Below, in pieces: positions 1 to 64,000 of a DNA stretch of 64,000 nucleotides (its first letter is position 1; each line of letters begins with the position of its first letter). The notes under the pieces are model-generated. The model saw only the letters and a list, made by a program, of their open reading frames with translations. It did no database searches and was not told where the DNA came from. Position numbers and translations under genes: made by a program. The stretch spans positions 1-64,000 of the forward strand of contig CALBCY010000146.1 of NCBI GenBank assembly GCA_937927195.1, read 5' to 3'. The DNA comes from an uncultured Chitinophagales bacterium (GTDB lineage: Bacteria > Bacteroidota > Bacteroidia > Chitinophagales > UBA2359).

Positions 1-137
1 GCCTTTATTGATTTGAGGATAGAAGGCGCTGCAGTGGTCCCAAATGCTCTCACAAGCGAAGGAACCGTTAGTAGTCCAAAGCTGAACATACCAGATTTTC
101 TAATAAACTCTTTACGGTTGATCTTTTTCATTTCCAT
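1..137 (-). CDS. Exported protein with Tat-like signal, N-terminal fragment
   Basis: Only the first 45 codons are in the window; the gene continues to the left. The ATG is at 137, with a second in-frame ATG at 131. The N-terminus holds NRKEFIRKSG followed by a hydrophobic stretch (MFSFGLLTVPSLV), which resembles a twin-arginine export signal with RK in place of RR. In Bacteroidota this kind of leader is common on Gfo/Idh/MocA-type oxidoreductases and other cofactor-bearing periplasmic enzymes, but no catalytic part is visible, so the function is unknown. A perfect 14-bp inverted repeat lies directly upstream of the start. Confidence 0.6.
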   Translation of the reverse strand, partial: MEMKKINRKEFIRKSGMFSFGLLTVPSLVRAFGTTAAPSILKSIK

Positions 138-518
138 ATGGGGTTTTATACGTTATAACTAACAATATAACGTATAAAATAGGCAGATGGAAGGCTGTAA
201 AGTTAAAAGGGGAGCAATTTTGTCTTATTTGCGGCTCAAATGCCGTTCATTTTACTGAAAAAGAAGCGATTCGAACATGGGATCATCAATCCACAATCAC
301 CTTCCCGCTCCAGCTACCAATTGTCCAAAAATAAACCCCAGATGGCAAATCAAGAACGTAGATGGTCTATCACCTGCCAAACAAATGGTATATTATTCTA
401 TTAAAATGAATAAGTCCGAAACTAGAAAGAGTTTGCTGATGAGCGGACATCGGATCCCAGAAATCGGATCCCGGACATCGGATCCCGGAAATCGGCCTCC
501 GGACATCGAATCCCGGAC
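138..518. other. Gene-free spacer, 381 bp
   Basis: This spacer lies between the divergent side of the Tat-like gene and the 3' end of the DUF1566-like lipoprotein gene. It holds the inverted repeat at 144-179 and the heptamer array at 444-520. A 81-codon open frame on the plus strand (277-522) runs into the array and has no recognisable protein character. I see no RNA gene. Confidence 0.6.
144..179. promoter_or_regulatory. Perfect 14-bp inverted repeat upstream of the Tat-like gene
   Basis: Arms at 144-157 (TTTTATACGTTATA) and 166-179 (TATAACGTATAAAA) are perfect reverse complements separated by 8 bases. The left arm ends 6 bases before the start codon at 137. It has no T-run and sits in the 5' region, so it is more likely an operator or an RNA hairpin next to the ribosome site than a terminator. 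Which of these it is cannot be decided from the sequence. Confidence 0.55.
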
Positions 519-520
519 CT
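444..520. repeat. Array of eleven 7-bp units
   Basis: From 444 the sequence reads as eleven consecutive heptamers of the form CGGACAT, CGGATCC, CAGAAAT, CGGATCC and so on, with no length change. Alternating -ACAT/-AAAT and -ATCC units give a 14-bp higher-order period. The array runs into the stop codon (519-521) of the lipoprotein gene on the minus strand. A similar heptamer array occurs at 43771-43812. Confidence 0.75.
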
Positions 521-1658
521 AAAACCTCCTAACAGGAATGACTGTTGTGTAATTATATTTGCCAATTGTTATATCAAAAATGTTGTTGTTGGAATTATTT
601 AGATATACATTGTAGGCCTCGTTAATTGCTGATTCACTTGAGGTCCAAATACTATTGCTGTTGGAATCAAGTGCATTCAAATCATCTAGGCTTCTGAGCA
701 AAGCAAAAGCCTCGTCTTTGGAAACCAAAAACCAATCGTCAAATCCTCCATAAGTATAATCAGCGCAGTATCTTGCAGCTGAATTAAATTCATTGCAGTT
801 GTTGTCGATTTGAATGGTGTTTTCTAATCCGGTTCCATAATCCACAAAAGTATTGGATATAAACTGATTTTCGCATCCCCACGAAAGGTAAGCATCTTGC
901 TCTGGCGAAGCTTCCAAATATCTCCAACCTTCAGTATTATCACCATGATCATAAACAACATATCCGCCCGCAGGACCAAAGTAGCCCGCAGTTTTGAAAC
1001 TGATCTCCGGTCCATAATACACTTCACCGTTTGCCGTAGCATAAGGACGCGCATAATAAACGGTATTGTGATTCAAATTAACCAGAGAAATAAGAATCTC
1101 TCCATCACCGATGTCGCCAGAAATTTGCAAATCATCACTGTCTGGATTCGGACTGTCAGAAATATAAAAACCTTTTCCTCCTACTGTTTCGCTGCCAATT
1201 CCATTTGCCGTGGCTCTCAAAGAAGCTCTGGATGAAATAATTGCAAAAGCAGAATCAACAGTAAATGCAATCAAATCGGTCGTCATAAAGGTAACATTAT
1301 TACCATAGGCTGTTCCTTGATTATTTTGCACCCAAGCTCGGTAATTATAAGTTGTATTAGGTTGAAATTCTTCTAAGTTTAAAGTAAATTCTCCAAGACC
1401 ACTGCCATCAGCCAATTCATAATCATCGCTATTGGTAGGATTGGGATTCAAACTCCAGCAAACTCCACGTGCAGTTATCTGGCTATTGCCATCACTGGTA
1501 ATATCACCTCCAAGCGTAGCATCTGCTCCGGTTATGTTTGTCGCCTCAAGGGTAGTAATCGTAGCCAAAGTTCGAGCCGGCTCATCAGGTTCTTTATCGC
1601 ATGAATTGATGAATAATACAAAGGCGAGTAAAGCGAAAAGTTTAGCGGTCGTTTTCAT
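519..1658 (-). CDS. Lipoprotein with two FN3-like domains and a DUF1566-like C-terminal domain
   Basis: The N-terminus (MKTTAKLFALLAFVLFINSC) is a lipoprotein signal with the lipid-modified Cys at about residue 20 followed by Asp. Two FN3-like beta domains follow, at about 30-130 and 131-225; the first has the RGVCWS and YNYRAWVQN motifs common in Bacteroidota surface lipoproteins. Residues 226-379 (GPAGGYVVYD, then GGFDDWFLVSKDE and IWTSSES) match the DUF1566/Lcl C-terminal domain, of unknown function and often found on surface proteins. Probable location is the outer membrane or cell surface. It is transcribed alone, and its last codons overlap the heptamer array. Confidence 0.75.
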   Translation of the reverse strand: MKTTAKLFALLAFVLFINSCDKEPDEPARTLATITTLEATNITGADATLGGDITSDGNSQITARGVCWSLNPNPTNSDDYELADGSGLGEFTLNLEEFQPNTTYNYRAWVQNNQGTAYGNNVTFMTTDLIAFTVDSAFAIISSRASLRATANGIGSETVGGKGFYISDSPNPDSDDLQISGDIGDGEILISLVNLNHNTVYYARPYATANGEVYYGPEISFKTAGYFGPAGGYVVYDHGDNTEGWRYLEASPEQDAYLSWGCENQFISNTFVDYGTGLENTIQIDNNCNEFNSAARYCADYTYGGFDDWFLVSKDEAFALLRSLDDLNALDSNSNSIWTSSESAINEAYNVYLNNSNNNIFDITIGKYNYTTVIPVRRF

Positions 1659-1783
1659 TTTATAATAATTTTGTTCCCTGTTCTCTTTAAAATGTTCTTA
1701 GAAATGTCCTTTAAAAATAATGAAAATTTTACAAAATCCTAATATTAATTTAGCCTGAGTAAATCAATCAATCTTTACGCAAA

Positions 1784-1854
1784 AGGTGCCGCAGGCGCCG
1801 ACCCAAAAGCATAAGATGCGCGGAGCGTCATCGCGACCCAATACCCAAAACCCG
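1784..1854. repeat. GC-rich palindrome-bearing element downstream of lon
   Basis: This segment is clearly richer in G and C than its AT-rich surroundings. It holds short inverted pairs (GGTGCC/GGCGCC and GATGCGC/GCGTCATC) and a repeated GACCCAA. It lies just past the lon stop codon. It resembles a small REP-like or hairpin element, but no second copy was found in the window. Confidence 0.35.
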
Positions 1855-1860
1855 TTCCTT

Positions 1861-4275
1861 CTATTCCAATGCAATCTCCAATACCTCCTCAACCGTCTTA
1901 ACAAAGTGAAACTGCATTCCCTTTACATACGATTTGTTAATCTCCTCGACATCTTTTTCGTTTTCTTGGCAAAGTATCAATTCTTTCATGCCAAATCTCT
2001 TTGCTGCCAAAACCTTTTCTTTGATTCCTCCTACTGGAAGCACTCGCCCACGTAAAGTTATTTCACCAGTCATGGCCAATTTAGGCTTTACACGCTTATC
2101 TGTAAATGCAGAGACCAAGGCTGTTGCAATGGTTATACCTGCAGATGGACCATCCTTCGGAGTTGCTCCCTCAGGGACATGAATGTGAATCCCTGTTTTT
2201 TCAATGTCTTTGACTTTTAAGCCAAACTTTTTACAATTACTTTTTAAATAACTTAGGGCGGTCGAAGCCGATTCTTTCATCACCTCTCCCAAATTTCCAG
2301 TCAGCACCAAGCCACTGCTGCTGCCTTTCATCAAACTTGTTTCTATAAACAATGGTTCTCCTCCAACAGAAGTCCATGCCAATCCAATGGCAACGCCTGG
2401 CGAGAATTTTTCATTGAACAATGATTTGTCGATGGTTGGTTTGCCCAAAACTTTTTCTGCAAACTCTTCTGTCAGCTTTGGTTCGTAGTCTTCTCCTACA
2501 ACTACAAATTTAGCCACTCTACGCATCAACGAAGCAATTTTACGATCCAATGATCGTACTCCAGATTCTCTTGTGTAGTTGGCAATAACAAATTCTATGG
2601 TTGTTTTTGGAATCTTAACTTGACTAGCTTTTAAACCGTGGTTTCTTCTCTGCTTTGGAATCAAATGCTTGATGGCAATTTGAGTTTTTTCTTCTCTTGA
2701 GTAGCCACTCAATTCAATGATTTCCATTCTGTCGTAAAGCGCTGGCTGAATGTCAAATGTATCATTGGCAGTTGCAATAAACATCGCTTTTGACAAATCA
2801 AATTCGACTTCTAGATAGTTGTCGTGAAATGCATTGTTTTGTTCTGGATCCAATACCTCGAGTAGGGCAGAGGAAGGATCTCCTCTAAAATCATTTCCTA
2901 CCTTGTCAATTTCATCCAGAATAAAAACAGGATTGGCTGACTTGCTTTTTTTGATAGATTGAATGATGCGGCCAGGCATCGCTCCAACATAAGTCTTTCT
3001 GTGACCACGAACTTCTGATTCATCATGCAATCCTCCCAAAGACATTCTAACGTGAGAGCGATTAAGGGCTTCAGCAATGGATTTACCCAAAGAGGTTTTT
3101 CCAACACCTGGAGGACCGACGAAACAAAGGATCGGTGATTTCATATCGCCCTTCAATTTCAAAACAGCCAAATGTTCCAAAATCCTTTCTTTGATTTTCT
3201 TTAAGCCATAATGATCTCTATCCAAAACTTTGGCCGCTTTGACCAAATCAAAATTGTCTTCAGAATAATCTTCCCAAGGCAGTTCCAAAAGGAGTTCTAA
3301 ATAATTCAATAAAATAGAATATTCTGCAACTGCAGGATTCATTCTATTGACTTTGTTGAATTCTCTTTCAAAGGCTTCCTTGGCTTTTGCAGGCCATTTT
3401 TTATCAAGTGCTTTCAAACGCAAAGTTTCCAATTCAGCAGTTTGCGGATTGCTTCCCAACTCATCCTGAATGGTTTTCAATTGCTGATTTAGGAAATAGT
3501 CTCTTTGCTGTTTTTCAATATCAATTCGAACTTTTGATTGAATTTGATTTTTCAATTCAATCATTTGCAATTCCTTTTGGAGATATTGCAGGGTTTTTTC
3601 TGCTTTCCCGGTAAAAGGATCTTGCTCCAAAAGCGTTTGCTTTTTTGAAATGGGCAAATTCAAATTCGAAGAAACAAAATTGACTAAGTACAATGGATTG
3701 TCAATGTTTTTAAGAACGATACCTGCTTCATCTGGAATATTTGGTGAAGCCTGAATAATCTGTCCAGATAGATCTCTGATAGAATCAAACAAAGCATCTA
3801 GTTCAGGACCTTTTTTGGGTTTCTTTTCAGTTTGAAATTTATAACTGGCTTTGAATATTGGCTCGGAATCGACTATTTTTTTTACTGAAATTCTTTCTCT
3901 GCCTTGGATAATAACTGTGCTGTTGCCATCTGGTAACTTTAGCGTTTTGATAATTCTTGCCAAAGTTCCAATTTTATACAAATCAGAAGCATTGGGTTCC
4001 TCAATATCTGGATTCTTCTGAGTGATGACGGCTATATAATTTCCATGCTTTTGAGCATACTTGACAGCTTTGATCGACTTTTCTCTTCCAACGGTGATAG
4101 GAATAACAACATTTGGAAAAAGTACAGTATTTCTCAAAGGTAAAACAGGGACAATATCTGGATAATTTTCACCACCTGTTTCAACTTTTTCATCCAATGC
4201 AAACAATGGTAAAAATTCTACATCTTCCCCTTCAATATAGTCGGAGAATAGATAATCTGTTTTCTTCTTTGGCAT
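1861..4275 (-). CDS. lon: ATP-dependent protease Lon
   Basis: This is a LonA-type AAA+ serine protease of 804 residues, the usual length, which degrades misfolded and regulatory proteins in the cytoplasm. The N-terminal substrate-binding LON domain (about 40-240) starts with [13 protein letters not shown]. Walker A GPPGVGKT is at 387-394, Walker B FILDEID follows, and the C-terminal protease domain holds the catalytic dyad Ser711 (KDGPSAG) and Lys754 (GGIKEK). All key residues are intact. It stands alone, with about 290 bp upstream holding no gene. The call is firm. Confidence 0.97.
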
Positions 4276-4565
4276 AATTGTGATAAAGGTATTAACTCGA
4301 TTTAATTGACCGTTGAAAGATTCTTTTTTAGAATCAAAAGGTCAAATATGGATTTCAAAACTTGAATAATTATATAGTCAAGTTTTATACCACAGAATTA
4401 AAAAGTAGACAAAAATAGAAGATTAATTTGAAACGGGAGTAGATTGCTATCTAAATATTTGATTATCAGTTAGATGGGAATTCGTAATCTGAAAAGCTTC
4501 ATATTTAACAAACAGAAAAAATGGCACTCATTTATTCCATTAATGACAAAAAGACAGTATCAGAA

Positions 4566-6110
4566 TTATTTATTGAAAGAATATCTCAAGCTGGCATTTA
4601 AACCAAATAGCACATCGACTGATGGTGTGAAATTCACAAATTGTTGGAAAGAGTTGAAGTTTCTGCTAAATGTTCCTCTTGCTCCAATGGCAAATGTTGT
4701 TTTCTTGGTTATTAGGAGGTTATAGTCAAGCCCCAAAACAATTCCTATATTGTTTCTGTTGGGAATTTCATCAGATGGATAAGCAACTCTATCAATAAGT
4801 TGTTCTTGGTTTTTCAAATAGCCATACTGCAAACCAAGCAAATGACTTATTGAACTAGGAGTTTTACTATTGTTATTGAGTTGATATCTGTATTTTAACA
4901 ATAGTGGAATTTTAAAATATTCGTTTTTGATAAGAATATTGGTCGTTTCATTATTGATGCTTGAATATTTTCTAGAATCTCCTTGAATTGAGTTCAATGC
5001 AACTTCCGTTTGTATTCCAAAGTTTTCATTGAAGTTATAGCCTAATAAAACACCATAAGCTCCATTATAGTAAATCTGAGAATCATAAGTATTTGTTAGC
5101 TCAGGATTAACTTCCTTTTTAGACATTGAAATACTTCCTTGGTATTGTGCGAAAGAACCCGCGTACCATCCGGTGCTTTGGTTGCTAGGCATCGGATTTT
5201 TTAGCAAAGGGAAATTAGAACTTGCTTGTTCAGCTTGTTCCAATAATTGATGGTTTGGCGATTCCATTTTATCGTTGGATGCCAAGAAACCATTGCTGTT
5301 GTTTAAATCTTCAACAATCTCAGCAGCGACTAAGTTAGTGTTAGTATTAGATTTTTTGCTATTAGAATTGCTATTAGAAAAATAGCCTTTTATTAAATTC
5401 GAATTTCGATCTCTTTTGTTGGCAAAAAGCTGAAATTGATCAGATCTGTATTTGTTCAATTGCTTAACAAAGGCCAACCAATCCAAATCTTTAATCTTGT
5501 TTGCGAAGTTAACTAAAGAACCTTTCTTGTTTTTTAGGTCAGTATTTGCGTTTGTATTTATTTCTGTATTAGAAGAGAAGCTTTTATTTATATAGGCAGA
5601 TGGAGCTTTTGAATTATCAACAGAAGCCAGAAGCAATTCCGATTCATTGGAGGCTAAATTACTTTCTATTTGACCTGCTATTTGACTTGGATTGAGTCTT
5701 GGATTATTGTTTTGTTGCAAAAGATATTTCACATTCAAATCACAATCATCAAAAATTAAGGAGCCATCAAAATTTTTGGATTTTGTAGTCTTTATCGTCT
5801 TTAATGTATTGAGTCCGTTGTTTGAATCTGCCTCAATATGCTCTGTATTCAAAGAAGCGATAGCTGTATCGGGAAACTTTTTGTTGATTGAAATTTTAGC
5901 ATCAATGCTGTAATAAGAAAAGAAGTAAACAAGACCGAGGCCCATGAATATAAAGGATGCAAGCATTAGATAAACTGGCTTGATTCTTTCAGGCTGCTTT
6001 GTAGGAATTTCATTGGCAATACCTTCCCATAGATTATTTCCAGGACTTAGCTCAAAATCTTTCAAGCCGTCTTTAAAAATATCATCAAATTTATGATCAA
6101 ATTCGCCCAT
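4566..6110 (-). CDS. Putative anti-sigma-like membrane protein with C-terminal beta-barrel
   Basis: The 514-residue protein has an acidic cytoplasmic N-terminus (DDIFKDGLKDFELSPGNNLWEGI), one membrane segment at about 46-66 (VYLMLASFIFMGLGLVYFFS), a long Ser/Asn-rich low-complexity middle (about 70-300), and a C-terminal half with alternating beta-strand sequence ending in SLRYSFNK, typical of an outer-membrane beta-barrel. The architecture is known in Bacteroidota next to ECF sigma genes. Its start overlaps the end of the sigma gene by 14 bp, suggesting translational coupling. By analogy the N-terminus may bind the sigma factor; this is inference. Confidence 0.6.
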   Translation of the reverse strand: MGEFDHKFDDIFKDGLKDFELSPGNNLWEGIANEIPTKQPERIKPVYLMLASFIFMGLGLVYFFSYYSIDAKISINKKFPDTAIASLNTEHIEADSNNGLNTLKTIKTTKSKNFDGSLIFDDCDLNVKYLLQQNNNPRLNPSQIAGQIESNLASNESELLLASVDNSKAPSAYINKSFSSNTEINTNANTDLKNKKGSLVNFANKIKDLDWLAFVKQLNKYRSDQFQLFANKRDRNSNLIKGYFSNSNSNSKKSNTNTNLVAAEIVEDLNNSNGFLASNDKMESPNHQLLEQAEQASSNFPLLKNPMPSNQSTGWYAGSFAQYQGSISMSKKEVNPELTNTYDSQIYYNGAYGVLLGYNFNENFGIQTEVALNSIQGDSRKYSSINNETTNILIKNEYFKIPLLLKYRYQLNNNSKTPSSISHLLGLQYGYLKNQEQLIDRVAYPSDEIPNRNNIGIVLGLDYNLLITKKTTFAIGARGTFSRNFNSFQQFVNFTPSVDVLFGLNASLRYSFNK

Positions 6111-6681
6111 ATGCTTCCCCTAAATTCTCTTTTTTATGCAATTCTACAATCATTTTTTGAAGAATGTATCTTGCTCTCGCCAATTGTGACTTGGAAGTAC
6201 CTTCACTGATACCCAATAATTGAGAAATTTCTCTATGAGAATAACCCTCTATTGCGTATAAGTTAAATATAGTACGATAACCTTTCGCCAATTGTTGAAC
6301 TAATTTCATTAAATCCTCAGCGGCTAAGCTTTCTACAACCTTTTCACTAACCTGTGGCACAAATGAATTTTCAACTTCTAGTATCGGATACATAGAAACT
6401 GATTTTCTGTAATGTTCGATCGCCGTATTAACAACAATACGCTTTATCCAACCTTCAAATGAGCCGTCTCCTCTGAACTTTGCAATGTTTTTATAGATTT
6501 TTATAAATCCTTCTTGCAAAATATCTTCTGCCTGATGATGATCTTTCGCATATCTAATGCAAATTCCAAAAAGCTTTGGAGCATAAGTTGAATACAATAA
6601 TTTTTGAAATTTAGGTTTGCATTCGATGCATCCCTTAATTATCATTGCTTCAAATTCTCTTTTCTCTTGGTTAGACCTCAT
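6097..6681 (-). CDS. ECF-type RNA polymerase sigma factor
   Basis: The 194-residue protein has sigma-70 region 2 at about 28-95 (AEDILQEGFIKIYKNI, then GSFEGWIKRIVVNTA) and region 4 at about 125-180 (GYSHREISQLLGISEGTSKSQ, a helix-turn-helix). No region 3 is present, as in extracytoplasmic-function sigma factors. The overlapping downstream gene encodes a membrane protein likely to act as its partner. Start could be Met1 or Met13. The promoters it recognises cannot be named from sequence alone. Confidence 0.9.
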   Translation of the reverse strand: MRSNQEKREFEAMIIKGCIECKPKFQKLLYSTYAPKLFGICIRYAKDHHQAEDILQEGFIKIYKNIAKFRGDGSFEGWIKRIVVNTAIEHYRKSVSMYPILEVENSFVPQVSEKVVESLAAEDLMKLVQQLAKGYRTIFNLYAIEGYSHREISQLLGISEGTSKSQLARARYILQKMIVELHKKENLGEAYGRI

Positions 6682-7004
6682 ACTGAGTTTACAAATTAAA
6701 GACTGTGATTAGTTAAAATTGGTTGTATTTGATTTGAATAAAATTAACATTTTGGTAAAAAAAATCAATCATAATCAATACAAAATGGAATTTTTTTAAA
6801 TATAAACCCAATTAATTAACATTAATTTCGGACTTATGGTTTATCTGATACAGTGTCTGACAAGAACTACTTTTATTACAATCTTATTGCGAATTCCACC
6901 TTTTTTCCAATCCGATCTCAAGCTTTAGATGGGAAAGCCGCCCTAACATATTGAAAATGATTTTGTTATGATCTAAATCGTTTCAAGGTGCTTTTGTCTT
7001 TTTT
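6682..7004. other. Gene-free spacer, 323 bp
   Basis: This AT-rich spacer lies between the ECF sigma gene and rdgB, both on the minus strand. I see no open frame worth reporting, no RNA gene and no clear terminator. The sigma promoter must lie in the first part. Confidence 0.5.
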
Positions 7005-7589
7005 TTAGTAGTTATTTAGAAAGTCCATTAACTGCTTAATTGCCAAGTATCTATGGCTCATCATATTTTTTTGCTCAGAAGACATTTCACCCATACTCGT
7101 TTGATAACCTTTTGGTTGAAATACCGGATCATAGCCAAATCCTTTGCTTCCAGATCTTTGAAATAAAATATGTCCTTCTAGCAGCCCTGTAAATTGCAGA
7201 GTTTTATCCTTCAAAATCAAACTAACAACTGTTTTGAACCTTGCTTTTCTATTTTCAGGCTTTTCAATTTGAATCAACTTTTCAAGTAAAAGGTCTATGT
7301 TTTTATCATGATTGGGTGGTTCTCCTGCAAATCTTGCGGATCGGACACCTGGAGCTCCATTTAAGGCTTCAACTTCTAATCCTGTGTCCTCAGCCATGAC
7401 ATTCACTTTGTAAAGTTCGTGGATGATTTTTGCCTTGTGTAAGCTGTTTTCCTCTATGGTTTCAAAAGGTTCTGGTATTTCAGTAAAATGTTCTATTTCT
7501 TTTAGGCTAATGAAATTGAATTGATTGCCCACAATTCCATTAACTTCCTTCACTTTGTTGGGGTTGCTTGTTGCAAATACAATTTTCAT
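7005..7589 (-). CDS. rdgB: XTP/dITP diphosphatase (HAM1/RdgB)
   Basis: The enzyme hydrolyses non-canonical purine nucleotides (XTP, dITP, ITP) to monophosphates and so keeps them out of DNA and RNA. At 194 residues it has the normal family length. The signature ATSNPNKVKEV is at 6-16, GVRSARFAGE at about 81-90, and FGYDPVFQPKG with SHRYLAIKQL near the end. The start ATG at 7589 begins directly before the conserved first strand. It is a single gene, divergent from accD. Confidence 0.95.
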   Translation of the reverse strand: MKIVFATSNPNKVKEVNGIVGNQFNFISLKEIEHFTEIPEPFETIEENSLHKAKIIHELYKVNVMAEDTGLEVEALNGAPGVRSARFAGEPPNHDKNIDLLLEKLIQIEKPENRKARFKTVVSLILKDKTLQFTGLLEGHILFQRSGSKGFGYDPVFQPKGYQTSMGEMSSEQKNMMSHRYLAIKQLMDFLNNY

Positions 7590-7764
7590 ATCGTTATTGT
7601 TGTTTTAATGGCCAAACTAGGATTTGGTTGTTTTGTTTAATGAATTTCAATAAAATGAAACCAATCGTTTCGATATTTGAGTTAATTTTTGATATTCAGC
7701 CAAACAATTAACAAATATCTATATCTTCGAACTGTTATAAAATATGTGCCCTAACAAATAAACT

Positions 7765-8610
7765 ATGACTTGGCTAAAACGAATTCGAAACGGGATATTG
7801 ACAAAAACCGTCGAAAAACAGGAAACTCCTGATGGAATTTGGTCTCAATGTCCAGACTGCAAGAAAACGGTTCGAAAAAAAGAACTTTCATCTAATGCAT
7901 ATTTGTGTCCACAATGTGATCATCATCTAAGAATAGGTTCCGCTGAATACTTTGAGATTTTATTCGATGACAATAAATTTACTGAAATTTTTAGTGGTTA
8001 CCGAGCAAAGGACATTCTTAATTTTTCGGATTTAAAACCTTATACAACAAGGCTAGAACAAAGCAAGAAAAAAACAGATTTAGAGGATGCTATTTTTTGT
8101 GGCGAAGGCAAAATTAACGGGGAACCCCTTGTTTGTTGTTGCATGGATTTTAGCTTTATTGGAGGGTCAATGGGATCTGTGGTAGGGGAGAAAATCAGCA
8201 AGTCAATAGATTATTGTATTGAGCATAAAATACCACTCATGATTATCTCAAAATCAGGGGGAGCCAGAATGATGGAAGCTGCATTCTCTTTAATGCAAAT
8301 GGCAAAAACTGCATCCAAGCTAAGTTTGCTTGCACGAGCCAAAATTCCATATATTTCGTTAATGACTGATCCAACAAGTGGAGGAGTGACTGCTTCATAC
8401 GCCATGCTTGGAGACATCAACATTGCTGAACCCAAAGCATTGGTGGCTTTTGCTGGTCCAAGAGTTGTCAAAGAAACCATTAAAAGAGAATTACCGGAAG
8501 GATTCCAAACGTCAGAATTTTTATTAGAAAAAGGCTTTCTTGATAAAATTGTTCATCGCAAAGAATTGAAGCAAACGATATCGGATTTTCTCAGCTATTT
8601 TAAAAACTAA
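7765..8610 (+). CDS. accD: Acetyl-CoA carboxylase carboxyltransferase, beta subunit
   Basis: AccD works with AccA to transfer the carboxyl group from biotin carrier protein to acetyl-CoA, giving malonyl-CoA for fatty acid synthesis. The 281-residue protein has the N-terminal zinc ribbon (Cys29, Cys32, Cys48, Cys51) and the carboxyltransferase core with FIGGSMGSVVGEK and SKSGGARMMEA. Length and motifs are normal. A short spacer separates it from the convergent AlgX-like gene. Confidence 0.97.
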   Translation: MTWLKRIRNGILTKTVEKQETPDGIWSQCPDCKKTVRKKELSSNAYLCPQCDHHLRIGSAEYFEILFDDNKFTEIFSGYRAKDILNFSDLKPYTTRLEQSKKKTDLEDAIFCGEGKINGEPLVCCCMDFSFIGGSMGSVVGEKISKSIDYCIEHKIPLMIISKSGGARMMEAAFSLMQMAKTASKLSLLARAKIPYISLMTDPTSGGVTASYAMLGDINIAEPKALVAFAGPRVVKETIKRELPEGFQTSEFLLEKGFLDKIVHRKELKQTISDFLSYFKN

Positions 8611-8687
8611 AAAGTAATTCTCTATAGGTTTCCTTGTAAAACCTTCACGGTCAATTTAGGCCTTTGGCTCTAGTTTATTGACATTGA

Positions 8688-10862
8688 TTATTTAACTTGC
8701 ATGTCTCTTTCAACATGACCGTCGATGATTAAATCGGGCTTTACCTTGTCAACGATTTCCTGATTATAATCGGTCCATATGTAGACTACTTTCTTAAAGT
8801 GAAGAGAGAAATAGGGCGTCAAAGCTTCCGTAAAAGAATCTCTAAATACTAGCAGCGTTAAATCATTATTGCAATGATTGTTTTGATGAATCGCTGTTTT
8901 AGGCGGAAACCCTTTGCTTGGCAAAGTTGTATATTCAGTTAACTTTTTTTGTTTGAGTGTAAAAGTTGGTCTTTTGTTTTTAAGAATGTCATGTTTAAGG
9001 CCCATTAAGCCTACCAAATCTCCAGGGAAAAACTTCGTTTCCCAGCTAATTTTAAAGTCTTTTAATTCTTTTGGTTTTACTTCAGGAAAGTCCTTAGAAA
9101 TTATTGAAAACAAATTGTTGTAAGCTATAAATGCGCCATAGGCATTCCAGTGTGTATCATTGCTGAAATAGATTAAATGATCTTTTTTTGCTGCCAACAG
9201 TTTGTCTCGGTGATCGATGATTTGAAAAGGTGGAACCATTGCATTGGCCTCTTGTATCAACTGATCTGTTTTTGAAATGGTATCAATAATGGCGTTGAGC
9301 ATTTTATCGGACATCATCTCCTTGTAAATACTGTGTTTGTTTGGATAAAAAGTCTTGTAATATTTGATGTTTTCGGATTCGTTTTTAATAAGTCGGTAGC
9401 GCCATTTTCTGCAAAGTTTTTCGACGGCTTTTGGACTATACAAACCTCTATTTGTGTAAAAGGTTTGCATTAATTTATTGTTCAGAAATAGCCAATCATC
9501 TTTTCCCCAAAGGGCTTGATTCGCATTGGTTGAAATTCCAAAAATGTAGTATTTCAAATTTTTACTCCATCGGATCATCTTGTCTCTAAATCCAAAGTGA
9601 TCATTGTAATAATTTTCATATTCCTGAAAATACTTTTTAGAAAGTTGAAAATCTGGTTTGACAGCAAGCTTCCTTTTTTCAGTACTTATTTTTTTTGCTT
9701 TGTAGGCAAATTCTGTATTTTCCTGAATGAAAGGAAGCAACAACATTGCACAGAAAATAATAGGGAACAACAGGAAGCCTTTAGACGGGATTAGAATTTT
9801 ACCAGTAAAAAACAAACCTAAAAAGATCAAAGAAAGTAGCAATGAAATAGCCAACTGAATAAAGCTGAATTTGTTCTGAGCTTTTGCAATCTGAGGGGAA
9901 ATCTTACTCTTGAAAATTTCTTCAAGTTTGAAATTATACAGACCAGGATCATATCGATTTTCAACTGTTTTAGTTGTCAATACCAGAGCACTATTTGTTA
10001 CCTTTTGTTTGCCTATAAATTCATTTGGATTGCTAATTTTTAACAGAGATTTTCCTTGGAATGTTTTGGACTCGGAATGGTCTTTTGAAAATTCTACATT
10101 TTGAATTTGTACTTTCTTTTGCGCTTTGTTTTTGCTAATGTCTATCCTGGCTATATCAAATTGAGCTGGAATGGTTACGACTGAAGTTTGAAACTCGGGT
10201 GAACCTTTTACAAATAGCGGTTTTGAATTTTTTTCAGAATACTTTCCTCCTATTTTTTTGTAAAATACTTGCAAAGTATCTTCCTTATCTATTTGGAAAT
10301 TGATGCTAAGTTTTGTTGGCTTTTTAAGTCCCAATATATCCTGTAAAGCAATGTTTTCGATATAGGGTTTGTATTTGCCATTTTTTTCCTGAACTAAGAA
10401 ATTGATCGCTCCGTCTTTAACTTCTGTTTTATTAACGAAATGGTTGAATTTGAATTTTTGTGAAATTTGTTCAGCATTGAATGAAACAGGTTTGACCTCC
10501 TTTGTGGACAAGCTGAAATCTTTAATTCTGACTTTCCCTTGTTTTTTGTTTAATCCAATGTCAAGGCGCATATGGCTGCTGCTAATTGGGAGCAAAACGG
10601 ATTCTGTTCTAAATTCGGAGCTACCTTTTACCTTTATGGTTTTAACTTTGGCATGACTAAACTCTTCGTTCGTTTCTCGGAAGAAAATTTGAAAAGTTTC
10701 ATCCTTATCTACTTGATAAGTAAAGTCAACCTTGATGTCATTCCTTTCAGTGTTAACAATTGAAGAATCACTTTTTGCTGATCCAATATTGGTAAACTTT
10801 AATATAGAGCAGCTCAAAGCGAAAATTAACAAGGCAATTATTATGGCATAAATATATTTCAC
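8688..10862 (-). CDS. AlgX/AlgJ-like SGNH-fold O-acetyltransferase with duplicated N-terminal module
   Basis: The C-terminal half (about 400-724) has the AlgX/AlgJ signatures: HFGFRDKMIRW, WGKDDWLFLNN, HWNAYGAF (catalytic His region) and FRDSFTEAL (catalytic Ser region). Such proteins O-acetylate exported polysaccharide on the periplasmic side. The N-terminal half holds two related beta-rich modules (about 45-125 and 175-270; DKDETFQIFF and DKEDTLQVFY), probably sugar-binding, then a hydrophobic segment at about 333-385. The start is GTG at 10862; the nearby ATG is out of frame. It follows the MBOAT gene by 11 bp, so the two form one operon. Confidence 0.8.
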   Translation of the reverse strand: MKYIYAIIIALLIFALSCSILKFTNIGSAKSDSSIVNTERNDIKVDFTYQVDKDETFQIFFRETNEEFSHAKVKTIKVKGSSEFRTESVLLPISSSHMRLDIGLNKKQGKVRIKDFSLSTKEVKPVSFNAEQISQKFKFNHFVNKTEVKDGAINFLVQEKNGKYKPYIENIALQDILGLKKPTKLSINFQIDKEDTLQVFYKKIGGKYSEKNSKPLFVKGSPEFQTSVVTIPAQFDIARIDISKNKAQKKVQIQNVEFSKDHSESKTFQGKSLLKISNPNEFIGKQKVTNSALVLTTKTVENRYDPGLYNFKLEEIFKSKISPQIAKAQNKFSFIQLAISLLLSLIFLGLFFTGKILIPSKGFLLFPIIFCAMLLLPFIQENTEFAYKAKKISTEKRKLAVKPDFQLSKKYFQEYENYYNDHFGFRDKMIRWSKNLKYYIFGISTNANQALWGKDDWLFLNNKLMQTFYTNRGLYSPKAVEKLCRKWRYRLIKNESENIKYYKTFYPNKHSIYKEMMSDKMLNAIIDTISKTDQLIQEANAMVPPFQIIDHRDKLLAAKKDHLIYFSNDTHWNAYGAFIAYNNLFSIISKDFPEVKPKELKDFKISWETKFFPGDLVGLMGLKHDILKNKRPTFTLKQKKLTEYTTLPSKGFPPKTAIHQNNHCNNDLTLLVFRDSFTEALTPYFSLHFKKVVYIWTDYNQEIVDKVKPDLIIDGHVERDMQVK

Positions 10863-10873
10863 ATTTAATTCTT

Positions 10874-12280
10874 TTAAAATCTAAAATAGATAAATGGATT
10901 GTAGCTGCTTCCCGCCAATTCCAAAATGGTTAAGAAAAATAGTGTTAAATAAAATGCATAAGCCAGAATTGATGCAGGCCCCATTTTAGGTAAATATTTA
11001 TTGATAAAATCACCAATGATGGTTCTGATCGGTGTGGCGAAAATTAAACCAAGAATCAAAATGAAAATGGTATAGTTGTTAAATGAAACCAAGGGTAAGG
11101 CATCTGTTCCAGATTGAATCCCAAACATCGTTCCAACATAATTTAATCCATAAGTCAATGTTTCTGCCCTGAAGAAAACCCAACCAATTAGTACGACCAA
11201 TATCACATAAAAGTGAGCCAAAAAAACAGGCAGTTTATCAAGGATTTTTTTTAATCCAAGTCTTTCAACAATGAGGAATGCGCCGTGATAGGCTCCCCAG
11301 AAAACGAAGTTCCAACTGGCACCATGCCATAAGCCGGTTACTAAAAAAACGATGCTTAAATTCTTGTAAGTATTGAAGCTTCCACCGCGACTTCCACCCA
11401 AAGGAATGTATAGATAATCTTTGAACCAGGAAGAGAGCGAAATGTGCCATCTCCTCCAAAATTCTTGAATGCTTTTGGAAATATAAGGGTAATTGAAATT
11501 TTCTTTAAAGTTAAAACCGAACATCTTTCCAAGGCCAATGGCCATGTCTGAATAACCGGAAAAATCAAAATAGATTTGTAATGCATAACAGACGATTCCC
11601 AACCAAGCTACTGGAGTAGAAATGTCATTGGCTCCAAGGGCGAATGTTTTATCTGCTATCAATGCCATATTATTGGCGATGAAAACCTTTTTTGCTAAGC
11701 CTCTGATAAAACGAATTACGCCCTCCGCAAAAAGCTCACTTGATAAGACTCTGTTTTTGATTTGATCAGCAATGTCTGCGTATCTAACAATTGGACCAGC
11801 AATCAATTGAGGGAATAGTGAAATGTACAATCCCAGATGAAAGGGATTTTTTTGAGGTTCAGTTTCTTGCCTATAAACATCGACCAGATAAGATATACTT
11901 TGAAAAGTAAAAAAGGAAATACCAATTGGAAGCAAAATCTCCTTATTTGGAAAACCTTCAAATAGACCTGCACTTTGAATATTGTCGAAAAGAAAATTAA
12001 AATATTTATAATAAAATAAAAAAGCGAGGTTGATTCCAATGCCAACGAATAGTGCAATTTTAGATTTGGAATTTTTGTTTTCTCCTATTAATAAGCCAAC
12101 ACCGTAATTGATGAGGATAGAGGCAATCATTAAGAGCACCAATTGTCCTTCGCCCCAGGCATAAAAGAATAAACTACAAACTAATAAAAGTAAGTTTCTC
12201 AGTTTATTCCCTAGTACATAATACAATATTAGAACCAGTGGAAGGAATAGAAATAGGAATACGAATGAGCTAAATACCAT
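10874..12280 (-). CDS. MBOAT-family O-acyltransferase, AlgI-like
   Basis: This 468-residue integral membrane protein has many hydrophobic segments and the MBOAT signatures: FQSISYLVDVYR, YFDFSGYSDMAIG, FWRRWHISLSSWFKDYLYIPLGG and the active-site TGLWHGASWNF. AlgI-type proteins move acetyl groups across the inner membrane for polysaccharide O-acetylation. The AlgX-like partner follows directly, so this pair probably acetylates an exopolysaccharide. No polymer synthesis genes are nearby, so the glycan is unknown. DltB-type function is less likely because no Dlt partners are present. Confidence 0.9.
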   Translation of the reverse strand: MVFSSFVFLFLFLPLVLILYYVLGNKLRNLLLLVCSLFFYAWGEGQLVLLMIASILINYGVGLLIGENKNSKSKIALFVGIGINLAFLFYYKYFNFLFDNIQSAGLFEGFPNKEILLPIGISFFTFQSISYLVDVYRQETEPQKNPFHLGLYISLFPQLIAGPIVRYADIADQIKNRVLSSELFAEGVIRFIRGLAKKVFIANNMALIADKTFALGANDISTPVAWLGIVCYALQIYFDFSGYSDMAIGLGKMFGFNFKENFNYPYISKSIQEFWRRWHISLSSWFKDYLYIPLGGSRGGSFNTYKNLSIVFLVTGLWHGASWNFVFWGAYHGAFLIVERLGLKKILDKLPVFLAHFYVILVVLIGWVFFRAETLTYGLNYVGTMFGIQSGTDALPLVSFNNYTIFILILGLIFATPIRTIIGDFINKYLPKMGPASILAYAFYLTLFFLTILELAGSSYNPFIYFRF

Positions 12281-12583
12281 AATTGCCTTTTATGAAATTT
12301 GGGTTTTCGCCATTGAAAAATACCCCAGTGGCTGGCTCATATAATTCTTTGTACAAAAAAAAGAACTAAGCATTGTTGTCCGATCCATTATCAAATTATG
12401 ATATTGTAAGATTTGTGCTTGTGAATGATCCCAAAGCAGGGCAAATATAATACTATATGGAATGAGTATTGATACATACCATCAAATATTAATTCTTCTG
12501 ATTTAATTTCATCAAAAGTGAGTTGAGCATCCTGCTTTCGTTTAGCCCAGCCCAAATTGGGTCTGACTATTCTTTATTTATCA

Positions 12584-12655
12584 GAAATGAAAACGGAAAT
12601 AAAAACGGAAATGAAAACGGAAATGAAAACGGAAACAAAAACGGAAACAAAAAAT
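12584..12655. repeat. Six 12-bp direct repeats
   Basis: Six consecutive 12-bp units of the form GAAATGAAAACG run with no length change; units vary only at the fifth and sixth base and in the last copy. The final unit fuses into the left arm of the marC terminator. Confidence 0.85.
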
Positions 12656-12688
12656 CCCCCAATCACTGAAAGTCATTGGGGGATTTTT
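12650..12688 (-). terminator. Intrinsic terminator of marC
   Basis: Arms at 12650-12663 (AAAAATCCCCCAAT) and 12675-12688 are perfect complements with an 11-base loop. The A/T ends give a U-run in either direction, so it could work both ways. It sits 28 bp after the marC stop codon. Confidence 0.85.
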
Positions 12689-12716
12689 GCATTTCGAACT
12701 TTTTTATGAAATGGAA

Positions 12717-13286
12717 TCAAAGGAACAAATTGGTCTTGAAAAGCTTAATAGCGATTGACAACAATACAATTCCAAATATCCTTCTTAAAATATCTATCCC
12801 GCCAGAACCAAGCTTCCTTTCAAGATAAGGTACAGACCTCAAAACAAAATAGACCAAAATAAGATTCAGGAATATACCTAAGGCAATGGTCATTTGACTG
12901 TATTCTGCTTTAAGTGACAATATAGTCGTCAAAGTACCTGCTCCAGCAATTAGCGGAAAGGCGATTGGCACAATCGAGGCATTGGATGGATTGGCATCAT
13001 CAGATTTCATCAAACTGATGCCCAAAATCATCTCCAATGCAATGATAAAAATAACGATCGAACCCGCAACCGCAAAGGAGGGGATATCGATTCCAATAAT
13101 TTTTAACAGGCTTTCACCAATCAAAAGAAACAACAACATTATAATGCCTGCTGTATAGGTAGCTTTTGCAGTATGAATTTGGCCGACTTTGGATTTAATA
13201 TCCACTAATACTGGGATTGATCCAAGAATATCGATTACTGCAAACAAAATCAAACTTACGCTTAAAATCTCTTTAAAAAACAACAT
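12717..13286 (-). CDS. MarC family integral membrane protein
   Basis: A 189-residue protein with six hydrophobic segments and the family signature FAVIDILGSIPVLV near the N-terminus, followed by AGAGTLTTIL in the second half. MarC/UPF0056 proteins sit in the inner membrane; their transport role is not settled, and the earlier link to multiple antibiotic resistance was not upheld. A TTG two codons upstream is also in frame, but the ATG at 13286 is the natural start. It ends in a strong terminator. Confidence 0.88.
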   Translation of the reverse strand: MLFFKEILSVSLILFAVIDILGSIPVLVDIKSKVGQIHTAKATYTAGIIMLLFLLIGESLLKIIGIDIPSFAVAGSIVIFIIALEMILGISLMKSDDANPSNASIVPIAFPLIAGAGTLTTILSLKAEYSQMTIALGIFLNLILVYFVLRSVPYLERKLGSGGIDILRRIFGIVLLSIAIKLFKTNLFL

Positions 13287-13632
13287 ACTCAACTGATTTT
13301 AATCGCGGTTTGTGGTTTTCTTAGCCAATACAATTTAGGCTTTTAAAGAATTCCAATTTTTCCGCTTGGTTAAATTAAACAAATAGGTGGCTCGGTATTC
13401 CCAAGCAGCAATACCATAATCAAACAGTTGAAACCATAATTGAACTCAATTAAAGATTTTACCAACAAATTGATAGGCGATATAAACTTTCATCATTACT
13501 ATTAATCTGAAGATTAAGTTCCGTTTAAATCGAATAGTTTTAGAAATATTAATTTTGTGGCTTTTATGCATGGCCTAAAGGCTTAATTGCCTCATTTCTT
13601 TTATTATCTTAGCACTTGAAAATGAAGGTAAA
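13287..13632. other. Gene-free spacer, 346 bp
   Basis: Divergent promoter region between marC and a secreted protein gene. It is AT-rich, with no open frame, RNA gene or repeat array that I can support. Confidence 0.5.
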
Positions 13633-14664
13633 ATGACCAAGTATTCCTGTTTTATAATTTATTTGATTCTTTTAGGGCTTTCTGAAGCTTTATTTGCACA
13701 AAGTGGTATAAGTTTCAAATTTCATCAAGGAGAAGCAATCCTTAAAACGGATCTGCTGATTGATGGCGAATTCAAATATCAATATTCTAAAAATGATCTC
13801 CCGTTTTTTCTTGTGAAAGACAATGAAGTAAAGGGAGTCAAACGGATATCGGTTCCCATGTTTCGCAAATTGACCTTAGTTGGCGCAGAACGTGGGGTTT
13901 CTTCTCGAAAGGATACGACCATCTTCGTTTGGGTCGATCAGTTTGACGACCTACTAAGGGTTGTAAGGGAGGGGAAAGTAATGATTTATGACAATTCTAA
14001 AATCATTGACGAAGAACATAAAGAGCTGGAATCTTACCTCATGATCGGTGAAAGACAAAATTTTGGTATAAAAACTGTAAAAAAACTATCTGATCTCGAG
14101 TCTATTTTAGCAGACGAGCCCTATTTTATTAAATCAGCCAAAGCAACTGGAAAGTATGAAAGTCGCGACTTTAGGGTAATCATGTATTTGGTAGATCTGT
14201 TCAATGATTCAGATCCAATGAGAAATTTAAAATGGAAGAGTGCTGAGATCAAAACCAAAGGTGGTAAGTATTTAAAAGGGCAAGCATACCTGCAGCCACT
14301 TGATTTGAGAAACGAATACAACACTGACAAATTTGCTTATGTTCACTATTATGACAACAATGGCTTTCAAATTTTTCGAAACGACGAGCTTGAATACGTC
14401 AAAATAGAAGGAACAGTTAATTCAACGGGATATTACGGACTGACAAATAAGTTCTTTTTTGGCATGAATTGGACACATGAGGGCGATGAATACCTCATAA
14501 CTCGTAAAATAGTTAACAGAAATAACTATTTCTATTACAACAGAAATATCAATCCGCAGGATTTTATCGTTCTAAGGAAAGTTTCAGGAACATTTATGAG
14601 ACCTGACAACGAACCAGAACTGCGACAAACGTATTTTAGTCAAAATCCTATCGGATCTGAGTAG
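13633..14664 (+). CDS. Secreted protein of unknown function
   Basis: I do not recognise a family for this 343-residue protein. It has a clear signal peptide (YSCFIIYLILLGLSEALFAQ, cleavage after about residue 23). The mature part is mixed charged and aromatic, with no transmembrane segments and no Cys-rich motif. The C-terminal third is rich in Tyr, Asn and Phe (YYNRNINPQDF). It is probably periplasmic or outer-surface. A repeat-bearing spacer follows it. Confidence 0.7.
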   Translation: MTKYSCFIIYLILLGLSEALFAQSGISFKFHQGEAILKTDLLIDGEFKYQYSKNDLPFFLVKDNEVKGVKRISVPMFRKLTLVGAERGVSSRKDTTIFVWVDQFDDLLRVVREGKVMIYDNSKIIDEEHKELESYLMIGERQNFGIKTVKKLSDLESILADEPYFIKSAKATGKYESRDFRVIMYLVDLFNDSDPMRNLKWKSAEIKTKGGKYLKGQAYLQPLDLRNEYNTDKFAYVHYYDNNGFQIFRNDELEYVKIEGTVNSTGYYGLTNKFFFGMNWTHEGDEYLITRKIVNRNNYFYYNRNINPQDFIVLRKVSGTFMRPDNEPELRQTYFSQNPIGSE

Positions 14665-14714
14665 AGCTGTATTGAAAGCGTTTTATACTGGACAAATCGA
14701 TTCTGCATTGTTTA

Positions 14715-14771
14715 GAAATACGGCTTGAAATACGGCTTGAAAGAAGGGTGAAAGACGGGGTGAAAGAGGGT
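14715..14771. repeat. Degenerate repeats of 10-12 bp
   Basis: Two exact copies of GAAATACGGCTT (14715-14738) are followed by three decayed units beginning GAAAG and ending GGGT, 10 to 12 bp long. The tract looks like an old array growing at one end and decaying at the other. Confidence 0.7.
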
Positions 14772-14820
14772 GAATGGTGCCGTTTAAGGGACTCATTGGA
14801 AGGTTTGCATGTGGCTTTGT

Positions 14821-14844
14821 TTTGATTATTTGTTTGATTATTTG
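14821..14844. repeat. Exact 12-bp tandem duplication
   Basis: TTTGATTATTTG occurs twice in direct succession. The lack of any mismatch suggests a recent duplication. It is unrelated in sequence to the array 50 bp upstream. Confidence 0.8.
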
Positions 14845-14989
14845 CTTGAAATTAAACCAAGTAAATTGGTATCTAATAGGTATTTTGTATAATATTTTTT
14901 TTGAATGGATAAAATTGGGCAAGATTATTGATCTTAACCCTTTTGTCTAATGAATTGAATGAAATTATTGATAATAAAAATAATGATTT

Positions 14990-15796
14990 ATGCGCTATCC
15001 CCTTTTTGTTTTAATGTTTGTCACCTTGTTTTTTTGTGCTCCTGAACTTTTAGCAGCACAGTGCGGCCATGGACCCGATAGGCCTTGTACAAGAACATGT
15101 GTTCGCAATGGAGCGAGTCCTTCTAAAATAAAATCAGAAGGTAAATCGAAGTTGAATTTAGGGAAGAAAAAATCAAATTCTAGCCAAAGTGGCAAAAGGC
15201 ATCGTGGAGGCAGTGGTTTTGGTGCTGGTAATCACGAAACAGTCAGTCTTTTCGCCAATTGGGGCATTATTGAGCACAATCAGTCATTGTTAAATTATGA
15301 CGACAACTACGAATTGACTGGCTCAACGAATATTAGCTTGAATTTGAGGTTTTTAAATCACAATGATTGGGCTTTTAGAATCGGAGTTGGAATGTCAGAC
15401 ATTGATTATAAACTGTCTGGTCCTGGTGCTTCGTCTATCAGTATAAACAATGGAACCCGAAAAGACTATATCATATTCCTAGGGCTTGAAAAACACATTC
15501 ACTTTTTACCTTCTTTGGATATTTACCCTGGAATTTTTATTCCATTTAATATTGTCGGAAATGACATTTTGAATGATGGATTTACCGTTTATCCAAATGA
15601 TGGAGTTGATACTGGAATTGGAGCCTTATTGGGAGCCAATGTTAGCTTCATGCGCTTCTTGCGCTTTGGTGTAGAGGGAAGTGTTACCTATAAAACATTC
15701 AAACAGCAAGTTTCTGCGGCTTTAGATCCAGATGGAGAGCTTGGCTTAAAAGATATGCAATATCGTCTTGACATGGTCTTAGGAGTTGCTTTTTAA
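14990..15796 (+). CDS. Probable outer-membrane beta-barrel protein
   Basis: The 268-residue protein has a signal peptide (YPLFVLMFVTLFFCAPELLAA) and then a short Cys-containing segment (CGHGPDRPCTRTC). A strongly basic, Ser/Lys/Gly-rich linker follows (about 45-80: KLNLGKKKSNSSQSGKRHRG). The rest is beta-rich, with alternating strand patterns such as NISLNLRFLNHNDWAFRIGVG, ending in a hydrophobic strand terminating in Phe (MVLGVAF), as in outer-membrane barrels. Function is unknown; the basic linker is unusual. Confidence 0.6.
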   Translation: MRYPLFVLMFVTLFFCAPELLAAQCGHGPDRPCTRTCVRNGASPSKIKSEGKSKLNLGKKKSNSSQSGKRHRGGSGFGAGNHETVSLFANWGIIEHNQSLLNYDDNYELTGSTNISLNLRFLNHNDWAFRIGVGMSDIDYKLSGPGASSISINNGTRKDYIIFLGLEKHIHFLPSLDIYPGIFIPFNIVGNDILNDGFTVYPNDGVDTGIGALLGANVSFMRFLRFGVEGSVTYKTFKQQVSAALDPDGELGLKDMQYRLDMVLGVAF

Positions 15797-15922
15797 GGTC
15801 AAACTTTTGATTTAGATAAATGTTTGTGTTTTGATGGCCTGGTTCTAATTGTATGTTTAGATGTTTAAAAGTTTAGATTTTTACTTAGCCCAAAGGCCCA
15901 AAGCTTTGTCGACCTCAGGGAG

Positions 15923-16003
15923 AAAACCAAAAGTTTAAAAAACCAAAAGTTCAAAAGTCTAAAAACCAAAAGTCTAAAAAGCCAAAAGTCGAAAAGTCCA
16001 AAA
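15923..16003. repeat. Degenerate repeat tract running into the Sua5 start codon
   Basis: Units of about 15 bp built on CCAAAAGTCTAAAAA repeat four to five times, with shorter fragments between. The tract ends 2 bp before the TTG start of the downstream gene. It is open in that gene's frame and would encode a Lys-rich string (KPKVQKSKNQKSKK), but no start codon precedes it. Confidence 0.75.
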
Positions 16004-16005
16004 AA

Positions 16006-16572
16006 TTGAAAAACGAAATTAAAAATGCATCCCTCTGTTTGTTAAACGGAGGGATTTTTCTATATCCCACAGATACCATTTGGGGACTTGGTTGTTTGGC
16101 CACTAATGAACAAGCCATTGAAAAAATTCGAATGGCCAAAGAGCGGGTTCCAGAAAAATCATTCATCATTTTAGTGGAATCGATGGAGCGGCTAAAGAAT
16201 TATGTGGATAAAATTTCACCCAAACAAAAAGACTTCCTGCTTCAATCTGAAAGGCCAACGACAGTTATATTTCAGAAAGTAAAAAATCTTCCCAGTGCTT
16301 TATTGGCGAAGGATGGCAGCTTGGGAATCAGAATGGTTCGAATGGATTTTTGTGAAAAATTAATTTCTCAGATCAATGGTCCTTTGGTTTCTACTTCTGC
16401 AAATATTTCAGGAGAAGCAAGTCCAGCTGCATTTGGTGAAATTTCGGAAAAACTAAAAGACAGAGTCGATTTTGTAGTCAATCCTGCTTTGTTTGAGGAA
16501 AAATCAAACGCAAAAGCATCGAGAATTGTGAAATTCAATGAAATGGGGGGAATCGAAATAATTAGGGATTAA
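16006..16572 (+). CDS. Sua5/YciO/YrdC family protein, threonylcarbamoyl-AMP synthase-like
   Basis: This family makes threonylcarbamoyl-AMP from Thr, bicarbonate and ATP, the first step of the t6A37 tRNA modification. The conserved YPTDTIWGLGC is at residues 20-30; PEKSFIILV, RPTTVIFQ and STSANISGE follow in family order. Length (188) fits the short YrdC form. The start is TTG at 16006: no ATG or GTG exists between the upstream stop at 15886 and the conserved region. A repeat tract fills the ribosome-site position. Its stop overlaps the convergent TPR gene by 4 bp. TsaC versus YciO-type function is not settled. Confidence 0.88.
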   Translation: MKNEIKNASLCLLNGGIFLYPTDTIWGLGCLATNEQAIEKIRMAKERVPEKSFIILVESMERLKNYVDKISPKQKDFLLQSERPTTVIFQKVKNLPSALLAKDGSLGIRMVRMDFCEKLISQINGPLVSTSANISGEASPAAFGEISEKLKDRVDFVVNPALFEEKSNAKASRIVKFNEMGGIEIIRD

Positions 16573-17183
16573 GCGGTAAGGATCAAACCACAAATCACTA
16601 AAAAGATAATAAAAAAGACAGCGATTTTTCCTACCGAAACAACACCTCCAAAAAAGATCATTACTGCTAAAAGCACTGCAACAAACAATAGATTTCTCGT
16701 CAAAGAACCTTTTGAAAATCGTTTTTGAGCTTTGTTGATTACTTTGGCTTTGCGGCCACCTTTTTCCAATTCGGTTATTATTTTATAGGCATGCTGATTT
16801 TGAGAATTCAACCTTAAACATCTTCTTGAAATTGCAATTGCCTTTTCTTTGTATTCGGCTTTGCCAGTATCATAGAATAATTCCTGATTGGCGGCTGCCA
16901 TCATGGTAATGCTGGATTCATGAAATGGTTTTAATGCTATGGCCTGTTCATATTCGTCCGTTGCAGACTTCCAATTTCCATGACGCATAAAACCCATCCC
17001 TCGCTCGTAATGACCTGTGAATTCATTCTCAATAATGGCCAATTCACGATCGTCCAGTTGAAGTTCCTTTCTTAAGGAATCAATGTCTTCCTGCTTAACC
17101 ACATCATTGTTTTGCGCTTCTTGAATGAGCAAAACCTTTTTTACATACTTTTCAATGATTTCTTCTGAAGGATCTTCTGCCAT
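16569..17183 (-). CDS. TPR protein with C-terminal membrane anchor
   Basis: The 204-residue protein has TPR-like helices at about 55-140; the clearest unit is HYERGMGFMRHGNWKSATDE. A basic stretch follows, and then two hydrophobic segments at the C-terminus (about 160-203: LLFVAVLLAVMIFFGG and IAVFFIIFLVICGLIL). The layout suggests a cytoplasmic protein-binding domain anchored in the inner membrane by its tail. The specific role is unknown. Its 3' end overlaps the convergent Sua5-like gene. Confidence 0.7.
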   Translation of the reverse strand: MAEDPSEEIIEKYVKKVLLIQEAQNNDVVKQEDIDSLRKELQLDDRELAIIENEFTGHYERGMGFMRHGNWKSATDEYEQAIALKPFHESSITMMAAANQELFYDTGKAEYKEKAIAISRRCLRLNSQNQHAYKIITELEKGGRKAKVINKAQKRFSKGSLTRNLLFVAVLLAVMIFFGGVVSVGKIAVFFIIFLVICGLILTA

Positions 17184-17355
17184 ATTTAATTGGTCGTTTG
17201 TTTTATTTATGCTGCTAATGAATGCTTAGAATTTAATTTGGGGTTCCAGAGAATTAAAAGCAAATCTGAAATCACTCATTAATAATCTAATATCTATTAA
17301 TACAACGTAAAATAAAAGCCATAGAGTTTCATTTTTAGCGAATTTTTACCACTTT

Positions 17356-18084
17356 TTAATTTTTATCGGTAAAACTGGCAATCAGACTGAGGAGACCGAA
17401 GCCAAAAACAATCCCAAGAGAAATATAACTGAGCAATTGGCTGCGCTCTGGAAATTGGTACAAGATCATTCCATTGATAACAAAAAACAAAACGGACAAA
17501 ATAAGAGAAGGAATCATCATTGCATTTTTTCGACTGGGGTAGGGGTATTTGATAGGGACGAAATGGAGAATACTGAAGATTACTAAAATGATTAAATTGG
17601 CACTTTGGCTGAAATCTGTAACGAAATACAGAGTGTAAGCGACGATGTTCCACATTACTGGGAAGCCGATGAAATAAAGATCATTCGAAACCATTCCATT
17701 TTTACCATAGTACAAAGCTGAAACCAACAAGACCATGCAAACCGCCGGAAAGCGCCAAGCCTCGCTTAGTATTCCACATTCGTACATAAAAAATGCTGGA
17801 ATGATTGCATAAGTCGCAAAGTCTATGACATAGTCTATGGACTTTCCATCCCAATTTGGCAAGGTTTCTTCTGCTTTAAATAATCTGGCAAAACTTCCAT
17901 CTACCGCATCAATTATAAAAGCCACAAACAACCAGAACATGGCCATTCTTAACTTCATTGGCCCTTCTGCAGCAAAATCTGAAATGGCAATGATGGCCAA
18001 AATAGCTGCAATGATTCCACTTGATGTGAACAAGTGAACACTAAAAGCCAATGCTTTTTGAATAAATGTAGGACTTTTGGGCAT
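17356..18084 (-). CDS. pcs: Probable phosphatidylcholine synthase (CDP-alcohol phosphatidyltransferase)
   Basis: Pcs joins choline to CDP-diacylglycerol to give phosphatidylcholine. The 242-residue membrane protein carries the CDP-alcohol motif with Asp59, Asp62, Gly63, Arg67, Gly80, Asp84 and Asp88. The gap between AR and G is 12 residues rather than the usual 8, which is what I recall for Pcs. Other Pcs-like parts are AFSVHLFTSSG near the N-terminus and ALYYGKNG with FIGFPVMWNIVAY in the middle. PssA is the main alternative, but the wider motif and N-terminus favour Pcs. No choline uptake gene is nearby. Confidence 0.75.
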   Translation of the reverse strand: MPKSPTFIQKALAFSVHLFTSSGIIAAILAIIAISDFAAEGPMKLRMAMFWLFVAFIIDAVDGSFARLFKAEETLPNWDGKSIDYVIDFATYAIIPAFFMYECGILSEAWRFPAVCMVLLVSALYYGKNGMVSNDLYFIGFPVMWNIVAYTLYFVTDFSQSANLIILVIFSILHFVPIKYPYPSRKNAMMIPSLILSVLFFVINGMILYQFPERSQLLSYISLGIVFGFGLLSLIASFTDKN

Positions 18085-18240
18085 TGAACAAAATTACTAA
18101 GAAGATATTACAAATTGTTTGCTTATTGAAAATTTCAATGATAAGCTAGATTTGACTCCTACTTTCAACCGATTTAAAGAAAACCATTTCAACGGTTGAT
18201 GTTAATTATGGATGTCAATTAGAAATGGTAGTATTGCTAT

Positions 18241-18264
18241 GTAGTAAAGTAGTGAAGTAATATA
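18241..18264. repeat. Three degenerate 8-bp repeats
   Basis: GTAGTAAA, GTAGTGAA and GTAATATA follow each other upstream of the HPF-like gene. The array is short and could be chance, but it fits the pattern seen in many other spacers of this window. Confidence 0.45.
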
Positions 18265-18332
18265 AATGATAGTAAAACTATTATTTGTGAAAAATATGTT
18301 TTATATTTGAATTGAACAAATTACTTAGACTC

Positions 18333-18650
18333 ATGCAAATTGTAATACGCAATCAAGCAAAAATTTCTAACAAGTACATTAGATTTATTAAATGGAAAAT
18401 AAGAAAGATAAAGGATAAGTTTAAACACTTGTTGTACTTAAAAGTATTGATAAGTAAAGAGGGGCAAAAACCTTCTCGATACAAGGCAGTTTTGAAATTA
18501 GGAATAAAAGGTCATGATATAATTCTGACGAATTATTCAGAAAACCTAACTAGTCTTTGGAGTAAATCTGTAAACGATGTTCAAAGATACTTAAGGAAAA
18601 ATAAAGAAAGAAATAGAATCAATGCCTTTAGGTATAAGAATACTGGATAA
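18333..18650 (+). CDS. HPF/RaiA-like ribosome-associated protein
   Basis: The 105-residue protein resembles the hibernation-promoting factor / sigma-54 modulation family, which binds the 30S decoding centre in starved cells. The N-terminal strand is MQIVIRNQAKISNKYIRFI, and the C-terminal half has the typical run LKLGIKGHDIIL followed by a helix with KSVNDVQRYLRKNKER. It lacks the long C-terminal dimerisation domain of long HPF. I chose the ATG at 18333; an in-frame TTG at 18312 is less fitting because the family begins at this strand. It probably shares a transcript with the next gene. Confidence 0.65.
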   Translation: MQIVIRNQAKISNKYIRFIKWKIRKIKDKFKHLLYLKVLISKEGQKPSRYKAVLKLGIKGHDIILTNYSENLTSLWSKSVNDVQRYLRKNKERNRINAFRYKNTG

Positions 18651-18668
18651 CATTTTAAATTAAAAAGC

Positions 18669-19010
18669 ATGGATAAGAATAAGGAAGAGAAGATGATCGA
18701 TCAGGACAGTTTATTGTTTGGGATTGAGCGAGCAAAAGCTTCTGGTTACAAGACGGAGTTTATGTTTCAAGAAGGACTTTTAGTTGATCGTCAAACTTTA
18801 AAATCGTATAACAATGATGATTGTCATTTGTTTAAATACGAACGGTTTGAAGGGCTTTCAGATCCTGCAGATTCATCCATATTGTGTTGGGTTGAATGCC
18901 TTGATGGGGTTAAGGGGCACATCAGTAGTGCCTATGGAATCTATGCCGATGTCGATTTAGTAAAGTTTTTACAATCGCTTTCCAAGGTCGATGATAAAGA
19001 GAAGCTTTAA
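18669..19010 (+). CDS. Conserved small Bacteroidota protein (often labelled PRPP synthetase-like)
   Basis: The 113-residue protein has the signature YRFEG-like KYERFEGLSDPADSSILC, then GVKGHISSAYGIYAD. I recall this from a small Bacteroidota family that databases often label phosphoribosylpyrophosphate synthetase. It is far too short for that enzyme and has no PRPP motif, so the label is not to be trusted. It lies 18 bp after the HPF-like gene, which suggests a shared transcript and perhaps a stationary-phase role. Confidence 0.6.
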   Translation: MDKNKEEKMIDQDSLLFGIERAKASGYKTEFMFQEGLLVDRQTLKSYNNDDCHLFKYERFEGLSDPADSSILCWVECLDGVKGHISSAYGIYADVDLVKFLQSLSKVDDKEKL

Positions 19011-19128
19011 AGCCAATTGAATAACTTAGGGCAGCTCAAGCATCTCCTGCTTTGAACATTAAAAGTGCTCAAACAACGGAATAAGTCCAGTTGACAGGCC
19101 CTAAGTTTTTCAATTACTATCTTTCATG

Positions 19129-19983
19129 CTAGACGAAGCGCTTCTCATGGTAAAGATTCTCTGGCTCTTTCTCCAAACGATCATAATACTTTTGGTGCTG
19201 GTTTTCGGCTTTATAAAATTTCTCCGCCTTAGCCAATTGAGTAACAACATTCAATCCCTTGTCTTTTAATTCTTGAATCAGTTTTTCTGCTGTCAACCTT
19301 TGTTCTTCATTGGCATAAAAGATGGCAGATCGATATTTTCCGTTTTGGGCCTCTCCTTGTCTGCTCGCAACACTCGGATCATGTGATTCGAAAAATGTCT
19401 TGGCCAACTGTTCGAAAGAGACTTTGTTTTTGTCGTAATAAATTTCAACAGTCTCAGCATGTCCTGTCATTCCTGAACTTACTTCTCTGTAAGTAGGTGT
19501 TTTAATTTTACCGCCCGTGTAACCAACTCTGGTAGCCAATACACCCTCAATTCTCGAAAAGATGTACTCTTTGCTCCAAAAACATCCTGAAGCAAAAATA
19601 GCGCGTTGGAGCGTGTTTTCAGCATTGGTAACAAATTTCATCGATATAGAATTGACACAATGTCGCTCGTTTTTTTCGGTCAGTCTTTCCCCCTCAAAAA
19701 CATGACCCAAATGTCCTTCGCAAGTACTACAGACAATCTCTACTCTGCGTCCATCTGCATCGAGGTTCCGCTTCACCATTCCCGGAATTTCATCGTCAAA
19801 GCTTGGCCAGCCGCAACCTGAATGAAATTTGTCATGAGACAAATAAAGCGGAGAATTGCACTGTTTGCAGATATAAAGCCCATCGGCAAACAAGTCGGTG
19901 TATTCTCCTGTAAAAGGCATTTCCGTCCCTTTTCTGATGATTACTCTTTCCTCTTGTGAGTTTAAAGGATTTAATTTTGACAT
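19129..19983 (-). CDS. Bifunctional methionine sulfoxide reductase, MsrB-MsrA fusion
   Basis: The protein repairs both R and S forms of oxidised methionine. The N-terminal MsrB domain (1-118) has zinc ligands Cys39, Cys42, Cys85 and Cys88, GCGWPSF with Cys57, and the catalytic RHCVNS with Cys109. The C-terminal MsrA domain (about 125-284) has the catalytic GCFWS with Cys134, then RVGYTGG and TGHAETVEI. The order B then A is the reverse of the common MsrA-MsrB fusion. No signal peptide is seen, so it is cytoplasmic. A 7-bp dyad lies upstream. Confidence 0.95.
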   Translation of the reverse strand: MSKLNPLNSQEERVIIRKGTEMPFTGEYTDLFADGLYICKQCNSPLYLSHDKFHSGCGWPSFDDEIPGMVKRNLDADGRRVEIVCSTCEGHLGHVFEGERLTEKNERHCVNSISMKFVTNAENTLQRAIFASGCFWSKEYIFSRIEGVLATRVGYTGGKIKTPTYREVSSGMTGHAETVEIYYDKNKVSFEQLAKTFFESHDPSVASRQGEAQNGKYRSAIFYANEEQRLTAEKLIQELKDKGLNVVTQLAKAEKFYKAENQHQKYYDRLEKEPENLYHEKRFV

Positions 19984-20002
19984 TTTCGATTTTTTTTATT
20001 AC

Positions 20003-20019
20003 TAGTCACCAAGTGACTA
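20003..20019. promoter_or_regulatory. 7-bp dyad upstream of msrBA
   Basis: TAGTCAC and GTGACTA form a perfect inverted repeat with a 3-base centre, 20 bp upstream of the msrBA start codon. It has operator-like size and position. It lies between the terminator of the upstream gene and msrBA. No known regulator can be assigned. Confidence 0.4.
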
Positions 20020-20041
20020 AGCGAAATATAGGCAAAAAAAA

Positions 20042-20068
20042 ATGGCCCTGCAAAAAATGCAGGGCCAT
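20042..20068 (-). terminator. Intrinsic terminator of the 1514-residue protein gene
   Basis: Arms at 20042-20052 (ATGGCCCTGCA) and 20058-20068 are perfect complements with a 5-base loop. On the minus strand the hairpin is followed by nine T. It lies 20 bp past the stop codon at 20089. Confidence 0.9.
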
Positions 20069-20088
20069 CTGAAGTCATTTTTCATCTA

Positions 20089-23000
20089 TTATTTTCGTAA
20101 TTCGATGAAACCTGTTTTTGTATAAATCTTTCCTTCGTTTTCAATCTTCAAAGCGAAGTAATAAGTTCCTTGAGGTGCAGCAAGATTGCCACCCACTTCT
20201 GTTCCGTCCCACTGATTCAGTGATTCGAAGTTCTCAGTTGAATAAATCAATTGACCAATTCTATTGAAAATGGTCATTTCAACTTGCATTCCAGGGAAGT
20301 ATTCTTCCAATCCAGGAATGGTAAATAAATCGTTGATACCATCTAGATTTGGTGAGAAAGTATTAGGAACCATCAATTGGCTCATTTTAGCTTCCATTGC
20401 ATCTGGAAGTACTTCAATGGTAACTTCTGCTAATTCACATTTTGAACCACAGCAAATCATGTAAACTATTTTATCCTGACCGACAAAACCATCAGCTGGA
20501 GTATATAGGATGCTTCCATTTTCCAATACTTCAACGCTTCCTTTAGCAGAAGAATTGATGATTACTGGAACACTTTGACAAGTTAGAATGACATCATTTT
20601 CCATTACATTGATCTCCTTAGCCGTTTCAAATGAAACGTTTTCTTGGTCGTTGTTTGCAGCAAAAGGAGCAAATCTAGCTCCACAATCAGAAACGGTTAC
20701 AAGAACTGAGAAAGTGTATTCATAGCATTCCGTTGAGCTGATGCCCGTATATACTGGAAGACCATAAGTAAGGCTTAATTCACCTTCATAAGCTATTCCA
20801 CGAATTCGGTAGTCAGCAACATTGGTTAAATCTATTTCTATGCTTGAATCATCAAATGGTCCAGCTAAAATTTCTGATGTAGCAGCATCTGTTAAGATGT
20901 AGGTAAAATAGGTTCCTTCGTTGCCAAATGAATACATATCAACTGCATAAGATCCACCATCTACCGCACAAAGATCTGTTTCTGAGTTGGTTCCTATTTC
21001 ACCATTCTCCAATACATTGCACAAACTCGCTCCAGAACAATCACTAAGATTGAGCTCGATAGCATTGGTAGGGTAGTAGCATTCACTGCTTATTAGATTT
21101 GAATAGTGAGCACCCATTGGAATTTCCAAAGTACCTTCATAGGCAATTCCTCTAATCTTATAGGTCCCTTCAGGATAACCTTCAAAGGTAAAAGTAGAAT
21201 TTGAGTTTGAAAACGGTCCGTCAATTACCATTCCGTTGCCATCCGTAACAATGTATTCAAAGAAATTTGAAATGTTTCCAGTAGAGTTAACATGAACAAA
21301 ATTAACTTGATTGTCACCAATAGAGCAGAAATCAGTATTATCGTTGGTTGAAATTTCACCAGGCTGAGCTATAGAACAAAGCATTCCAAAAGCACAATCA
21401 AATACATATACTTCAATTGTATTGGTGTATTCAAAGCAACCTGTTGTTGTTAAATCAGCAATTGGAACACCAGGTCCAATGTTGGTCATTTCACCATTGT
21501 AACCTATTCCAAGAATTTTGTAGGATTCACCAGGAACAGCATCAATATAAATCTCATTGCTGCTGTATGGTCCAGCCTTAATATAACTTCTTTCAATATC
21601 AGTAACTACATACATTAAGTTGTCTGTTTGCTGACCTGTCATATCCACTTCGATCATTGGCAACATTTCAGCTTCTTCTCTACAGAATACTTTTTGTGAA
21701 ACAGAAGAGATGCTTCCAGCTCCCATTCCATCAGGACAAGGCGCATGGCTTCTTTCTTCAGAACAGTCATAAACGTTTATTGGAATTGGCGCCATCAGGA
21801 TGAGTGAATCTTCTGACTCAATGTCCCAAATAGTACAATCATTGGTTGTTGGAATAGATAACTCACTACAATGAACAATTCCCCAAATCATGCAAATTTC
21901 AGCCATCGCTCCTTCAAAAGTAAAGATTGGTCCTGGAAGTGGGCCTGCAAATATTGCAGTACCATTCTGATTGGTTACATAGTAGGATACTTGTCCAACT
22001 ACATTATTTGTAAATACTTCTACCGTGTCAACAACTGTATCTCCGTAAGAACAAATATCTGTATTTGAATTGGTTCCAATTGATCCAGCTGAAATTTCAC
22101 AAACACAACCAGATTGATCATTCTCAATGGTAAAAGTGAATTCTTGGTAACAGAATTCTGGATTGTTTTGGAAAGAAACATTTATCACATAATCTCCAGG
22201 CGCAATATTGCCGATGAAAATGCTGTCCTCAATAGAATTGATACCGGCAATTTGTATAGGACTGATTCCCGATACTTCATAAAAGTCGTATCTGAAATTG
22301 GTCACTCCATCTTGACCAGTAGCAACAACTAGAATTTCTCCGTTTTCTTCTCCACAAGTTGGGGCATCAAAAGAAGCCTCAAATTCACATGGAGCACAAT
22401 CAGAAAAGTCATCTTCCAATGTAAAATCCAACTCATAGAAGCAAGTGCCGTCTGGAGGGAAATTGGTTACTTCCAAATGGTAATCTCCTGTTTGCATTTG
22501 ATCATACAATACTACAAACTCATTCGTCGCATTGTTAAAAGTAACTCCGAATGGATCAGTCAATTGGTAGAAGTAAAGCGTGTTTCCATCTTGAATGGTA
22601 GGAGTAACTGTAATGATTCCATTATTCAATCCACATTTTGGATTTTCATATTCTACTATGAAATCGCAAGCTGGTTCACATTCATCATTAACGGTAAGAT
22701 TGTAACTTGTAGAGCAAAGATCAGGGTTTCCTGCGTATTGAATATTCAAAGTGTAATCACCTGGTAAAAGATTTTCGAATAACAAAGTGGCCTCGATAGA
22801 AGTGATTGTTTCACCTGATCCATCTTGGTAAACCAATTCGTAATCGAAAGGAGTATTACCTGTCTGTCCAGCATTTGAAATTTCTAGAGATCCATCTGCT
22901 GCACCACAATTTGAAGCTGTTCCACCTGTAGTAAATTCGCAAGGAGCACAATTTGAATAATCATCTTCTAAAGCAAACTCATAAGTAGCTTCACATTCTT

Positions 23001-24633
23001 CAGCGTTCATAAATAGCGTTACTCTTAAGAAATAATCTCCAACAGGCATTTGATCGTAGAATACAGAATCTTCGAAAGTTGCATTGTTAAAAGTTACTCC
23101 AGAAGGATCCGTCAATTCGTAGAAGTAAATCGTAGCACCGTCTTGTTCAGCTGGAACAACAGTTATCAAACCATTGTTTGAGCCGCATTCAGGATTTTGG
23201 TAGATGACTTCAAACTCACAATTTTCCGTTGCACATCCTTCATTGTTTATTGCAATAGTAAAATCATAACTGGTTTCACAAAACTCTGGATGGCCCGTAA
23301 AGACAATATTGACAGAATAATCACCTGGCGACAAGTTTCCAAAATTCAAACTGTCAACTGATGAGGTAATGTCCTCAATAACGTTTCCATCAGCATCCAA
23401 TAGTTCATAATCAAATGAAGTATTTCCTTCTTGCCCTTCATTGAATACAATAATTTGTCCATTAGGCTCACCACATTGTGAATCAACGCCACTTACTACA
23501 AACTCGCAAGGAGCGCAATTAGAGAAGTCATCAATCAATGAGAATTCATAGGTTTGCTCACATTCTTCAGCATTCATAAACAAAGTGATATGCAAGCTGT
23601 AGTCGCCTGCTGGCATTTGGTCGTAGAATACGGAATCTTCGAAAGTTGCATTGTTAAAAGTTACGCCTAAAGGATCAGTCAATTCGTAGAAATATAAAAT
23701 ACTTCCGTCTTGCTCCTCAGGTACAACTGTAATCAATCCATTGTTGCTTCCGCATTCAGGGTTTTCAAAAAGCACATCAAATGCACAATTTTCATTTAAG
23801 TTGCAACCCTCTAAATTTGTTTCAATCGTAAGGTCATAATTGTTGTTGCATAAATCTGGATTACCTGTAAAGCCAATGTTAACTGAATATTCACCTGGAA
23901 GTAAATTGCTTAGATAAACACTGTCAACAATGGAAGCGATTGAAAGGACACTATTGCCTTCTGAATCAGTAACTTCGTAAGTAAAAGAAGTAGATCCATC
24001 TTGGCCGGCATTGACCAATAAAATTTCACCATTTGGCTCTCCACAAATAGAAGCAATAGAACTTGCTTCGAATTCACAAGGAACACAATCAGAATAATCA
24101 TTTTCTAAGGCAAACTCATAAGTTTGCTGACATTCATCAGGGTTCATAAAGAGGGTAACGGTCAAACTATAATCTCCTGCAGGCATTTGATCATAGTAAA
24201 CTACCGATTCATAAGTTGCATTGATAAATGTAACTCCAAAAGGATCAGTCAATTCATAATAGTAAATTGTTGAACCATTTTGGTCGGCTGGAATAACTGT
24301 AATCAATCCATTGTTTACACCACAAGTAGGGTTTTCGTATAAAATGTCAAAATTACAGTCTACTTCAACTTCCATTAAGGACACAGACGAAGGTTTTCTT
24401 GAGAAATCCGTTTCGTCTTTGGAAATTGATTGAAAGGTTTGAGATTCCTCGGAGAGATTAACCTTGGAATTTTGAGCAAAGGAGTTTGTTGTTGTTGTCC
24501 CTAAAAGAAAAAAGAAAAATACCAATGTCAAGCAAATTTTGCTCAACCCTATGTTTTTGGACATAGGAATAGTTTTTCTAACCTCATTGGAGGGCACAGG
24601 AACACAGTTCCTGCTGAGTAGAAATCTTTTCAT
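20089..24633 (-). CDS. Giant SprB-like surface protein with T9SS type B (CHU_C) sorting domain
   Basis: A 1514-residue secreted protein. Signal peptide is around residues 24-54 (KICLTLVFFFFLLGTTTTNSFAQ); Met24 (24564) may be the true start. Residues about 70-870 hold four copies of a two-part module of about 200 residues: CGxNNGLITV...YFYELTDP...GDYSL (SprB-repeat-like) then CGEPNGEI...GDYSVNI. Four modules of about 100 residues beginning GSIGTNSNTDIC follow, then an Ig/cadherin-like domain (DGFVGQDKIVY). The C-terminus (NTFSPNLDGINDLF... GTYYFALKI) is the gliding-motility-associated type B sorting domain. Likely cell-surface or shed adhesin. It is monocistronic with its own terminator. Confidence 0.88.
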   Translation of the reverse strand: MKRFLLSRNCVPVPSNEVRKTIPMSKNIGLSKICLTLVFFFFLLGTTTTNSFAQNSKVNLSEESQTFQSISKDETDFSRKPSSVSLMEVEVDCNFDILYENPTCGVNNGLITVIPADQNGSTIYYYELTDPFGVTFINATYESVVYYDQMPAGDYSLTVTLFMNPDECQQTYEFALENDYSDCVPCEFEASSIASICGEPNGEILLVNAGQDGSTSFTYEVTDSEGNSVLSIASIVDSVYLSNLLPGEYSVNIGFTGNPDLCNNNYDLTIETNLEGCNLNENCAFDVLFENPECGSNNGLITVVPEEQDGSILYFYELTDPLGVTFNNATFEDSVFYDQMPAGDYSLHITLFMNAEECEQTYEFSLIDDFSNCAPCEFVVSGVDSQCGEPNGQIIVFNEGQEGNTSFDYELLDADGNVIEDITSSVDSLNFGNLSPGDYSVNIVFTGHPEFCETSYDFTIAINNEGCATENCEFEVIYQNPECGSNNGLITVVPAEQDGATIYFYELTDPSGVTFNNATFEDSVFYDQMPVGDYFLRVTLFMNAEECEATYEFALEDDYSNCAPCEFTTGGTASNCGAADGSLEISNAGQTGNTPFDYELVYQDGSGETITSIEATLLFENLLPGDYTLNIQYAGNPDLCSTSYNLTVNDECEPACDFIVEYENPKCGLNNGIITVTPTIQDGNTLYFYQLTDPFGVTFNNATNEFVVLYDQMQTGDYHLEVTNFPPDGTCFYELDFTLEDDFSDCAPCEFEASFDAPTCGEENGEILVVATGQDGVTNFRYDFYEVSGISPIQIAGINSIEDSIFIGNIAPGDYVINVSFQNNPEFCYQEFTFTIENDQSGCVCEISAGSIGTNSNTDICSYGDTVVDTVEVFTNNVVGQVSYYVTNQNGTAIFAGPLPGPIFTFEGAMAEICMIWGIVHCSELSIPTTNDCTIWDIESEDSLILMAPIPINVYDCSEERSHAPCPDGMGAGSISSVSQKVFCREEAEMLPMIEVDMTGQQTDNLMYVVTDIERSYIKAGPYSSNEIYIDAVPGESYKILGIGYNGEMTNIGPGVPIADLTTTGCFEYTNTIEVYVFDCAFGMLCSIAQPGEISTNDNTDFCSIGDNQVNFVHVNSTGNISNFFEYIVTDGNGMVIDGPFSNSNSTFTFEGYPEGTYKIRGIAYEGTLEIPMGAHYSNLISSECYYPTNAIELNLSDCSGASLCNVLENGEIGTNSETDLCAVDGGSYAVDMYSFGNEGTYFTYILTDAATSEILAGPFDDSSIEIDLTNVADYRIRGIAYEGELSLTYGLPVYTGISSTECYEYTFSVLVTVSDCGARFAPFAANNDQENVSFETAKEINVMENDVILTCQSVPVIINSSAKGSVEVLENGSILYTPADGFVGQDKIVYMICCGSKCELAEVTIEVLPDAMEAKMSQLMVPNTFSPNLDGINDLFTIPGLEEYFPGMQVEMTIFNRIGQLIYSTENFESLNQWDGTEVGGNLAAPQGTYYFALKIENEGKIYTKTGFIELRK

Positions 24634-24997
24634 AACTAGTTATAATATTGTTATGTCACAAATAGCAGTGGCTATTTGCAACAATTAAAAATTCTTACAA
24701 TTAAATTAAATTCCAGTATTATAAGGTCAATAATCCGCGAACTTTTTCAACTTGGCTTAGAAAATAAAGTTAGTAGGTGTGATTAGTTCCTAAAATTATC
24801 CTAAAAAGTTACAAATTGCAACGATTTTAACCAATTCTTTTTTCATATTTTTTTATAAAATTGATAAAATCAACAATTCGAAAAGTATTAGAACTTCTTA
24901 ATCAAGAGACTAGCCTTAATATTAGGTCACCTTATAAAAATTATTAAATTTTGCTTCTGAAGAAAAATTTTATAATAAGTAGTATTTTTGCAACATA
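24634..24997. other. Gene-free divergent spacer, 364 bp
   Basis: It separates the giant T9SS gene from mtaB, so both promoters lie here. It is very AT-rich. A box TATTTTTG at 24983-24990 matches the Bacteroidota -7 element TAnnTTTG, but no TTTG lies at the right distance upstream. No gene or RNA is visible. Confidence 0.5.
24983..24990 (+). promoter_or_regulatory. Possible -7 element of mtaB
   Basis: TATTTTTG fits the Bacteroidota -7 consensus TAnnTTTG. It ends only 7 bases before the mtaB ATG, so the transcript would be leaderless or nearly so. The nearest TTTG upstream (24950-24953) is about 29 bases away, longer than the usual 17-23. Confidence 0.35.
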
Positions 24998-26380
24998 ATG
25001 GAGAATAAAAAGCGACTTGCCTTACATACCCTTGGCTGTAAATTAAATTTTACGGAGACCTCCTCCATTGGTAGAATGTTAACGGATGAGGGCTATGAAA
25101 TTGTAGCCTTTGATGATTCGGCCGATCTTTACATCATAAACACCTGTTCAGTAACAGATAATGCCGATAAGAAATGTAGAAGTTTTATCAGGAAAGCAAA
25201 AAAACAAAATTTAGCGGCTTTTATCATAGTTGTGGGTTGTTATGCACAGCTTAAACCAAAAGAAATTTCTGAAATTCCAGGTGTTGATCTCGTACTTGGA
25301 GCAGCTGAGAAATTCAACATCGTCGAACACTTGAAAGAATTGGAGGCGACTGCAGTAAAAGATGAAAATGCTGGAATAACTGAAAGCTTAGGGAAATATG
25401 TTTCCTCTGATGTTTGTGAAGCCGATATTTTCGTTCAAGCCTATTCAATAAATGAAAGGACCAGATCCTTCTTAAAAGTACAGGATGGTTGTGATTACAA
25501 TTGTTCTTTTTGTACCATTCCTTTGGCAAGAGGTAAAAGCAGAAGTGCCAGCATAGCAACTGTATTGGCCAATGCCAATGAAATTGCAGAACAAGGAATT
25601 CGTGAAATTGTCCTCACTGGAGTAAACATTGGCGATTTCGGTAAAGGAACGAGTGGAGGAAAGAAAAAAGAAGAACAATTCATTGATTTGATAAAAGAAC
25701 TGGATAAACTAGAAGGAATTGATCGTTTCAGAATTTCTTCCATAGAGCCTAACTTGTTATCAAATGAAATAATTGAATTTGTAGCTGGCTCCAAAAGGTT
25801 TATGCCACATTTTCATATTCCACTGCAATCGGGAAGCGATAAGTTGTTGGCAATGATGAGAAGACGGTATAGAAAAGATTTATATATAGAACGTGTTCAA
25901 AAGATAAAATCATTGATGCCTGATTCTTGCATTGGTGTCGATGTAATTGTAGGCTTCCCTGGTGAAACAGAAGAGGACTTTTTGGAAACATATAATTTCT
26001 TAAAAGATTTGGATGTTTCGTACCTTCATGTCTTTACGTATTCAGAAAGAAAAAATACACTTGCAATAGAGTTGGATAATCCAGTTCCTCAAAAGGAGCG
26101 AGCTAGAAGAAGCAAGATGCTCAGAGATTTATCAGCCAAAAAAAGGAGATATTTTAATGAGCAATTTGTAGGTGAAATTCGACCAGTTTTGTTTGAACAA
26201 AAAATTGAAAATGGTTTCATTACTGGTTTCAGTGATAACTATATTAAAGTTCAGGTTCCTGTCAGTGATTCAGTTAACGAATTGTTGTTTAATAAGATAA
26301 CAGAAGTTAAATTGGGTGCTGTTGGCAGCGATAATACCGTGAAATCCGTTGTTTGTTTGGAAACTGCCTCAACAATTTGA
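24998..26380 (+). CDS. mtaB: tRNA (t6A37) methylthiotransferase MtaB
   Basis: MtaB is a radical SAM enzyme that turns t6A37 into ms2t6A37 in tRNAs reading ANN codons. The 460-residue protein has the N-terminal methylthiotransferase domain with HTLGCKLNFTE and INTCSVTDNADKKCRS, and then the radical SAM cluster CDYNCSFC (Cys165, Cys169, Cys172). HIPLQSGSD and DVIVGFPGETEEDF follow; a TRAM-like tail ends the protein. The TLGCKLN form distinguishes MtaB from MiaB and RimO. It works downstream of the Sua5-like enzyme made at 16006 in the same modification pathway. Confidence 0.93.
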   Translation: MENKKRLALHTLGCKLNFTETSSIGRMLTDEGYEIVAFDDSADLYIINTCSVTDNADKKCRSFIRKAKKQNLAAFIIVVGCYAQLKPKEISEIPGVDLVLGAAEKFNIVEHLKELEATAVKDENAGITESLGKYVSSDVCEADIFVQAYSINERTRSFLKVQDGCDYNCSFCTIPLARGKSRSASIATVLANANEIAEQGIREIVLTGVNIGDFGKGTSGGKKKEEQFIDLIKELDKLEGIDRFRISSIEPNLLSNEIIEFVAGSKRFMPHFHIPLQSGSDKLLAMMRRRYRKDLYIERVQKIKSLMPDSCIGVDVIVGFPGETEEDFLETYNFLKDLDVSYLHVFTYSERKNTLAIELDNPVPQKERARRSKMLRDLSAKKRRYFNEQFVGEIRPVLFEQKIENGFITGFSDNYIKVQVPVSDSVNELLFNKITEVKLGAVGSDNTVKSVVCLETASTI

Positions 26381-26410
26381 CAGCAGTATGATTGATTAAT
26401 AATTATTGAA

Positions 26411-26434
26411 TTTAATACACTTTTTAATACACTA
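26411..26434. repeat. 12-bp x2 repeat abutting the lgt start
   Basis: TTTAATACACTT and TTTAATACACTA are adjacent, and the second ends 1 bp before the lgt ATG. The repeat therefore occupies the ribosome-binding position. Confidence 0.7.
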
Positions 26435-26435
26435 A

Positions 26436-27644
26436 ATGTATCCATCATTTTTTGAGTTTTTTAAATATACTTTCGGATTAGAATTGCAATTTTTAAAGTT
26501 GTTCCAGACTTTCGGATTTTTTCTAGTTCTTGCTTTTATCTCTGGAGGTTTTATCTTGAGTCGCAACTTTGCCTTTCTTGAGAAACGAGATTGGCTTATT
26601 GGAATAACTGAAGACAATGTAATTGGTGAAGCGCCGTCTATTTTACCTATGATTCTCAATGGTTTATTTGGTGCTGCTTTAGGTTATAAAATTTTACATG
26701 GAATTTTAAATTCCGCCACCCTTTTTGAAAACCCACAAGCCTTTTTGCTGAGCAAGGATGGAAATGTTCTAGGAGCAGTGGTTCTTGGTTTAGTATTTAT
26801 GGGAATGTATTGGTGGGATAAAAAGAAATTTCAATTACCTGAACCCAAACAAGTCAAGGAAAAAATAATGCCTTCACAAAGGGTAAGCGAACTATTAGTC
26901 GTCGCTGCCATCTCGGGAATTGCTGGTGCAAAGATTTTTGCCAGTGTTGAAGACTGGGATAATTTTGTAAGAGACCCCCTTGGTTCTTTGTTGGCTTTTT
27001 CGGGACTTACTTTTTATGGTGGTTTCATCTTTGGTGCCATTGCAGTTGTGTATTTTGCTCGAAAGAAAAAGATTCCTTTGTTGCGTTTAATGGACTGTGC
27101 TGGGCCAGCTTTAATTGTTGGCTATGCTGTAGGAAGGCTGGGTTGTCATTTTTCAGGTGATGGTGATTGGGGAATTCCAGTAATTGGACCCAATAAGTAC
27201 ATTGATGCTGTTTATGACTACTCTAAACCTGAAGCTTTGAGCTTTATTCCCGATTGGCTTTGGGCGTATAACTATCCACACAATGTTGCTCAGGATGGAG
27301 TTCAAATGGCCGATTGTGTTGGCCGATATTGCCGTGAATTGGTTCCTGCTGTTTTCCCTACTTCCGTGTACGAATTTGTTTTTGGAATGATCATTTTATT
27401 TATTTTATTGAAATTCAGAAACAAGATGGTCATTCCTGGTTCTTTGTTTGCACTTTACCTTATTTTGAATGGAATGGAACGTTTTTTAATTGAAGTTATC
27501 AGAGTAAATCCACGATACGACTTTTTGGGTCTTCGTCCCTCTTTATCACAGTTCATCGCTATTGGATTAATTGCAATGGGGGTTTTAATGTGGACAATTC
27601 TGAAATCGCAAGGTAAAAAATACGGACCTTTGTCTGATCATTAA
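26436..27644 (+). CDS. lgt: Prolipoprotein diacylglyceryl transferase
   Basis: Lgt transfers diacylglycerol from phosphatidylglycerol to the lipobox Cys of lipoprotein precursors, in the inner membrane. The 402-residue protein has about seven hydrophobic segments, the signature VGRLGCHFSGDGDWG at about 234-248, and the late FLIEVIRVNPRYDF. It is longer than the E. coli protein (291), mainly in the first loop, which is usual in this phylum. It follows mtaB by 55 bp. The lipoprotein genes in this window depend on it. Confidence 0.92.
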   Translation: MYPSFFEFFKYTFGLELQFLKLFQTFGFFLVLAFISGGFILSRNFAFLEKRDWLIGITEDNVIGEAPSILPMILNGLFGAALGYKILHGILNSATLFENPQAFLLSKDGNVLGAVVLGLVFMGMYWWDKKKFQLPEPKQVKEKIMPSQRVSELLVVAAISGIAGAKIFASVEDWDNFVRDPLGSLLAFSGLTFYGGFIFGAIAVVYFARKKKIPLLRLMDCAGPALIVGYAVGRLGCHFSGDGDWGIPVIGPNKYIDAVYDYSKPEALSFIPDWLWAYNYPHNVAQDGVQMADCVGRYCRELVPAVFPTSVYEFVFGMIILFILLKFRNKMVIPGSLFALYLILNGMERFLIEVIRVNPRYDFLGLRPSLSQFIAIGLIAMGVLMWTILKSQGKKYGPLSDH

Positions 27645-27703
27645 AATTGAAATGATAAATTGCTTTATTGGAATTAGTAATTTAGCATTTTTAAATCTTT
27701 CAA

Positions 27704-29836
27704 ATGCTAATTATTAGGAAACAATTCATCGATCGATCATATTTTCGGTTTTGCTTCTATGTTCTTTTGTTCTTGTTGGTACAAGAGAATTTATTGATCC
27801 TCAATGCACAGGAAACTTCTGGTATTGAAGAACAGAACGATTCAATTGATCTGTTGCTTTTGCCTTTTGATTTACCTGAAATTGAATTAAGAGAAGCTAC
27901 TGTTAAAAGCCTTAATAACTATTCAGTTTTAAGTGCGAGAGATATAGCCATTCAGGATCAGAAACACATTTCACAATCTCTCAACAACGTCTCAGGGGTC
28001 TACATGCATTCCGGGGCTCTGAATACCAACAGAATTACCATCCGAGGAATAGGAAGCCGCTCACCTTTCGGTACCAATAAAATTAAAGCTTTTATGGATG
28101 AAATTCCATTGACCAATGGAGTTGGTGAAACAGGAATTGAAGATTTAGACTTGAGTTTTGTGGATCAAGTGGAGGTATGGAAAGGGCCAACAACAAGCCG
28201 ATATGGAGCTGGATTGGGAGGAATGATTCAACTTAAAACACCTGATCCAAGCAAGCAAGAAGAATACATGACCATGGAAGGCTATTATGGGTCTTATGGA
28301 TACAATCGTTTGGTTCACAAATCCCTTTATACCAATCCCAAGATAAATCAGGTTCTGTTTTACAGTTTGAATAAAACCCATTCGGATGGTTATCGTGACA
28401 ACAATGAATATGACCGCTATTCCATTACTTTGCTCAACCGCTCAAAAGTGTTGACAGGCGTGCTTTCAATTTTAGTAAATCACCTTAATCAAAAAGCATT
28501 TATCCCCAGTTCATTGAACGAAGAAGACTATGAGACTGAACCCAGTAAAGCTGCCTTTACATGGGGGCGTGTAAAAGGTTTTGAGGACTATAAAAAGACA
28601 ATGCTCGGATTGTCTTATAAGTCTGGGATTAAAGACGTCGCGGAATTGACGATGGTCGCCAATTTATTCCATTACGATTCTTATGAGTCTCGACCTTTCA
28701 ATATTTTAAGAGAAAACAGCTTGGCAACCAATGGAAGATTACTTGTGAATTCTAAGCCGTTTATCAACAATCGAGCGACCTTGAATTTTGGGATGGAGTA
28801 CTATCAGGAACAGTACGACTGGGAGACTTTTCAAACCAATGATGGAGCATTGGGAGATGCCTTGAGCATTAATGAAGAAAGTAGAAATTATCAAAACGTG
28901 TTTTCTGAATTTCAATTTAGAATCAATAACAGATTGAAGTTTAAAACTGGTCTGAATTACAACAATACATCCTATGATTTGACAGACTTGTTTCCCGCTG
29001 ACAGCACAGACATTTCAGGAGAATATTCCTTCGATAATATCTGGTCTCCAAGAATTGTCTTAAGTTATTTGCCAGGAAATTTCACTCAAATATACTTGAG
29101 TGCGAGTCATGGATTTAGTCCACCGACATTGGAAGAAACACTTAAGCCTGATGGTCTGATCAATACTGATATTCAGCCAGAAACAGGATGGAGTTATGAA
29201 CTGGGCGGTAGAGGTTCTTTGATTCAAAATAAGCTAGCTTGGGAAGTATCATTGTATTCCATGCAGATTAGAAATTTATTGGTGGCAAGACGATTGGAAT
29301 TGGATCAATACATAGGCGTAAATGCTGGTGAAACACAACACAACGGATTGGAATTAGATCTTAACTATTCTATTGTGAAAAAGTCGGATCGAAGCATCAA
29401 TTTCAAAGTAGCTTATGCCTATCAAAGTTTCAACTTCCAAGAATTTCAGGATGATGAAAATGATTATTCCGGAAATGAATTGACTGGAACTTCTCCGCAT
29501 TTATTAAATGCAATTTTATCAGGCTCTTTTAAAGGGCTTTACGGCAATCTTCATTTCAATTATGTCGATGCAATGCCTCTTAGAGATGACAATTCCGTTT
29601 ACTCTGACTCTTATAGTTTATTGAATTTGAAATTGGGTTATACCAAGCAGTTCGGTGAAAGAATTGAGATTGATGTTTTCGGTGGAATAGCGAATCTACT
29701 TGATGAAAAGTATGCCTCTATGCATTTGATCAATGCTTCTAGTTTTGGTGGAAATGCGCCCAGGTATTATTATCCTGGATTGCCAAGAAATTATTATGGA
29801 GGAATTGTTTTGAAATGCTTATTTGAGTTGGATTAG
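27704..29836 (+). CDS. TonB-dependent outer-membrane receptor
   Basis: The 710-residue protein has an N-terminal hydrophobic leader (about 12-35, FCFYVLLFLLVQENLLILNAQ), a plug domain with SLNNVSGVYMHSG, NRITIRGIGSR and QVEVWKGPTTSRYGAG, and a 22-strand-type barrel ending in YYGGIVLKCLFELD. It takes up a substrate by TonB energy across the outer membrane. The layout, without a carboxypeptidase-like domain, fits siderophore-type or other small-ligand receptors, but the ligand cannot be read from sequence. It follows lgt by about 60 bp. Confidence 0.88.
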   Translation: MLIIRKQFIDRSYFRFCFYVLLFLLVQENLLILNAQETSGIEEQNDSIDLLLLPFDLPEIELREATVKSLNNYSVLSARDIAIQDQKHISQSLNNVSGVYMHSGALNTNRITIRGIGSRSPFGTNKIKAFMDEIPLTNGVGETGIEDLDLSFVDQVEVWKGPTTSRYGAGLGGMIQLKTPDPSKQEEYMTMEGYYGSYGYNRLVHKSLYTNPKINQVLFYSLNKTHSDGYRDNNEYDRYSITLLNRSKVLTGVLSILVNHLNQKAFIPSSLNEEDYETEPSKAAFTWGRVKGFEDYKKTMLGLSYKSGIKDVAELTMVANLFHYDSYESRPFNILRENSLATNGRLLVNSKPFINNRATLNFGMEYYQEQYDWETFQTNDGALGDALSINEESRNYQNVFSEFQFRINNRLKFKTGLNYNNTSYDLTDLFPADSTDISGEYSFDNIWSPRIVLSYLPGNFTQIYLSASHGFSPPTLEETLKPDGLINTDIQPETGWSYELGGRGSLIQNKLAWEVSLYSMQIRNLLVARRLELDQYIGVNAGETQHNGLELDLNYSIVKKSDRSINFKVAYAYQSFNFQEFQDDENDYSGNELTGTSPHLLNAILSGSFKGLYGNLHFNYVDAMPLRDDNSVYSDSYSLLNLKLGYTKQFGERIEIDVFGGIANLLDEKYASMHLINASSFGGNAPRYYYPGLPRNYYGGIVLKCLFELD

Positions 29837-29910
29837 GGGAGTTTAGCTTTCGCTCGCTGTCCTTGGCGATAAGCCTTTTACAGTCAGCCTTTTGTGCTAA
29901 GCTAAGATAT

Positions 29911-29950
29911 AAGCTTTTTTGATGATTTTTTCATTCGAAAAAATGAGCTT
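29911..29950. terminator. Possible AT-rich terminator between convergent genes
   Basis: Inner arms ATTTTTTC (29925-29932) and GAAAAAAT (29937-29944) and outer AAGCT/AGCTT pair around a 4-base loop. It lies at the end of both the plus-strand receptor and the minus-strand operon. The stem is AT-rich, so strength is doubtful. Confidence 0.35.
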
Positions 29951-29952
29951 GT

Positions 29953-30230
29953 TTAACCAATATTCAAATATTCACAATTGTCATTTTTTCTTTTTCGAAT
30001 GATTTTTTCCAGGAGCTTAATTAATGAACCGACCAATGTCATAAGCAATATGATGTATAAAAATTTAATGTCAAAAACAAAAGCCCCAATAAGATAAATC
30101 CCTATGATTGAAACATGTATATCCAGGTGATGAAGAAATTTATCTTATCCCGTTTGTAATCATGACGATATCCTAAAGTGAGGATAAGAATAAAGCCAAT
30201 GACGAATAGTAATGTAAAGATGACAAGCAT
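29953..30230 (-). pseudogene. Small membrane protein gene broken by a 5-bp tandem duplication
   Basis: From the ATG at 30230 the frame runs MLVIFTLLFVIGFILILTLGYRHDYKRDK and then stops 13 codons later. The five bases TTATC occur twice (30140-30144 and 30145-30149, plus strand). Removing one copy restores a single frame of exactly 90 codons plus stop, which continues through two more hydrophobic segments (VSIIGIYLIGAFVFDIKFLY, then IILLMTLVGSLIKLL) to a basic tail KKIIRKRKN-like. The intact protein would be a three-segment membrane protein. It begins 9 bp after the stop of the TonB receptor and so ends the rpe operon. It may be a true mutation, a switch, or a sequencing error. Confidence 0.65.
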
Positions 30231-30239
30231 AAGATCAGC

Positions 30240-32789
30240 TTAAAATTTCACAATCATCCTGGCATTCAATCTTCTATTTGTCAAACGATTAGGCACTGGA
30301 TAATAAAGTCCTGTGAAATCATTTATCCAATTGTAAGAGCTGGTGTTTTTGATGTTTAGCAAATTGAAAACCTCGACAGCAAACCAAATGTTTTCAAATT
30401 TATTTAGAAGGCTATTCATCCGCAATTCCTTCTTTCCTTTTTCGAATAAAAGCGCTGAAAAACCAATATCGACTCTTATATAACTTGGAGTACTTAACCT
30501 GTTTCTATTTTGAATGTCATTTGGTGGCCCAAAGGGTAGGGGCGTTCCGAACAATAAATTTAGGTTCATTTTGAAATTTTCTTTCCCTGGCAAATTGTCC
30601 TGGAAGAAAATGCTGAAATTTAGCAATTGATTCGTTGGTCTTTTTATCCATCCAAGCGTTGTGTCGATGGTATAAGCAATCGAATCTCTACCCGGTAATG
30701 TTCTTATTGAATCCGCATTGTAATACAAAGTATAGCCATCGTCTTCCAACTTTTCTTTGGTTTGTAGGAGGGATAAACTAAACCAAGATTCTGTTCCGGG
30801 AACAAACTCTCCATTTACCCTTAGGTCTATTCCTGCACTGTATCCTTTTGCTCTGTTTTCACCATAATAGCGAATCAACACATTGTCCAGATCGTATGGA
30901 ACCAAGTCCCACATCCATTTAAAATAGGCTTCAGAGGTAAATTTGAATGGTCTTCCCCACCAATAAAAATCATAATCCATTCCACCAATCACATGGATCG
31001 ATTTTTGGGATTTCAAACTGGTATTTACCTTTCCTTGGTAGTTCCTCATTTCACGGTAAAAAGGAGGCTGATAGTAGGACCCCGCTGCTAGTCTGAAATT
31101 CAGTTTCGTTGAATCCCTTTTGGTCGAATCTACCCTCATGTTCCTTTTGGGCTGAAAGCCTAATTGAACCCTTGGTGTTACAAAAAACTCCTCGTTTACA
31201 CTCCAGTAATTGAATCTTGCACCATAGGTCAAATTAACTATGCTGCTGTCTCCAAAAGTCCAGCTGTCTTGAAGAAAACCAGAAACCCTATGGGATTCCA
31301 AATCAAAATCACTTTTTAGAACTTTGAACAAATCGACAATTTCATAATTCGGACCCGAAGAAAAATTTCCAGTTACATCTGAACTCAAAGAGTAACCCGC
31401 AGAGTCAACTCTTTGCCATTCATTCAAACGATCATCGATGTCTTCAAACTGATACTTGGTGCCCCATGAGATAAAATGATTGCCTTTTTCTAAAAATCCT
31501 TTATAGGCAAAGTTGCCAATTGTAGCTTGCAATTTGTTTCTTGCCCAATCGTGATAAGTTCCCACCCCATATTCAGAGGTAACTTGTCCAAACTCTTCTT
31601 TACCAAGATCACTTTCAACTTCACCGATAAAGTATTCTCCAATAATGTCATAAGTTTCAGTCTCAGAAGTCGTGAAAAGCGAGGCCAAAAATTTCATGCT
31701 CAACTTATTGTCAGTTGAAGTATAAATACCACCAAGGCCTGCCATAAATGAATCGTAAGTATCCTTTTCTCTTCCTTCAAAAGCCGTTCTGATTTGTTTT
31801 ACACTTAATATGGAACCCAATCTTTCTATTTGTGATTCAGGCTGAAATTCATACCTGTTTTTGGAGTAGTTTGAAATCAATTGTAGTTGCCATTTCTGGT
31901 TTACTTGGTAGCTTAGAAAAGATTGGAAGTCAACAAAAAGTGGGTCATAGGTTCCTTGTTGTGAGAGAGAATTGAGGAGGTACGCATTTCTTCTTTGCCT
32001 AATTCCAGCCACATAAGTCAATCGTTTTCTTTTATCGGTACCTTCCAAGTGTGCATTTATGCCCATTAAACTAGCGGATACAGAACCACCAAAATCTTTT
32101 GGTTTTTTGTATTTAATGTCAAGGACAGAAGACATCTTATCCCCATATTTTGATTCAAATCCTCCCGCTGAAAAGGCAATTGAACTGACAAGATCAGAAT
32201 TTATAAAACTCAATCCTTCCTGTTGTCCGGATCTAACTAAAAATGGTCTGTAAATTTCAAAATCATTGACATAGATTAAATTCTCATCATAATTTCCACC
32301 TCTCACTGAATATTGGCTAGACAATTCATTACTGGAAGATACTCCCGGAAGGGTTTTGATCAATGCTTCCACACCACCTGTTGTACTGGGAAGGCGTTCA
32401 ACCTGAGAGGCTTTTAACCTGGTTATTCCTGCAGAACCTCTTTCTTTTTCAGCTTTAACCACCACTCCAGTTATATTCTGAGATTCACTCGTCATGGTAA
32501 TATCCTGCTGTAATCGCTTTTTGTTGAAAAAGCTAAGAACGATGGTCTGGTTGGAAAATAGGATTGAACTGTATTCCAATCTTACTGTTTTGGCTTCCCC
32601 TACATTTAACTCGTAATATCCCTCCGCATTGGTCGAAGTTCCTGTTGTACTATTGGGAATAACAATGTTTATGTATTCAAGTGGCTCGCCATCTTTATCT
32701 GTTACCGTCCCAAAAACTATGTTTTGAGCTTTTAGGCCTGTCAAACTACAAATAAAGAAAAGGGAAAGAATAAAAATTCTATGCATCAT
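30240..32789 (-). CDS. TonB-dependent receptor with carboxypeptidase-like N-terminal domain
   Basis: The 849-residue protein has a signal peptide (IFILSLFFICSLTGLKAQ), a carboxypeptidase-D regulatory-like domain at about 22-110 (GTVTDKDGEPLEYINIVI), a plug with LPSTTGGVEALIKTLPGVSS and QYSVRGGNYDENLIYVN, and an outer-membrane barrel ending in LNARMIVKF. No SusD partner follows, so polysaccharide uptake is not supported. It lies 13 bp after rpe in the same operon. The ligand is unknown. Confidence 0.9.
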   Translation of the reverse strand: MMHRIFILSLFFICSLTGLKAQNIVFGTVTDKDGEPLEYINIVIPNSTTGTSTNAEGYYELNVGEAKTVRLEYSSILFSNQTIVLSFFNKKRLQQDITMTSESQNITGVVVKAEKERGSAGITRLKASQVERLPSTTGGVEALIKTLPGVSSSNELSSQYSVRGGNYDENLIYVNDFEIYRPFLVRSGQQEGLSFINSDLVSSIAFSAGGFESKYGDKMSSVLDIKYKKPKDFGGSVSASLMGINAHLEGTDKRKRLTYVAGIRQRRNAYLLNSLSQQGTYDPLFVDFQSFLSYQVNQKWQLQLISNYSKNRYEFQPESQIERLGSILSVKQIRTAFEGREKDTYDSFMAGLGGIYTSTDNKLSMKFLASLFTTSETETYDIIGEYFIGEVESDLGKEEFGQVTSEYGVGTYHDWARNKLQATIGNFAYKGFLEKGNHFISWGTKYQFEDIDDRLNEWQRVDSAGYSLSSDVTGNFSSGPNYEIVDLFKVLKSDFDLESHRVSGFLQDSWTFGDSSIVNLTYGARFNYWSVNEEFFVTPRVQLGFQPKRNMRVDSTKRDSTKLNFRLAAGSYYQPPFYREMRNYQGKVNTSLKSQKSIHVIGGMDYDFYWWGRPFKFTSEAYFKWMWDLVPYDLDNVLIRYYGENRAKGYSAGIDLRVNGEFVPGTESWFSLSLLQTKEKLEDDGYTLYYNADSIRTLPGRDSIAYTIDTTLGWIKRPTNQLLNFSIFFQDNLPGKENFKMNLNLLFGTPLPFGPPNDIQNRNRLSTPSYIRVDIGFSALLFEKGKKELRMNSLLNKFENIWFAVEVFNLLNIKNTSSYNWINDFTGLYYPVPNRLTNRRLNARMIVKF

Positions 32790-32802
32790 AATGAAACGGA
32801 AT

Positions 32803-33471
32803 CTAGCAAAGTAAATTATTCGGAGAAAGGTTTTTCAAATTGGAAATAGCATCACTTGGAGCGTCAGTCTTAAAAATACTGCTCCCAGCAACCAAAACAT
32901 CGGCGCCTGATTGGATTAAATCTACTGCATTTCCAAGTCCAACTCCACCATCAATTTCTATTAGTGCTGGGCTTTTTTTCTCTAAAATTAGATTTTTTAA
33001 TTTTCTCACCTTCAAAAAGGTGTTTTCTATAAATTTTTGGCCTCCGAAACCTGGATTGACAGACATTATACAAACCAAATCGAGATCAGCAATTATTTCT
33101 TCCAAGCCATTAATGGAAGTGTGTGGATTGAGTGCGACTCCAGCCTTCAATCCAAGCGATTTGATCAATTGAATGGTTCTGTGTAGATGTGGGCAAGCTT
33201 CTAAGTGTACAGTAATTACATCTGCTCCGACTTTTGCAAACTTCGGAATTAGTAAATCTGGTTCGACGATCATCAAATGAACATCGAATGTTTTTTTTGT
33301 TAAATGGCGAATAGATTCAATAATTGGAAAGCCAAAAGAAATATTTGGAACAAAGCGTCCATCCATTACATCAATATGAACCCAATCAGCTAGACTCTGG
33401 TCGATCATGGTAATATCTGAACCTAGATTGGAGAAGTTTGCTGCAAGAATAGAAGGAGCGATTTTATGCAT
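32803..33471 (-). CDS. rpe: Ribulose-phosphate 3-epimerase
   Basis: Rpe interconverts ribulose 5-phosphate and xylulose 5-phosphate in the pentose phosphate pathway. The 222-residue TIM-barrel protein starts with the family signature IAPSILAANFSNLG. Conserved metal and catalytic parts follow: VHIDVMDGRFVPNISFG, FDVHLMIVEPD, MSVNPGFGGQKF and EIDGGVGLGN. All are intact. It is the first gene of an operon with a TonB receptor and the broken small membrane gene, a pairing with no obvious metabolic logic. Confidence 0.96.
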   Translation of the reverse strand: MHKIAPSILAANFSNLGSDITMIDQSLADWVHIDVMDGRFVPNISFGFPIIESIRHLTKKTFDVHLMIVEPDLLIPKFAKVGADVITVHLEACPHLHRTIQLIKSLGLKAGVALNPHTSINGLEEIIADLDLVCIMSVNPGFGGQKFIENTFLKVRKLKNLILEKKSPALIEIDGGVGLGNAVDLIQSGADVLVAGSSIFKTDAPSDAISNLKNLSPNNLLC

Positions 33472-33567
33472 GCCGCAAATATAGGGAAATACAGGATTTT
33501 AATAAACTTATTGATCAACAGAGGCAAAAAGTTACTTCTTGGCAAGAACTGCTTGTTTAGCACAACT

Positions 33568-33600
33568 CTAAAACAAATCTAAAGCAAATCTAATGCAAAA
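33568..33600. repeat. Three 11-bp repeats
   Basis: CTAAAACAAAT, CTAAAGCAAAT and CTAATGCAAAA follow each other with constant length, in the spacer between the solo HigA gene and rpe. Confidence 0.7.
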
Positions 33601-33700
33601 GGCCGTTTTGACAGAATACGGAATTCTAAGGTTTTTATTTTAAGACAAAATTTCAACCTTTGATTTTCAAAACAGGAAACGAACCAAGAATAAGAATGGT

Positions 33701-33994
33701 TTATTCCTTCTTTTTAAACTTTTTGATTTTTTTTAGTTGATCTTGAATTGCCGATTTTTCACGAAAGAGATCATACTTGTTTTGAAGATCCAACCAATAG
33801 TTGGCCTTATTGCCGAAGTACTTGGCAAATCTCAAGGCGGTATCAGGTGTGATTCTTTTCTTTTGGTTTACGATTTGATTTATTCTAGTAGTAGAAACGA
33901 AAGTATCCTTTGCCAAGCGGTAAGGTGTAATTTCATTTGGGCCTAGAAACTGTTGGATCAAGATGATTCCAGGATGTAAGACTTTGTTGGACAT
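33701..33994 (-). CDS. HigA/VapI-type XRE antitoxin-like regulator, without toxin partner
   Basis: The 97-residue protein matches the HigA family: HPGIILIQQFLGPNEITPYRLAK is followed by the helix-turn-helix TTRINQIVNQKKRITPDTALRFAKYF and the family tail NKANYWLDLQNKYDL. HigA normally follows a higB toxin gene. Here the upstream space to rpoD is about 150 bp and holds a terminator, and no HigB-like frame lies on either side. It is therefore a solo copy, perhaps retained as a DNA-binding regulator. The C-terminus is very Lys-rich. Confidence 0.85.
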   Translation of the reverse strand: MSNKVLHPGIILIQQFLGPNEITPYRLAKDTFVSTTRINQIVNQKKRITPDTALRFAKYFGNKANYWLDLQNKYDLFREKSAIQDQLKKIKKFKKKE

Positions 33995-34094
33995 TTTTTT
34001 TGATTGGGGTATTTAGAAAAAAATAAAAAACTATCAGGAAATTTGATTTTCAAAGGTAATTATCCTGTCAATTTTAACAAACAAAAGGCAAAAA

Positions 34095-34118
34095 AAAAAC
34101 CGCCAATAGGCGGTTTTT
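34095..34118 (-). terminator. Intrinsic terminator of rpoD
   Basis: CCGCC (34100-34104) and GGCGG (34109-34113) pair around AATA, flanked by A and T runs that extend the stem by five A-T pairs. On the minus strand a T-run of nine follows. It lies 30 bp past the rpoD stop. Confidence 0.9.
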
Positions 34119-34147
34119 ATTAGAATAGTCAATATTTGTTTAATCTT

Positions 34148-35014
34148 TTATCCCAAATAGCTTTTTAAGTCTTGACTAAGTGAGGTTTTACGCAAACGTC
34201 TTATAGCCTTTTCTTTTATTTGCCTCACTCTTTCTCTGGTCAATCCCATTACCTCTCCTATTTCTTCCAAAGAGAATGGTCTATCATGACCCAAACCAAA
34301 ATAGTGGCTTAAAATTTCAGACTCTCGATCATTGAGCATAGCCAAAGCATGTTCAACTTCATCTTTGAGTGATTGTGAAATTAGTTTAACATCCGGGTCT
34401 CTGTCTCTGTCTCCTTCAAGGATGTCTACCATTGCAGAACTACTTTCATCACTAGACATTGGAGCATCCATCGAAACATGCTTGGTGTTAATCTTTAACA
34501 ACATTCTGATGTCCTTTTCGGGAAGTTCGGTAAGCTCAGATAGTTCTGAAACGCTTGGTTCTCTTTGGTTTAGCTGTAGAAAGCGAACCAATTGGGTGTT
34601 TACTTTTTTGTAGGAATCAACTTTGTTTAATGGAAGTCTAATCATTCTGGCATTTTCAACCAAAGCTGCCATAATTGATTGTCGTATCCACCAAACAGCG
34701 TAAGAGATAAACTTGAATCCCTTGGTTTCGTCAAATTTGGTGGCGGCTTTAATGAGCCCTAAGTTTCCCTCATTGATTAAATCACTTAAGGAAAGACCTT
34801 GATTTTGATATTGCTTCGCAACCGAAACAACAAATCTTAGATTGGCTGTTGTCAAAGTTTCCAATGCCTCTTGATCTCCTTGCTTGATTCGGATAGCCAT
34901 TTCAACTTCTTGCTCAGCACTTAAAGGATTCAGCTTGCTTATCTCATTTAGGTATTTGTCTAGAGCTGGTCCTTCTCTTACTGTAATTTGATTTTGTATC
35001 CGTAATTGTCTCAT
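34148..35014 (-). CDS. rpoD: Primary RNA polymerase sigma factor RpoD/SigA
   Basis: This is the housekeeping sigma factor in the short Bacteroidota form (288 residues) with no region 1.1. Region 1.2 is GPALDKYLNEISKL; region 2 has NEGNLGLIKAATKFD and GFKFISYAVWWIRQSIMAAL (2.4); region 4 has FSLEEIGEVMGLTRERVRQIK. An upstream in-frame start at 35059 would add 15 residues; I chose 35014 because the family begins MRQLRI. In this phylum it recognises TTTG / TAnnTTTG promoters. It has its own terminator. Confidence 0.95.
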   Translation of the reverse strand: MRQLRIQNQITVREGPALDKYLNEISKLNPLSAEQEVEMAIRIKQGDQEALETLTTANLRFVVSVAKQYQNQGLSLSDLINEGNLGLIKAATKFDETKGFKFISYAVWWIRQSIMAALVENARMIRLPLNKVDSYKKVNTQLVRFLQLNQREPSVSELSELTELPEKDIRMLLKINTKHVSMDAPMSSDESSSAMVDILEGDRDRDPDVKLISQSLKDEVEHALAMLNDRESEILSHYFGLGHDRPFSLEEIGEVMGLTRERVRQIKEKAIRRLRKTSLSQDLKSYLG

Positions 35015-35546
35015 TGAATTCGTATTTTTATAGGTAGAATATATTAGTATGAACGCCAAAAAATTAGATTTAGTTGCACTGTTTAAATCTTTTTTTTGAA
35101 AAAAACAAATTTATTTTTTAAAAAGGCCAATAATATAGTTTTGAGTCACTCATTACAAATTAGTAACACATTATATAAATTGTAGCAATGTAAGTGGAAT
35201 TAAAAAAAATGAATTGTAAACGATTTTACAGAAAATAAACTTTTTTGCTTGATAATCAAAATCTTTTATCCTTTTCACTTCAAATAATCTGGCTTCTGAC
35301 TTTATAATTGCCTAAAGCCAAATTATCTAAATTTTTCTGTTTGAAACTGATTTCTGGCACGGACAAATTTTTAGGAATTCATCCAAGCCATCATTTTTTC
35401 TTAAACCAAAGGAGAAATTTTGCTGATCCACAAGCTTTATTAAGATTAATGTTGAAAAAAATTAAGAATGAATTGCATCATAAGGAAATTTAATATAGTT
35501 TTGTATCATCGTACTGTTACAGTGATACAAAGCCATTTAAACATCA
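35015..35546. other. Gene-free divergent spacer, 532 bp, between rpoD and trpR
   Basis: This very AT-rich spacer carries the rpoD promoter on one side and the trpR promoter and candidate operator (35500-35531) on the other. A 61-codon TTG-started frame at 35308-35493 has no protein-like character and is not called. No RNA gene is visible. Confidence 0.5.
35500..35531. promoter_or_regulatory. Candidate TrpR operator upstream of trpR
   Basis: TTTGTATCA (35500-35508) and TGATACAAA (35523-35531) form a perfect 9-bp inverted repeat around a centre that contains GTAC, TGTTA and ACAGTGA. It ends 15 bp before the trpR ATG. GTAC-containing symmetrical sites are typical of known TrpR operators. Similar words recur at 35838-35856, after trpR. 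Function is inferred. Confidence 0.45.
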
Positions 35547-35816
35547 ATGAACAAGCAATCTCTATATAACTTTATTACACAAATAAAAGATGAATCAGAA
35601 TTGAAAGAACTGATTGAAATTAGTTTGACACCTAAGGAGCAGGAGATGATCGAAGAGCGATGGCGGATCTTAGCAGCACTTGACAAGGGTCTGACGCAAA
35701 GGGAAGTCGCCAAACAAAACGCTTGCAGTGTAGTAACAGTAACAAGAGGAGCCAAGGTTTATAGAAGTAAGAAAGAGCCCATTCAAAAATGGCTCAATAA
35801 ACTTGGCTTGGTTTAG
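35547..35816 (+). CDS. trpR: Trp operon repressor family protein
   Basis: The 89-residue protein has the TrpR fold: LTPKEQEMIEERWRILAALDKG is followed by the recognition helix region LTQREVAKQNACSVVTVTRGAKVYR, matching TrpR (SQRE...ATITRGSN) in order and spacing. In TrpR, bound L-tryptophan allows operator binding, blocking trp transcription. It lies directly before trpE and is the first gene of the operon. TrpR is best known from gammaproteobacteria; related proteins (YerC/TrpR-like) occur elsewhere, so tryptophan as ligand is supported mainly by context. Confidence 0.85.
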   Translation: MNKQSLYNFITQIKDESELKELIEISLTPKEQEMIEERWRILAALDKGLTQREVAKQNACSVVTVTRGAKVYRSKKEPIQKWLNKLGLV

Positions 35817-35856
35817 TACATTGTTTGTAAATTGTTTGTACAATGTTAGTACAGTG
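35815..35856. promoter_or_regulatory. Candidate TrpR operator between trpR and trpE
   Basis: The segment holds GTAC at 35816, 35838 and 35849. TGTAC and GTACA (35837-35853) form an inverted repeat with a 7-base spacer, and TTGTACAA is a full palindrome. An 11-bp direct repeat (ATTGTTTGTA at 35820 and 35831) overlaps it. TGTTA and ACAGTGA are shared with the site upstream of trpR. This would let TrpR control trpE onward separately from itself. Confidence 0.4.
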
Positions 35857-35984
35857 AAAAATAAGTTCTGTGCCATTTGACAGCTTCTTTTTAGATCACA
35901 AAAATGAAATGAAACTTAATTTGCCAATGTGCTTAGTTGTTAGCTTAATCTTCCACATTAAATTCCTTTTTTAATTTACTTATC

Positions 35985-37469
35985 ATGAAATTGTATACAC
36001 AGGTTTTACCTATACCTTATAAGGATGCTTTGTCTTATTATAAATTAGTCGAAAAAGATAGACCAAGCTTTATTTTTGAATCAACAGATAATTCTGACAA
36101 TTCCAGTCGCCTTTCTTTGATTGGTATTGATCCAATTTTGGAGTTGGTGGGAGAGGAATCTCTTTGCAAAGTCAATTGCTTGGAAGAGCGTGGTGAAATT
36201 TTCTTTGACTTTCTCAGGAAAGAGTTTGCCTCCAGTGTCAAGAGTATGGGGGAAAAGCATATGGATTTAGAAATTTTCAAAGAAGAATTTAGAGGGGAAG
36301 AAAACGAAAGGTTTAAAAGAAAAAATATTGCTCAAATTATCAAAAGACTGATCGCTGAATTTCATTCAAATGAAAAGAACTTTTTCGGATTGTATGGTGC
36401 TTTAGCATACAACTTTGTTTACTTGTATGAAGACATTCAAAAAACAAAGAAAGCGGATACTCCAGATTTTCACCTCTTCCTTTTTGACAACATCTTGTTT
36501 TTTAATCATTTGACACAACAAGCTTTTATTTACAGCAATCGTTTCAATGAGTACGAGGCAAAAGCCAATGCGGATCAGTTGAGAAACTTTTTATTGAGCA
36601 GTCCGGAAATTATTTTTGAGCGTCCAACGATTTCCAATCCCAAATTTTTCCCTGACAAGGAAACCTTTAAAGACCAAGTTAGTCAAGCAAGAGAGCTTTG
36701 TTTAAAAGGGGAATTAATGGAAGTGGTTTTGTGTAGACAATTAACGACGGATGTGGAAGGAGACACTTTACCAATTTACGAAAATTATAGGGCCATCAAT
36801 CCCTCGCCTTATATGTTTCATTTCAATTTTGGAGAAGACAATGTTTTACTTGGTATGAGTCCGGAAGTAATGGTCCGCTATGAAAATGATCGGGTTATTC
36901 TAAGACCGATATCTGGAAGTATTGCAAGAGGAAAAACAGTGATAGAAGATCACGACAATATGCTTGAATTGTTGAATAACCCGAAAGAAAAATCCGAATT
37001 GGATATGCTTATTGATTTAGGCAGAAATGATTTGGCAAAGGTTTGTGGTTCCAATGTGAAAATTGACCAATACAGAATGATTGAAAAGTACTCGCATGTC
37101 ATGCACACTGTTGCTCAAGTTTCGGGTAAATTAGAAGCGGACAAGACGGGCTTAGATGCTTTAGCCGCCTGCTTGAATGCTGGAACATTAACCGGTGCGC
37201 CCAAGCATCGGGCCATGCAGGAAATTGAAAACATGGAGAAGCACGCCAGAGGATTTTATGGAGGATGCATAGGGTATCTTCTTTTCAATGGGGAAGTCAA
37301 TACTGGAATCGTCATCAGAAGTGCACAGATTAACAAAGGTAAACTTAAGTATTCAAGTGGTGCAACTTTACTATATGAATCGGATCCTGAGAAGGAATTG
37401 ATCGAAACAGAATTTAAGGCAGCAGCTTTTTTAAAGAACCTCGAAAAATTCAGAAAGGTTTTAGTTTAG
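35985..37469 (+). CDS. trpE: Anthranilate synthase component I
   Basis: TrpE converts chorismate to anthranilate using ammonia supplied by the TrpG domain. The 494-residue protein has the N-terminal tryptophan-feedback region (FIFESTDNSDNSSRLSLIG, similar to the LLES motif) and the chorismate-binding core: NPSPYMFHFNF, RPISGSIARGK, LDMLIDLGRNDLAKV, GTLTGAPKHRAMQEI and GGCIGYL. All catalytic motifs are intact. It lies about 170 bp after trpR with a candidate operator in between. Confidence 0.96.
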   Translation: MKLYTQVLPIPYKDALSYYKLVEKDRPSFIFESTDNSDNSSRLSLIGIDPILELVGEESLCKVNCLEERGEIFFDFLRKEFASSVKSMGEKHMDLEIFKEEFRGEENERFKRKNIAQIIKRLIAEFHSNEKNFFGLYGALAYNFVYLYEDIQKTKKADTPDFHLFLFDNILFFNHLTQQAFIYSNRFNEYEAKANADQLRNFLLSSPEIIFERPTISNPKFFPDKETFKDQVSQARELCLKGELMEVVLCRQLTTDVEGDTLPIYENYRAINPSPYMFHFNFGEDNVLLGMSPEVMVRYENDRVILRPISGSIARGKTVIEDHDNMLELLNNPKEKSELDMLIDLGRNDLAKVCGSNVKIDQYRMIEKYSHVMHTVAQVSGKLEADKTGLDALAACLNAGTLTGAPKHRAMQEIENMEKHARGFYGGCIGYLLFNGEVNTGIVIRSAQINKGKLKYSSGATLLYESDPEKELIETEFKAAAFLKNLEKFRKVLV

Positions 37470-37605
37470 GCCATTGGCCGTTAGCTTTTAGCCGTTGGCT
37501 TCTAGCTATTATTTATAGCCCAAAGCCTTAGTTACAAAAAAAGGAGCCAACAGCTAAAGGCCAATAGCCAATAGCTTTAATCAAACAAATAACCAATAGC
37601 GTTTA
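37470..37605. repeat. GCCAATAGC-type direct and inverted repeats between trpE and trpGD
   Basis: The left part holds GGCC/TTAGCC/GTTGGC words and the right part holds the same words in opposite orientation (GCCAACAGCTAAAGG, then GCCAATAGC), so the spacer can fold on itself. The 23 bases at 37546-37568 match 43853-43875 at 21 of 23 positions, making this a dispersed element. Confidence 0.6.
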
Positions 37606-37616
37606 ATAAAAATAAA

Positions 37617-39263
37617 ATGAAATACCAAAAAGTATTAATCATAGATAATTTTGACTCCTTCACTTACAATCTTGTAGATTATTTCAAACAATTGAATTGT
37701 GATGTGAAAGTTTTTAGAAACAATATTAATCCCGCTGCTTTGGATGAAATCGATTTTGACTTATTGGTCCTTTCACCAGGGCCATCGGTTCCCAAAAATG
37801 CAGGAAATCTATTCGATATAATCAAACGGTTTTATCAAACGAAGCCCATCTTTGGAATTTGTTTGGGACTACAAGCCCTCGTTGAATTTTTCGGTGGCAA
37901 ACTGATGTTTGTGCCACCCCAACATGGAAAGGAAGATAAAATATTGACAGACCAAAAGACGATCTATTCAGGATTGTCTTCAGTTTTGAACTTGGCCAGA
38001 TATCATTCTTTGGCAGCAGAAACGGTGCCCGATTGTTTTGAAATTTCAGGTAAATCACAAGATGGAACCGTTATGTCTATTCGACATAAACTATTGCCAA
38101 TTGAAGCTGTTCAATTTCACCCGGAATCTGTCTTGAGTATGAAGGATGGTGCAGGGATGAAAATTATTAAAAATGTCGTTGATGGTAAAATGGCCTCAGG
38201 AAATATTTACTATAAAGATTTGATGAGCAAACTTTCACAGGACGAACTCCTGAATGAAAATGACATTGGGAAATTTGTCGATCACATTGTTGAAGATCAA
38301 TTGACTGAAGATCAGAAGTTGATTTTGTTGGTGGCCTTATCACAGAAGTTGACCAATGCTTCCAATCTTTATCCTTTCATAAATAATCTGCAAAGTAGAA
38401 ATGCCTATGAAATAAATGATGAAATTGGATTAAAAGGAATAGATATTTGTGGAACAGGAGGCTCGGGTTTACCCAGGGTGAACACTTCTACCATTTTAGC
38501 GCTTTTATTGTCTCATCATGGCATGCCAATTATCAAACATGGCAATAAGGCAGCCTCTGGTCGATTCGGAAGTTTTGATTTGTTAGAAGCTTTAAATGTT
38601 CCTGTGAATGCAAGCCAAGAAAAAATCGAAGAAGCTTTAGAAGCCAATAATTTGGCTTTTTTATATGCTAGGAAAACTCATCCAGTGGTCGGTAAATTTG
38701 CCCCAATTAGATCAAGGATGGGTGTTCCTAGTGTATTCAATGTAATGGGCCCTCTTCTCAATCCTTATAACCCGAGAAGACAATTTATTGGCACTTCATT
38801 CAAACAATATATGGATGTGATTTGTGATGTGGCCATAATGATGGGCAAGGAGCAAGTTGTCGTTGCAAGAGCGGATGATGGATTGGACGATATTTCAATT
38901 TCAACCAGTACGCAATTGAGGGTATTTAAGAATGGGAAAAAAGAAAGTAGAACATTGGTCCCTTCCGATTTCGGCATAGACCCAGTCCCTTTTGATTTGC
39001 TCAAATGTGAAAACAAAGATCAAAATATTAAAATTGCGGAAGAGCTTTTGGATGGCAAATTGAACTCAGAGCACTATAAATTGATAGTGGCAAATGCAGC
39101 TTTTATTTATGCTGAATTTGAAAAAGAAATGCCATTGAAATCTGCTTATGATATGATGGTGGAAACCATTAAAAGTGGAGTTTTAAGGAAACAATTGAAT
39201 GCCTATATTGCTACGGTCAAGCAAGAGGTCAAGGAAGAAGAAAGTGTGGCTGCCACTGTTTAA
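37617..39263 (+). CDS. trpGD: Fused anthranilate synthase component II and anthranilate phosphoribosyltransferase
   Basis: Residues 1-190 are the TrpG glutamine amidotransferase with Cys82 (GICLGLQ), His168 and Glu170 (HPES). Residues about 200-540 are TrpD, which joins PRPP to anthranilate: ICGTGGSG (279-284), NTSTILALLL, KHGNKAASGRFGSFDLLEAL, RMGVPSVFNVMGPLLNP. The PRPP loop is GTGGSG where TrpD normally has GTGGDG. The same fusion order is known in enterobacteria. It forms a complex with TrpE. The C-terminal EVKEEESVAATV tail is charged and extra. Confidence 0.93.
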   Translation: MKYQKVLIIDNFDSFTYNLVDYFKQLNCDVKVFRNNINPAALDEIDFDLLVLSPGPSVPKNAGNLFDIIKRFYQTKPIFGICLGLQALVEFFGGKLMFVPPQHGKEDKILTDQKTIYSGLSSVLNLARYHSLAAETVPDCFEISGKSQDGTVMSIRHKLLPIEAVQFHPESVLSMKDGAGMKIIKNVVDGKMASGNIYYKDLMSKLSQDELLNENDIGKFVDHIVEDQLTEDQKLILLVALSQKLTNASNLYPFINNLQSRNAYEINDEIGLKGIDICGTGGSGLPRVNTSTILALLLSHHGMPIIKHGNKAASGRFGSFDLLEALNVPVNASQEKIEEALEANNLAFLYARKTHPVVGKFAPIRSRMGVPSVFNVMGPLLNPYNPRRQFIGTSFKQYMDVICDVAIMMGKEQVVVARADDGLDDISISTSTQLRVFKNGKKESRTLVPSDFGIDPVPFDLLKCENKDQNIKIAEELLDGKLNSEHYKLIVANAAFIYAEFEKEMPLKSAYDMMVETIKSGVLRKQLNAYIATVKQEVKEEESVAATV

Positions 39264-39296
39264 GAATGAAAGAAATGGCAATCAGATAAAACTGGA

Positions 39297-40688
39297 ATGG
39301 AAATGAATAATATTTTAGAAAAAATAAAGGCAGCTAAAGAGGTGGAGGTTTCGGCTTTGTATGAAAAATATAGCTTAGATGAATTAAAAAAAAATGTGGT
39401 GTCGTCACCCATTTCATTTTATGAAAAATTAGCGCAAAAAAAGGCGCTCAACCAGCCTTTTTTAATTTCCGAGTTTAAGAGAAAATCTCCGTCAGAGGGA
39501 TGGATCAATGAGGAAGTATCTATTGAAAGTCAGATTCAGAAATACATCGATTTTGGTACAGATGCTGTTTCAGTATTAACTGACAATCAGTTTTTTGGAG
39601 GATCTTATGAAGATTTAAACAAAGCTGCAAGTTGGATTGAAAATGTTCAGAATTGTGAAATTTGTGTCCTTAACAAAGAATTTATCATCGATGAAATTCA
39701 AGTTTATTTGGCAAGAAAAAATGGAGCAAATCTCATCTTGTTGATAGCCGAAATTTTGGATGTCGAAAGTTTTGAAAATTTAAAGAACTTGGCTGAATCA
39801 TTGGGGATGGGTGTTTTAGCGGAGGTTCATAATCTGCCAGAATTCAAAAAGATTGAAGCTTTGAATTGCAAGGTGATTGGTGTCAATAATCGAAACCTTG
39901 ACAATTTTAAAACCGCCATAAATAATTGCAATTTTCTGGCTCAATACATTTCAAAAGACAGTTTCTTAATCGCTGAATCAGGGATGCACAATTCAATAGA
40001 TTTGAAAGTTGCAGGAACTTATTCGGATGGTTTTTTGATAGGCACTTCACTTATGAGAAATTCTAAATTGGATTTCAGTCAAGAATGCTTTTTCAAAGCT
40101 TGTGGCATGCGAAGTTCCGAAGAAATTTCCAACAATCGGGCAGATTTGGTTGGAGTGAATTTTTCACCAAAAAGTAAAAGGAAAGTAAACGAAAAAATAC
40201 TAGCAGATCTTGAAATTCCACAAAATGCAGTTGCTTTGTTTTATAAAAATTCGGAAAGTGACATTGATGAAATTTTAAGCAATTACCATTTCAAATATAT
40301 ACAGGTGTATTTCGAAGATGTCTCTTTTGAATTCATAAAAAATTGCAAGCATAAGATAATGCTTGCTGTCAAAGTTAAGGGGAATTTTGACTTTAATGAA
40401 CTGGAACAATATGCTCCTTTTGTTGACTTTTTTATATTGGATTCCGCTGAGCCAGGTTCTGGAAAAAGCATTCAATCAGAAATTCCATTTGAGTTTCCCT
40501 ATCCCTTTTTATTAGCTGGTGGAATGAATTTGGAGAATTTAAACAGAATAGAAAAGTATAAAAATTGTATCGGGGTGGATATTGCCTCAGGTGTAGAAAC
40601 AGCTGCTAAGGTTGACTTGGATAAAATAAAAAACATCAAAAGTAAAATAGAAAAAATCGGAAAGGTCGAACTGTTTTTCGAAAAGTAA
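39297..40688 (+). CDS. trpCF: Fused indole-3-glycerol phosphate synthase and phosphoribosylanthranilate isomerase
   Basis: Residues about 1-260 are TrpC: ISEFKRKSPSEGWI, DAVSVLTDNQFFGGS, GVNNRNLDNFKT and IAESGMH. Residues about 262-460 are TrpF: FKACGMRS (catalytic Cys region), VGVNFSPKSKR, FILDSAEPGSGKS (catalytic Asp) and LLAGGMNLENL, VDIASGVET. The usual QLHGDE of TrpF reads QVYFED here, so the isomerase half is divergent. TrpF acts before TrpC in the pathway. The stop codon lies in the first unit of a 10-bp repeat. Confidence 0.9.
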   Translation: MEMNNILEKIKAAKEVEVSALYEKYSLDELKKNVVSSPISFYEKLAQKKALNQPFLISEFKRKSPSEGWINEEVSIESQIQKYIDFGTDAVSVLTDNQFFGGSYEDLNKAASWIENVQNCEICVLNKEFIIDEIQVYLARKNGANLILLIAEILDVESFENLKNLAESLGMGVLAEVHNLPEFKKIEALNCKVIGVNNRNLDNFKTAINNCNFLAQYISKDSFLIAESGMHNSIDLKVAGTYSDGFLIGTSLMRNSKLDFSQECFFKACGMRSSEEISNNRADLVGVNFSPKSKRKVNEKILADLEIPQNAVALFYKNSESDIDEILSNYHFKYIQVYFEDVSFEFIKNCKHKIMLAVKVKGNFDFNELEQYAPFVDFFILDSAEPGSGKSIQSEIPFEFPYPFLLAGGMNLENLNRIEKYKNCIGVDIASGVETAAKVDLDKIKNIKSKIEKIGKVELFFEK

Positions 40689-40710
40689 GGAAAAGTAAGG
40701 AAAAGTAAGG
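40681..40710. repeat. Three exact 10-bp repeats at the trpCF stop
   Basis: AAAAGTAAGG occurs three times in succession. The first copy contains the trpCF stop codon (TAA at 40686-40688), so the array has grown from the end of the gene into the spacer. Confidence 0.85.
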
Positions 40711-40712
40711 AC

Positions 40713-40775
40713 CTAAGGCAATTGGTTTTAGAATTCGGTTTGTTATTTTGTTCGGGATGGGATCAATTGCCTTAG
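40713..40775. repeat. 12-bp inverted repeat between trpCF and trpB
   Basis: CTAAGGCAATTG (40713-40724) and CAATTGCCTTAG (40764-40775) are perfect complements with 39 bases between. A CTAAAACCAAT word after the right arm also matches GGTTTTAG next to the left arm. No T-run follows, so it is not a clear terminator. Confidence 0.65.
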
Positions 40776-40805
40776 CCCAAAAAACTAAAACCAATAGCAT
40801 GGGGA

Positions 40806-42125
40806 ATGACCGAGCCTGTTTTAATGAAATTTAAAAGTAAAATGGAAAAAGTAGCAATAAAATCGACAATAAAGTCGACAGCAAGTTCTACGAATTATAA
40901 AAATGAAATTTATGATTCTGACGGATATTATGGAGAATACGGAGGGGTTTTTATTCCAGAAGTTTTGCGAAACAATATGGATGAGTTAACCCATACCTTC
41001 AATGCTTGCAAATCTGATCCAGCGTTTTTGGCTGAATTAGATTTGGCATTCAAAGAATTTTCAGGGCGTCCAACCGCTTTGACTCCGCTTTCCAAACTAA
41101 GTGATGAATTGGGAGGTGCTCAATTGTATTTAAAACGAGAAGGTTTGAATCATACAGGCGCCCATAAAATCAATCATTGCATTGGTCAAGTATTATTGGC
41201 GAAGCGAATGGGAAAGACTCGGATCATAGCCGAGACTGGAGCGGGACAACATGGTTATGCCACGGCTTCTGTTTGCGCCAGGTACGGACTGGAGTGTATT
41301 ATTTATATGGGTAAAATTGATTACGAAAGACAAAGGCCAAATGTCTATTGGATGGAATTATTGGGAGCCAAGGTGATTCCAGTAACAGAGGGAAGTCAAA
41401 CACTTAACGACGCTGTAATCGCAGCTTTCAAAGATTTGATTGCCCATCCCAAGGAGTCTCACTATTTATTGGGTTCGGCTGTTGGGCCACATCCATTCCC
41501 ATTGATAAATACCTTCTTTCAAAAAGTGGTTGGTGAAGAAATTAAAAGTCAGATAACTGAACAGATTGGAGGATTGCCAGATCAATGCATTGCTTGCGTT
41601 GGAGGCGGTAGCAATGCGATGGGAATGTTTTATGAATTCCTCGATGATGAAAGTGTAACATTGACTGGCGTTGAAGCTGGAGGAAAAAGTTCTAAGGGCG
41701 GAGAGCATGCAGCAAAAGTTAGCTTTGGCAAGAAAGGGATTTTTGAGGGCTACTATTCTTACTTTCTTCAAGACAATGATGGCAACATCAACGACACCCA
41801 TTCCGTGTCAGCTGGCTTGGATTATTGTGGAGTAAGTCCGATATTGGCCCATTTATATGACAAGGATCGAGTTGGTTTTTCTTATGCAACTGACGATCAG
41901 GCATTAAATGCAGTTCAAGTCTTGGCTCAAAAAGAGGGCATTATTTTAGCCTTGGAATCTGCACACGCGCTTGCTCACGCCATGAAAATCGCTCCTGAAT
42001 ATTCAAAAGATCATTGCATTGTCGTCAACGGATCGGGGAGGGGAGAAAAAGATTTATTCATTACTATGCGTCATTTTCAAAAAGATAAAATGATGGCCTT
42101 TTTAAAATCTCAATTAGAATCATGA
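40806..42125 (+). CDS. trpB: Tryptophan synthase beta subunit
   Basis: TrpB joins indole and serine with PLP. The 439-residue protein has the PLP lysine Lys121 in HTGAHKINH, the catalytic Glu143 in AETGAGQHG, ACVGGGSNAMGMF (phosphate loop) and NGSGRGEKD near the end. The N-terminus carries an extra low-complexity Ser/Thr/Lys stretch of about 30 residues before the conserved GYYGEYGGVFIPE, so the true start may be an internal ATG. The stop overlaps trpA by 4 bp. Confidence 0.96.
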   Translation: MTEPVLMKFKSKMEKVAIKSTIKSTASSTNYKNEIYDSDGYYGEYGGVFIPEVLRNNMDELTHTFNACKSDPAFLAELDLAFKEFSGRPTALTPLSKLSDELGGAQLYLKREGLNHTGAHKINHCIGQVLLAKRMGKTRIIAETGAGQHGYATASVCARYGLECIIYMGKIDYERQRPNVYWMELLGAKVIPVTEGSQTLNDAVIAAFKDLIAHPKESHYLLGSAVGPHPFPLINTFFQKVVGEEIKSQITEQIGGLPDQCIACVGGGSNAMGMFYEFLDDESVTLTGVEAGGKSSKGGEHAAKVSFGKKGIFEGYYSYFLQDNDGNINDTHSVSAGLDYCGVSPILAHLYDKDRVGFSYATDDQALNAVQVLAQKEGIILALESAHALAHAMKIAPEYSKDHCIVVNGSGRGEKDLFITMRHFQKDKMMAFLKSQLES

Positions 42126-42841
42126 AAATAATGGCTCATACCGTAATCGCTTACCCAGATCTTGAATCGACAAAAGTGGTTTGTGAAAAATACATTGCTG
42201 CTGGAATGGAAATTCTAGAGTTACAAATTCCTTTTTCACATCCAACTGCGGATGGAAGTATTTTGACACAAGCCAACCGATTGGCAGCAAAAGAAATAAG
42301 CACAAGTGGTGCATTGGATTTTGTGGAAGAACTTAAAACACAACACCCTGATCAAAAAGTCATGTTGATGAGTTATGTCAATAAGATATTCAGTTTTGGA
42401 ATCCAGAATTTCATTTCACGAATGAAAAAAATGAAAGTCCCTTATTTAATCATACCTGATTTACCTTTTGATTCGCCACTAGCTCAAAAATTTCACGAAG
42501 ACGATTATGTTCAATTGATTCCAGTTCTTTCTGCGAATACTTTTTCGGATCGCTTAAAGTTGGCAATGTCTTCAAAACCCGATTATGTTTATTTGATGGC
42601 AGATTTTAAAATCACTGGAAGTCAATTCAGCTTGCATGAGAACATCAAAAATTTGATTAGTAAGATCAAAGAATTGCATCCTGCTAAGGTTGGTCTCGGA
42701 TTTGGAATTTCCAATGCAGAGCAGGTGAATCAATGCCTGGAAATCGCAGATTTTTCCATTATTGGCTCGGCCCTCACCAAAGCTTGCGATGAAGGAAGAA
42801 TTGACGGCATCTTAAAAGAATTTCAAGCTGAAGTTTTATAA
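42122..42841 (+). CDS. trpA: Tryptophan synthase alpha subunit, short form
   Basis: TrpA cleaves indole-3-glycerol phosphate and passes indole to TrpB. The 239-residue protein keeps the catalytic Glu33 and Asp44 in ELQIPFSHPTADG, and phosphate-site motifs GLGFGISNAEQV and IIGSALTKACDEG. It is about 30 residues shorter than usual and lacks the first helix of the family; PFSDPLADG reads PFSHPTADG. The start ATG overlaps the trpB stop (ATGA), which shows translational coupling and excludes a longer N-terminus unless a non-standard start is used inside trpB. Confidence 0.9.
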   Translation: MKIMAHTVIAYPDLESTKVVCEKYIAAGMEILELQIPFSHPTADGSILTQANRLAAKEISTSGALDFVEELKTQHPDQKVMLMSYVNKIFSFGIQNFISRMKKMKVPYLIIPDLPFDSPLAQKFHEDDYVQLIPVLSANTFSDRLKLAMSSKPDYVYLMADFKITGSQFSLHENIKNLISKIKELHPAKVGLGFGISNAEQVNQCLEIADFSIIGSALTKACDEGRIDGILKEFQAEVL

Positions 42842-42965
42842 ATAAAAGACATCCTGAAATCATTTGTATTCCTTTGACATAATTATTTTCACTCAAGCCC
42901 TATTTTCAATTAAAACATTCCTAAATTTGTGCTGGATATTTTTCCTCTAATTCAAGCAAAGAATT

Positions 42966-43763
42966 CTGAATTTCAAAAATAAAAATGTCTGGATAACTGG
43001 CGCTTCGTCTGGTATTGGAGCGGCAACAGCCCTCGAGTTTGCCAAGCAAGGAGCCAATCTTGTTTTATCCGCTCGCCGAATCGACAAACTAAAAGATATC
43101 AAGCAACAATGTGAATCCTTAGGGGTAACGGCTAAGGTTATTCCATTTGATTTATCGGCTACTGAAGGAGTAGTAGATTTGGCCAAAGCTGTTGAAGCTG
43201 AAATGGGATCTATTGATGTTTTATTTAACAATGGAGGCATCAGTCAACGTGGTCATGCCTCTGAGACCGAAGAATCTGTGGATCGTAAAATAATGGAAGT
43301 CAACTACTTTGGGACAATAGCTTTAACAAAAGCTGTGTTGCCAATAATGCGGAAGCAAGGCAGTGGACATATTTTGGTCACCAGCAGTTTGGTCGGTATT
43401 TTCGGATTTTCTTTGCGTTCGGCTTATGCTGCCAGCAAGCACGCCTTGCATGGATTTTTTGAATCATTGCGAATGGAAGAGAAGGCCAACAACATCAAAG
43501 TGACGATGATTTGTCCTGGAAGGATTAAAACAGAAATTTCTAAAAGTGCCTTGACCAAGGATGGCAAAGAATATGGAGCTCTTGATCCCGGTCAACAAAA
43601 CGGAATGTTGGTGGAAGATTGTGCCAAACAAATTGTTAAGGCAACAAAAAGGAATGGAAAGGAAGTAGTCATTGGCAGCCTTGCCGAGAGAATCGGTGTA
43701 TTGTTGAATCGATTTATTCCTTCTTTGTTTTGGGTTTTGATTGCGAAGCAAGCAGCGAAATAG
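42966..43763 (+). CDS. Short-chain dehydrogenase/reductase with apparent CTG start
   Basis: This 265-residue SDR has the cofactor motif TGASSGIG at its N-terminus, NNGG (structural Asn), the catalytic Ser in LVTSSLVG and the YAASKHAL Tyr/Lys pair. It is closest in feel to the Bacteroidota SDRs labelled DHRS7-like or dehydrogenase of unknown substrate. The frame is open back to 42951 but has no ATG, GTG or TTG before the cofactor motif. CTG at 42966 (giving NFKNKNVWITGASSG) is at the expected place; ATT at 42963 is the alternative. The first TTG is at 43179, which would delete the cofactor site. Confidence 0.8.
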   Translation: MNFKNKNVWITGASSGIGAATALEFAKQGANLVLSARRIDKLKDIKQQCESLGVTAKVIPFDLSATEGVVDLAKAVEAEMGSIDVLFNNGGISQRGHASETEESVDRKIMEVNYFGTIALTKAVLPIMRKQGSGHILVTSSLVGIFGFSLRSAYAASKHALHGFFESLRMEEKANNIKVTMICPGRIKTEISKSALTKDGKEYGALDPGQQNGMLVEDCAKQIVKATKRNGKEVVIGSLAERIGVLLNRFIPSLFWVLIAKQAAK

Positions 43764-43770
43764 CGATATG

Positions 43771-43812
43771 GTATCCGGTTTCCGGTATCAGGCATCCGGT
43801 ATCCGGCATCCG
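43771..43812. repeat. Six 7-bp repeats
   Basis: GTATCCG, GTTTCCG, GTATCAG, GCATCCG, GTATCCG and GCATCCG follow each other with no length change, just after the SDR stop codon. Unit length and the ATCCGG core match the array at 444-520. Confidence 0.8.
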
Positions 43813-43852
43813 ATTTTTTAACGTAAAGACGCAAAGTTTTCAGAAGCCAAAA

Positions 43853-43875
43853 GCCAATAGCTAAAGGCCAACAGC
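43853..43875. repeat. Second copy of the GCCAATAGC dispersed element
   Basis: This 23-bp stretch matches 37546-37568 at 21 of 23 positions. It lies 17 bp before the VOC protein start. Confidence 0.65.
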
Positions 43876-43891
43876 CTAAAAGAAAATAACT

Positions 43892-44950
43892 ATGAAATAC
43901 ATTATCAGTGGTATACAACAAATAGGAATTGGAATTCCCAATGTTTACGAAGCTTGGAAATTTTACCGTCAAAATTTTGGAATGGATGTTCCGGTTTTTG
44001 ATGAAGCAGCGACTGCTGATTTGATGTTGCCTTATACAGGTGGTAAGCCACATGATCGACATGCCGTTTTAGCTATGAATCTTCAAGGTGGAGGAGGTTT
44101 TGAAATATGGCAATATACTTCTCGCAAGCCAGTGCTTCCCGATTTTGAAGTTCAGTTGGGCGACTTTGGTATTTTTGCTACTAAAATCAAATGTAAATCG
44201 GCAAAGCAAGTCTATGATTTGTATATGAAAAAGGATTTGAAGGTCATTGGTTTGTTGGGGGAGGATCCAGCTGGTCGAGATACATTTTACATTTTGGATC
44301 CTTATGGCAATTACTTTCAATTGGTGGAATCGGAAAATTGGTTTCAAGGTGGTAAACATTTGACAGGAGGTGCTTATGGTGCTGTGATCGGTGTAAGCGA
44401 TATGGAAAAGTCCAAGAAGTTTTACAAGGAGATTTTGGGTTACGATGAAGTGGTCTATGAAATGGACAATAAGTTTTCAGACTATCAAGCAATTCCAGGT
44501 GGAGCTTATTACTTTAAAAGAGTCTTGTTGAGGCATTCCAAAGCCAGAAAAGGCGCCTTTAGTAATTTGTTGGGCAGCAGTGAAATTGAATTGGTTCAAA
44601 GTGTTGAAAGAAAAGGTAGACCGATATTTGAAAATAGGTTCTGGGGAGATAGAGGATTCATACATTTGTGTTTTGATATCAATGGAATGGATGAGCTGAA
44701 ATGGAAATGCGACAACTTTGGACAGCCCTTTACAGTCGACAGTGGAACCAGCTTTGACATGGAAGATGCCGCAGGAAGATTTGCCTATATTGAAGATCCA
44801 GACGGGACATTGATTGAATTTGTCGAGACACACAAACTACCAATCTTAAAGAAAATTGGTTGGTATAAAAATTTACAAAAAAGAGATCCTTTACAGCCTT
44901 TGCCCAATTGGATGTTGAAAGCGATGAAATTCAATCGGGTGAAGGATTGA
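43892..44950 (+). CDS. Two-domain VOC/glyoxalase-fold protein
   Basis: The 352-residue protein has two vicinal-oxygen-chelate domains, at about 5-150 (IQQIGIGIPNVYEAWKFYRQNFG, ending FYILDPYGNYFQLVE) and about 160-310 (AVIGVSDMEKSKKFYKEILGY, ending FAYIEDPDGTLIEFVE). Each ends with the typical DPxGxxxxxxE metal-ligand motif. Possible roles are dioxygenase or lyase; it is not a clear HPPD match, as it is shorter and lacks the HPPD C-terminus. The substrate is unknown. It is preceded by a repeat-filled spacer. Confidence 0.8.
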   Translation: MKYIISGIQQIGIGIPNVYEAWKFYRQNFGMDVPVFDEAATADLMLPYTGGKPHDRHAVLAMNLQGGGGFEIWQYTSRKPVLPDFEVQLGDFGIFATKIKCKSAKQVYDLYMKKDLKVIGLLGEDPAGRDTFYILDPYGNYFQLVESENWFQGGKHLTGGAYGAVIGVSDMEKSKKFYKEILGYDEVVYEMDNKFSDYQAIPGGAYYFKRVLLRHSKARKGAFSNLLGSSEIELVQSVERKGRPIFENRFWGDRGFIHLCFDINGMDELKWKCDNFGQPFTVDSGTSFDMEDAAGRFAYIEDPDGTLIEFVETHKLPILKKIGWYKNLQKRDPLQPLPNWMLKAMKFNRVKD

Positions 44951-45054
44951 AGCAAGAAAGTAATCCCGTGTTTATCGTAAGGTTGAGATAAAGTCAAGAT
45001 AATTTCTAGTAATCATATTTTGACTTAAAATACCAAATATTCTGTGGATTGTCC

Positions 45055-45062
45055 TACTTTTG
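45055..45062 (+). promoter_or_regulatory. Possible -7 element of iaaA
   Basis: TACTTTTG fits TAnnTTTG, 17 bp upstream of the chosen ATG. A TTTG at 45019-45022 is further upstream than the normal spacing, so only the -7 box is supported. Confidence 0.35.
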
Positions 45063-45079
45063 CGGCAAATAAGAAATGT

Positions 45080-46009
45080 ATGAAAATATTCTCGATTGCT
45101 ATACATGGTGGCGCAGGCACATTGGTAAAGGGCATGATGACCCCGGAAAAAGAAACGGCCTATAAATCAGCACTAAAGACAGCATTGGATGAAGGATACC
45201 AATTGCTTGAAAACGGTGGCTCTTCAGTGGAGGCTGTTGAGTTAGCGGTAAGATTGCTAGAAGATTCTCCCTTGTTCAATGCGGGCAAAGGTAGTGTGTT
45301 TACTTCAACTGGCAGTCACGAGATGGATGCCTCTATCATGGATGGCAGCACCTTAAATGCGGGGGCTGTATCATTTGTCGAAGGAGTTAAAAATCCAATT
45401 ACTTTAGCAAAAGATGTTATGGAAAAAAGTGAGCATGTGTTTCTCGCAGGAGAAGGGGCAATGGAATTTGCCCGCAATCACAATCATAAATTTGAAAATG
45501 AAACCTATTTTCATGATGACCTGAGATATAATCAATGGCAGGAAATTAAGGGTACAGATGGTTTTCAATTGGATCATTCTCTGAAAAAAGATTCAAAATT
45601 TGGTACAGTAGGAGCAGTAGCCTGCGACCAGTTTGGCAACATTGCTGCTGCTACTTCAACAGGAGGAATGACCAATAAAAAATTTGGCAGAGTTGGTGAT
45701 AGTCCCATGATTGGGGCAGGTAATTATGCCAATAATAAGACTTGTGCAGTATCTTGTACTGGCAGTGGTGAGTTCTTTATTAGGGGGGTCATAGCCTATG
45801 ATGTTGCTTGCTTAATAGAACATAAAGAATTGTCTTTGGAAGCAGCAGCCTCAGAAGTAGTTCACAAAAGACTGTTAGATATTGGTGGAGATGGGGGGGT
45901 GATAGCCATTAATACAAAAGGAGAAATCACAATGCCATTCAACACAGAAGGAATGTACAGAGCCAGTAAATCTTCAAATGGTGAAGAGCTCATAGCAATT
46001 TATAAATAG
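45080..46009 (+). CDS. iaaA: Isoaspartyl peptidase/L-asparaginase (Ntn hydrolase)
   Basis: This 309-residue protein is a type 2 asparaginase that cleaves itself to expose a catalytic Thr and hydrolyses beta-aspartyl dipeptides. The leading AIHGGAGTL, NAGKGSVFTSTG and MDASIMDG are followed by the cleavage site with Thr176 (KFGTVGAVA), then STGGMTNK and VGDSPMIGAG. The longer frame from a GTG at 45044 adds 12 residues of poor fit; the ATG at 45080 is preferred. With cphB and cphA next door it most likely splits beta-Asp-Arg from cyanophycin into Asp and Arg. Confidence 0.93.
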   Translation: MKIFSIAIHGGAGTLVKGMMTPEKETAYKSALKTALDEGYQLLENGGSSVEAVELAVRLLEDSPLFNAGKGSVFTSTGSHEMDASIMDGSTLNAGAVSFVEGVKNPITLAKDVMEKSEHVFLAGEGAMEFARNHNHKFENETYFHDDLRYNQWQEIKGTDGFQLDHSLKKDSKFGTVGAVACDQFGNIAAATSTGGMTNKKFGRVGDSPMIGAGNYANNKTCAVSCTGSGEFFIRGVIAYDVACLIEHKELSLEAAASEVVHKRLLDIGGDGGVIAINTKGEITMPFNTEGMYRASKSSNGEELIAIYK

Positions 46010-46089
46010 ACCTTAGATTTTAGATATTGTATGAAATGACTTTCAGTCTTATGGGCAATTGGTACAAAGTAATAAGTACAAAAGGACAA

Positions 46090-46139
46090 AGACAATTCGA
46101 GTAAAGACAATTCACGAATTGTCTTTACTCGAATTGTCT
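46090..46139. repeat. 24-bp-arm perfect hairpin between iaaA and cphB
   Basis: Arms 46090-46113 and 46116-46139 are perfect reverse complements separated by 2 bases. Each arm is itself built of GACAATTC, GAGTAAA, GACAATTC, so a direct repeat lies within the inverted repeat. It lies between convergent genes, where a two-way terminator would be expected, but no T-run follows on either side. Confidence 0.85.
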
Positions 46140-46271
46140 CAATTCAGGATAAACAAAAAGTCTTTATACTTTAAACTTTATACTAATAGCGTAGCGATCT
46201 TTGTACTAAAACCGACTCGATCTAAAATCAGGTCCGGTCGACGTTTCGATAATATCTAGTAGTGAAACAGT

Positions 46272-47135
46272 TTATATAAAATCTGCACCTATCGGCAAAA
46301 CAGAAACAATCCTTTTCGAAATATCATAAGAATCACTATTCGACAATACATGAGTGATCATATTTGTAATGGTCATTGGAGTACCTTCTTCCAAATGTTG
46401 CTCGTTGTTATGCGTCAATTTACTACCATCAAAAATGATAACCATCCCTGATCCAATAACCGTGCAATCATTCCCATTTTTTATGATCAATCCAGTATCT
46501 TCCGCAAGTCCAATTCCTATTAAATTGGGAAATTTGGCAACCGCTTCGGATTGCCTTCCAAATCTACCTCTTTGTATAAAATGAGTATCAAAGATTATCT
46601 CTGGGATCAAATTTAGTCCCTTATACATTGATACTGCACCTTTAATAAATGAATCTTGTGCACTTCCTCCTGCTATCATTTCAGTTGACATTGCCATCGC
46701 TCCGGCACTTGTTCCCGCTATCACAAAACCTTCCTCATTATGATAACGATCTACCATCAATTTATGAATGGTGGTCCCTCCGATCTTATCTGTAATTTTA
46801 GACTGATCACCACCTGAAAACATGACACAGTCTGCATTTCGGATCAACTCGATTGTTTCTGGCTTTTCTGAATCTTCTACCTTTCTAATATGGAGAAGAT
46901 TCACATTATTACATCCCAATGCTGTAAATGCACCCATGTATATTTCTCCCACCTCTACAGGAATACTAGAGGCGGTAGTAATCACTACTATATTGGCATC
47001 TATTCCTCCTGCTTCTTTGACAACATGAAACAGTATGCCTTCCTGAATAAATTCAAGGTTATACTTTTCTTCTTGTCCAAGCCCTTTGTCTTCATTTCCG
47101 CCTATTGGAATGAGTGTTCCTTTGATATTTCTCAT
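46272..47135 (-). CDS. cphB: Cyanophycinase
   Basis: CphB is a serine exopeptidase that releases beta-Asp-Arg dipeptides from cyanophycin. The 287-residue protein has the family lead GTLIPIGGNEDKG, the MFSGGDQSKI loop (about 105-115) and the nucleophile Ser143 in AGTSAGAMAMS, as in known cyanophycinases, then GLNLIPEIIFDTHFIQRGRFGR. There is no signal peptide, so it acts in the cytoplasm where cyanophycin granules form. It is divergent from cphA with 106 bp between, so the two can be regulated from one shared region. Confidence 0.95.
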   Translation of the reverse strand: MRNIKGTLIPIGGNEDKGLGQEEKYNLEFIQEGILFHVVKEAGGIDANIVVITTASSIPVEVGEIYMGAFTALGCNNVNLLHIRKVEDSEKPETIELIRNADCVMFSGGDQSKITDKIGGTTIHKLMVDRYHNEEGFVIAGTSAGAMAMSTEMIAGGSAQDSFIKGAVSMYKGLNLIPEIIFDTHFIQRGRFGRQSEAVAKFPNLIGIGLAEDTGLIIKNGNDCTVIGSGMVIIFDGSKLTHNNEQHLEEGTPMTITNMITHVLSNSDSYDISKRIVSVLPIGADFI

Positions 47136-47241
47136 GTAAAATTCAAAAATTTAGAATAAAAATCAAAAATACGACAATAATCTCATCGAGTTTCAATGAA
47201 ATCTTTATCTTTCAGAATATGTCAAACAAAATCCATATTAA

Positions 47242-49878
47242 ATGAAGATTATAAGCATCAATGCAATGAGAGGACCTAACTATTGGTCAGTTAGAAGACA
47301 TAAACTTATCGTTATGGTGCTTGACATCGAAGAGATGGAAGAATTGCCCTCCAATAAAATTGATGGTTTTAAAGACCGGTTGGTTTCAATGTTCCCTACT
47401 ATGTATGAGCATCGTTGTTCGGTGGGAACGGCTGGCGGCTTTTTTCAAAGAGTCGAGGAGGGAACCTGGATGGGACATATTATTGAGCATATTGCTTTAG
47501 AAATACAGACCCTCGCGGGTATGGATGTGGGATTTGGAAGAACAAGAGATTATGGTCAATTGGGCGTTTATAATGTCGTATTTGCCTACATGGAAGAAAA
47601 AGTTGGCAGGTACGCAGCAGAATGCTCGGTTAAAATTTGTGAATCTTTAATCAAAGGAGAAGCCTATGATATGGATAAAGATATACAGAAGATGCGAGAA
47701 CTTCGAGAAGATGAACGACTGGGGCCTAGTACTGGTTCTATCATAGCAGAAGCAGAATCAAGAGGTATTCCATGGATAAGGTTAAATAAATACTCGCTTT
47801 GTCAACTTGGCTATGGGGCTAATCAAAAGCGAATTCAAGCCACAGTCACGAGCGAGACGAGCAGCATAGGGGTAGAAATAGCTTGTGATAAAGAGGATAC
47901 AAAGTTTTTATTGGAGAACGCCGAAGTTGAAGTACCTAAAGGTGAAATTATCAGAAGGGAAAGTAGTCTGGAATCTTCCTGCAAATATGTAGGATATCCG
48001 CTCGTAGTAAAGCCGGTGAACGGCAATCACGGTAGAGGAATTACCGTAAATATTAGAAACTATGAAGATGCTTTGGCCGCATTTCACATCGCAAAAAAAG
48101 TTTCTAAGGCAATCATCATTGAAAAATTCATTACAGGAGAGGATTACAGATTATTGGTTATTAACAATGTATTAGTTGCAGCTGCTTTGCGAACACCCGC
48201 GCATGTTATAGGAGATGGAAGGTCGACCATTCAAGAATTAATAAATGTCGTAAATAGCGACCCCCGAAGAGGCTATGGTCATGAAAAGGAATTGACCCAA
48301 ATCACTGTGAATGAACTAACAGAGACCATCATAAAAGATGCAGGGTTTACAGTTGATTCGGTACTAAAAGAAGGGGAAAGATTAATTTTAAAAGATACGG
48401 CAAATTTAAGTACAGGAGGAACTGCAGAAGATGTGACAGAAATCGTCCACCCAGCAAATGTGGCGATGGTTGAACGAATTTCCAAAATAATTGATCTTGA
48501 TATCTGTGGTGTTGATATTATGACCACCGATATTTCTAAACCTCTGTCTGAAACAGGAGGGGCAGTATTGGAAGTAAATGCAGGACCAGGTTTTAGAATG
48601 CATTTGGCTCCTGCATCTGGCTTGCCTCGAAATGTTGCCGCACCTGTGATTGATAAACTATTTCCTCAAAACGGAGACAACGGCAGAATTCCAATCATTG
48701 CAATAACTGGAACCAATGGTAAAACTACCACAAGCAGATTGATTGCTCACATATTAAAAATGAGTGGATACAGAGTCGGATATACAACCAGTGATGGCGT
48801 ATATATTCAAAACAGACTTTTGATGAAAGGAGATTGTACTGGTCCCAGTAGTACTGAGTTTGTATTGAAAGATCCTACGGTTAACTTTGCGGTACTAGAA
48901 TGTGCAAGAGGAGGATTATTAAGAGCTGGACTAGGTTTTAAATATTGCAACATAGGTATTGTGACAAATGTGTCAGCCGATCATTTAGGCCTTAGCGGTA
49001 TCAATTCATTGGACCAGTTGGCAAGATTAAAAGGAGTCATTCCTGAAACAGTGCTTCCTGATGGTTATGCAATATTAAATGCAGATGACCCTTTGGTCTA
49101 TGGTATGAGAAAAAACCTGGATTGTAATGTTGCGCTCTTTTCTATGGATGAAAACAATCCCCACATTTTAGATAAGCAAAACAAGGGGGGAATAACCGCT
49201 ATTTATGAAAACGGTTATGTAACCATTTGCCGTGGAAAATGGAAAATGCGAATTATGAAAGCAAAGTACATTCCATTGACTTATGGAGGGAAAGCCAAAT
49301 TTATGATTCAAAACGTATTGCCATCCATATTGGCGGCTACTATACATGGCATAAGCATAGAAAACATGAAAGCAGCTTTGGAAACATTTATACCATCTCC
49401 GTCTCAAACTCCAGGCAGGCTGAATTTGTTTGAATTCAAAGACTTTACGATTCTTTTGGATTATGCACACAATCCTGCTGGATTAAGAGGGCTCCAAGCC
49501 TTTACTAACAATATGGAAGCCAGTATAAAAGTTGGAATTATTGCCGGAATTGGTGACAGAAGGGAACAAGATAATAATGAAATGGGTAGCATCGCTGCTG
49601 AAATGTTCGATGAAATTATTATCAGACAAGACAAGAGGCTTAGAGGCAAAACGGAAGAAGAATTAATCAAAATGTTGCAGGACGGCATAAAAATGAAAGA
49701 CCCAAACAAAAAGACAACCATCATTCCATCAGAAAAAGAGGCGATCACCTTTGCAGTGAAAAATGCAAAAAAGGATGCACTTATTATTCTCTGCAGTGAT
49801 GTTATTCCTGATGCATTAGAACTGGTACAAAAATTTAAAGAGCAAGAGATGAATGGAATTCCATTCTCAGCAGATTAA
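47242..49878 (+). CDS. cphA: Cyanophycin synthetase
   Basis: CphA makes cyanophycin, a poly-Asp backbone with Arg side chains, from Asp, Arg and ATP. The 878-residue protein has the normal three-part layout: an N-terminal domain (1-160; RGPNYWSVRRHKLIVM, EGTWMGHIIEHIALE), an ATP-grasp domain (about 200-480; KPVNGNHGRGITVNIR), and a Mur-ligase-like domain (from about 485) with P-loop GTNGKTTT at 490-497 and LLDYAHNPAG. Length and motifs match cyanobacterial CphA1. It shows no truncation. Confidence 0.96.
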   Translation: MKIISINAMRGPNYWSVRRHKLIVMVLDIEEMEELPSNKIDGFKDRLVSMFPTMYEHRCSVGTAGGFFQRVEEGTWMGHIIEHIALEIQTLAGMDVGFGRTRDYGQLGVYNVVFAYMEEKVGRYAAECSVKICESLIKGEAYDMDKDIQKMRELREDERLGPSTGSIIAEAESRGIPWIRLNKYSLCQLGYGANQKRIQATVTSETSSIGVEIACDKEDTKFLLENAEVEVPKGEIIRRESSLESSCKYVGYPLVVKPVNGNHGRGITVNIRNYEDALAAFHIAKKVSKAIIIEKFITGEDYRLLVINNVLVAAALRTPAHVIGDGRSTIQELINVVNSDPRRGYGHEKELTQITVNELTETIIKDAGFTVDSVLKEGERLILKDTANLSTGGTAEDVTEIVHPANVAMVERISKIIDLDICGVDIMTTDISKPLSETGGAVLEVNAGPGFRMHLAPASGLPRNVAAPVIDKLFPQNGDNGRIPIIAITGTNGKTTTSRLIAHILKMSGYRVGYTTSDGVYIQNRLLMKGDCTGPSSTEFVLKDPTVNFAVLECARGGLLRAGLGFKYCNIGIVTNVSADHLGLSGINSLDQLARLKGVIPETVLPDGYAILNADDPLVYGMRKNLDCNVALFSMDENNPHILDKQNKGGITAIYENGYVTICRGKWKMRIMKAKYIPLTYGGKAKFMIQNVLPSILAATIHGISIENMKAALETFIPSPSQTPGRLNLFEFKDFTILLDYAHNPAGLRGLQAFTNNMEASIKVGIIAGIGDRREQDNNEMGSIAAEMFDEIIIRQDKRLRGKTEEELIKMLQDGIKMKDPNKKTTIIPSEKEAITFAVKNAKKDALIILCSDVIPDALELVQKFKEQEMNGIPFSAD

Positions 49879-50195
49879 TGTTATGAACTTAAGTATTAAA
49901 CAAAAAATATTTCGCTGTTGTTTGTAGTTGGCAATCGCTGATGATATTCAACAGATGATATTCTAATTCGCTTTTGCACTTGGAGAAAATGTTTCCCGCT
50001 CCACCCAGTCATCTCGACCAGATGGGAGAGGTGTTTTTGTTCATAGCTTAAGCTTGTTAGCTGCCAGATGAATTTTTAAAACGCGGTTAATACACCCGTT
50101 CCATTTTTTATTTCAACCCTTGCAAAGATATCCTATCAACCAAGCAACTGTTAAATTATGTTTTGCGTTTTAATATTGTATCAAAACTCATCGAA
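49879..50195. other. Gene-free spacer, 317 bp
   Basis: It holds two copies of GATGATATTC (49940 and 49954) with a 14-bp period, and a segment at 50009-50031 (GTCATCTCGACC...GGGAGAGG) that resembles a dispersed element also present near 59851. No gene is visible and no clear terminator follows cphA. Confidence 0.5.
50009..50031. repeat. Dispersed element, GTCATnTCGAC type
   Basis: GTCATCTCGACCAGATGGG followed by AGAGG resembles GTCATTTCGACGCAGGAG at 59851-59874. I recall this phrase as widely scattered in intergenic DNA of many bacteria. Confidence 0.45.
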
Positions 50196-50546
50196 ATGCA
50201 AAAAGAAATGCAAAAATTGAATTTTAGAATACTTATTGTTTTAGTTTTAGGAATTACTTTTTTATTTTTCTCTTCTTGTACCAAATTATCTTATTTGGAA
50301 GCGGAGGTCTATTCTTGTTGTAATATTTGGGATGATTTGGAAGATGTGCTCGAATCAGATTCGGTTGAAGATAAAGTTAAAGCCTACTTGGACCAAAATG
50401 AAATTAGATATTACAACGTTGAAGTAGTAAAGGTTGGCGAGCCAGAGGTTTGTGTTACTTGTTGTGAATGCTCTAGTGGTCAAAAAGTAATTATTGAAAT
50501 TGATGAACAGGAGGAAGAAGCAGCTGGCGATTTAGGATTTGAGTGA
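50196..50546 (+). CDS. Small Cys-rich lipoprotein
   Basis: The 116-residue protein (start ATG at 50196; the ATG at 50208 is also possible) has a lipoprotein signal ending in LFFSSC. The mature part is acidic and has two Cys clusters, SCCNIWDD and CVTCCECSSG, with a coiled acidic region between. I do not recognise a family. It lies 23 bp before a TonB receptor and in the same operon, so it may hold a metal or assist uptake; this is inference from context and the Cys pairs only. Confidence 0.65.
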   Translation: MQKEMQKLNFRILIVLVLGITFLFFSSCTKLSYLEAEVYSCCNIWDDLEDVLESDSVEDKVKAYLDQNEIRYYNVEVVKVGEPEVCVTCCECSSGQKVIIEIDEQEEEAAGDLGFE

Positions 50547-50569
50547 TTTTACCGACATAGAAAAACCCC

Positions 50570-53110
50570 ATGAAGAATAAGTTATTTAAAACGATTTTTT
50601 GTTCTGTTTTTTTCTTAATGATTGGACAAGTATTAACTGCGCAAAAATACACCTTGTCTGGTTATTTAGATGATTCAGTAAATGGAGAGAAATTAATCGG
50701 CGCAACCATTTATGTTCCACAATTGGAGCAAGGAACAATTACCAATACCTATGGATTTTATTCCCTTAGTGTCCCCTCAGGCAAATACAACATACAATTT
50801 TCTTATATTGGCTATGAAGCCCAAACACTAGAAATAGACCTAAGCAAAGACATTGAGTTGGATGTGCATATGAATCCAAGTCTTACCTTGCAAGAAGTGG
50901 AAGTGGTTGCCACACAATCAGAAGAAAAGATAGAAGAAAAATCTCAGATGAGTACCATTGATGTTGGGATCAGTCAAATCAAAAGTTTGCCAGCATTATT
51001 GGGAGAAGTAGATATTCTAAAAACCATTCAATTATTGCCTGGTGTTCAATCTGGAACTGAAGGTAGTTCAGGAATATATGTGAGAGGTGGAGGTCCTGAT
51101 CAGAATTTGATTTTGTTGGATGGAGTTCCTATTTACAATGTTTCTCATTTGTTCGGGTTTTTCTCCGTTTTCAATGCAGATGCCATTCGAAAAGTGGAGT
51201 TGGTCAAAGGTGGTTTCCCAGCGAGATATGGAGGACAGCTTTCCTCAGTTTTGAACATCAACATGAAAGAAGGGAATTCTAAGGAACTGCATGGTGAAGG
51301 CTCTATTGGATTAATTTCCTCAAAATTGACGATTGAAGGCCCCATAATTAAAGACAAAACTTCTTTTATTATTTCCGGCAGAAGAACTTACGCAGATTTG
51401 TTATTTAAGCCATTGATTAAAAGAGCCTCAAAAATTGACGATTCCAATACGAATCCTGACGGTTCATCCTATTCCTATAAAGAAAATACCAATGCAGGTT
51501 ATTTTTTTTATGATCTAAATGCAAAGGTGAATCATAAATTTTCAGACAAAGATCGACTCTATTTGAGTTATTATGGTGGTCGTGACAAAGGGGGGGCAGA
51601 AACTGATTATGACAATGAACAATCCTATGGTGATGGACTGGGTTTTGAAGATTCTGGATCAACTAATTTTGGTTTGGCATGGGGTAATCAAATTATGTCT
51701 TTAAGGTGGAATCATCAGTTTAGTAAAAAATTGTTTGCCAATACAACAGCCATTTATTCTTATTACGACTTTACTGCGAGTAATGATTATGAAGACAATT
51801 ACAAGGATACTTATTATGATTTCGAAAGTATGGAAATCAAAACAAATGAAAATAAATTTTCGGGTGAGTTTGACTACAGCTCCAAGATTCGTGACATCGG
51901 ATTGAAGTTTGACTTGGATTATGTGCCCAATCCCAATCATTATATAAAGTTTGGGGCATCTGCTGTTAAGCATAAATTTACTCCGGGTGTTTTTGCTTAT
52001 AAAGAGGAAGATTCACAATTCACAAGCATTGATACCACCCTCACAACAGAACCTGTTAATGCAGGAGAGTATTATGTTTATGGGGAGGATGATTTCAATA
52101 TAGGAAGTCGAATTAAAGTAAATGCAGGTTTGCATGCTTCTGCCTTTTTTGTGAAAGATACTTCCTATTTCAGTTTGCAACCGAGGTTGTCAATGCGTTA
52201 CATGGTCAATCCACATTGGTCGGTAAAAGGTTCCTATGCAATGATGACCCAATACCTGCATCTTTTGAGCAATTCGGGCTTGAGTTTGCCGACAGATTTG
52301 TGGGTGCCACCGACAGATATTATTGGTCCACAGCGTTCTTGGCAAGTGGCTTTGGGTTTGGCTCATACTTTCAAAGAACAATACGAAGTAAGCGTGGAAG
52401 CCTATTACAAAGAAATGAAAGATTTGATTTCCTATAAAGAAGGAGCTAGTTTCATTCTAATAGGGGAGAGTTGGGAAAACAAAGTTACTGTAGGGGATGG
52501 TGATTCAAAAGGAATAGAATTGTTTGTTCAGAAGAAGAAAGGAAAGACTTCAGGTTGGCTGGGATATACGCTAAGCTGGACCAACAGAGTTTTTCCAGGT
52601 GGGCCACATCCTACTAACCCAGAAATATTTTTTGATCCCATCAATTTTGGAGAAACTTATGCCTATAAATATGATCGCCGCCATGATTTTAGTATAGCGG
52701 TTAATCATCGATTCAATGAAAAATTGGAATTGGGAGTTGTTTGGGTTTACGGAACCGGAAATTCGGTTACCTTGCCAGCTTCTGAATATGTAGGCGTTGA
52801 TGAATATGGGCTAGACAATGATTACTATTATTATGAATATGGTGATCAAGTTATAGATTATGGCAACAAAAATGCTTATCGAATGAGGGCCTATCATCGT
52901 TTGGACATCGGATTGAATATATATACGAAACCCAAATGGGGCGAAGGCCGGTGGTCAATTGGAACCTACAATACTTACAGCAGGAAAAATCCATTCTTTA
53001 TCTACAAAGATTCAGCAAGAGATAATGACACTGGAGAGTTTAAAACAGTTTTTAAACAGGTTTCCTTGTTTCCAATTATTCCTTCTGTTGCTTATTATTT
53101 CAAATTTTAA
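50570..53110 (+). CDS. TonB-dependent receptor with carboxypeptidase-like N-terminal domain
   Basis: The 846-residue protein has a signal peptide (FCSVFFLMIGQVLTAQ), a carboxypeptidase-D regulatory-like domain (about 25-110, LIGATIYVPQLEQGTITN), a plug with LLPGVQSGTEGSSGIYVRG and DGVPIYNVSHLFG, and a barrel ending in VAYYFKF. It is followed after 10 bp by a DUF4249 lipoprotein, a pairing common in Bacteroidota and distinct from SusC/SusD. The substrate is unknown. Confidence 0.92.
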   Translation: MKNKLFKTIFCSVFFLMIGQVLTAQKYTLSGYLDDSVNGEKLIGATIYVPQLEQGTITNTYGFYSLSVPSGKYNIQFSYIGYEAQTLEIDLSKDIELDVHMNPSLTLQEVEVVATQSEEKIEEKSQMSTIDVGISQIKSLPALLGEVDILKTIQLLPGVQSGTEGSSGIYVRGGGPDQNLILLDGVPIYNVSHLFGFFSVFNADAIRKVELVKGGFPARYGGQLSSVLNINMKEGNSKELHGEGSIGLISSKLTIEGPIIKDKTSFIISGRRTYADLLFKPLIKRASKIDDSNTNPDGSSYSYKENTNAGYFFYDLNAKVNHKFSDKDRLYLSYYGGRDKGGAETDYDNEQSYGDGLGFEDSGSTNFGLAWGNQIMSLRWNHQFSKKLFANTTAIYSYYDFTASNDYEDNYKDTYYDFESMEIKTNENKFSGEFDYSSKIRDIGLKFDLDYVPNPNHYIKFGASAVKHKFTPGVFAYKEEDSQFTSIDTTLTTEPVNAGEYYVYGEDDFNIGSRIKVNAGLHASAFFVKDTSYFSLQPRLSMRYMVNPHWSVKGSYAMMTQYLHLLSNSGLSLPTDLWVPPTDIIGPQRSWQVALGLAHTFKEQYEVSVEAYYKEMKDLISYKEGASFILIGESWENKVTVGDGDSKGIELFVQKKKGKTSGWLGYTLSWTNRVFPGGPHPTNPEIFFDPINFGETYAYKYDRRHDFSIAVNHRFNEKLELGVVWVYGTGNSVTLPASEYVGVDEYGLDNDYYYYEYGDQVIDYGNKNAYRMRAYHRLDIGLNIYTKPKWGEGRWSIGTYNTYSRKNPFFIYKDSARDNDTGEFKTVFKQVSLFPIIPSVAYYFKF

Positions 53111-53120
53111 GGTTGTTACT

Positions 53121-54125
53121 ATGAAATTGTATTTCAATATTTGTGTTTTAGCTTTACTGGTTTTTCTTGGAATCGGCTGTGAAAGCATTGTCGAGATCGA
53201 CAGAGAAGTTACAGAGGCCAAAATTACAGTAAATTGTATTTTTGAATCGGATAGTATCTTTTCAGTTATTGTTGCTAGAAGTCGTGATGTGATTGAAAAC
53301 GATGGTAAAAATTTCTATTATTCGAATGCTGAAGTGAAATTATTCAAAGACAATGATTTTCTTGAAACGCTTCCAGTTGTTACAAGGTATGATACTATTT
53401 ATGAATGGAATGAACTTGGTGAAAGCATTACGCCAGTTGAATATTATATCTACAATTCTAGTACAGTGGCTGAAATTGGGGTAGACTATAAAATTGAAGT
53501 TTCGGTTGACGATTTGCCCTCTGTTTCTGCGACTGCTCGAATTCCTGAGCCTGTTGTTCCATTAGAATCAGCATTTGATTCTTATACGGTGGAAGAATTA
53601 TATGATCAACTTTATTTGAAAGGAGAATATTCCATAGTCGTACAAGATCCTGCTGGGGAGGCAAATTTCTACCAACCCAAATTGTTTGTATATTTTTCAG
53701 ATTCTATCTTTGAAAACAATTATGACTTTGAATTGGATACTTTGATTTGGGGAGATTTGCTCTACATCAATGAAGGATATACCGAGGTTTACAGAGAGTC
53801 TGAAACTTCAGATTTTGATCTTGGTTTTGAAAGTTACAGTGATGTTTACAATGATAATTTATTTGACGGCAATCAAAAAACATTTAATTACAATTTTAAT
53901 ACTCAGTATATTGGTGGACCGAACTCGTTTAATCGCCGTTTGGTGGTTGAGTTAACCAGTTTGTCAGAGGAATATTACAATTATGTCGATTCAAGAAGTA
54001 GACAACAGTGGTCTGAGGGTGATCCATTCAGTGAACCAGTTTTTGTTTACAATAACATCGAAAACGGATATGGAATCTTTGCTGGAAAATCCATTAGTCG
54101 GCAAGAATATTTAATAGAGTTTTAA
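53121..54125 (+). CDS. DUF4249-family lipoprotein
   Basis: The 334-residue protein starts at the ATG at 53121, which begins a lipoprotein signal (LYFNICVLALLVFLGIGC). An open frame from 52959 overlaps the receptor gene and is not needed. The mature part has the DUF4249 layout: AKITVNCIFESDSIFSVIVARSRD, a beta-rich repeat-like body, and SEEYYNYVDSRSRQQWSEGDPFSEPV near the end. DUF4249 proteins sit on the outer membrane next to their TonB receptor and may help capture ligand. Confidence 0.85.
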   Translation: MKLYFNICVLALLVFLGIGCESIVEIDREVTEAKITVNCIFESDSIFSVIVARSRDVIENDGKNFYYSNAEVKLFKDNDFLETLPVVTRYDTIYEWNELGESITPVEYYIYNSSTVAEIGVDYKIEVSVDDLPSVSATARIPEPVVPLESAFDSYTVEELYDQLYLKGEYSIVVQDPAGEANFYQPKLFVYFSDSIFENNYDFELDTLIWGDLLYINEGYTEVYRESETSDFDLGFESYSDVYNDNLFDGNQKTFNYNFNTQYIGGPNSFNRRLVVELTSLSEEYYNYVDSRSRQQWSEGDPFSEPVFVYNNIENGYGIFAGKSISRQEYLIEF

Positions 54126-54158
54126 TAGTGAAATTTGTAAACTGAAGAATTAAAACAT

Positions 54159-54560
54159 ATGACGGCTGAAGGGTTTAATGAATGGAGCAAAGGACATTTT
54201 CCAGAATACCTTGGAATAGAAATCAAAAAAATTGAAGGGAAGTCTTTATTGGCTGAAATGAAAATAAAACCTCAATTTCTTGCTCCCAATACCTATTTGC
54301 ATGCTGGAGCTATTGTTTCCTTTGCTGATACAGTGGCTGGTTATTCTGTAATGTTAAGTTTACCCGAAGGTGCAAAGTCTTTTACAACCATCGAACTTAA
54401 AACCAATTTTATCAAAACCTTGAAAGAGGGAGTTGTAAAATGTAGAAGCAAAGCTGAGCACTTAGGACGCACAACTCAGATTTGGAGAGTTGATGTAACC
54501 AATGAATCAGAAGATAAAACGCTGGCTATTTTTACCTGTACTCAAATGATTTTGTATTGA
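54159..54560 (+). CDS. PaaI-type hotdog-fold thioesterase
   Basis: The 133-residue protein has the hotdog core with HAGAIVSFADTVAGY and TTIELKTNFIKTLKEG, the usual PaaI/YbgC-type order. Such enzymes hydrolyse acyl-CoA or aryl-CoA thioesters. At this length it is a single domain. It follows the DUF4249 gene by 33 bp; this may be read-through rather than shared function. The substrate is unknown. Confidence 0.88.
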   Translation: MTAEGFNEWSKGHFPEYLGIEIKKIEGKSLLAEMKIKPQFLAPNTYLHAGAIVSFADTVAGYSVMLSLPEGAKSFTTIELKTNFIKTLKEGVVKCRSKAEHLGRTTQIWRVDVTNESEDKTLAIFTCTQMILY

Positions 54561-54732
54561 AATTTTTGAAATGAGATAAAGTGTTTATCCTAATATCCCA
54601 ACGAATAGATTGTTAGACCTTAATGGGCTATGAAGTAATAGATGCTTATGGGCATAGGCTAGAATGGCGAAATGGATTCTAATTTATACACAAAAATATG
54701 GAGTACTCAAGATAAATTGATTAAATTTAATC

Positions 54733-55470
54733 ATGCCGTCGCCCCAAACTGAAAAACAGGAAGCTCTAGTCTGCTCAATTTGTCAATCAAACGTCTCCGA
54801 TCGATTTTGTTCTCAATGTGGACAAAAGTGCATACGATCTGAAATTAGTCTCTTTCAAATTATTGTAGATTTTATAAAGAGTTTTTTTGCAGTAGAAAAG
54901 TCTGTTTTTTATACAGTGGTAAAATTGATTAAATCACCAATACTGGTGATTGAAAATTATTGGGCGGGTTATAGAAACTACTTTGAGAGCCCTGCCAAGC
55001 TTATTTTATATTCCATAACATTTGCAGGACTGCATCTTTGGTTGATTGATGATGTAATATTTGGAATAGAATTTTTGTATGAAGGGTTTTCTACCTCAAC
55101 CTTAATCGTCCTATTCCTTTTGCCCATTTTGATATTAGTTTCAGTTATTTCTTTTCTACTTAAAAAGAAAAGCATCGCTCATCACATGGTTTCGGTTTCC
55201 TATCTTTTTGGAGCTTGGTTTTTGTTTTACCTTTTCTTTTCTGACCTTCTAAGATTGCTTATTGGAGATATGCTTGACGGTATTTTTTATCCCTTTTTCT
55301 TTGTGAGTATTTTCATTTTCAATTCCATTGTATTTAACAAGGAAAAAGGATTGCTTTGGATTCTTTTGGGAGTCATTCTACAGTTAGGGGTTTTTATCGG
55401 CATTTGGGTATTGGTCATTTTAGCCTTCTATTTGTATGATCCAGAATCATTTGTTTTCTTTGGCTTATAG
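54733..55470 (+). CDS. DUF3667 membrane protein with zinc ribbon
   Basis: The 245-residue protein has an N-terminal zinc ribbon (Cys14, Cys17, Cys26, Cys29), the DUF3667 region (FKSFFAVEKSVFYTVVKLIKSP and ENYWAGYRNYF), and then four to five hydrophobic segments. DUF3667 proteins are common in Bacteroidota, and their function is unknown. It is followed by a LuxR-type regulator after 55 bp. Confidence 0.82.
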   Translation: MPSPQTEKQEALVCSICQSNVSDRFCSQCGQKCIRSEISLFQIIVDFIKSFFAVEKSVFYTVVKLIKSPILVIENYWAGYRNYFESPAKLILYSITFAGLHLWLIDDVIFGIEFLYEGFSTSTLIVLFLLPILILVSVISFLLKKKSIAHHMVSVSYLFGAWFLFYLFFSDLLRLLIGDMLDGIFYPFFFVSIFIFNSIVFNKEKGLLWILLGVILQLGVFIGIWVLVILAFYLYDPESFVFFGL

Positions 55471-55525
55471 TAGAATTAAAACTATAATTAAAAAGTCCAC
55501 TCCACTTAAAAAAAGAGTTTAGAAA

Positions 55526-55978
55526 ATGAACAAACTGATAGACCTATTATCAAAGTATCAAAAGATTTTTTTGGGAATGGCAATATTTCTATCGCTGCTA
55601 AGTGTTTCAGTCAACATCACCAATGGAGAATTAAGGTCGATTTTTGGCAATTATCCAGCTTTAATGCTGCTATTTGTAACAGCTGCTATTATAATGGGTC
55701 TGATTTATATAAGGATCGACAAACATAGAATCAACTTGTTATCCAATCAAATCATAGAAACATCGAAGGAAGACCAGGACGATTTCCAATCCCTACTGCA
55801 AGAATTAACGCCGCGACAAAAAACAGTCTATGATCTCATAGTGGCCGGAAGATCCAATAAAGAAATTATGGCTGAATTGTTTATCGAACAAAGCACCTTA
55901 AAATCTCACATCAATCAGATGTACAAGAAATTAAAGATAAAAGATAGAAAAGAATTGAAGTCTAAAATAAAGCATTGA
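55526..55978 (+). CDS. Membrane-anchored LuxR-type transcription regulator
   Basis: The 150-residue protein has two hydrophobic segments (about 13-31 and 39-58), a short linker, and a C-terminal GerE/LuxR helix-turn-helix: LTPRQKTVYDLIVAGRSNKEI then STLKSHINQMYKKLKIKDR. It has no receiver domain. The layout suggests a membrane-bound regulator that reads a signal near the membrane; targets are unknown. Its neighbours, DUF3667 and a 59-residue membrane protein, may belong to the same unit. Confidence 0.85.
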   Translation: MNKLIDLLSKYQKIFLGMAIFLSLLSVSVNITNGELRSIFGNYPALMLLFVTAAIIMGLIYIRIDKHRINLLSNQIIETSKEDQDDFQSLLQELTPRQKTVYDLIVAGRSNKEIMAELFIEQSTLKSHINQMYKKLKIKDRKELKSKIKH

Positions 55979-56100
55979 AAATTAAGTAGGTATGCTCAAG
56001 TTATATACTTCCCAACCCTGAATTCAACCCTTTTTCAACCCCCAAATATTTGTTTGTTGTTTGTGATTGAATCAAATTTGAACAAACAAAATCAAATAAG

Positions 56101-56280
56101 ATGAAACGCACATTATTGTACTTAGCAACATTTTTTATTTTCCTTAGTTTATCTTTTACATTCAATGATTCTCATATAACTTGGATGTGGCAAGAAATGA
56201 TCCAAGTCCCAATAATTTTGGCTTCGACCTCCATTGTATTTATTGGAATTCATTTCTATTTGAAAAGAAAGCCTTCCTAA
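56101..56280 (+). CDS. 59-residue membrane protein
   Basis: This small gene encodes MKRTLLYLATFFIFLSLSF followed by a polar turn (NDSHITWMW) and a second hydrophobic segment (VPIILASTSIVFIGIHFYL), ending KRKPS. The two-segment hairpin with positive ends is a plausible inner-membrane topology. The ATG is preceded by an A-rich stretch and the frame is clean. No family is recognised. It lies 122 bp after the LuxR-type gene. Confidence 0.6.
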   Translation: MKRTLLYLATFFIFLSLSFTFNDSHITWMWQEMIQVPIILASTSIVFIGIHFYLKRKPS

Positions 56281-56287
56281 ACAATAA

Positions 56288-56306
56288 ACAATTAGAACAA
56301 TTAGAA
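56288..56306. repeat. 9-bp x2 repeat
   Basis: AACAATTAG is repeated directly, just after the stop of the 59-residue gene, another example of short spacer duplication. Confidence 0.5.
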
Positions 56307-56507
56307 CAAAACCAGTGCTGTGGCAAGGTGATTTATCGGATCCTAGTTGAGTGTGTCAGTGCTCAGAAAATTAAGTGGCAACGATTTGTGCGACAATTTT
56401 GTTATGGTGGTAATTTCATGGTAGCAAATTGACTTGTTACAACACGATTTGTCGTGCCCTAATTCTAGGTCTCAGGTCTCCGTTTCCCCCAAAAAAATCA
56501 TAAAAAA

Positions 56508-56536
56508 AAAGGAGACTCACAAAGTGAATCTCCTTT
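56508..56536 (-). terminator. Terminator of the 946-residue T9SS protein gene
   Basis: Arms 56508-56520 and 56524-56536 (AAAGGAGACTCAC against GTGAATCTCCTTT) pair with one mismatch around AAA. A T-run follows on the minus strand. It lies about 29 bp after the stop codon at 56565. Confidence 0.85.
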
Positions 56537-56564
56537 CTAATTTTTTCTTTGAAAATCTAAAAAT

Positions 56565-59405
56565 CTATTTTCTAACAAATGGAATTGCAGCTTGTTGTCC
56601 GTCCATATTCAGTTGTAAGAAGTAAGTTCCAACACTTAAAGTAGAAACATCAATTTTCACTTTGTTTAAGCCTACTGAATTTTGGTTTTGTAATTGCATC
56701 ATAAGCTTTCCAGTTACATCATAGACATTGATTGTTGAGGTCATAGCGTTTTCTGCTGAAAAGGAAAGAACCAATTGCTCTCTAACAGGATTCGGGTAAA
56801 CATTCAATTGATTAATGCTGGTAATTTCACCAATCCCAACAATTGTTGAAACATAACCATCAGGTTGCTCACAGGCGATTAAAGTATTGTTTGCATCACC
56901 AAAGCCATCTCCATCTGTGTCTTGGAACCAAACACTCGCTTGTGTTCCAGAACAATCGCATTCGCCCTCTGGGATGCCTGCTCCATTGCAAACACCGCAT
57001 TCATCTGGTGTACCATTGCAATCAATGAATTGGTCGTCCGCATTGTCTACAAAACCTTCTGGTTGATCACAATCCTGAACACTGATGTTTGGATCACCTA
57101 AACCATCACCGTCTGCGTCAGCATACCATGTTGATTCACCATCACCATTGCAAATACCGCATTCATCTATCGTTCCTTCACAAGTATCGTCATCGTCTTC
57201 CGAGTTGGCAACATAACCTGCTGGTTGATCGCAAAGCCATTGGGTAACCTCTGGATTTCCTAAGCCATCATTGTCTGCATCTTGATACCAAGTTATTGGG
57301 CCTGATCCATTACAAACTCCACAGATGTCCAGCTCCCCCAGACATTCATCATTGTCGTCATCGTCGTTGTCAACATATCCTTCTGGTTGATCACAGGCCA
57401 CTTGGGCAGCAATCGGATTTCCAAGACCGTCACCGTCTGCATCCTGGTACCAAGTCAATTCACCTGGACCTTCACAAACCCCACAAATATCGAATGTTCC
57501 AGCGCAAGTATCGTCCTCATCGTCATCGTTGAGAACATATCCATTTGGCTGATCACAGGCTTCAATGCTTGATACTGTATTTCCTAAACCATCTCCGTCA
57601 GCATCTTCATACCAAGTGATCAATCCCGGACCATCACAAATTCCACAAGCATCTATTTCACCACCACACTGATCATCCTCATCGTCTGAATTGTCAACAA
57701 ATCCATCTGGCTGCTCACAGTTGATTATGGCCACATCAATATCACCCAATCCATCCATGTCCAAGTCTTGATACCAAGTTGTTTCATAGAAACAAGAAGC
57801 ATCGTCTATTTCTGCTTCTGGGTTAAAGTTACAAGCAGTCATGTCTGTACATCCTGCAAATCCCGAGCAAAAATCAACAGTGGTGGATGGTAAAGATCCA
57901 CTCAAAGTACTAGAGCAAGTTGGGTCGATTGTACTGGTAAAAGTTATTTCAAAAGTTCCATCAGTAGCATCAATGTCCGCTTGAGTAAAGTTGATACTGG
58001 CCAATTCCGAAGCGACTAATTCAGTTGTCGATAAGCTGCCAACATTGCTTGTCAAAGTCATCGGACCTTGAGGAGAAAAGTAAGCGAAAGAGGCAGAAAT
58101 TTCATCATTGTCGTCATTGCAAACAAATTGCAAGCCCGTTTGGTCAGGATTATTGGGATCGTAAAATGATGATGAAATAGCACATGCATTTTCACCCGCT
58201 TCTGTTATTACAATACAAAATTCACCTGATGACAAACCAGTAACGCTATTGAATCCATCTATCAAGACATAATAGGTTTCGCCTGCTGCGGTTGGAAGGG
58301 ATATTGCAGAAAGTAAATTATCTCCGGCAATCATTCCTGATAAATCATCATTGTCGTCATCATTGCAGGCAATCAGATTGTAATTTCCACAAGAGCCAGT
58401 GAAAATAGCCATTTGACTATCCCCATTGTTTATGTAGTCATCATTCGAAATACTATTTGGTCCACATTCTTGAGAAGTATGGATAATGTATTCATTGCCG
58501 TCGCCAACTAGTGTGAACCAAACAGGTGCATTTACAAAAGGTGTTGCTCCGAAAGAATCCTCAAAAAAGCATTGGGTCGGACTGTTTTCTATTTCACTAA
58601 CAGGATCAATGTCTTCTAAAGTTGCTCCTACATTGGTATAAACACCATTGTAAGAAATCGAACCTGCATCTGGCAACTCTAAAAGAATGGCATCATCACA
58701 ATTGTCGTTTTGAGGGCCAGGTAAAGTACCATCACAGAATTCTGCATAGCTGTTGGTCCAGCCTGTCAAACTTCCATTGTCGTATTTGTCTTCTGGCATA
58801 TTGGTGTCAGGATTGAAATTAGTACCTGAACCCGTTGCTTGGCCATTTTCAGCGCCCATTATTTGAACATTGGGATTTCCGGCCGCATTTAACAATTCAA
58901 AGCAAATGGTTGAAATAGAAACCCATTCATCCGCAATACTTGGACAGGCAAACCTTGTGGTTACACCATTGTTGTCTGTTATTGTAGGAAACTCAAGAAC
59001 CAAGGTCAAGAGAATTTGATTGGGAACGGCAGAACCGTCGTAACTGTGCTCGGCATAGGCAGGAAAACCTGCCCCACCACCTGCAACGGTGCATTCTTCA
59101 GCCAAATTTGAAATATTGTTGTCAAATCCAACGGAAGTATAGGTTCCGGTTGTTTGTGTTCCGCCACCAGAGGTAATGCCATCGAATATAATAACAGAAT
59201 TATCATAAGAGAGCAAGACAGAGGAATTGCCGATGTAATCAGCGCCATTGTTTCCTCTGATTTGCAAATCAGTACAATAATTTCCTGATTCGCATCCAGT
59301 TTCATTTCCCACTATTCTGACATCAATCGATTGTGCTGATAATTGAGGGGATAAAGAAAAGAGTAAGAATAATAAGGATAAGAGAGTAGATGTTTTATTT
59401 ATCAT
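56565..59405 (-). CDS. T9SS surface protein with MopE-like Asp-rich repeats
   Basis: The 946-residue protein starts at the ATG at 59405 with a signal peptide (LLSLLFLLFSLSPQLSAQ); a longer open frame to 59564 has no support. The N-terminal half is beta-rich with Asp/Asn/Gly. A single CTDMTACNFNP unit follows. Six copies of a unit with WYxDxDGDGLG...CxQPxGYV then D/E-rich tract and CxGxxDxCGxCxGxG occupy about 600-870, resembling MopE/thrombospondin-3 calcium-binding repeats. The C-terminus (NVYPNPVREQLVLSF... GTYFLQL) is a T9SS type A sorting domain. It is probably anchored on the cell surface. Confidence 0.88.
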   Translation of the reverse strand: MINKTSTLLSLLFLLFSLSPQLSAQSIDVRIVGNETGCESGNYCTDLQIRGNNGADYIGNSSVLLSYDNSVIIFDGITSGGGTQTTGTYTSVGFDNNISNLAEECTVAGGGAGFPAYAEHSYDGSAVPNQILLTLVLEFPTITDNNGVTTRFACPSIADEWVSISTICFELLNAAGNPNVQIMGAENGQATGSGTNFNPDTNMPEDKYDNGSLTGWTNSYAEFCDGTLPGPQNDNCDDAILLELPDAGSISYNGVYTNVGATLEDIDPVSEIENSPTQCFFEDSFGATPFVNAPVWFTLVGDGNEYIIHTSQECGPNSISNDDYINNGDSQMAIFTGSCGNYNLIACNDDDNDDLSGMIAGDNLLSAISLPTAAGETYYVLIDGFNSVTGLSSGEFCIVITEAGENACAISSSFYDPNNPDQTGLQFVCNDDNDEISASFAYFSPQGPMTLTSNVGSLSTTELVASELASINFTQADIDATDGTFEITFTSTIDPTCSSTLSGSLPSTTVDFCSGFAGCTDMTACNFNPEAEIDDASCFYETTWYQDLDMDGLGDIDVAIINCEQPDGFVDNSDDEDDQCGGEIDACGICDGPGLITWYEDADGDGLGNTVSSIEACDQPNGYVLNDDDEDDTCAGTFDICGVCEGPGELTWYQDADGDGLGNPIAAQVACDQPEGYVDNDDDDNDECLGELDICGVCNGSGPITWYQDADNDGLGNPEVTQWLCDQPAGYVANSEDDDDTCEGTIDECGICNGDGESTWYADADGDGLGDPNISVQDCDQPEGFVDNADDQFIDCNGTPDECGVCNGAGIPEGECDCSGTQASVWFQDTDGDGFGDANNTLIACEQPDGYVSTIVGIGEITSINQLNVYPNPVREQLVLSFSAENAMTSTINVYDVTGKLMMQLQNQNSVGLNKVKIDVSTLSVGTYFLQLNMDGQQAAIPFVRK

Positions 59406-59524
59406 TTTTTTATGTATGATTATTTCTAACCTAAATATAAACCTATTCTTATAATAGGCGCAAGTCTTAAAGCAATTTGAAAGCAAAAAGGCAAGAAAGT
59501 TATCCAATAGTTCGGTTGAATTGT

Positions 59525-59554
59525 CAGAAAGAAACAGAAAGAAACAGAAAGAAA
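59525..59554. repeat. Three exact 10-bp repeats
   Basis: CAGAAAGAAA occurs three times in succession, upstream of the 946-residue T9SS protein gene. Confidence 0.85.
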
Positions 59555-59754
59555 CGGATGACAAGGAATATTATAGCTGTTTTTTATTGCTTGGGTCCCA
59601 AGCATTTTTTTACGCAGACCAACAAAAGGCATTCTTTGGGTCTTATGAGCTTTCTTTTGTTTTATGAAATCGGGAATAGAAGGGGATGAGAATTATCATT
59701 TAAAATTAAAAAGAAAATAAAAGAATACATTTTTCCTTTTTTCTTAACACAGTT

Positions 59755-59774
59755 CATCTCGGGCTTGACCTGTC
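59755..59774. repeat. CTTGACCTGTC repeat, copy 1
   Basis: CATCTCGGGCTTGACCTGTC matches the second copy (60017-60036) at 18 of 20 positions, 262 bp away. Confidence 0.6.
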
Positions 59775-59800
59775 TACATTATTTTTTTGCATCATCTATT

Positions 59801-59860
59801 CGCCACTATATTTGTTTATTCGCCATACTTGTTGTTTCCTCGCCATATTTGTCATTTCGA
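59801..59860. repeat. Three 20-bp repeats
   Basis: Units begin CGCCA at 59801, 59821 and 59841, exactly 20 bp apart, with a shared CGCCAnAnnTTGT core and free ends. Confidence 0.65.
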
Positions 59861-59932
59861 CGCAGGAGAAATCTTCTAATTAAAAGCATGAAATTCATCC
59901 TAGACCTTTCATTTAGATACTAATAGACACTA

Positions 59933-59971
59933 ACAAGTTTTCTCCCCATCGGTCGAAAGGAGACTTGTTGT
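59933..59971. repeat. Bulged hairpin element
   Basis: AACAAGT(TT)TCTCC and GGAGACTTGTT pair except for a small bulge, around a loop with CCCATCGGTCG. It resembles the reverse of the GTCATnTCGACC...GGGAGA element at 50009. Confidence 0.45.
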
Positions 59972-60016
59972 ATCTCTTCACTTGTTACAAGCCACCTTGA
60001 ACCACGAACCATCCGT

Positions 60017-60036
60017 CATCTCAAGCTTGACCTGTC
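60017..60036. repeat. CTTGACCTGTC repeat, copy 2
   Basis: CATCTCAAGCTTGACCTGTC, the partner of the copy at 59755; the two differ only in the fourth pair from the left of CTTGACC. Confidence 0.6.
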
Positions 60037-60183
60037 CCGGCTGGCATACTACTGGTGACATACCAACTGCCAAACCAAACCTTTTTATTAAACAAATTTG
60101 ATGCTGAAATCAAAAAGTGTTCTTTGCCCTGAAGGCTGTAATCTCATAACCAAAATTGTTGTTGATTCATTTCACCCAATAAA

Positions 60184-60215
60184 AAAAGGGTGGCTAAATA
60201 AATAACCACCCTTTT
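60184..60215 (-). terminator. Terminator of the giant GCTD-repeat protein gene
   Basis: AAAAGGGTGG (60184-60193) and CCACCCTTTT (60206-60215) are perfect complements with a 12-base loop, followed by a T-run on the minus strand. It lies about 30 bp past the stop codon at 60245. Confidence 0.9.
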
Positions 60216-60244
60216 ACTCAATAATTTACTAATTAAATACGAAC

Positions 60245-63200
60245 TTATTCTTTAACGATTTTCTCGATAATTTGTTCTTGTCCGCTTTCAATAATTATGA
60301 AATAAGTTCCAGAAGGCAACTGATCAACCTTCAAAGATAGGTTCTGTGCGCCTTCATTCTGGTAAGATTGTTCAATAACAGTTTGACCTGTTATGTTGAC
60401 CATTCTAACTTTTATTTGGTCAAAGTTTCCTTCGAGCAGGCTAATGTTCAATAAGTCTTTAACTGGAACTGGACTAATTTGGACATCAAAGCCATTTACT
60501 CCTTTTCTGTCAATTACGACCACATTCGAAGCCAACTTAGTGACATTGTCCAAATCAGTGGCAAGTAAACGATAGTAGGTTTTCCCTTCAATGATTTGAG
60601 CGTCTTCAATTTCATAATTTTGAACAGTATTTGCATCTCCTTGAGAATTGATTGTCGTCAGTTTCGTGAAATTAATTCCATCATAAGATTTTTCAATTGT
60701 GAAATTGGCATTGTCTTTTTCAGAAGCCGTTTGCCATTTCAATAAATTCACTCTATCTAAAGCCATTCCATCAAAACTTAACAATTCAATTGCAGTTGTA
60801 ACACAATCAACGGTTTGAAGCTGCTTGGTTACTACTTGATTAGGATCATTTTGATCTCTAACCTGAACGCATAGCCCTTGACCTTGAGGGAAACTTTCAA
60901 GAACAACTACTTGGTTTCCATTTACTTCGTCGAATGGGAAAGCCATCCAATCAGTTTCATCACAATATTTGAATTCGAACATTGCCCCTTCAGATCCACT
61001 AGCAATAAGTATTGGCGTAGCAGTATTGTTAACCACATCACAAAGCACTTCTATAAAAACGTCGAACATGGCAAAATCGTCATCATCATTTCCATTGTCT
61101 ACATATCCAGCAGGCTGAATACAGTTGGTTATCGTATTGTTTGGATCGCCAAGACCATCACCATCTGCATCAAAATACCAGATTGGTGCTCCAGGACCTT
61201 CACAGATTCCACATTCATCATATTCTCCTGCACAAGTATCATCAGGATCATCTCCATTGCTTACATATCCTGCAACTGGTTCACAAGACAATAAAGTAGT
61301 ATTTGGATCTCCTAATCCATCTTCATCACTATCAAGGTAATAGGTTGATTCGTATTGACAAGAACCATCATCAGAAACGGCAGTTTCATCATAGTTACAA
61401 GCATCTGGATCAGTACAGCCCATTGCATAATTACAAGAACCATCATCGCAGGTCGCTGTTGGATCGTAGTTGCTGGCTGTTTCATCAATGCAACCATTTG
61501 GCAAATCACAAGAACCATTGTCACAATTTGCAGCAGCATCATAGTTGCAAGCTATAGCATTTGTACAACCAAGAACCTGAGCTGCATCAACATCATAGGA
61601 ACAAGTCGCAGCATTCCAAACTTCGGTATCGCCTGCACAAATATCTGTGTTCCCTGTTCCAGGATCATCATTGCTACAAGAACCGTCGTCTACAACAGCA
61701 GTTTCATCATAGTTACAAGCAGTAGGATCAGTACAACCCATATCATAAGTACAACTTGCATCATCACACATGGCATCCGCATCGTAATTGTTTGCAGTAG
61801 GATCCGTACAGCCATCAGCTGCTAATCTTGTTATTGCAATAGCGTTTGATAAATCGAAACAACCAGTTATGTCCGCTACCAAATCCGTAGGAATATCGAT
61901 TTCAGTATAGGAAACTCCCCAAATCAAGCAGTTACCCGCTATCGCATTGTCAAATTCAAATTGAGATTGAGTGGTTGGCCCAGCTAAAATAGTTACACCG
62001 TCTCCAGTGGTAACCAAGTAAGCAAAATCTCCACCCGAAGCTCCTGTTGAACTTACATTGATTTCATCAACAATTCCATCCATGATGCAGAAGGTGGTGA
62101 CATCATCTGTAGCAATGGTTCCGCCCTCAACAACACAAGCAAAAGTACAACTTGAGTCATCACAGTTGGCTGCAGCATCGTAGTTTTCAGCATCAACATT
62201 GGTGCAACCAAAAACAGCATTACAAGCATCTGGACATTCCGTTTCACCGAAATCACAAGTGCCATCATCTAAAGTTGCTATAGGATTGTAATTACAAGCT
62301 ATTGGGTCGGTACATCCTTGATTGGGATCGCAGCCTGTATCGCAATTTGCAGCAGGATCGTAATTTGGAGCATTCATATCAGTACAGCCATAAATAACAT
62401 TACAAGGTTCTGGGCAATTTGTATCGCCAAAATCACAAGTTCCATCATCAATCGTTGCTGTTGCATCATAGTTACATGCAGTCGCATCTGTACATCCTGA
62501 TGTATAAGTACATCCGCTGTTACAATTCGCATTGGGATCAAAGTTGTTTGCTGTCATATCGGTACATCCAACCACTGTAACTGTAATTACATCACAATTA
62601 CAAGTGGAACTGTTCCATTCCTCAACATCTCCTATTGTACAATCTGTGTTACAAGTTCCAGGATCTGTGTTTGGAATACAAGAACTGTCATTACAGGTAG
62701 CAGCAGCATTGTAGTTACAAGCCGTAGCATCTGTACATCCAAAGATAACGTTGCATGGTTCTGGACAGGCAGTATTTCCAAAATCACAAGAACCATCATC
62801 GAAGGTCGCATTGGCGTTGAAATTACAAGCCGTCGCGTCTGTACAACCACCTTCTACAATACAAGTATTGTTTTCACAGTTTGCCGCAGGATCGTAGTTA
62901 CTTGCTTGTGGATTGGTACAACCCAAAACTGCATTACAAGGATCAGGACAATTTGTTTCACCATAACTACAAGAGTTATCTTCGCAGTTGGCATTTGTAT
63001 TAAAGTTACAAGCATTCATGTCTGTACAACCAGAAACACTTGTCAATGTCGCAACACATGCACAAGCTGTTCCATCCCACACTTCAATGTCACCAATAGT
63101 ACAGTCGGTATTACAAGTCGTATCGTATGGGTTACAAGAACCATCGTCTGCATCTGCGGTAGCATCATAGTTTGAAGCACAAGGGTCTGTACAACCAGGA

Positions 63201-64000
63201 TTGCAAGGAGCAAATTCACAACTGTTGTCGTCACAGTTTGCAGCTGGATCATAATTACAAGCAGTATTATCTGTACAACCCAATATAACATTACATGGAG
63301 TAGGACAAGCCGTATTTCCAAAATCACAAGAACTGTCATCACAGATGGCAGTTGGATCATAGTTACAAGCAGTGGCATCTGTGCAACCATCTTGAAGAAT
63401 GCAAGAACCATTGTCCACACAAGCCATTGCGTTATAGTTGCAGGCAGTGACATCCGTACAACCAACTACTGGGCTACACGGATCTGTACAGGCAGCATTT
63501 CCATAATCACATCCAAAATTCGAATTGGCTTCAGGATTGTAATTACAAGCTGTTTGGTCTGTACAACCTTCAATTACGCAAGAATTATCATCACAAGTAG
63601 CATTGGCATTGTAGTTTGGGCTTATTGGATTGGTACAACCCAAAACATCATTACAAGGATCAGGGCATTCCGTTATTCCAAAATTACATGAGCCATCGTC
63701 GATGGTCGCTGTTGGAACATAGTTACAAGCTGTTGCATCTGTACAGCCAAGACAAGAGCTTCCGTCTCCGTTGCATACTCCACAAGCGTCAACTGATGCT
63801 GTACCATTACAAGTACCAGCACAATCCAATGTCCCATCGCAATCATCATTAGAATTGGCAACATATCCTGTAGGTTGGTCGCAAGCCGTTTGAGAAACGG
63901 CAGGGTTTCCAAGGCCATCTCCATCCATATCTTCAAACCAATCAGTTGCAAAAGTACAAGTTCCGTCCTCTTCGTTGGCTTCAGGATCGTAGTTACAAGC
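60245..64000 (-). CDS. Giant T9SS protein with GCTD-TACNYDP repeats, 5' end outside the window
   Basis: At least 1251 residues are visible; the frame is still open at 64000, with ACNYDPEANEEDGTC just before the first visible Met. Twenty-one complete Cys-rich units of about 21 residues (GCTD, TACNYDP, DDGSC) and one partial are spread across the protein, separated by CPxPCNxxxG links. One module of about 100 residues (EGGTIATDDVTTFC... at about 61815-62135) also occurs four times in the 1514-residue protein. Two MopE-like DGDGLG units follow, then a beta domain and a T9SS type A C-terminus (DVQISPVPVKDLLNISL... GTYFIIIE). Confidence 0.88.
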   Translation of the reverse strand, partial: ACNYDPEANEEDGTCTFATDWFEDMDGDGLGNPAVSQTACDQPTGYVANSNDDCDGTLDCAGTCNGTASVDACGVCNGDGSSCLGCTDATACNYVPTATIDDGSCNFGITECPDPCNDVLGCTNPISPNYNANATCDDNSCVIEGCTDQTACNYNPEANSNFGCDYGNAACTDPCSPVVGCTDVTACNYNAMACVDNGSCILQDGCTDATACNYDPTAICDDSSCDFGNTACPTPCNVILGCTDNTACNYDPAANCDDNSCEFAPCNPGCTDPCASNYDATADADDGSCNPYDTTCNTDCTIGDIEVWDGTACACVATLTSVSGCTDMNACNFNTNANCEDNSCSYGETNCPDPCNAVLGCTNPQASNYDPAANCENNTCIVEGGCTDATACNFNANATFDDGSCDFGNTACPEPCNVIFGCTDATACNYNAAATCNDSSCIPNTDPGTCNTDCTIGDVEEWNSSTCNCDVITVTVVGCTDMTANNFDPNANCNSGCTYTSGCTDATACNYDATATIDDGTCDFGDTNCPEPCNVIYGCTDMNAPNYDPAANCDTGCDPNQGCTDPIACNYNPIATLDDGTCDFGETECPDACNAVFGCTNVDAENYDAAANCDDSSCTFACVVEGGTIATDDVTTFCIMDGIVDEINVSSTGASGGDFAYLVTTGDGVTILAGPTTQSQFEFDNAIAGNCLIWGVSYTEIDIPTDLVADITGCFDLSNAIAITRLAADGCTDPTANNYDADAMCDDASCTYDMGCTDPTACNYDETAVVDDGSCSNDDPGTGNTDICAGDTEVWNAATCSYDVDAAQVLGCTNAIACNYDAAANCDNGSCDLPNGCIDETASNYDPTATCDDGSCNYAMGCTDPDACNYDETAVSDDGSCQYESTYYLDSDEDGLGDPNTTLLSCEPVAGYVSNGDDPDDTCAGEYDECGICEGPGAPIWYFDADGDGLGDPNNTITNCIQPAGYVDNGNDDDDFAMFDVFIEVLCDVVNNTATPILIASGSEGAMFEFKYCDETDWMAFPFDEVNGNQVVVLESFPQGQGLCVQVRDQNDPNQVVTKQLQTVDCVTTAIELLSFDGMALDRVNLLKWQTASEKDNANFTIEKSYDGINFTKLTTINSQGDANTVQNYEIEDAQIIEGKTYYRLLATDLDNVTKLASNVVVIDRKGVNGFDVQISPVPVKDLLNISLLEGNFDQIKVRMVNITGQTVIEQSYQNEGAQNLSLKVDQLPSGTYFIIIESGQEQIIEKIVKE

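Follow-up and report, generated by a model that had tools for sequence, protein, structure and literature searches.

The locus lies within a 64,000-nucleotide stretch from an uncultured Chitinophagales bacterium (contig CALBCY010000146.1, positions 1 to 64,000; hereafter the window). It comprises a small region of minus-strand open frames between a TonB-dependent receptor gene and a convergent gene, with the following features (basis of each assignment in parentheses):

27704-29836, plus strand: convergent gene, presumably a second TonB-receptor-like gene (ORF list)
29953-30144, minus strand: second open frame of 63 codons plus stop, carrying the other two hydrophobic stretches and the basic tail (reading-frame check and hydropathy)
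30102-30230, minus strand: 42-codon ORF as it stands, carrying the first hydrophobic stretch (ORF list and hydropathy)
30135-30141, minus strand: A_AAT_TTC, a heptamer of the X_XXZ_ZZN type in the right phase, within the overlap of the two frames (motif search)
30140-30149, minus strand: TTATC doublet, the meeting point of both frames (sequence)
30240-32789, minus strand: widely conserved gene upstream of the small frame, for a TonB-dependent receptor that has a carboxypeptidase-regulatory-like and a plug domain (Pfam and survey of relatives)
32803-33471, minus strand: gene adjoining the receptor, which we take to be rpe (locus comparison; name from the initial annotation)

The doublet at 30140-30149 consists of two head-to-tail copies of TTATC (TTATCTTATC; GATAA on the minus strand) and sits within the overlap of the two minus-strand frames. 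The second frame is in the -1 phase relative to the 42-codon ORF and ends at a stop at 29955-29953. When TTATC is taken as a single copy, the two are joined into one frame of 90 codons plus stop running from 30230 to 29953 on the minus strand (hereafter the read-through), the ATG of which is placed 10 bases 3′ of the receptor stop on the same strand. Hydropathy analysis of the read-through (windows with a mean Kyte-Doolittle value above 1.6) revealed hydrophobic windows at residues 1-19, 38-56 and 58-76, followed by a basic tail. The initial annotation had proposed that removal of one TTATC copy yields a clean 90-codon frame with three hydrophobic segments in phase with the stop, and its coordinates, strand and arithmetic were all confirmed.

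Since such a frame might also arise by chance, as two open frames of an AT-rich, T-rich spacer meeting at a common 5-base doublet with no gene involved, the expectation was calculated at several levels. Non-overlapping 5-bp doublets number 95 in the window (1.39 per kb in coding DNA versus 2.0 per kb outside the gene list), so that the doublet alone is nothing special there. When the 403-bp spacer was shuffled 20,000 times with its dinucleotides preserved, deleting one copy of a 5-bp doublet produced at least 90 codons 47 times, and 213 such events were counted when any of the periods 4, 5, 7, 8, 10 and 11 was allowed; if one base could be inserted or deleted anywhere, 7% of 150 shuffles had a best frame of at least 90 codons. 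The length of the read-through is therefore modest by itself, the more so because the window offers 23 uncovered stretches over 150 bases from which a reader could choose, two of them containing real-looking ORFs missing from the gene list. With these two left out, the runner-up among the window's actual spacers gave a joined frame of only 62 codons, which speaks against a chance origin. Adding hydrophobicity changed the result: at least 90 codons with at least two hydrophobic windows occurred 3 times (5-bp doublets) and 9 times (six periods) in the 20,000 shuffles, and at least 90 codons with three hydrophobic windows never occurred in either set. Of 2000 random 90-codon frames with matching dinucleotide composition, 0.9% had three hydrophobic windows. 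Only the combination of length and hydrophobicity is thus unusual, a pairing that was picked out after looking, and the shuffle result for length with three hydrophobic stretches favours a real or former membrane-protein gene.

Codon use pointed in the other direction. Scored on the window's own genes, the read-through ranked, among 178 coding chunks, within the bottom 0.6% for all codons and the bottom 1.1% for synonymous codons, and it was equalled or beaten by 45% (all codons) and 90% (synonymous) of 210 noncoding stretches; the picture was unchanged with a larger codon table, which was built from 104 ORF-derived genes of the window and of further stretches of its genome and comprised 47,827 codons. 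When the comparison was restricted to hydrophobic sequences, 7% (all codons) and 4% (synonymous) of 28 coding chunks scored as low as the read-through and 27% and 76%, respectively, of 41 noncoding frames scored at least as high, giving coding-to-noncoding ratios of 0.46 (all codons) and 0.12 (synonymous) from sets that are small and gene lists that are mechanical. The codon choice of the read-through looks like that of spacer DNA and counts against a gene. Its GC content by codon position (0.40/0.19/0.31) is similar in order to that of hydrophobic coding chunks (mean GC1 0.41, GC3 0.35), a point in favour of a gene, though the low GC2 is a consequence of hydrophobicity.

We then compared the read-through with other genomes and databases. 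No convincing relative was found in 20 genomes of the family or 396 genomes of the order, nor in 395 genomes of the class searched with a two-row profile, and no relative in 72,556 plasmid records; the two-row alignment had no match in viral contigs. Scanning the genomes of 84,980 species with a pattern yielded neither a relative nor another copy, and no second copy was found within the same genome. The best Pfam hit (E 0.027) did not reach the cut-off, and the best hits in NCBIfam (E 0.12), PHROGs (E 0.1) and PDB (E 0.66) were not above chance. Homology to an intact protein, the mark of a pseudogene of a known family, was accordingly not found in these databases or the 396 genomes of the order. 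The initial annotation had named the lack of an intact version in any relative as an observation that would refute it, and none emerged from the searches run.

Several candidates were considered and set aside. The idea of a protein like Mrp antiporter subunit F or another known small membrane family was unmatched in Pfam and NCBIfam. A match in one of the 396 genomes (G068, E 2.8e-4) fell on a hydrophobic hairpin within a longer membrane protein and was unconvincing, and other families of the class offered small ORFs (61-97 codons) whose match lay chiefly in the first hydrophobic stretch. The closest lookalike was an intact 86-codon ORF in genome G012 (L033:1486-1746, minus strand; E 0.034, 30% identity), the best of 20 genomes and selected as such. 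Like the read-through, it has a hydrophobic start, a GYxxD(Y/F)xRD-like motif and IIRKR near the end; unlike it, it has only two hydrophobic windows and another gene neighbourhood, and its alignment score is at decoy level. That score was reached by 4 of 2000 class-preserving (hydropathy-preserving) shuffles, 2 of 2000 segment shuffles and none of 2000 global shuffles, and when two hydropathy-preserving decoys were run against these 20 genomes, their best hits had E values of 0.031 and 0.023. Because decoys do equally well, the resemblance is what any sequence of such composition finds, and the lookalike was rejected as an intact homologue. In the reciprocal search, a profile of the lookalike and its relative in genome G172 placed the window frame at the top of the hits from the genome to which it belongs, with E 0.24. 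The same profile matched 9 of 395 genomes of the phylum at E ≤ 0.01; the three of these places that were inspected contain no small ORF of the lookalike's kind. Around the lookalike, G012 carries at L048 6184-7791 a 171-codon transposase-like ORF, which we take to be of the REP-associated type, followed by two ORFs that both start with MLLVSDQQGN and are probably copies of a repeat.

The initial annotation had also placed the small frame at the end of an operon with rpe and the receptor. The receptor family was present in all 60 relatives surveyed (E ≤ 0.001), mostly as a long orthologue. Of the 31 receptor loci compared from other genomes (29 of this survey and 2 more), 25 have rpe next to the receptor. 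The sugar-phosphate enzyme and the outer-membrane receptor form an old pair that has lasted, and for these two genes the operon stands. The small frame does not share in it: no match to the read-through lies behind the receptor at any of the 31 loci, four of the 29 survey loci holding little DNA there (32, 36, 256 and 412 bases), which indicates that it is not part of the conserved rpe-receptor operon. In a genome of the same genus (G002), the gene order around the site is the same, but a different 718-codon gene replaces the second receptor, and the syntenic spacer (225 bp) contains no matching frame and no DNA similarity to the small frame. This 718-codon gene (L049 2317-4473) is unrelated to the 27704-29836 gene of the window and lies between two conserved blocks; the location is perhaps a place of gene exchange. 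The absence of the frame from all 31 receptor loci, the failure to find a relative, the spacer-like codons and the abundance of 5-bp doublets are what a chance frame predicts, and we regard such an origin as a substantial possibility, short of an even one.

A further proposal of the initial annotation was an on/off switch, in which slippage between one and two TTATC copies would turn a membrane protein on and off. A single copy does open the frame and two close it, and, as in slipped-strand phase-variable genes, the tandem repeat lies within the reading frame and its unit is not divisible by three. The window frame differs from such genes in having the unit only twice and not as a long tract, and neither an intact allele nor a homologue bearing a repeat tract was found. 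What identifies a switch, according to PMC11868660, is a repeat number that exceeds genome expectation; the tract subject to slippage in mod, as cited in PMC3711429, has more than 30 units. A 5-base unit present twice does not reach such numbers, so a TTATC switch is unsupported. With doublets common in the window and neither an intact allele nor a second genomic copy found, we consider the proposal extremely improbable.

Nothing would be broken if programmed -1 ribosomal frameshifting at A_AAT_TTC joined both frames into a product of about 92 residues. The heptamer at 30141-30135 lies in phase inside the overlap, and U_UU.C ranked second among the tetramers in E. coli with the IS3 pseudoknot present, as reported in PMC4066793. 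The same paper describes tetramer motifs as barely or not shifty when the stimulator is missing, and no stable structure follows the heptamer here (z +1.23; of 200 shuffles, 184 gave an equally good or better fold). Such a heptamer is moreover expected by chance in 12.6% of 42-nt overlaps, and the organisation of the frames is not conserved, no relative having been found in the 20 genomes of the family, the 396 of the order or the 31 loci. These results make frameshifting very improbable. Broadly taken, an orphan three-segment membrane protein of an environmental Bacteroidetes-like lineage, either made by way of -1 frameshifting at A_AAT_TTC or switched through gain and loss of a TTATC copy, is likewise quite improbable.

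Indel errors are known to occur at short repeats of two copies. The second TTATC might stem from faulty assembly or consensus calling, or represent a minority allele, with an intact one-copy gene in the living cells. The assembly comprises 372 contigs, and sequencing errors are among the expected sources of orphan frameshifted singletons according to PMC3711429. Nothing positive indicates an error at this site, however, and the genes flanking the small frame are intact; we judge this explanation unlikely.

The reading that we prefer, and rate as about evenly balanced, is that of an orphan membrane-protein frame closed by a 5-base duplication, an ordinary young pseudogene. A lineage-specific frame of 90 codons for a small membrane protein would once have lain between the receptor and the convergent gene, and would have been thrown out of frame when five bases within the first third of its length were duplicated in tandem. 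As assembled, the genome can yield no more than a peptide of 42 residues that has a single hydrophobic segment and a tail out of frame, and for this reason the small frame is most likely non-functional. The anatomy of the sequence is shown directly, as is the lack both of detectable relatives and of a conserved position in the operon, whereas we infer the former translation as one protein and the role of the duplication as the lesion. The initial description, a membrane gene of small size interrupted by a 5-bp duplication, fits the clean 90-codon frame, its hydrophobicity and basic tail and the closeness of its ATG to the receptor stop, and sits poorly with the spacer-like codons and the lack of relatives. 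A search of the literature on short duplications and pseudogenes returned nothing pertinent.

We file the small frame among orphan frameshifted singletons of the type described in PMC3711429, and as an ordinary one. As in the orphan "fs-gene" singletons obtained there with GeneTack, two overlapping frames are joined by one shift and have no protein match in other species; unlike them, the present case was found by eye, not by GeneTack, and its frameshift coincides with a 5-bp doublet. The same paper attributes such singletons to gene overlaps, sequencing errors or indels. As one among many orphan frameshifted frames, the small frame matters little as it stands. It illustrates that the reading of a single genome can suggest a switch where comparison yields no intact allele, and it would become a simple case of short tandem duplications toggling a gene if reads did show mixed copy numbers.

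The surrounding spacer was examined for other features. No match to RNA families and no terminator-like sites were found at 29700-30400, a hairpin at the 3′ end (z -1.39) was not clearly better than shuffles, and the spacer at 29830-29955 does not recur as a dispersed repeat. At 29959-29974, within the 3′ end of the read-through frame, stands a perfect 8-bp doublet (AATATTCA). It resembles the repeat-rich spacers of the window and was counted against a former gene. Perfect 8-bp doublets number 3 outside versus 0 inside the gene list, and 12-bp doublets 5 versus 1. Short tandem arrays with periods of 7 to 39, several of them intergenic, occur at 444-518, 12584-12653, 15923-16004, 43770-43812 and 59525-59555.
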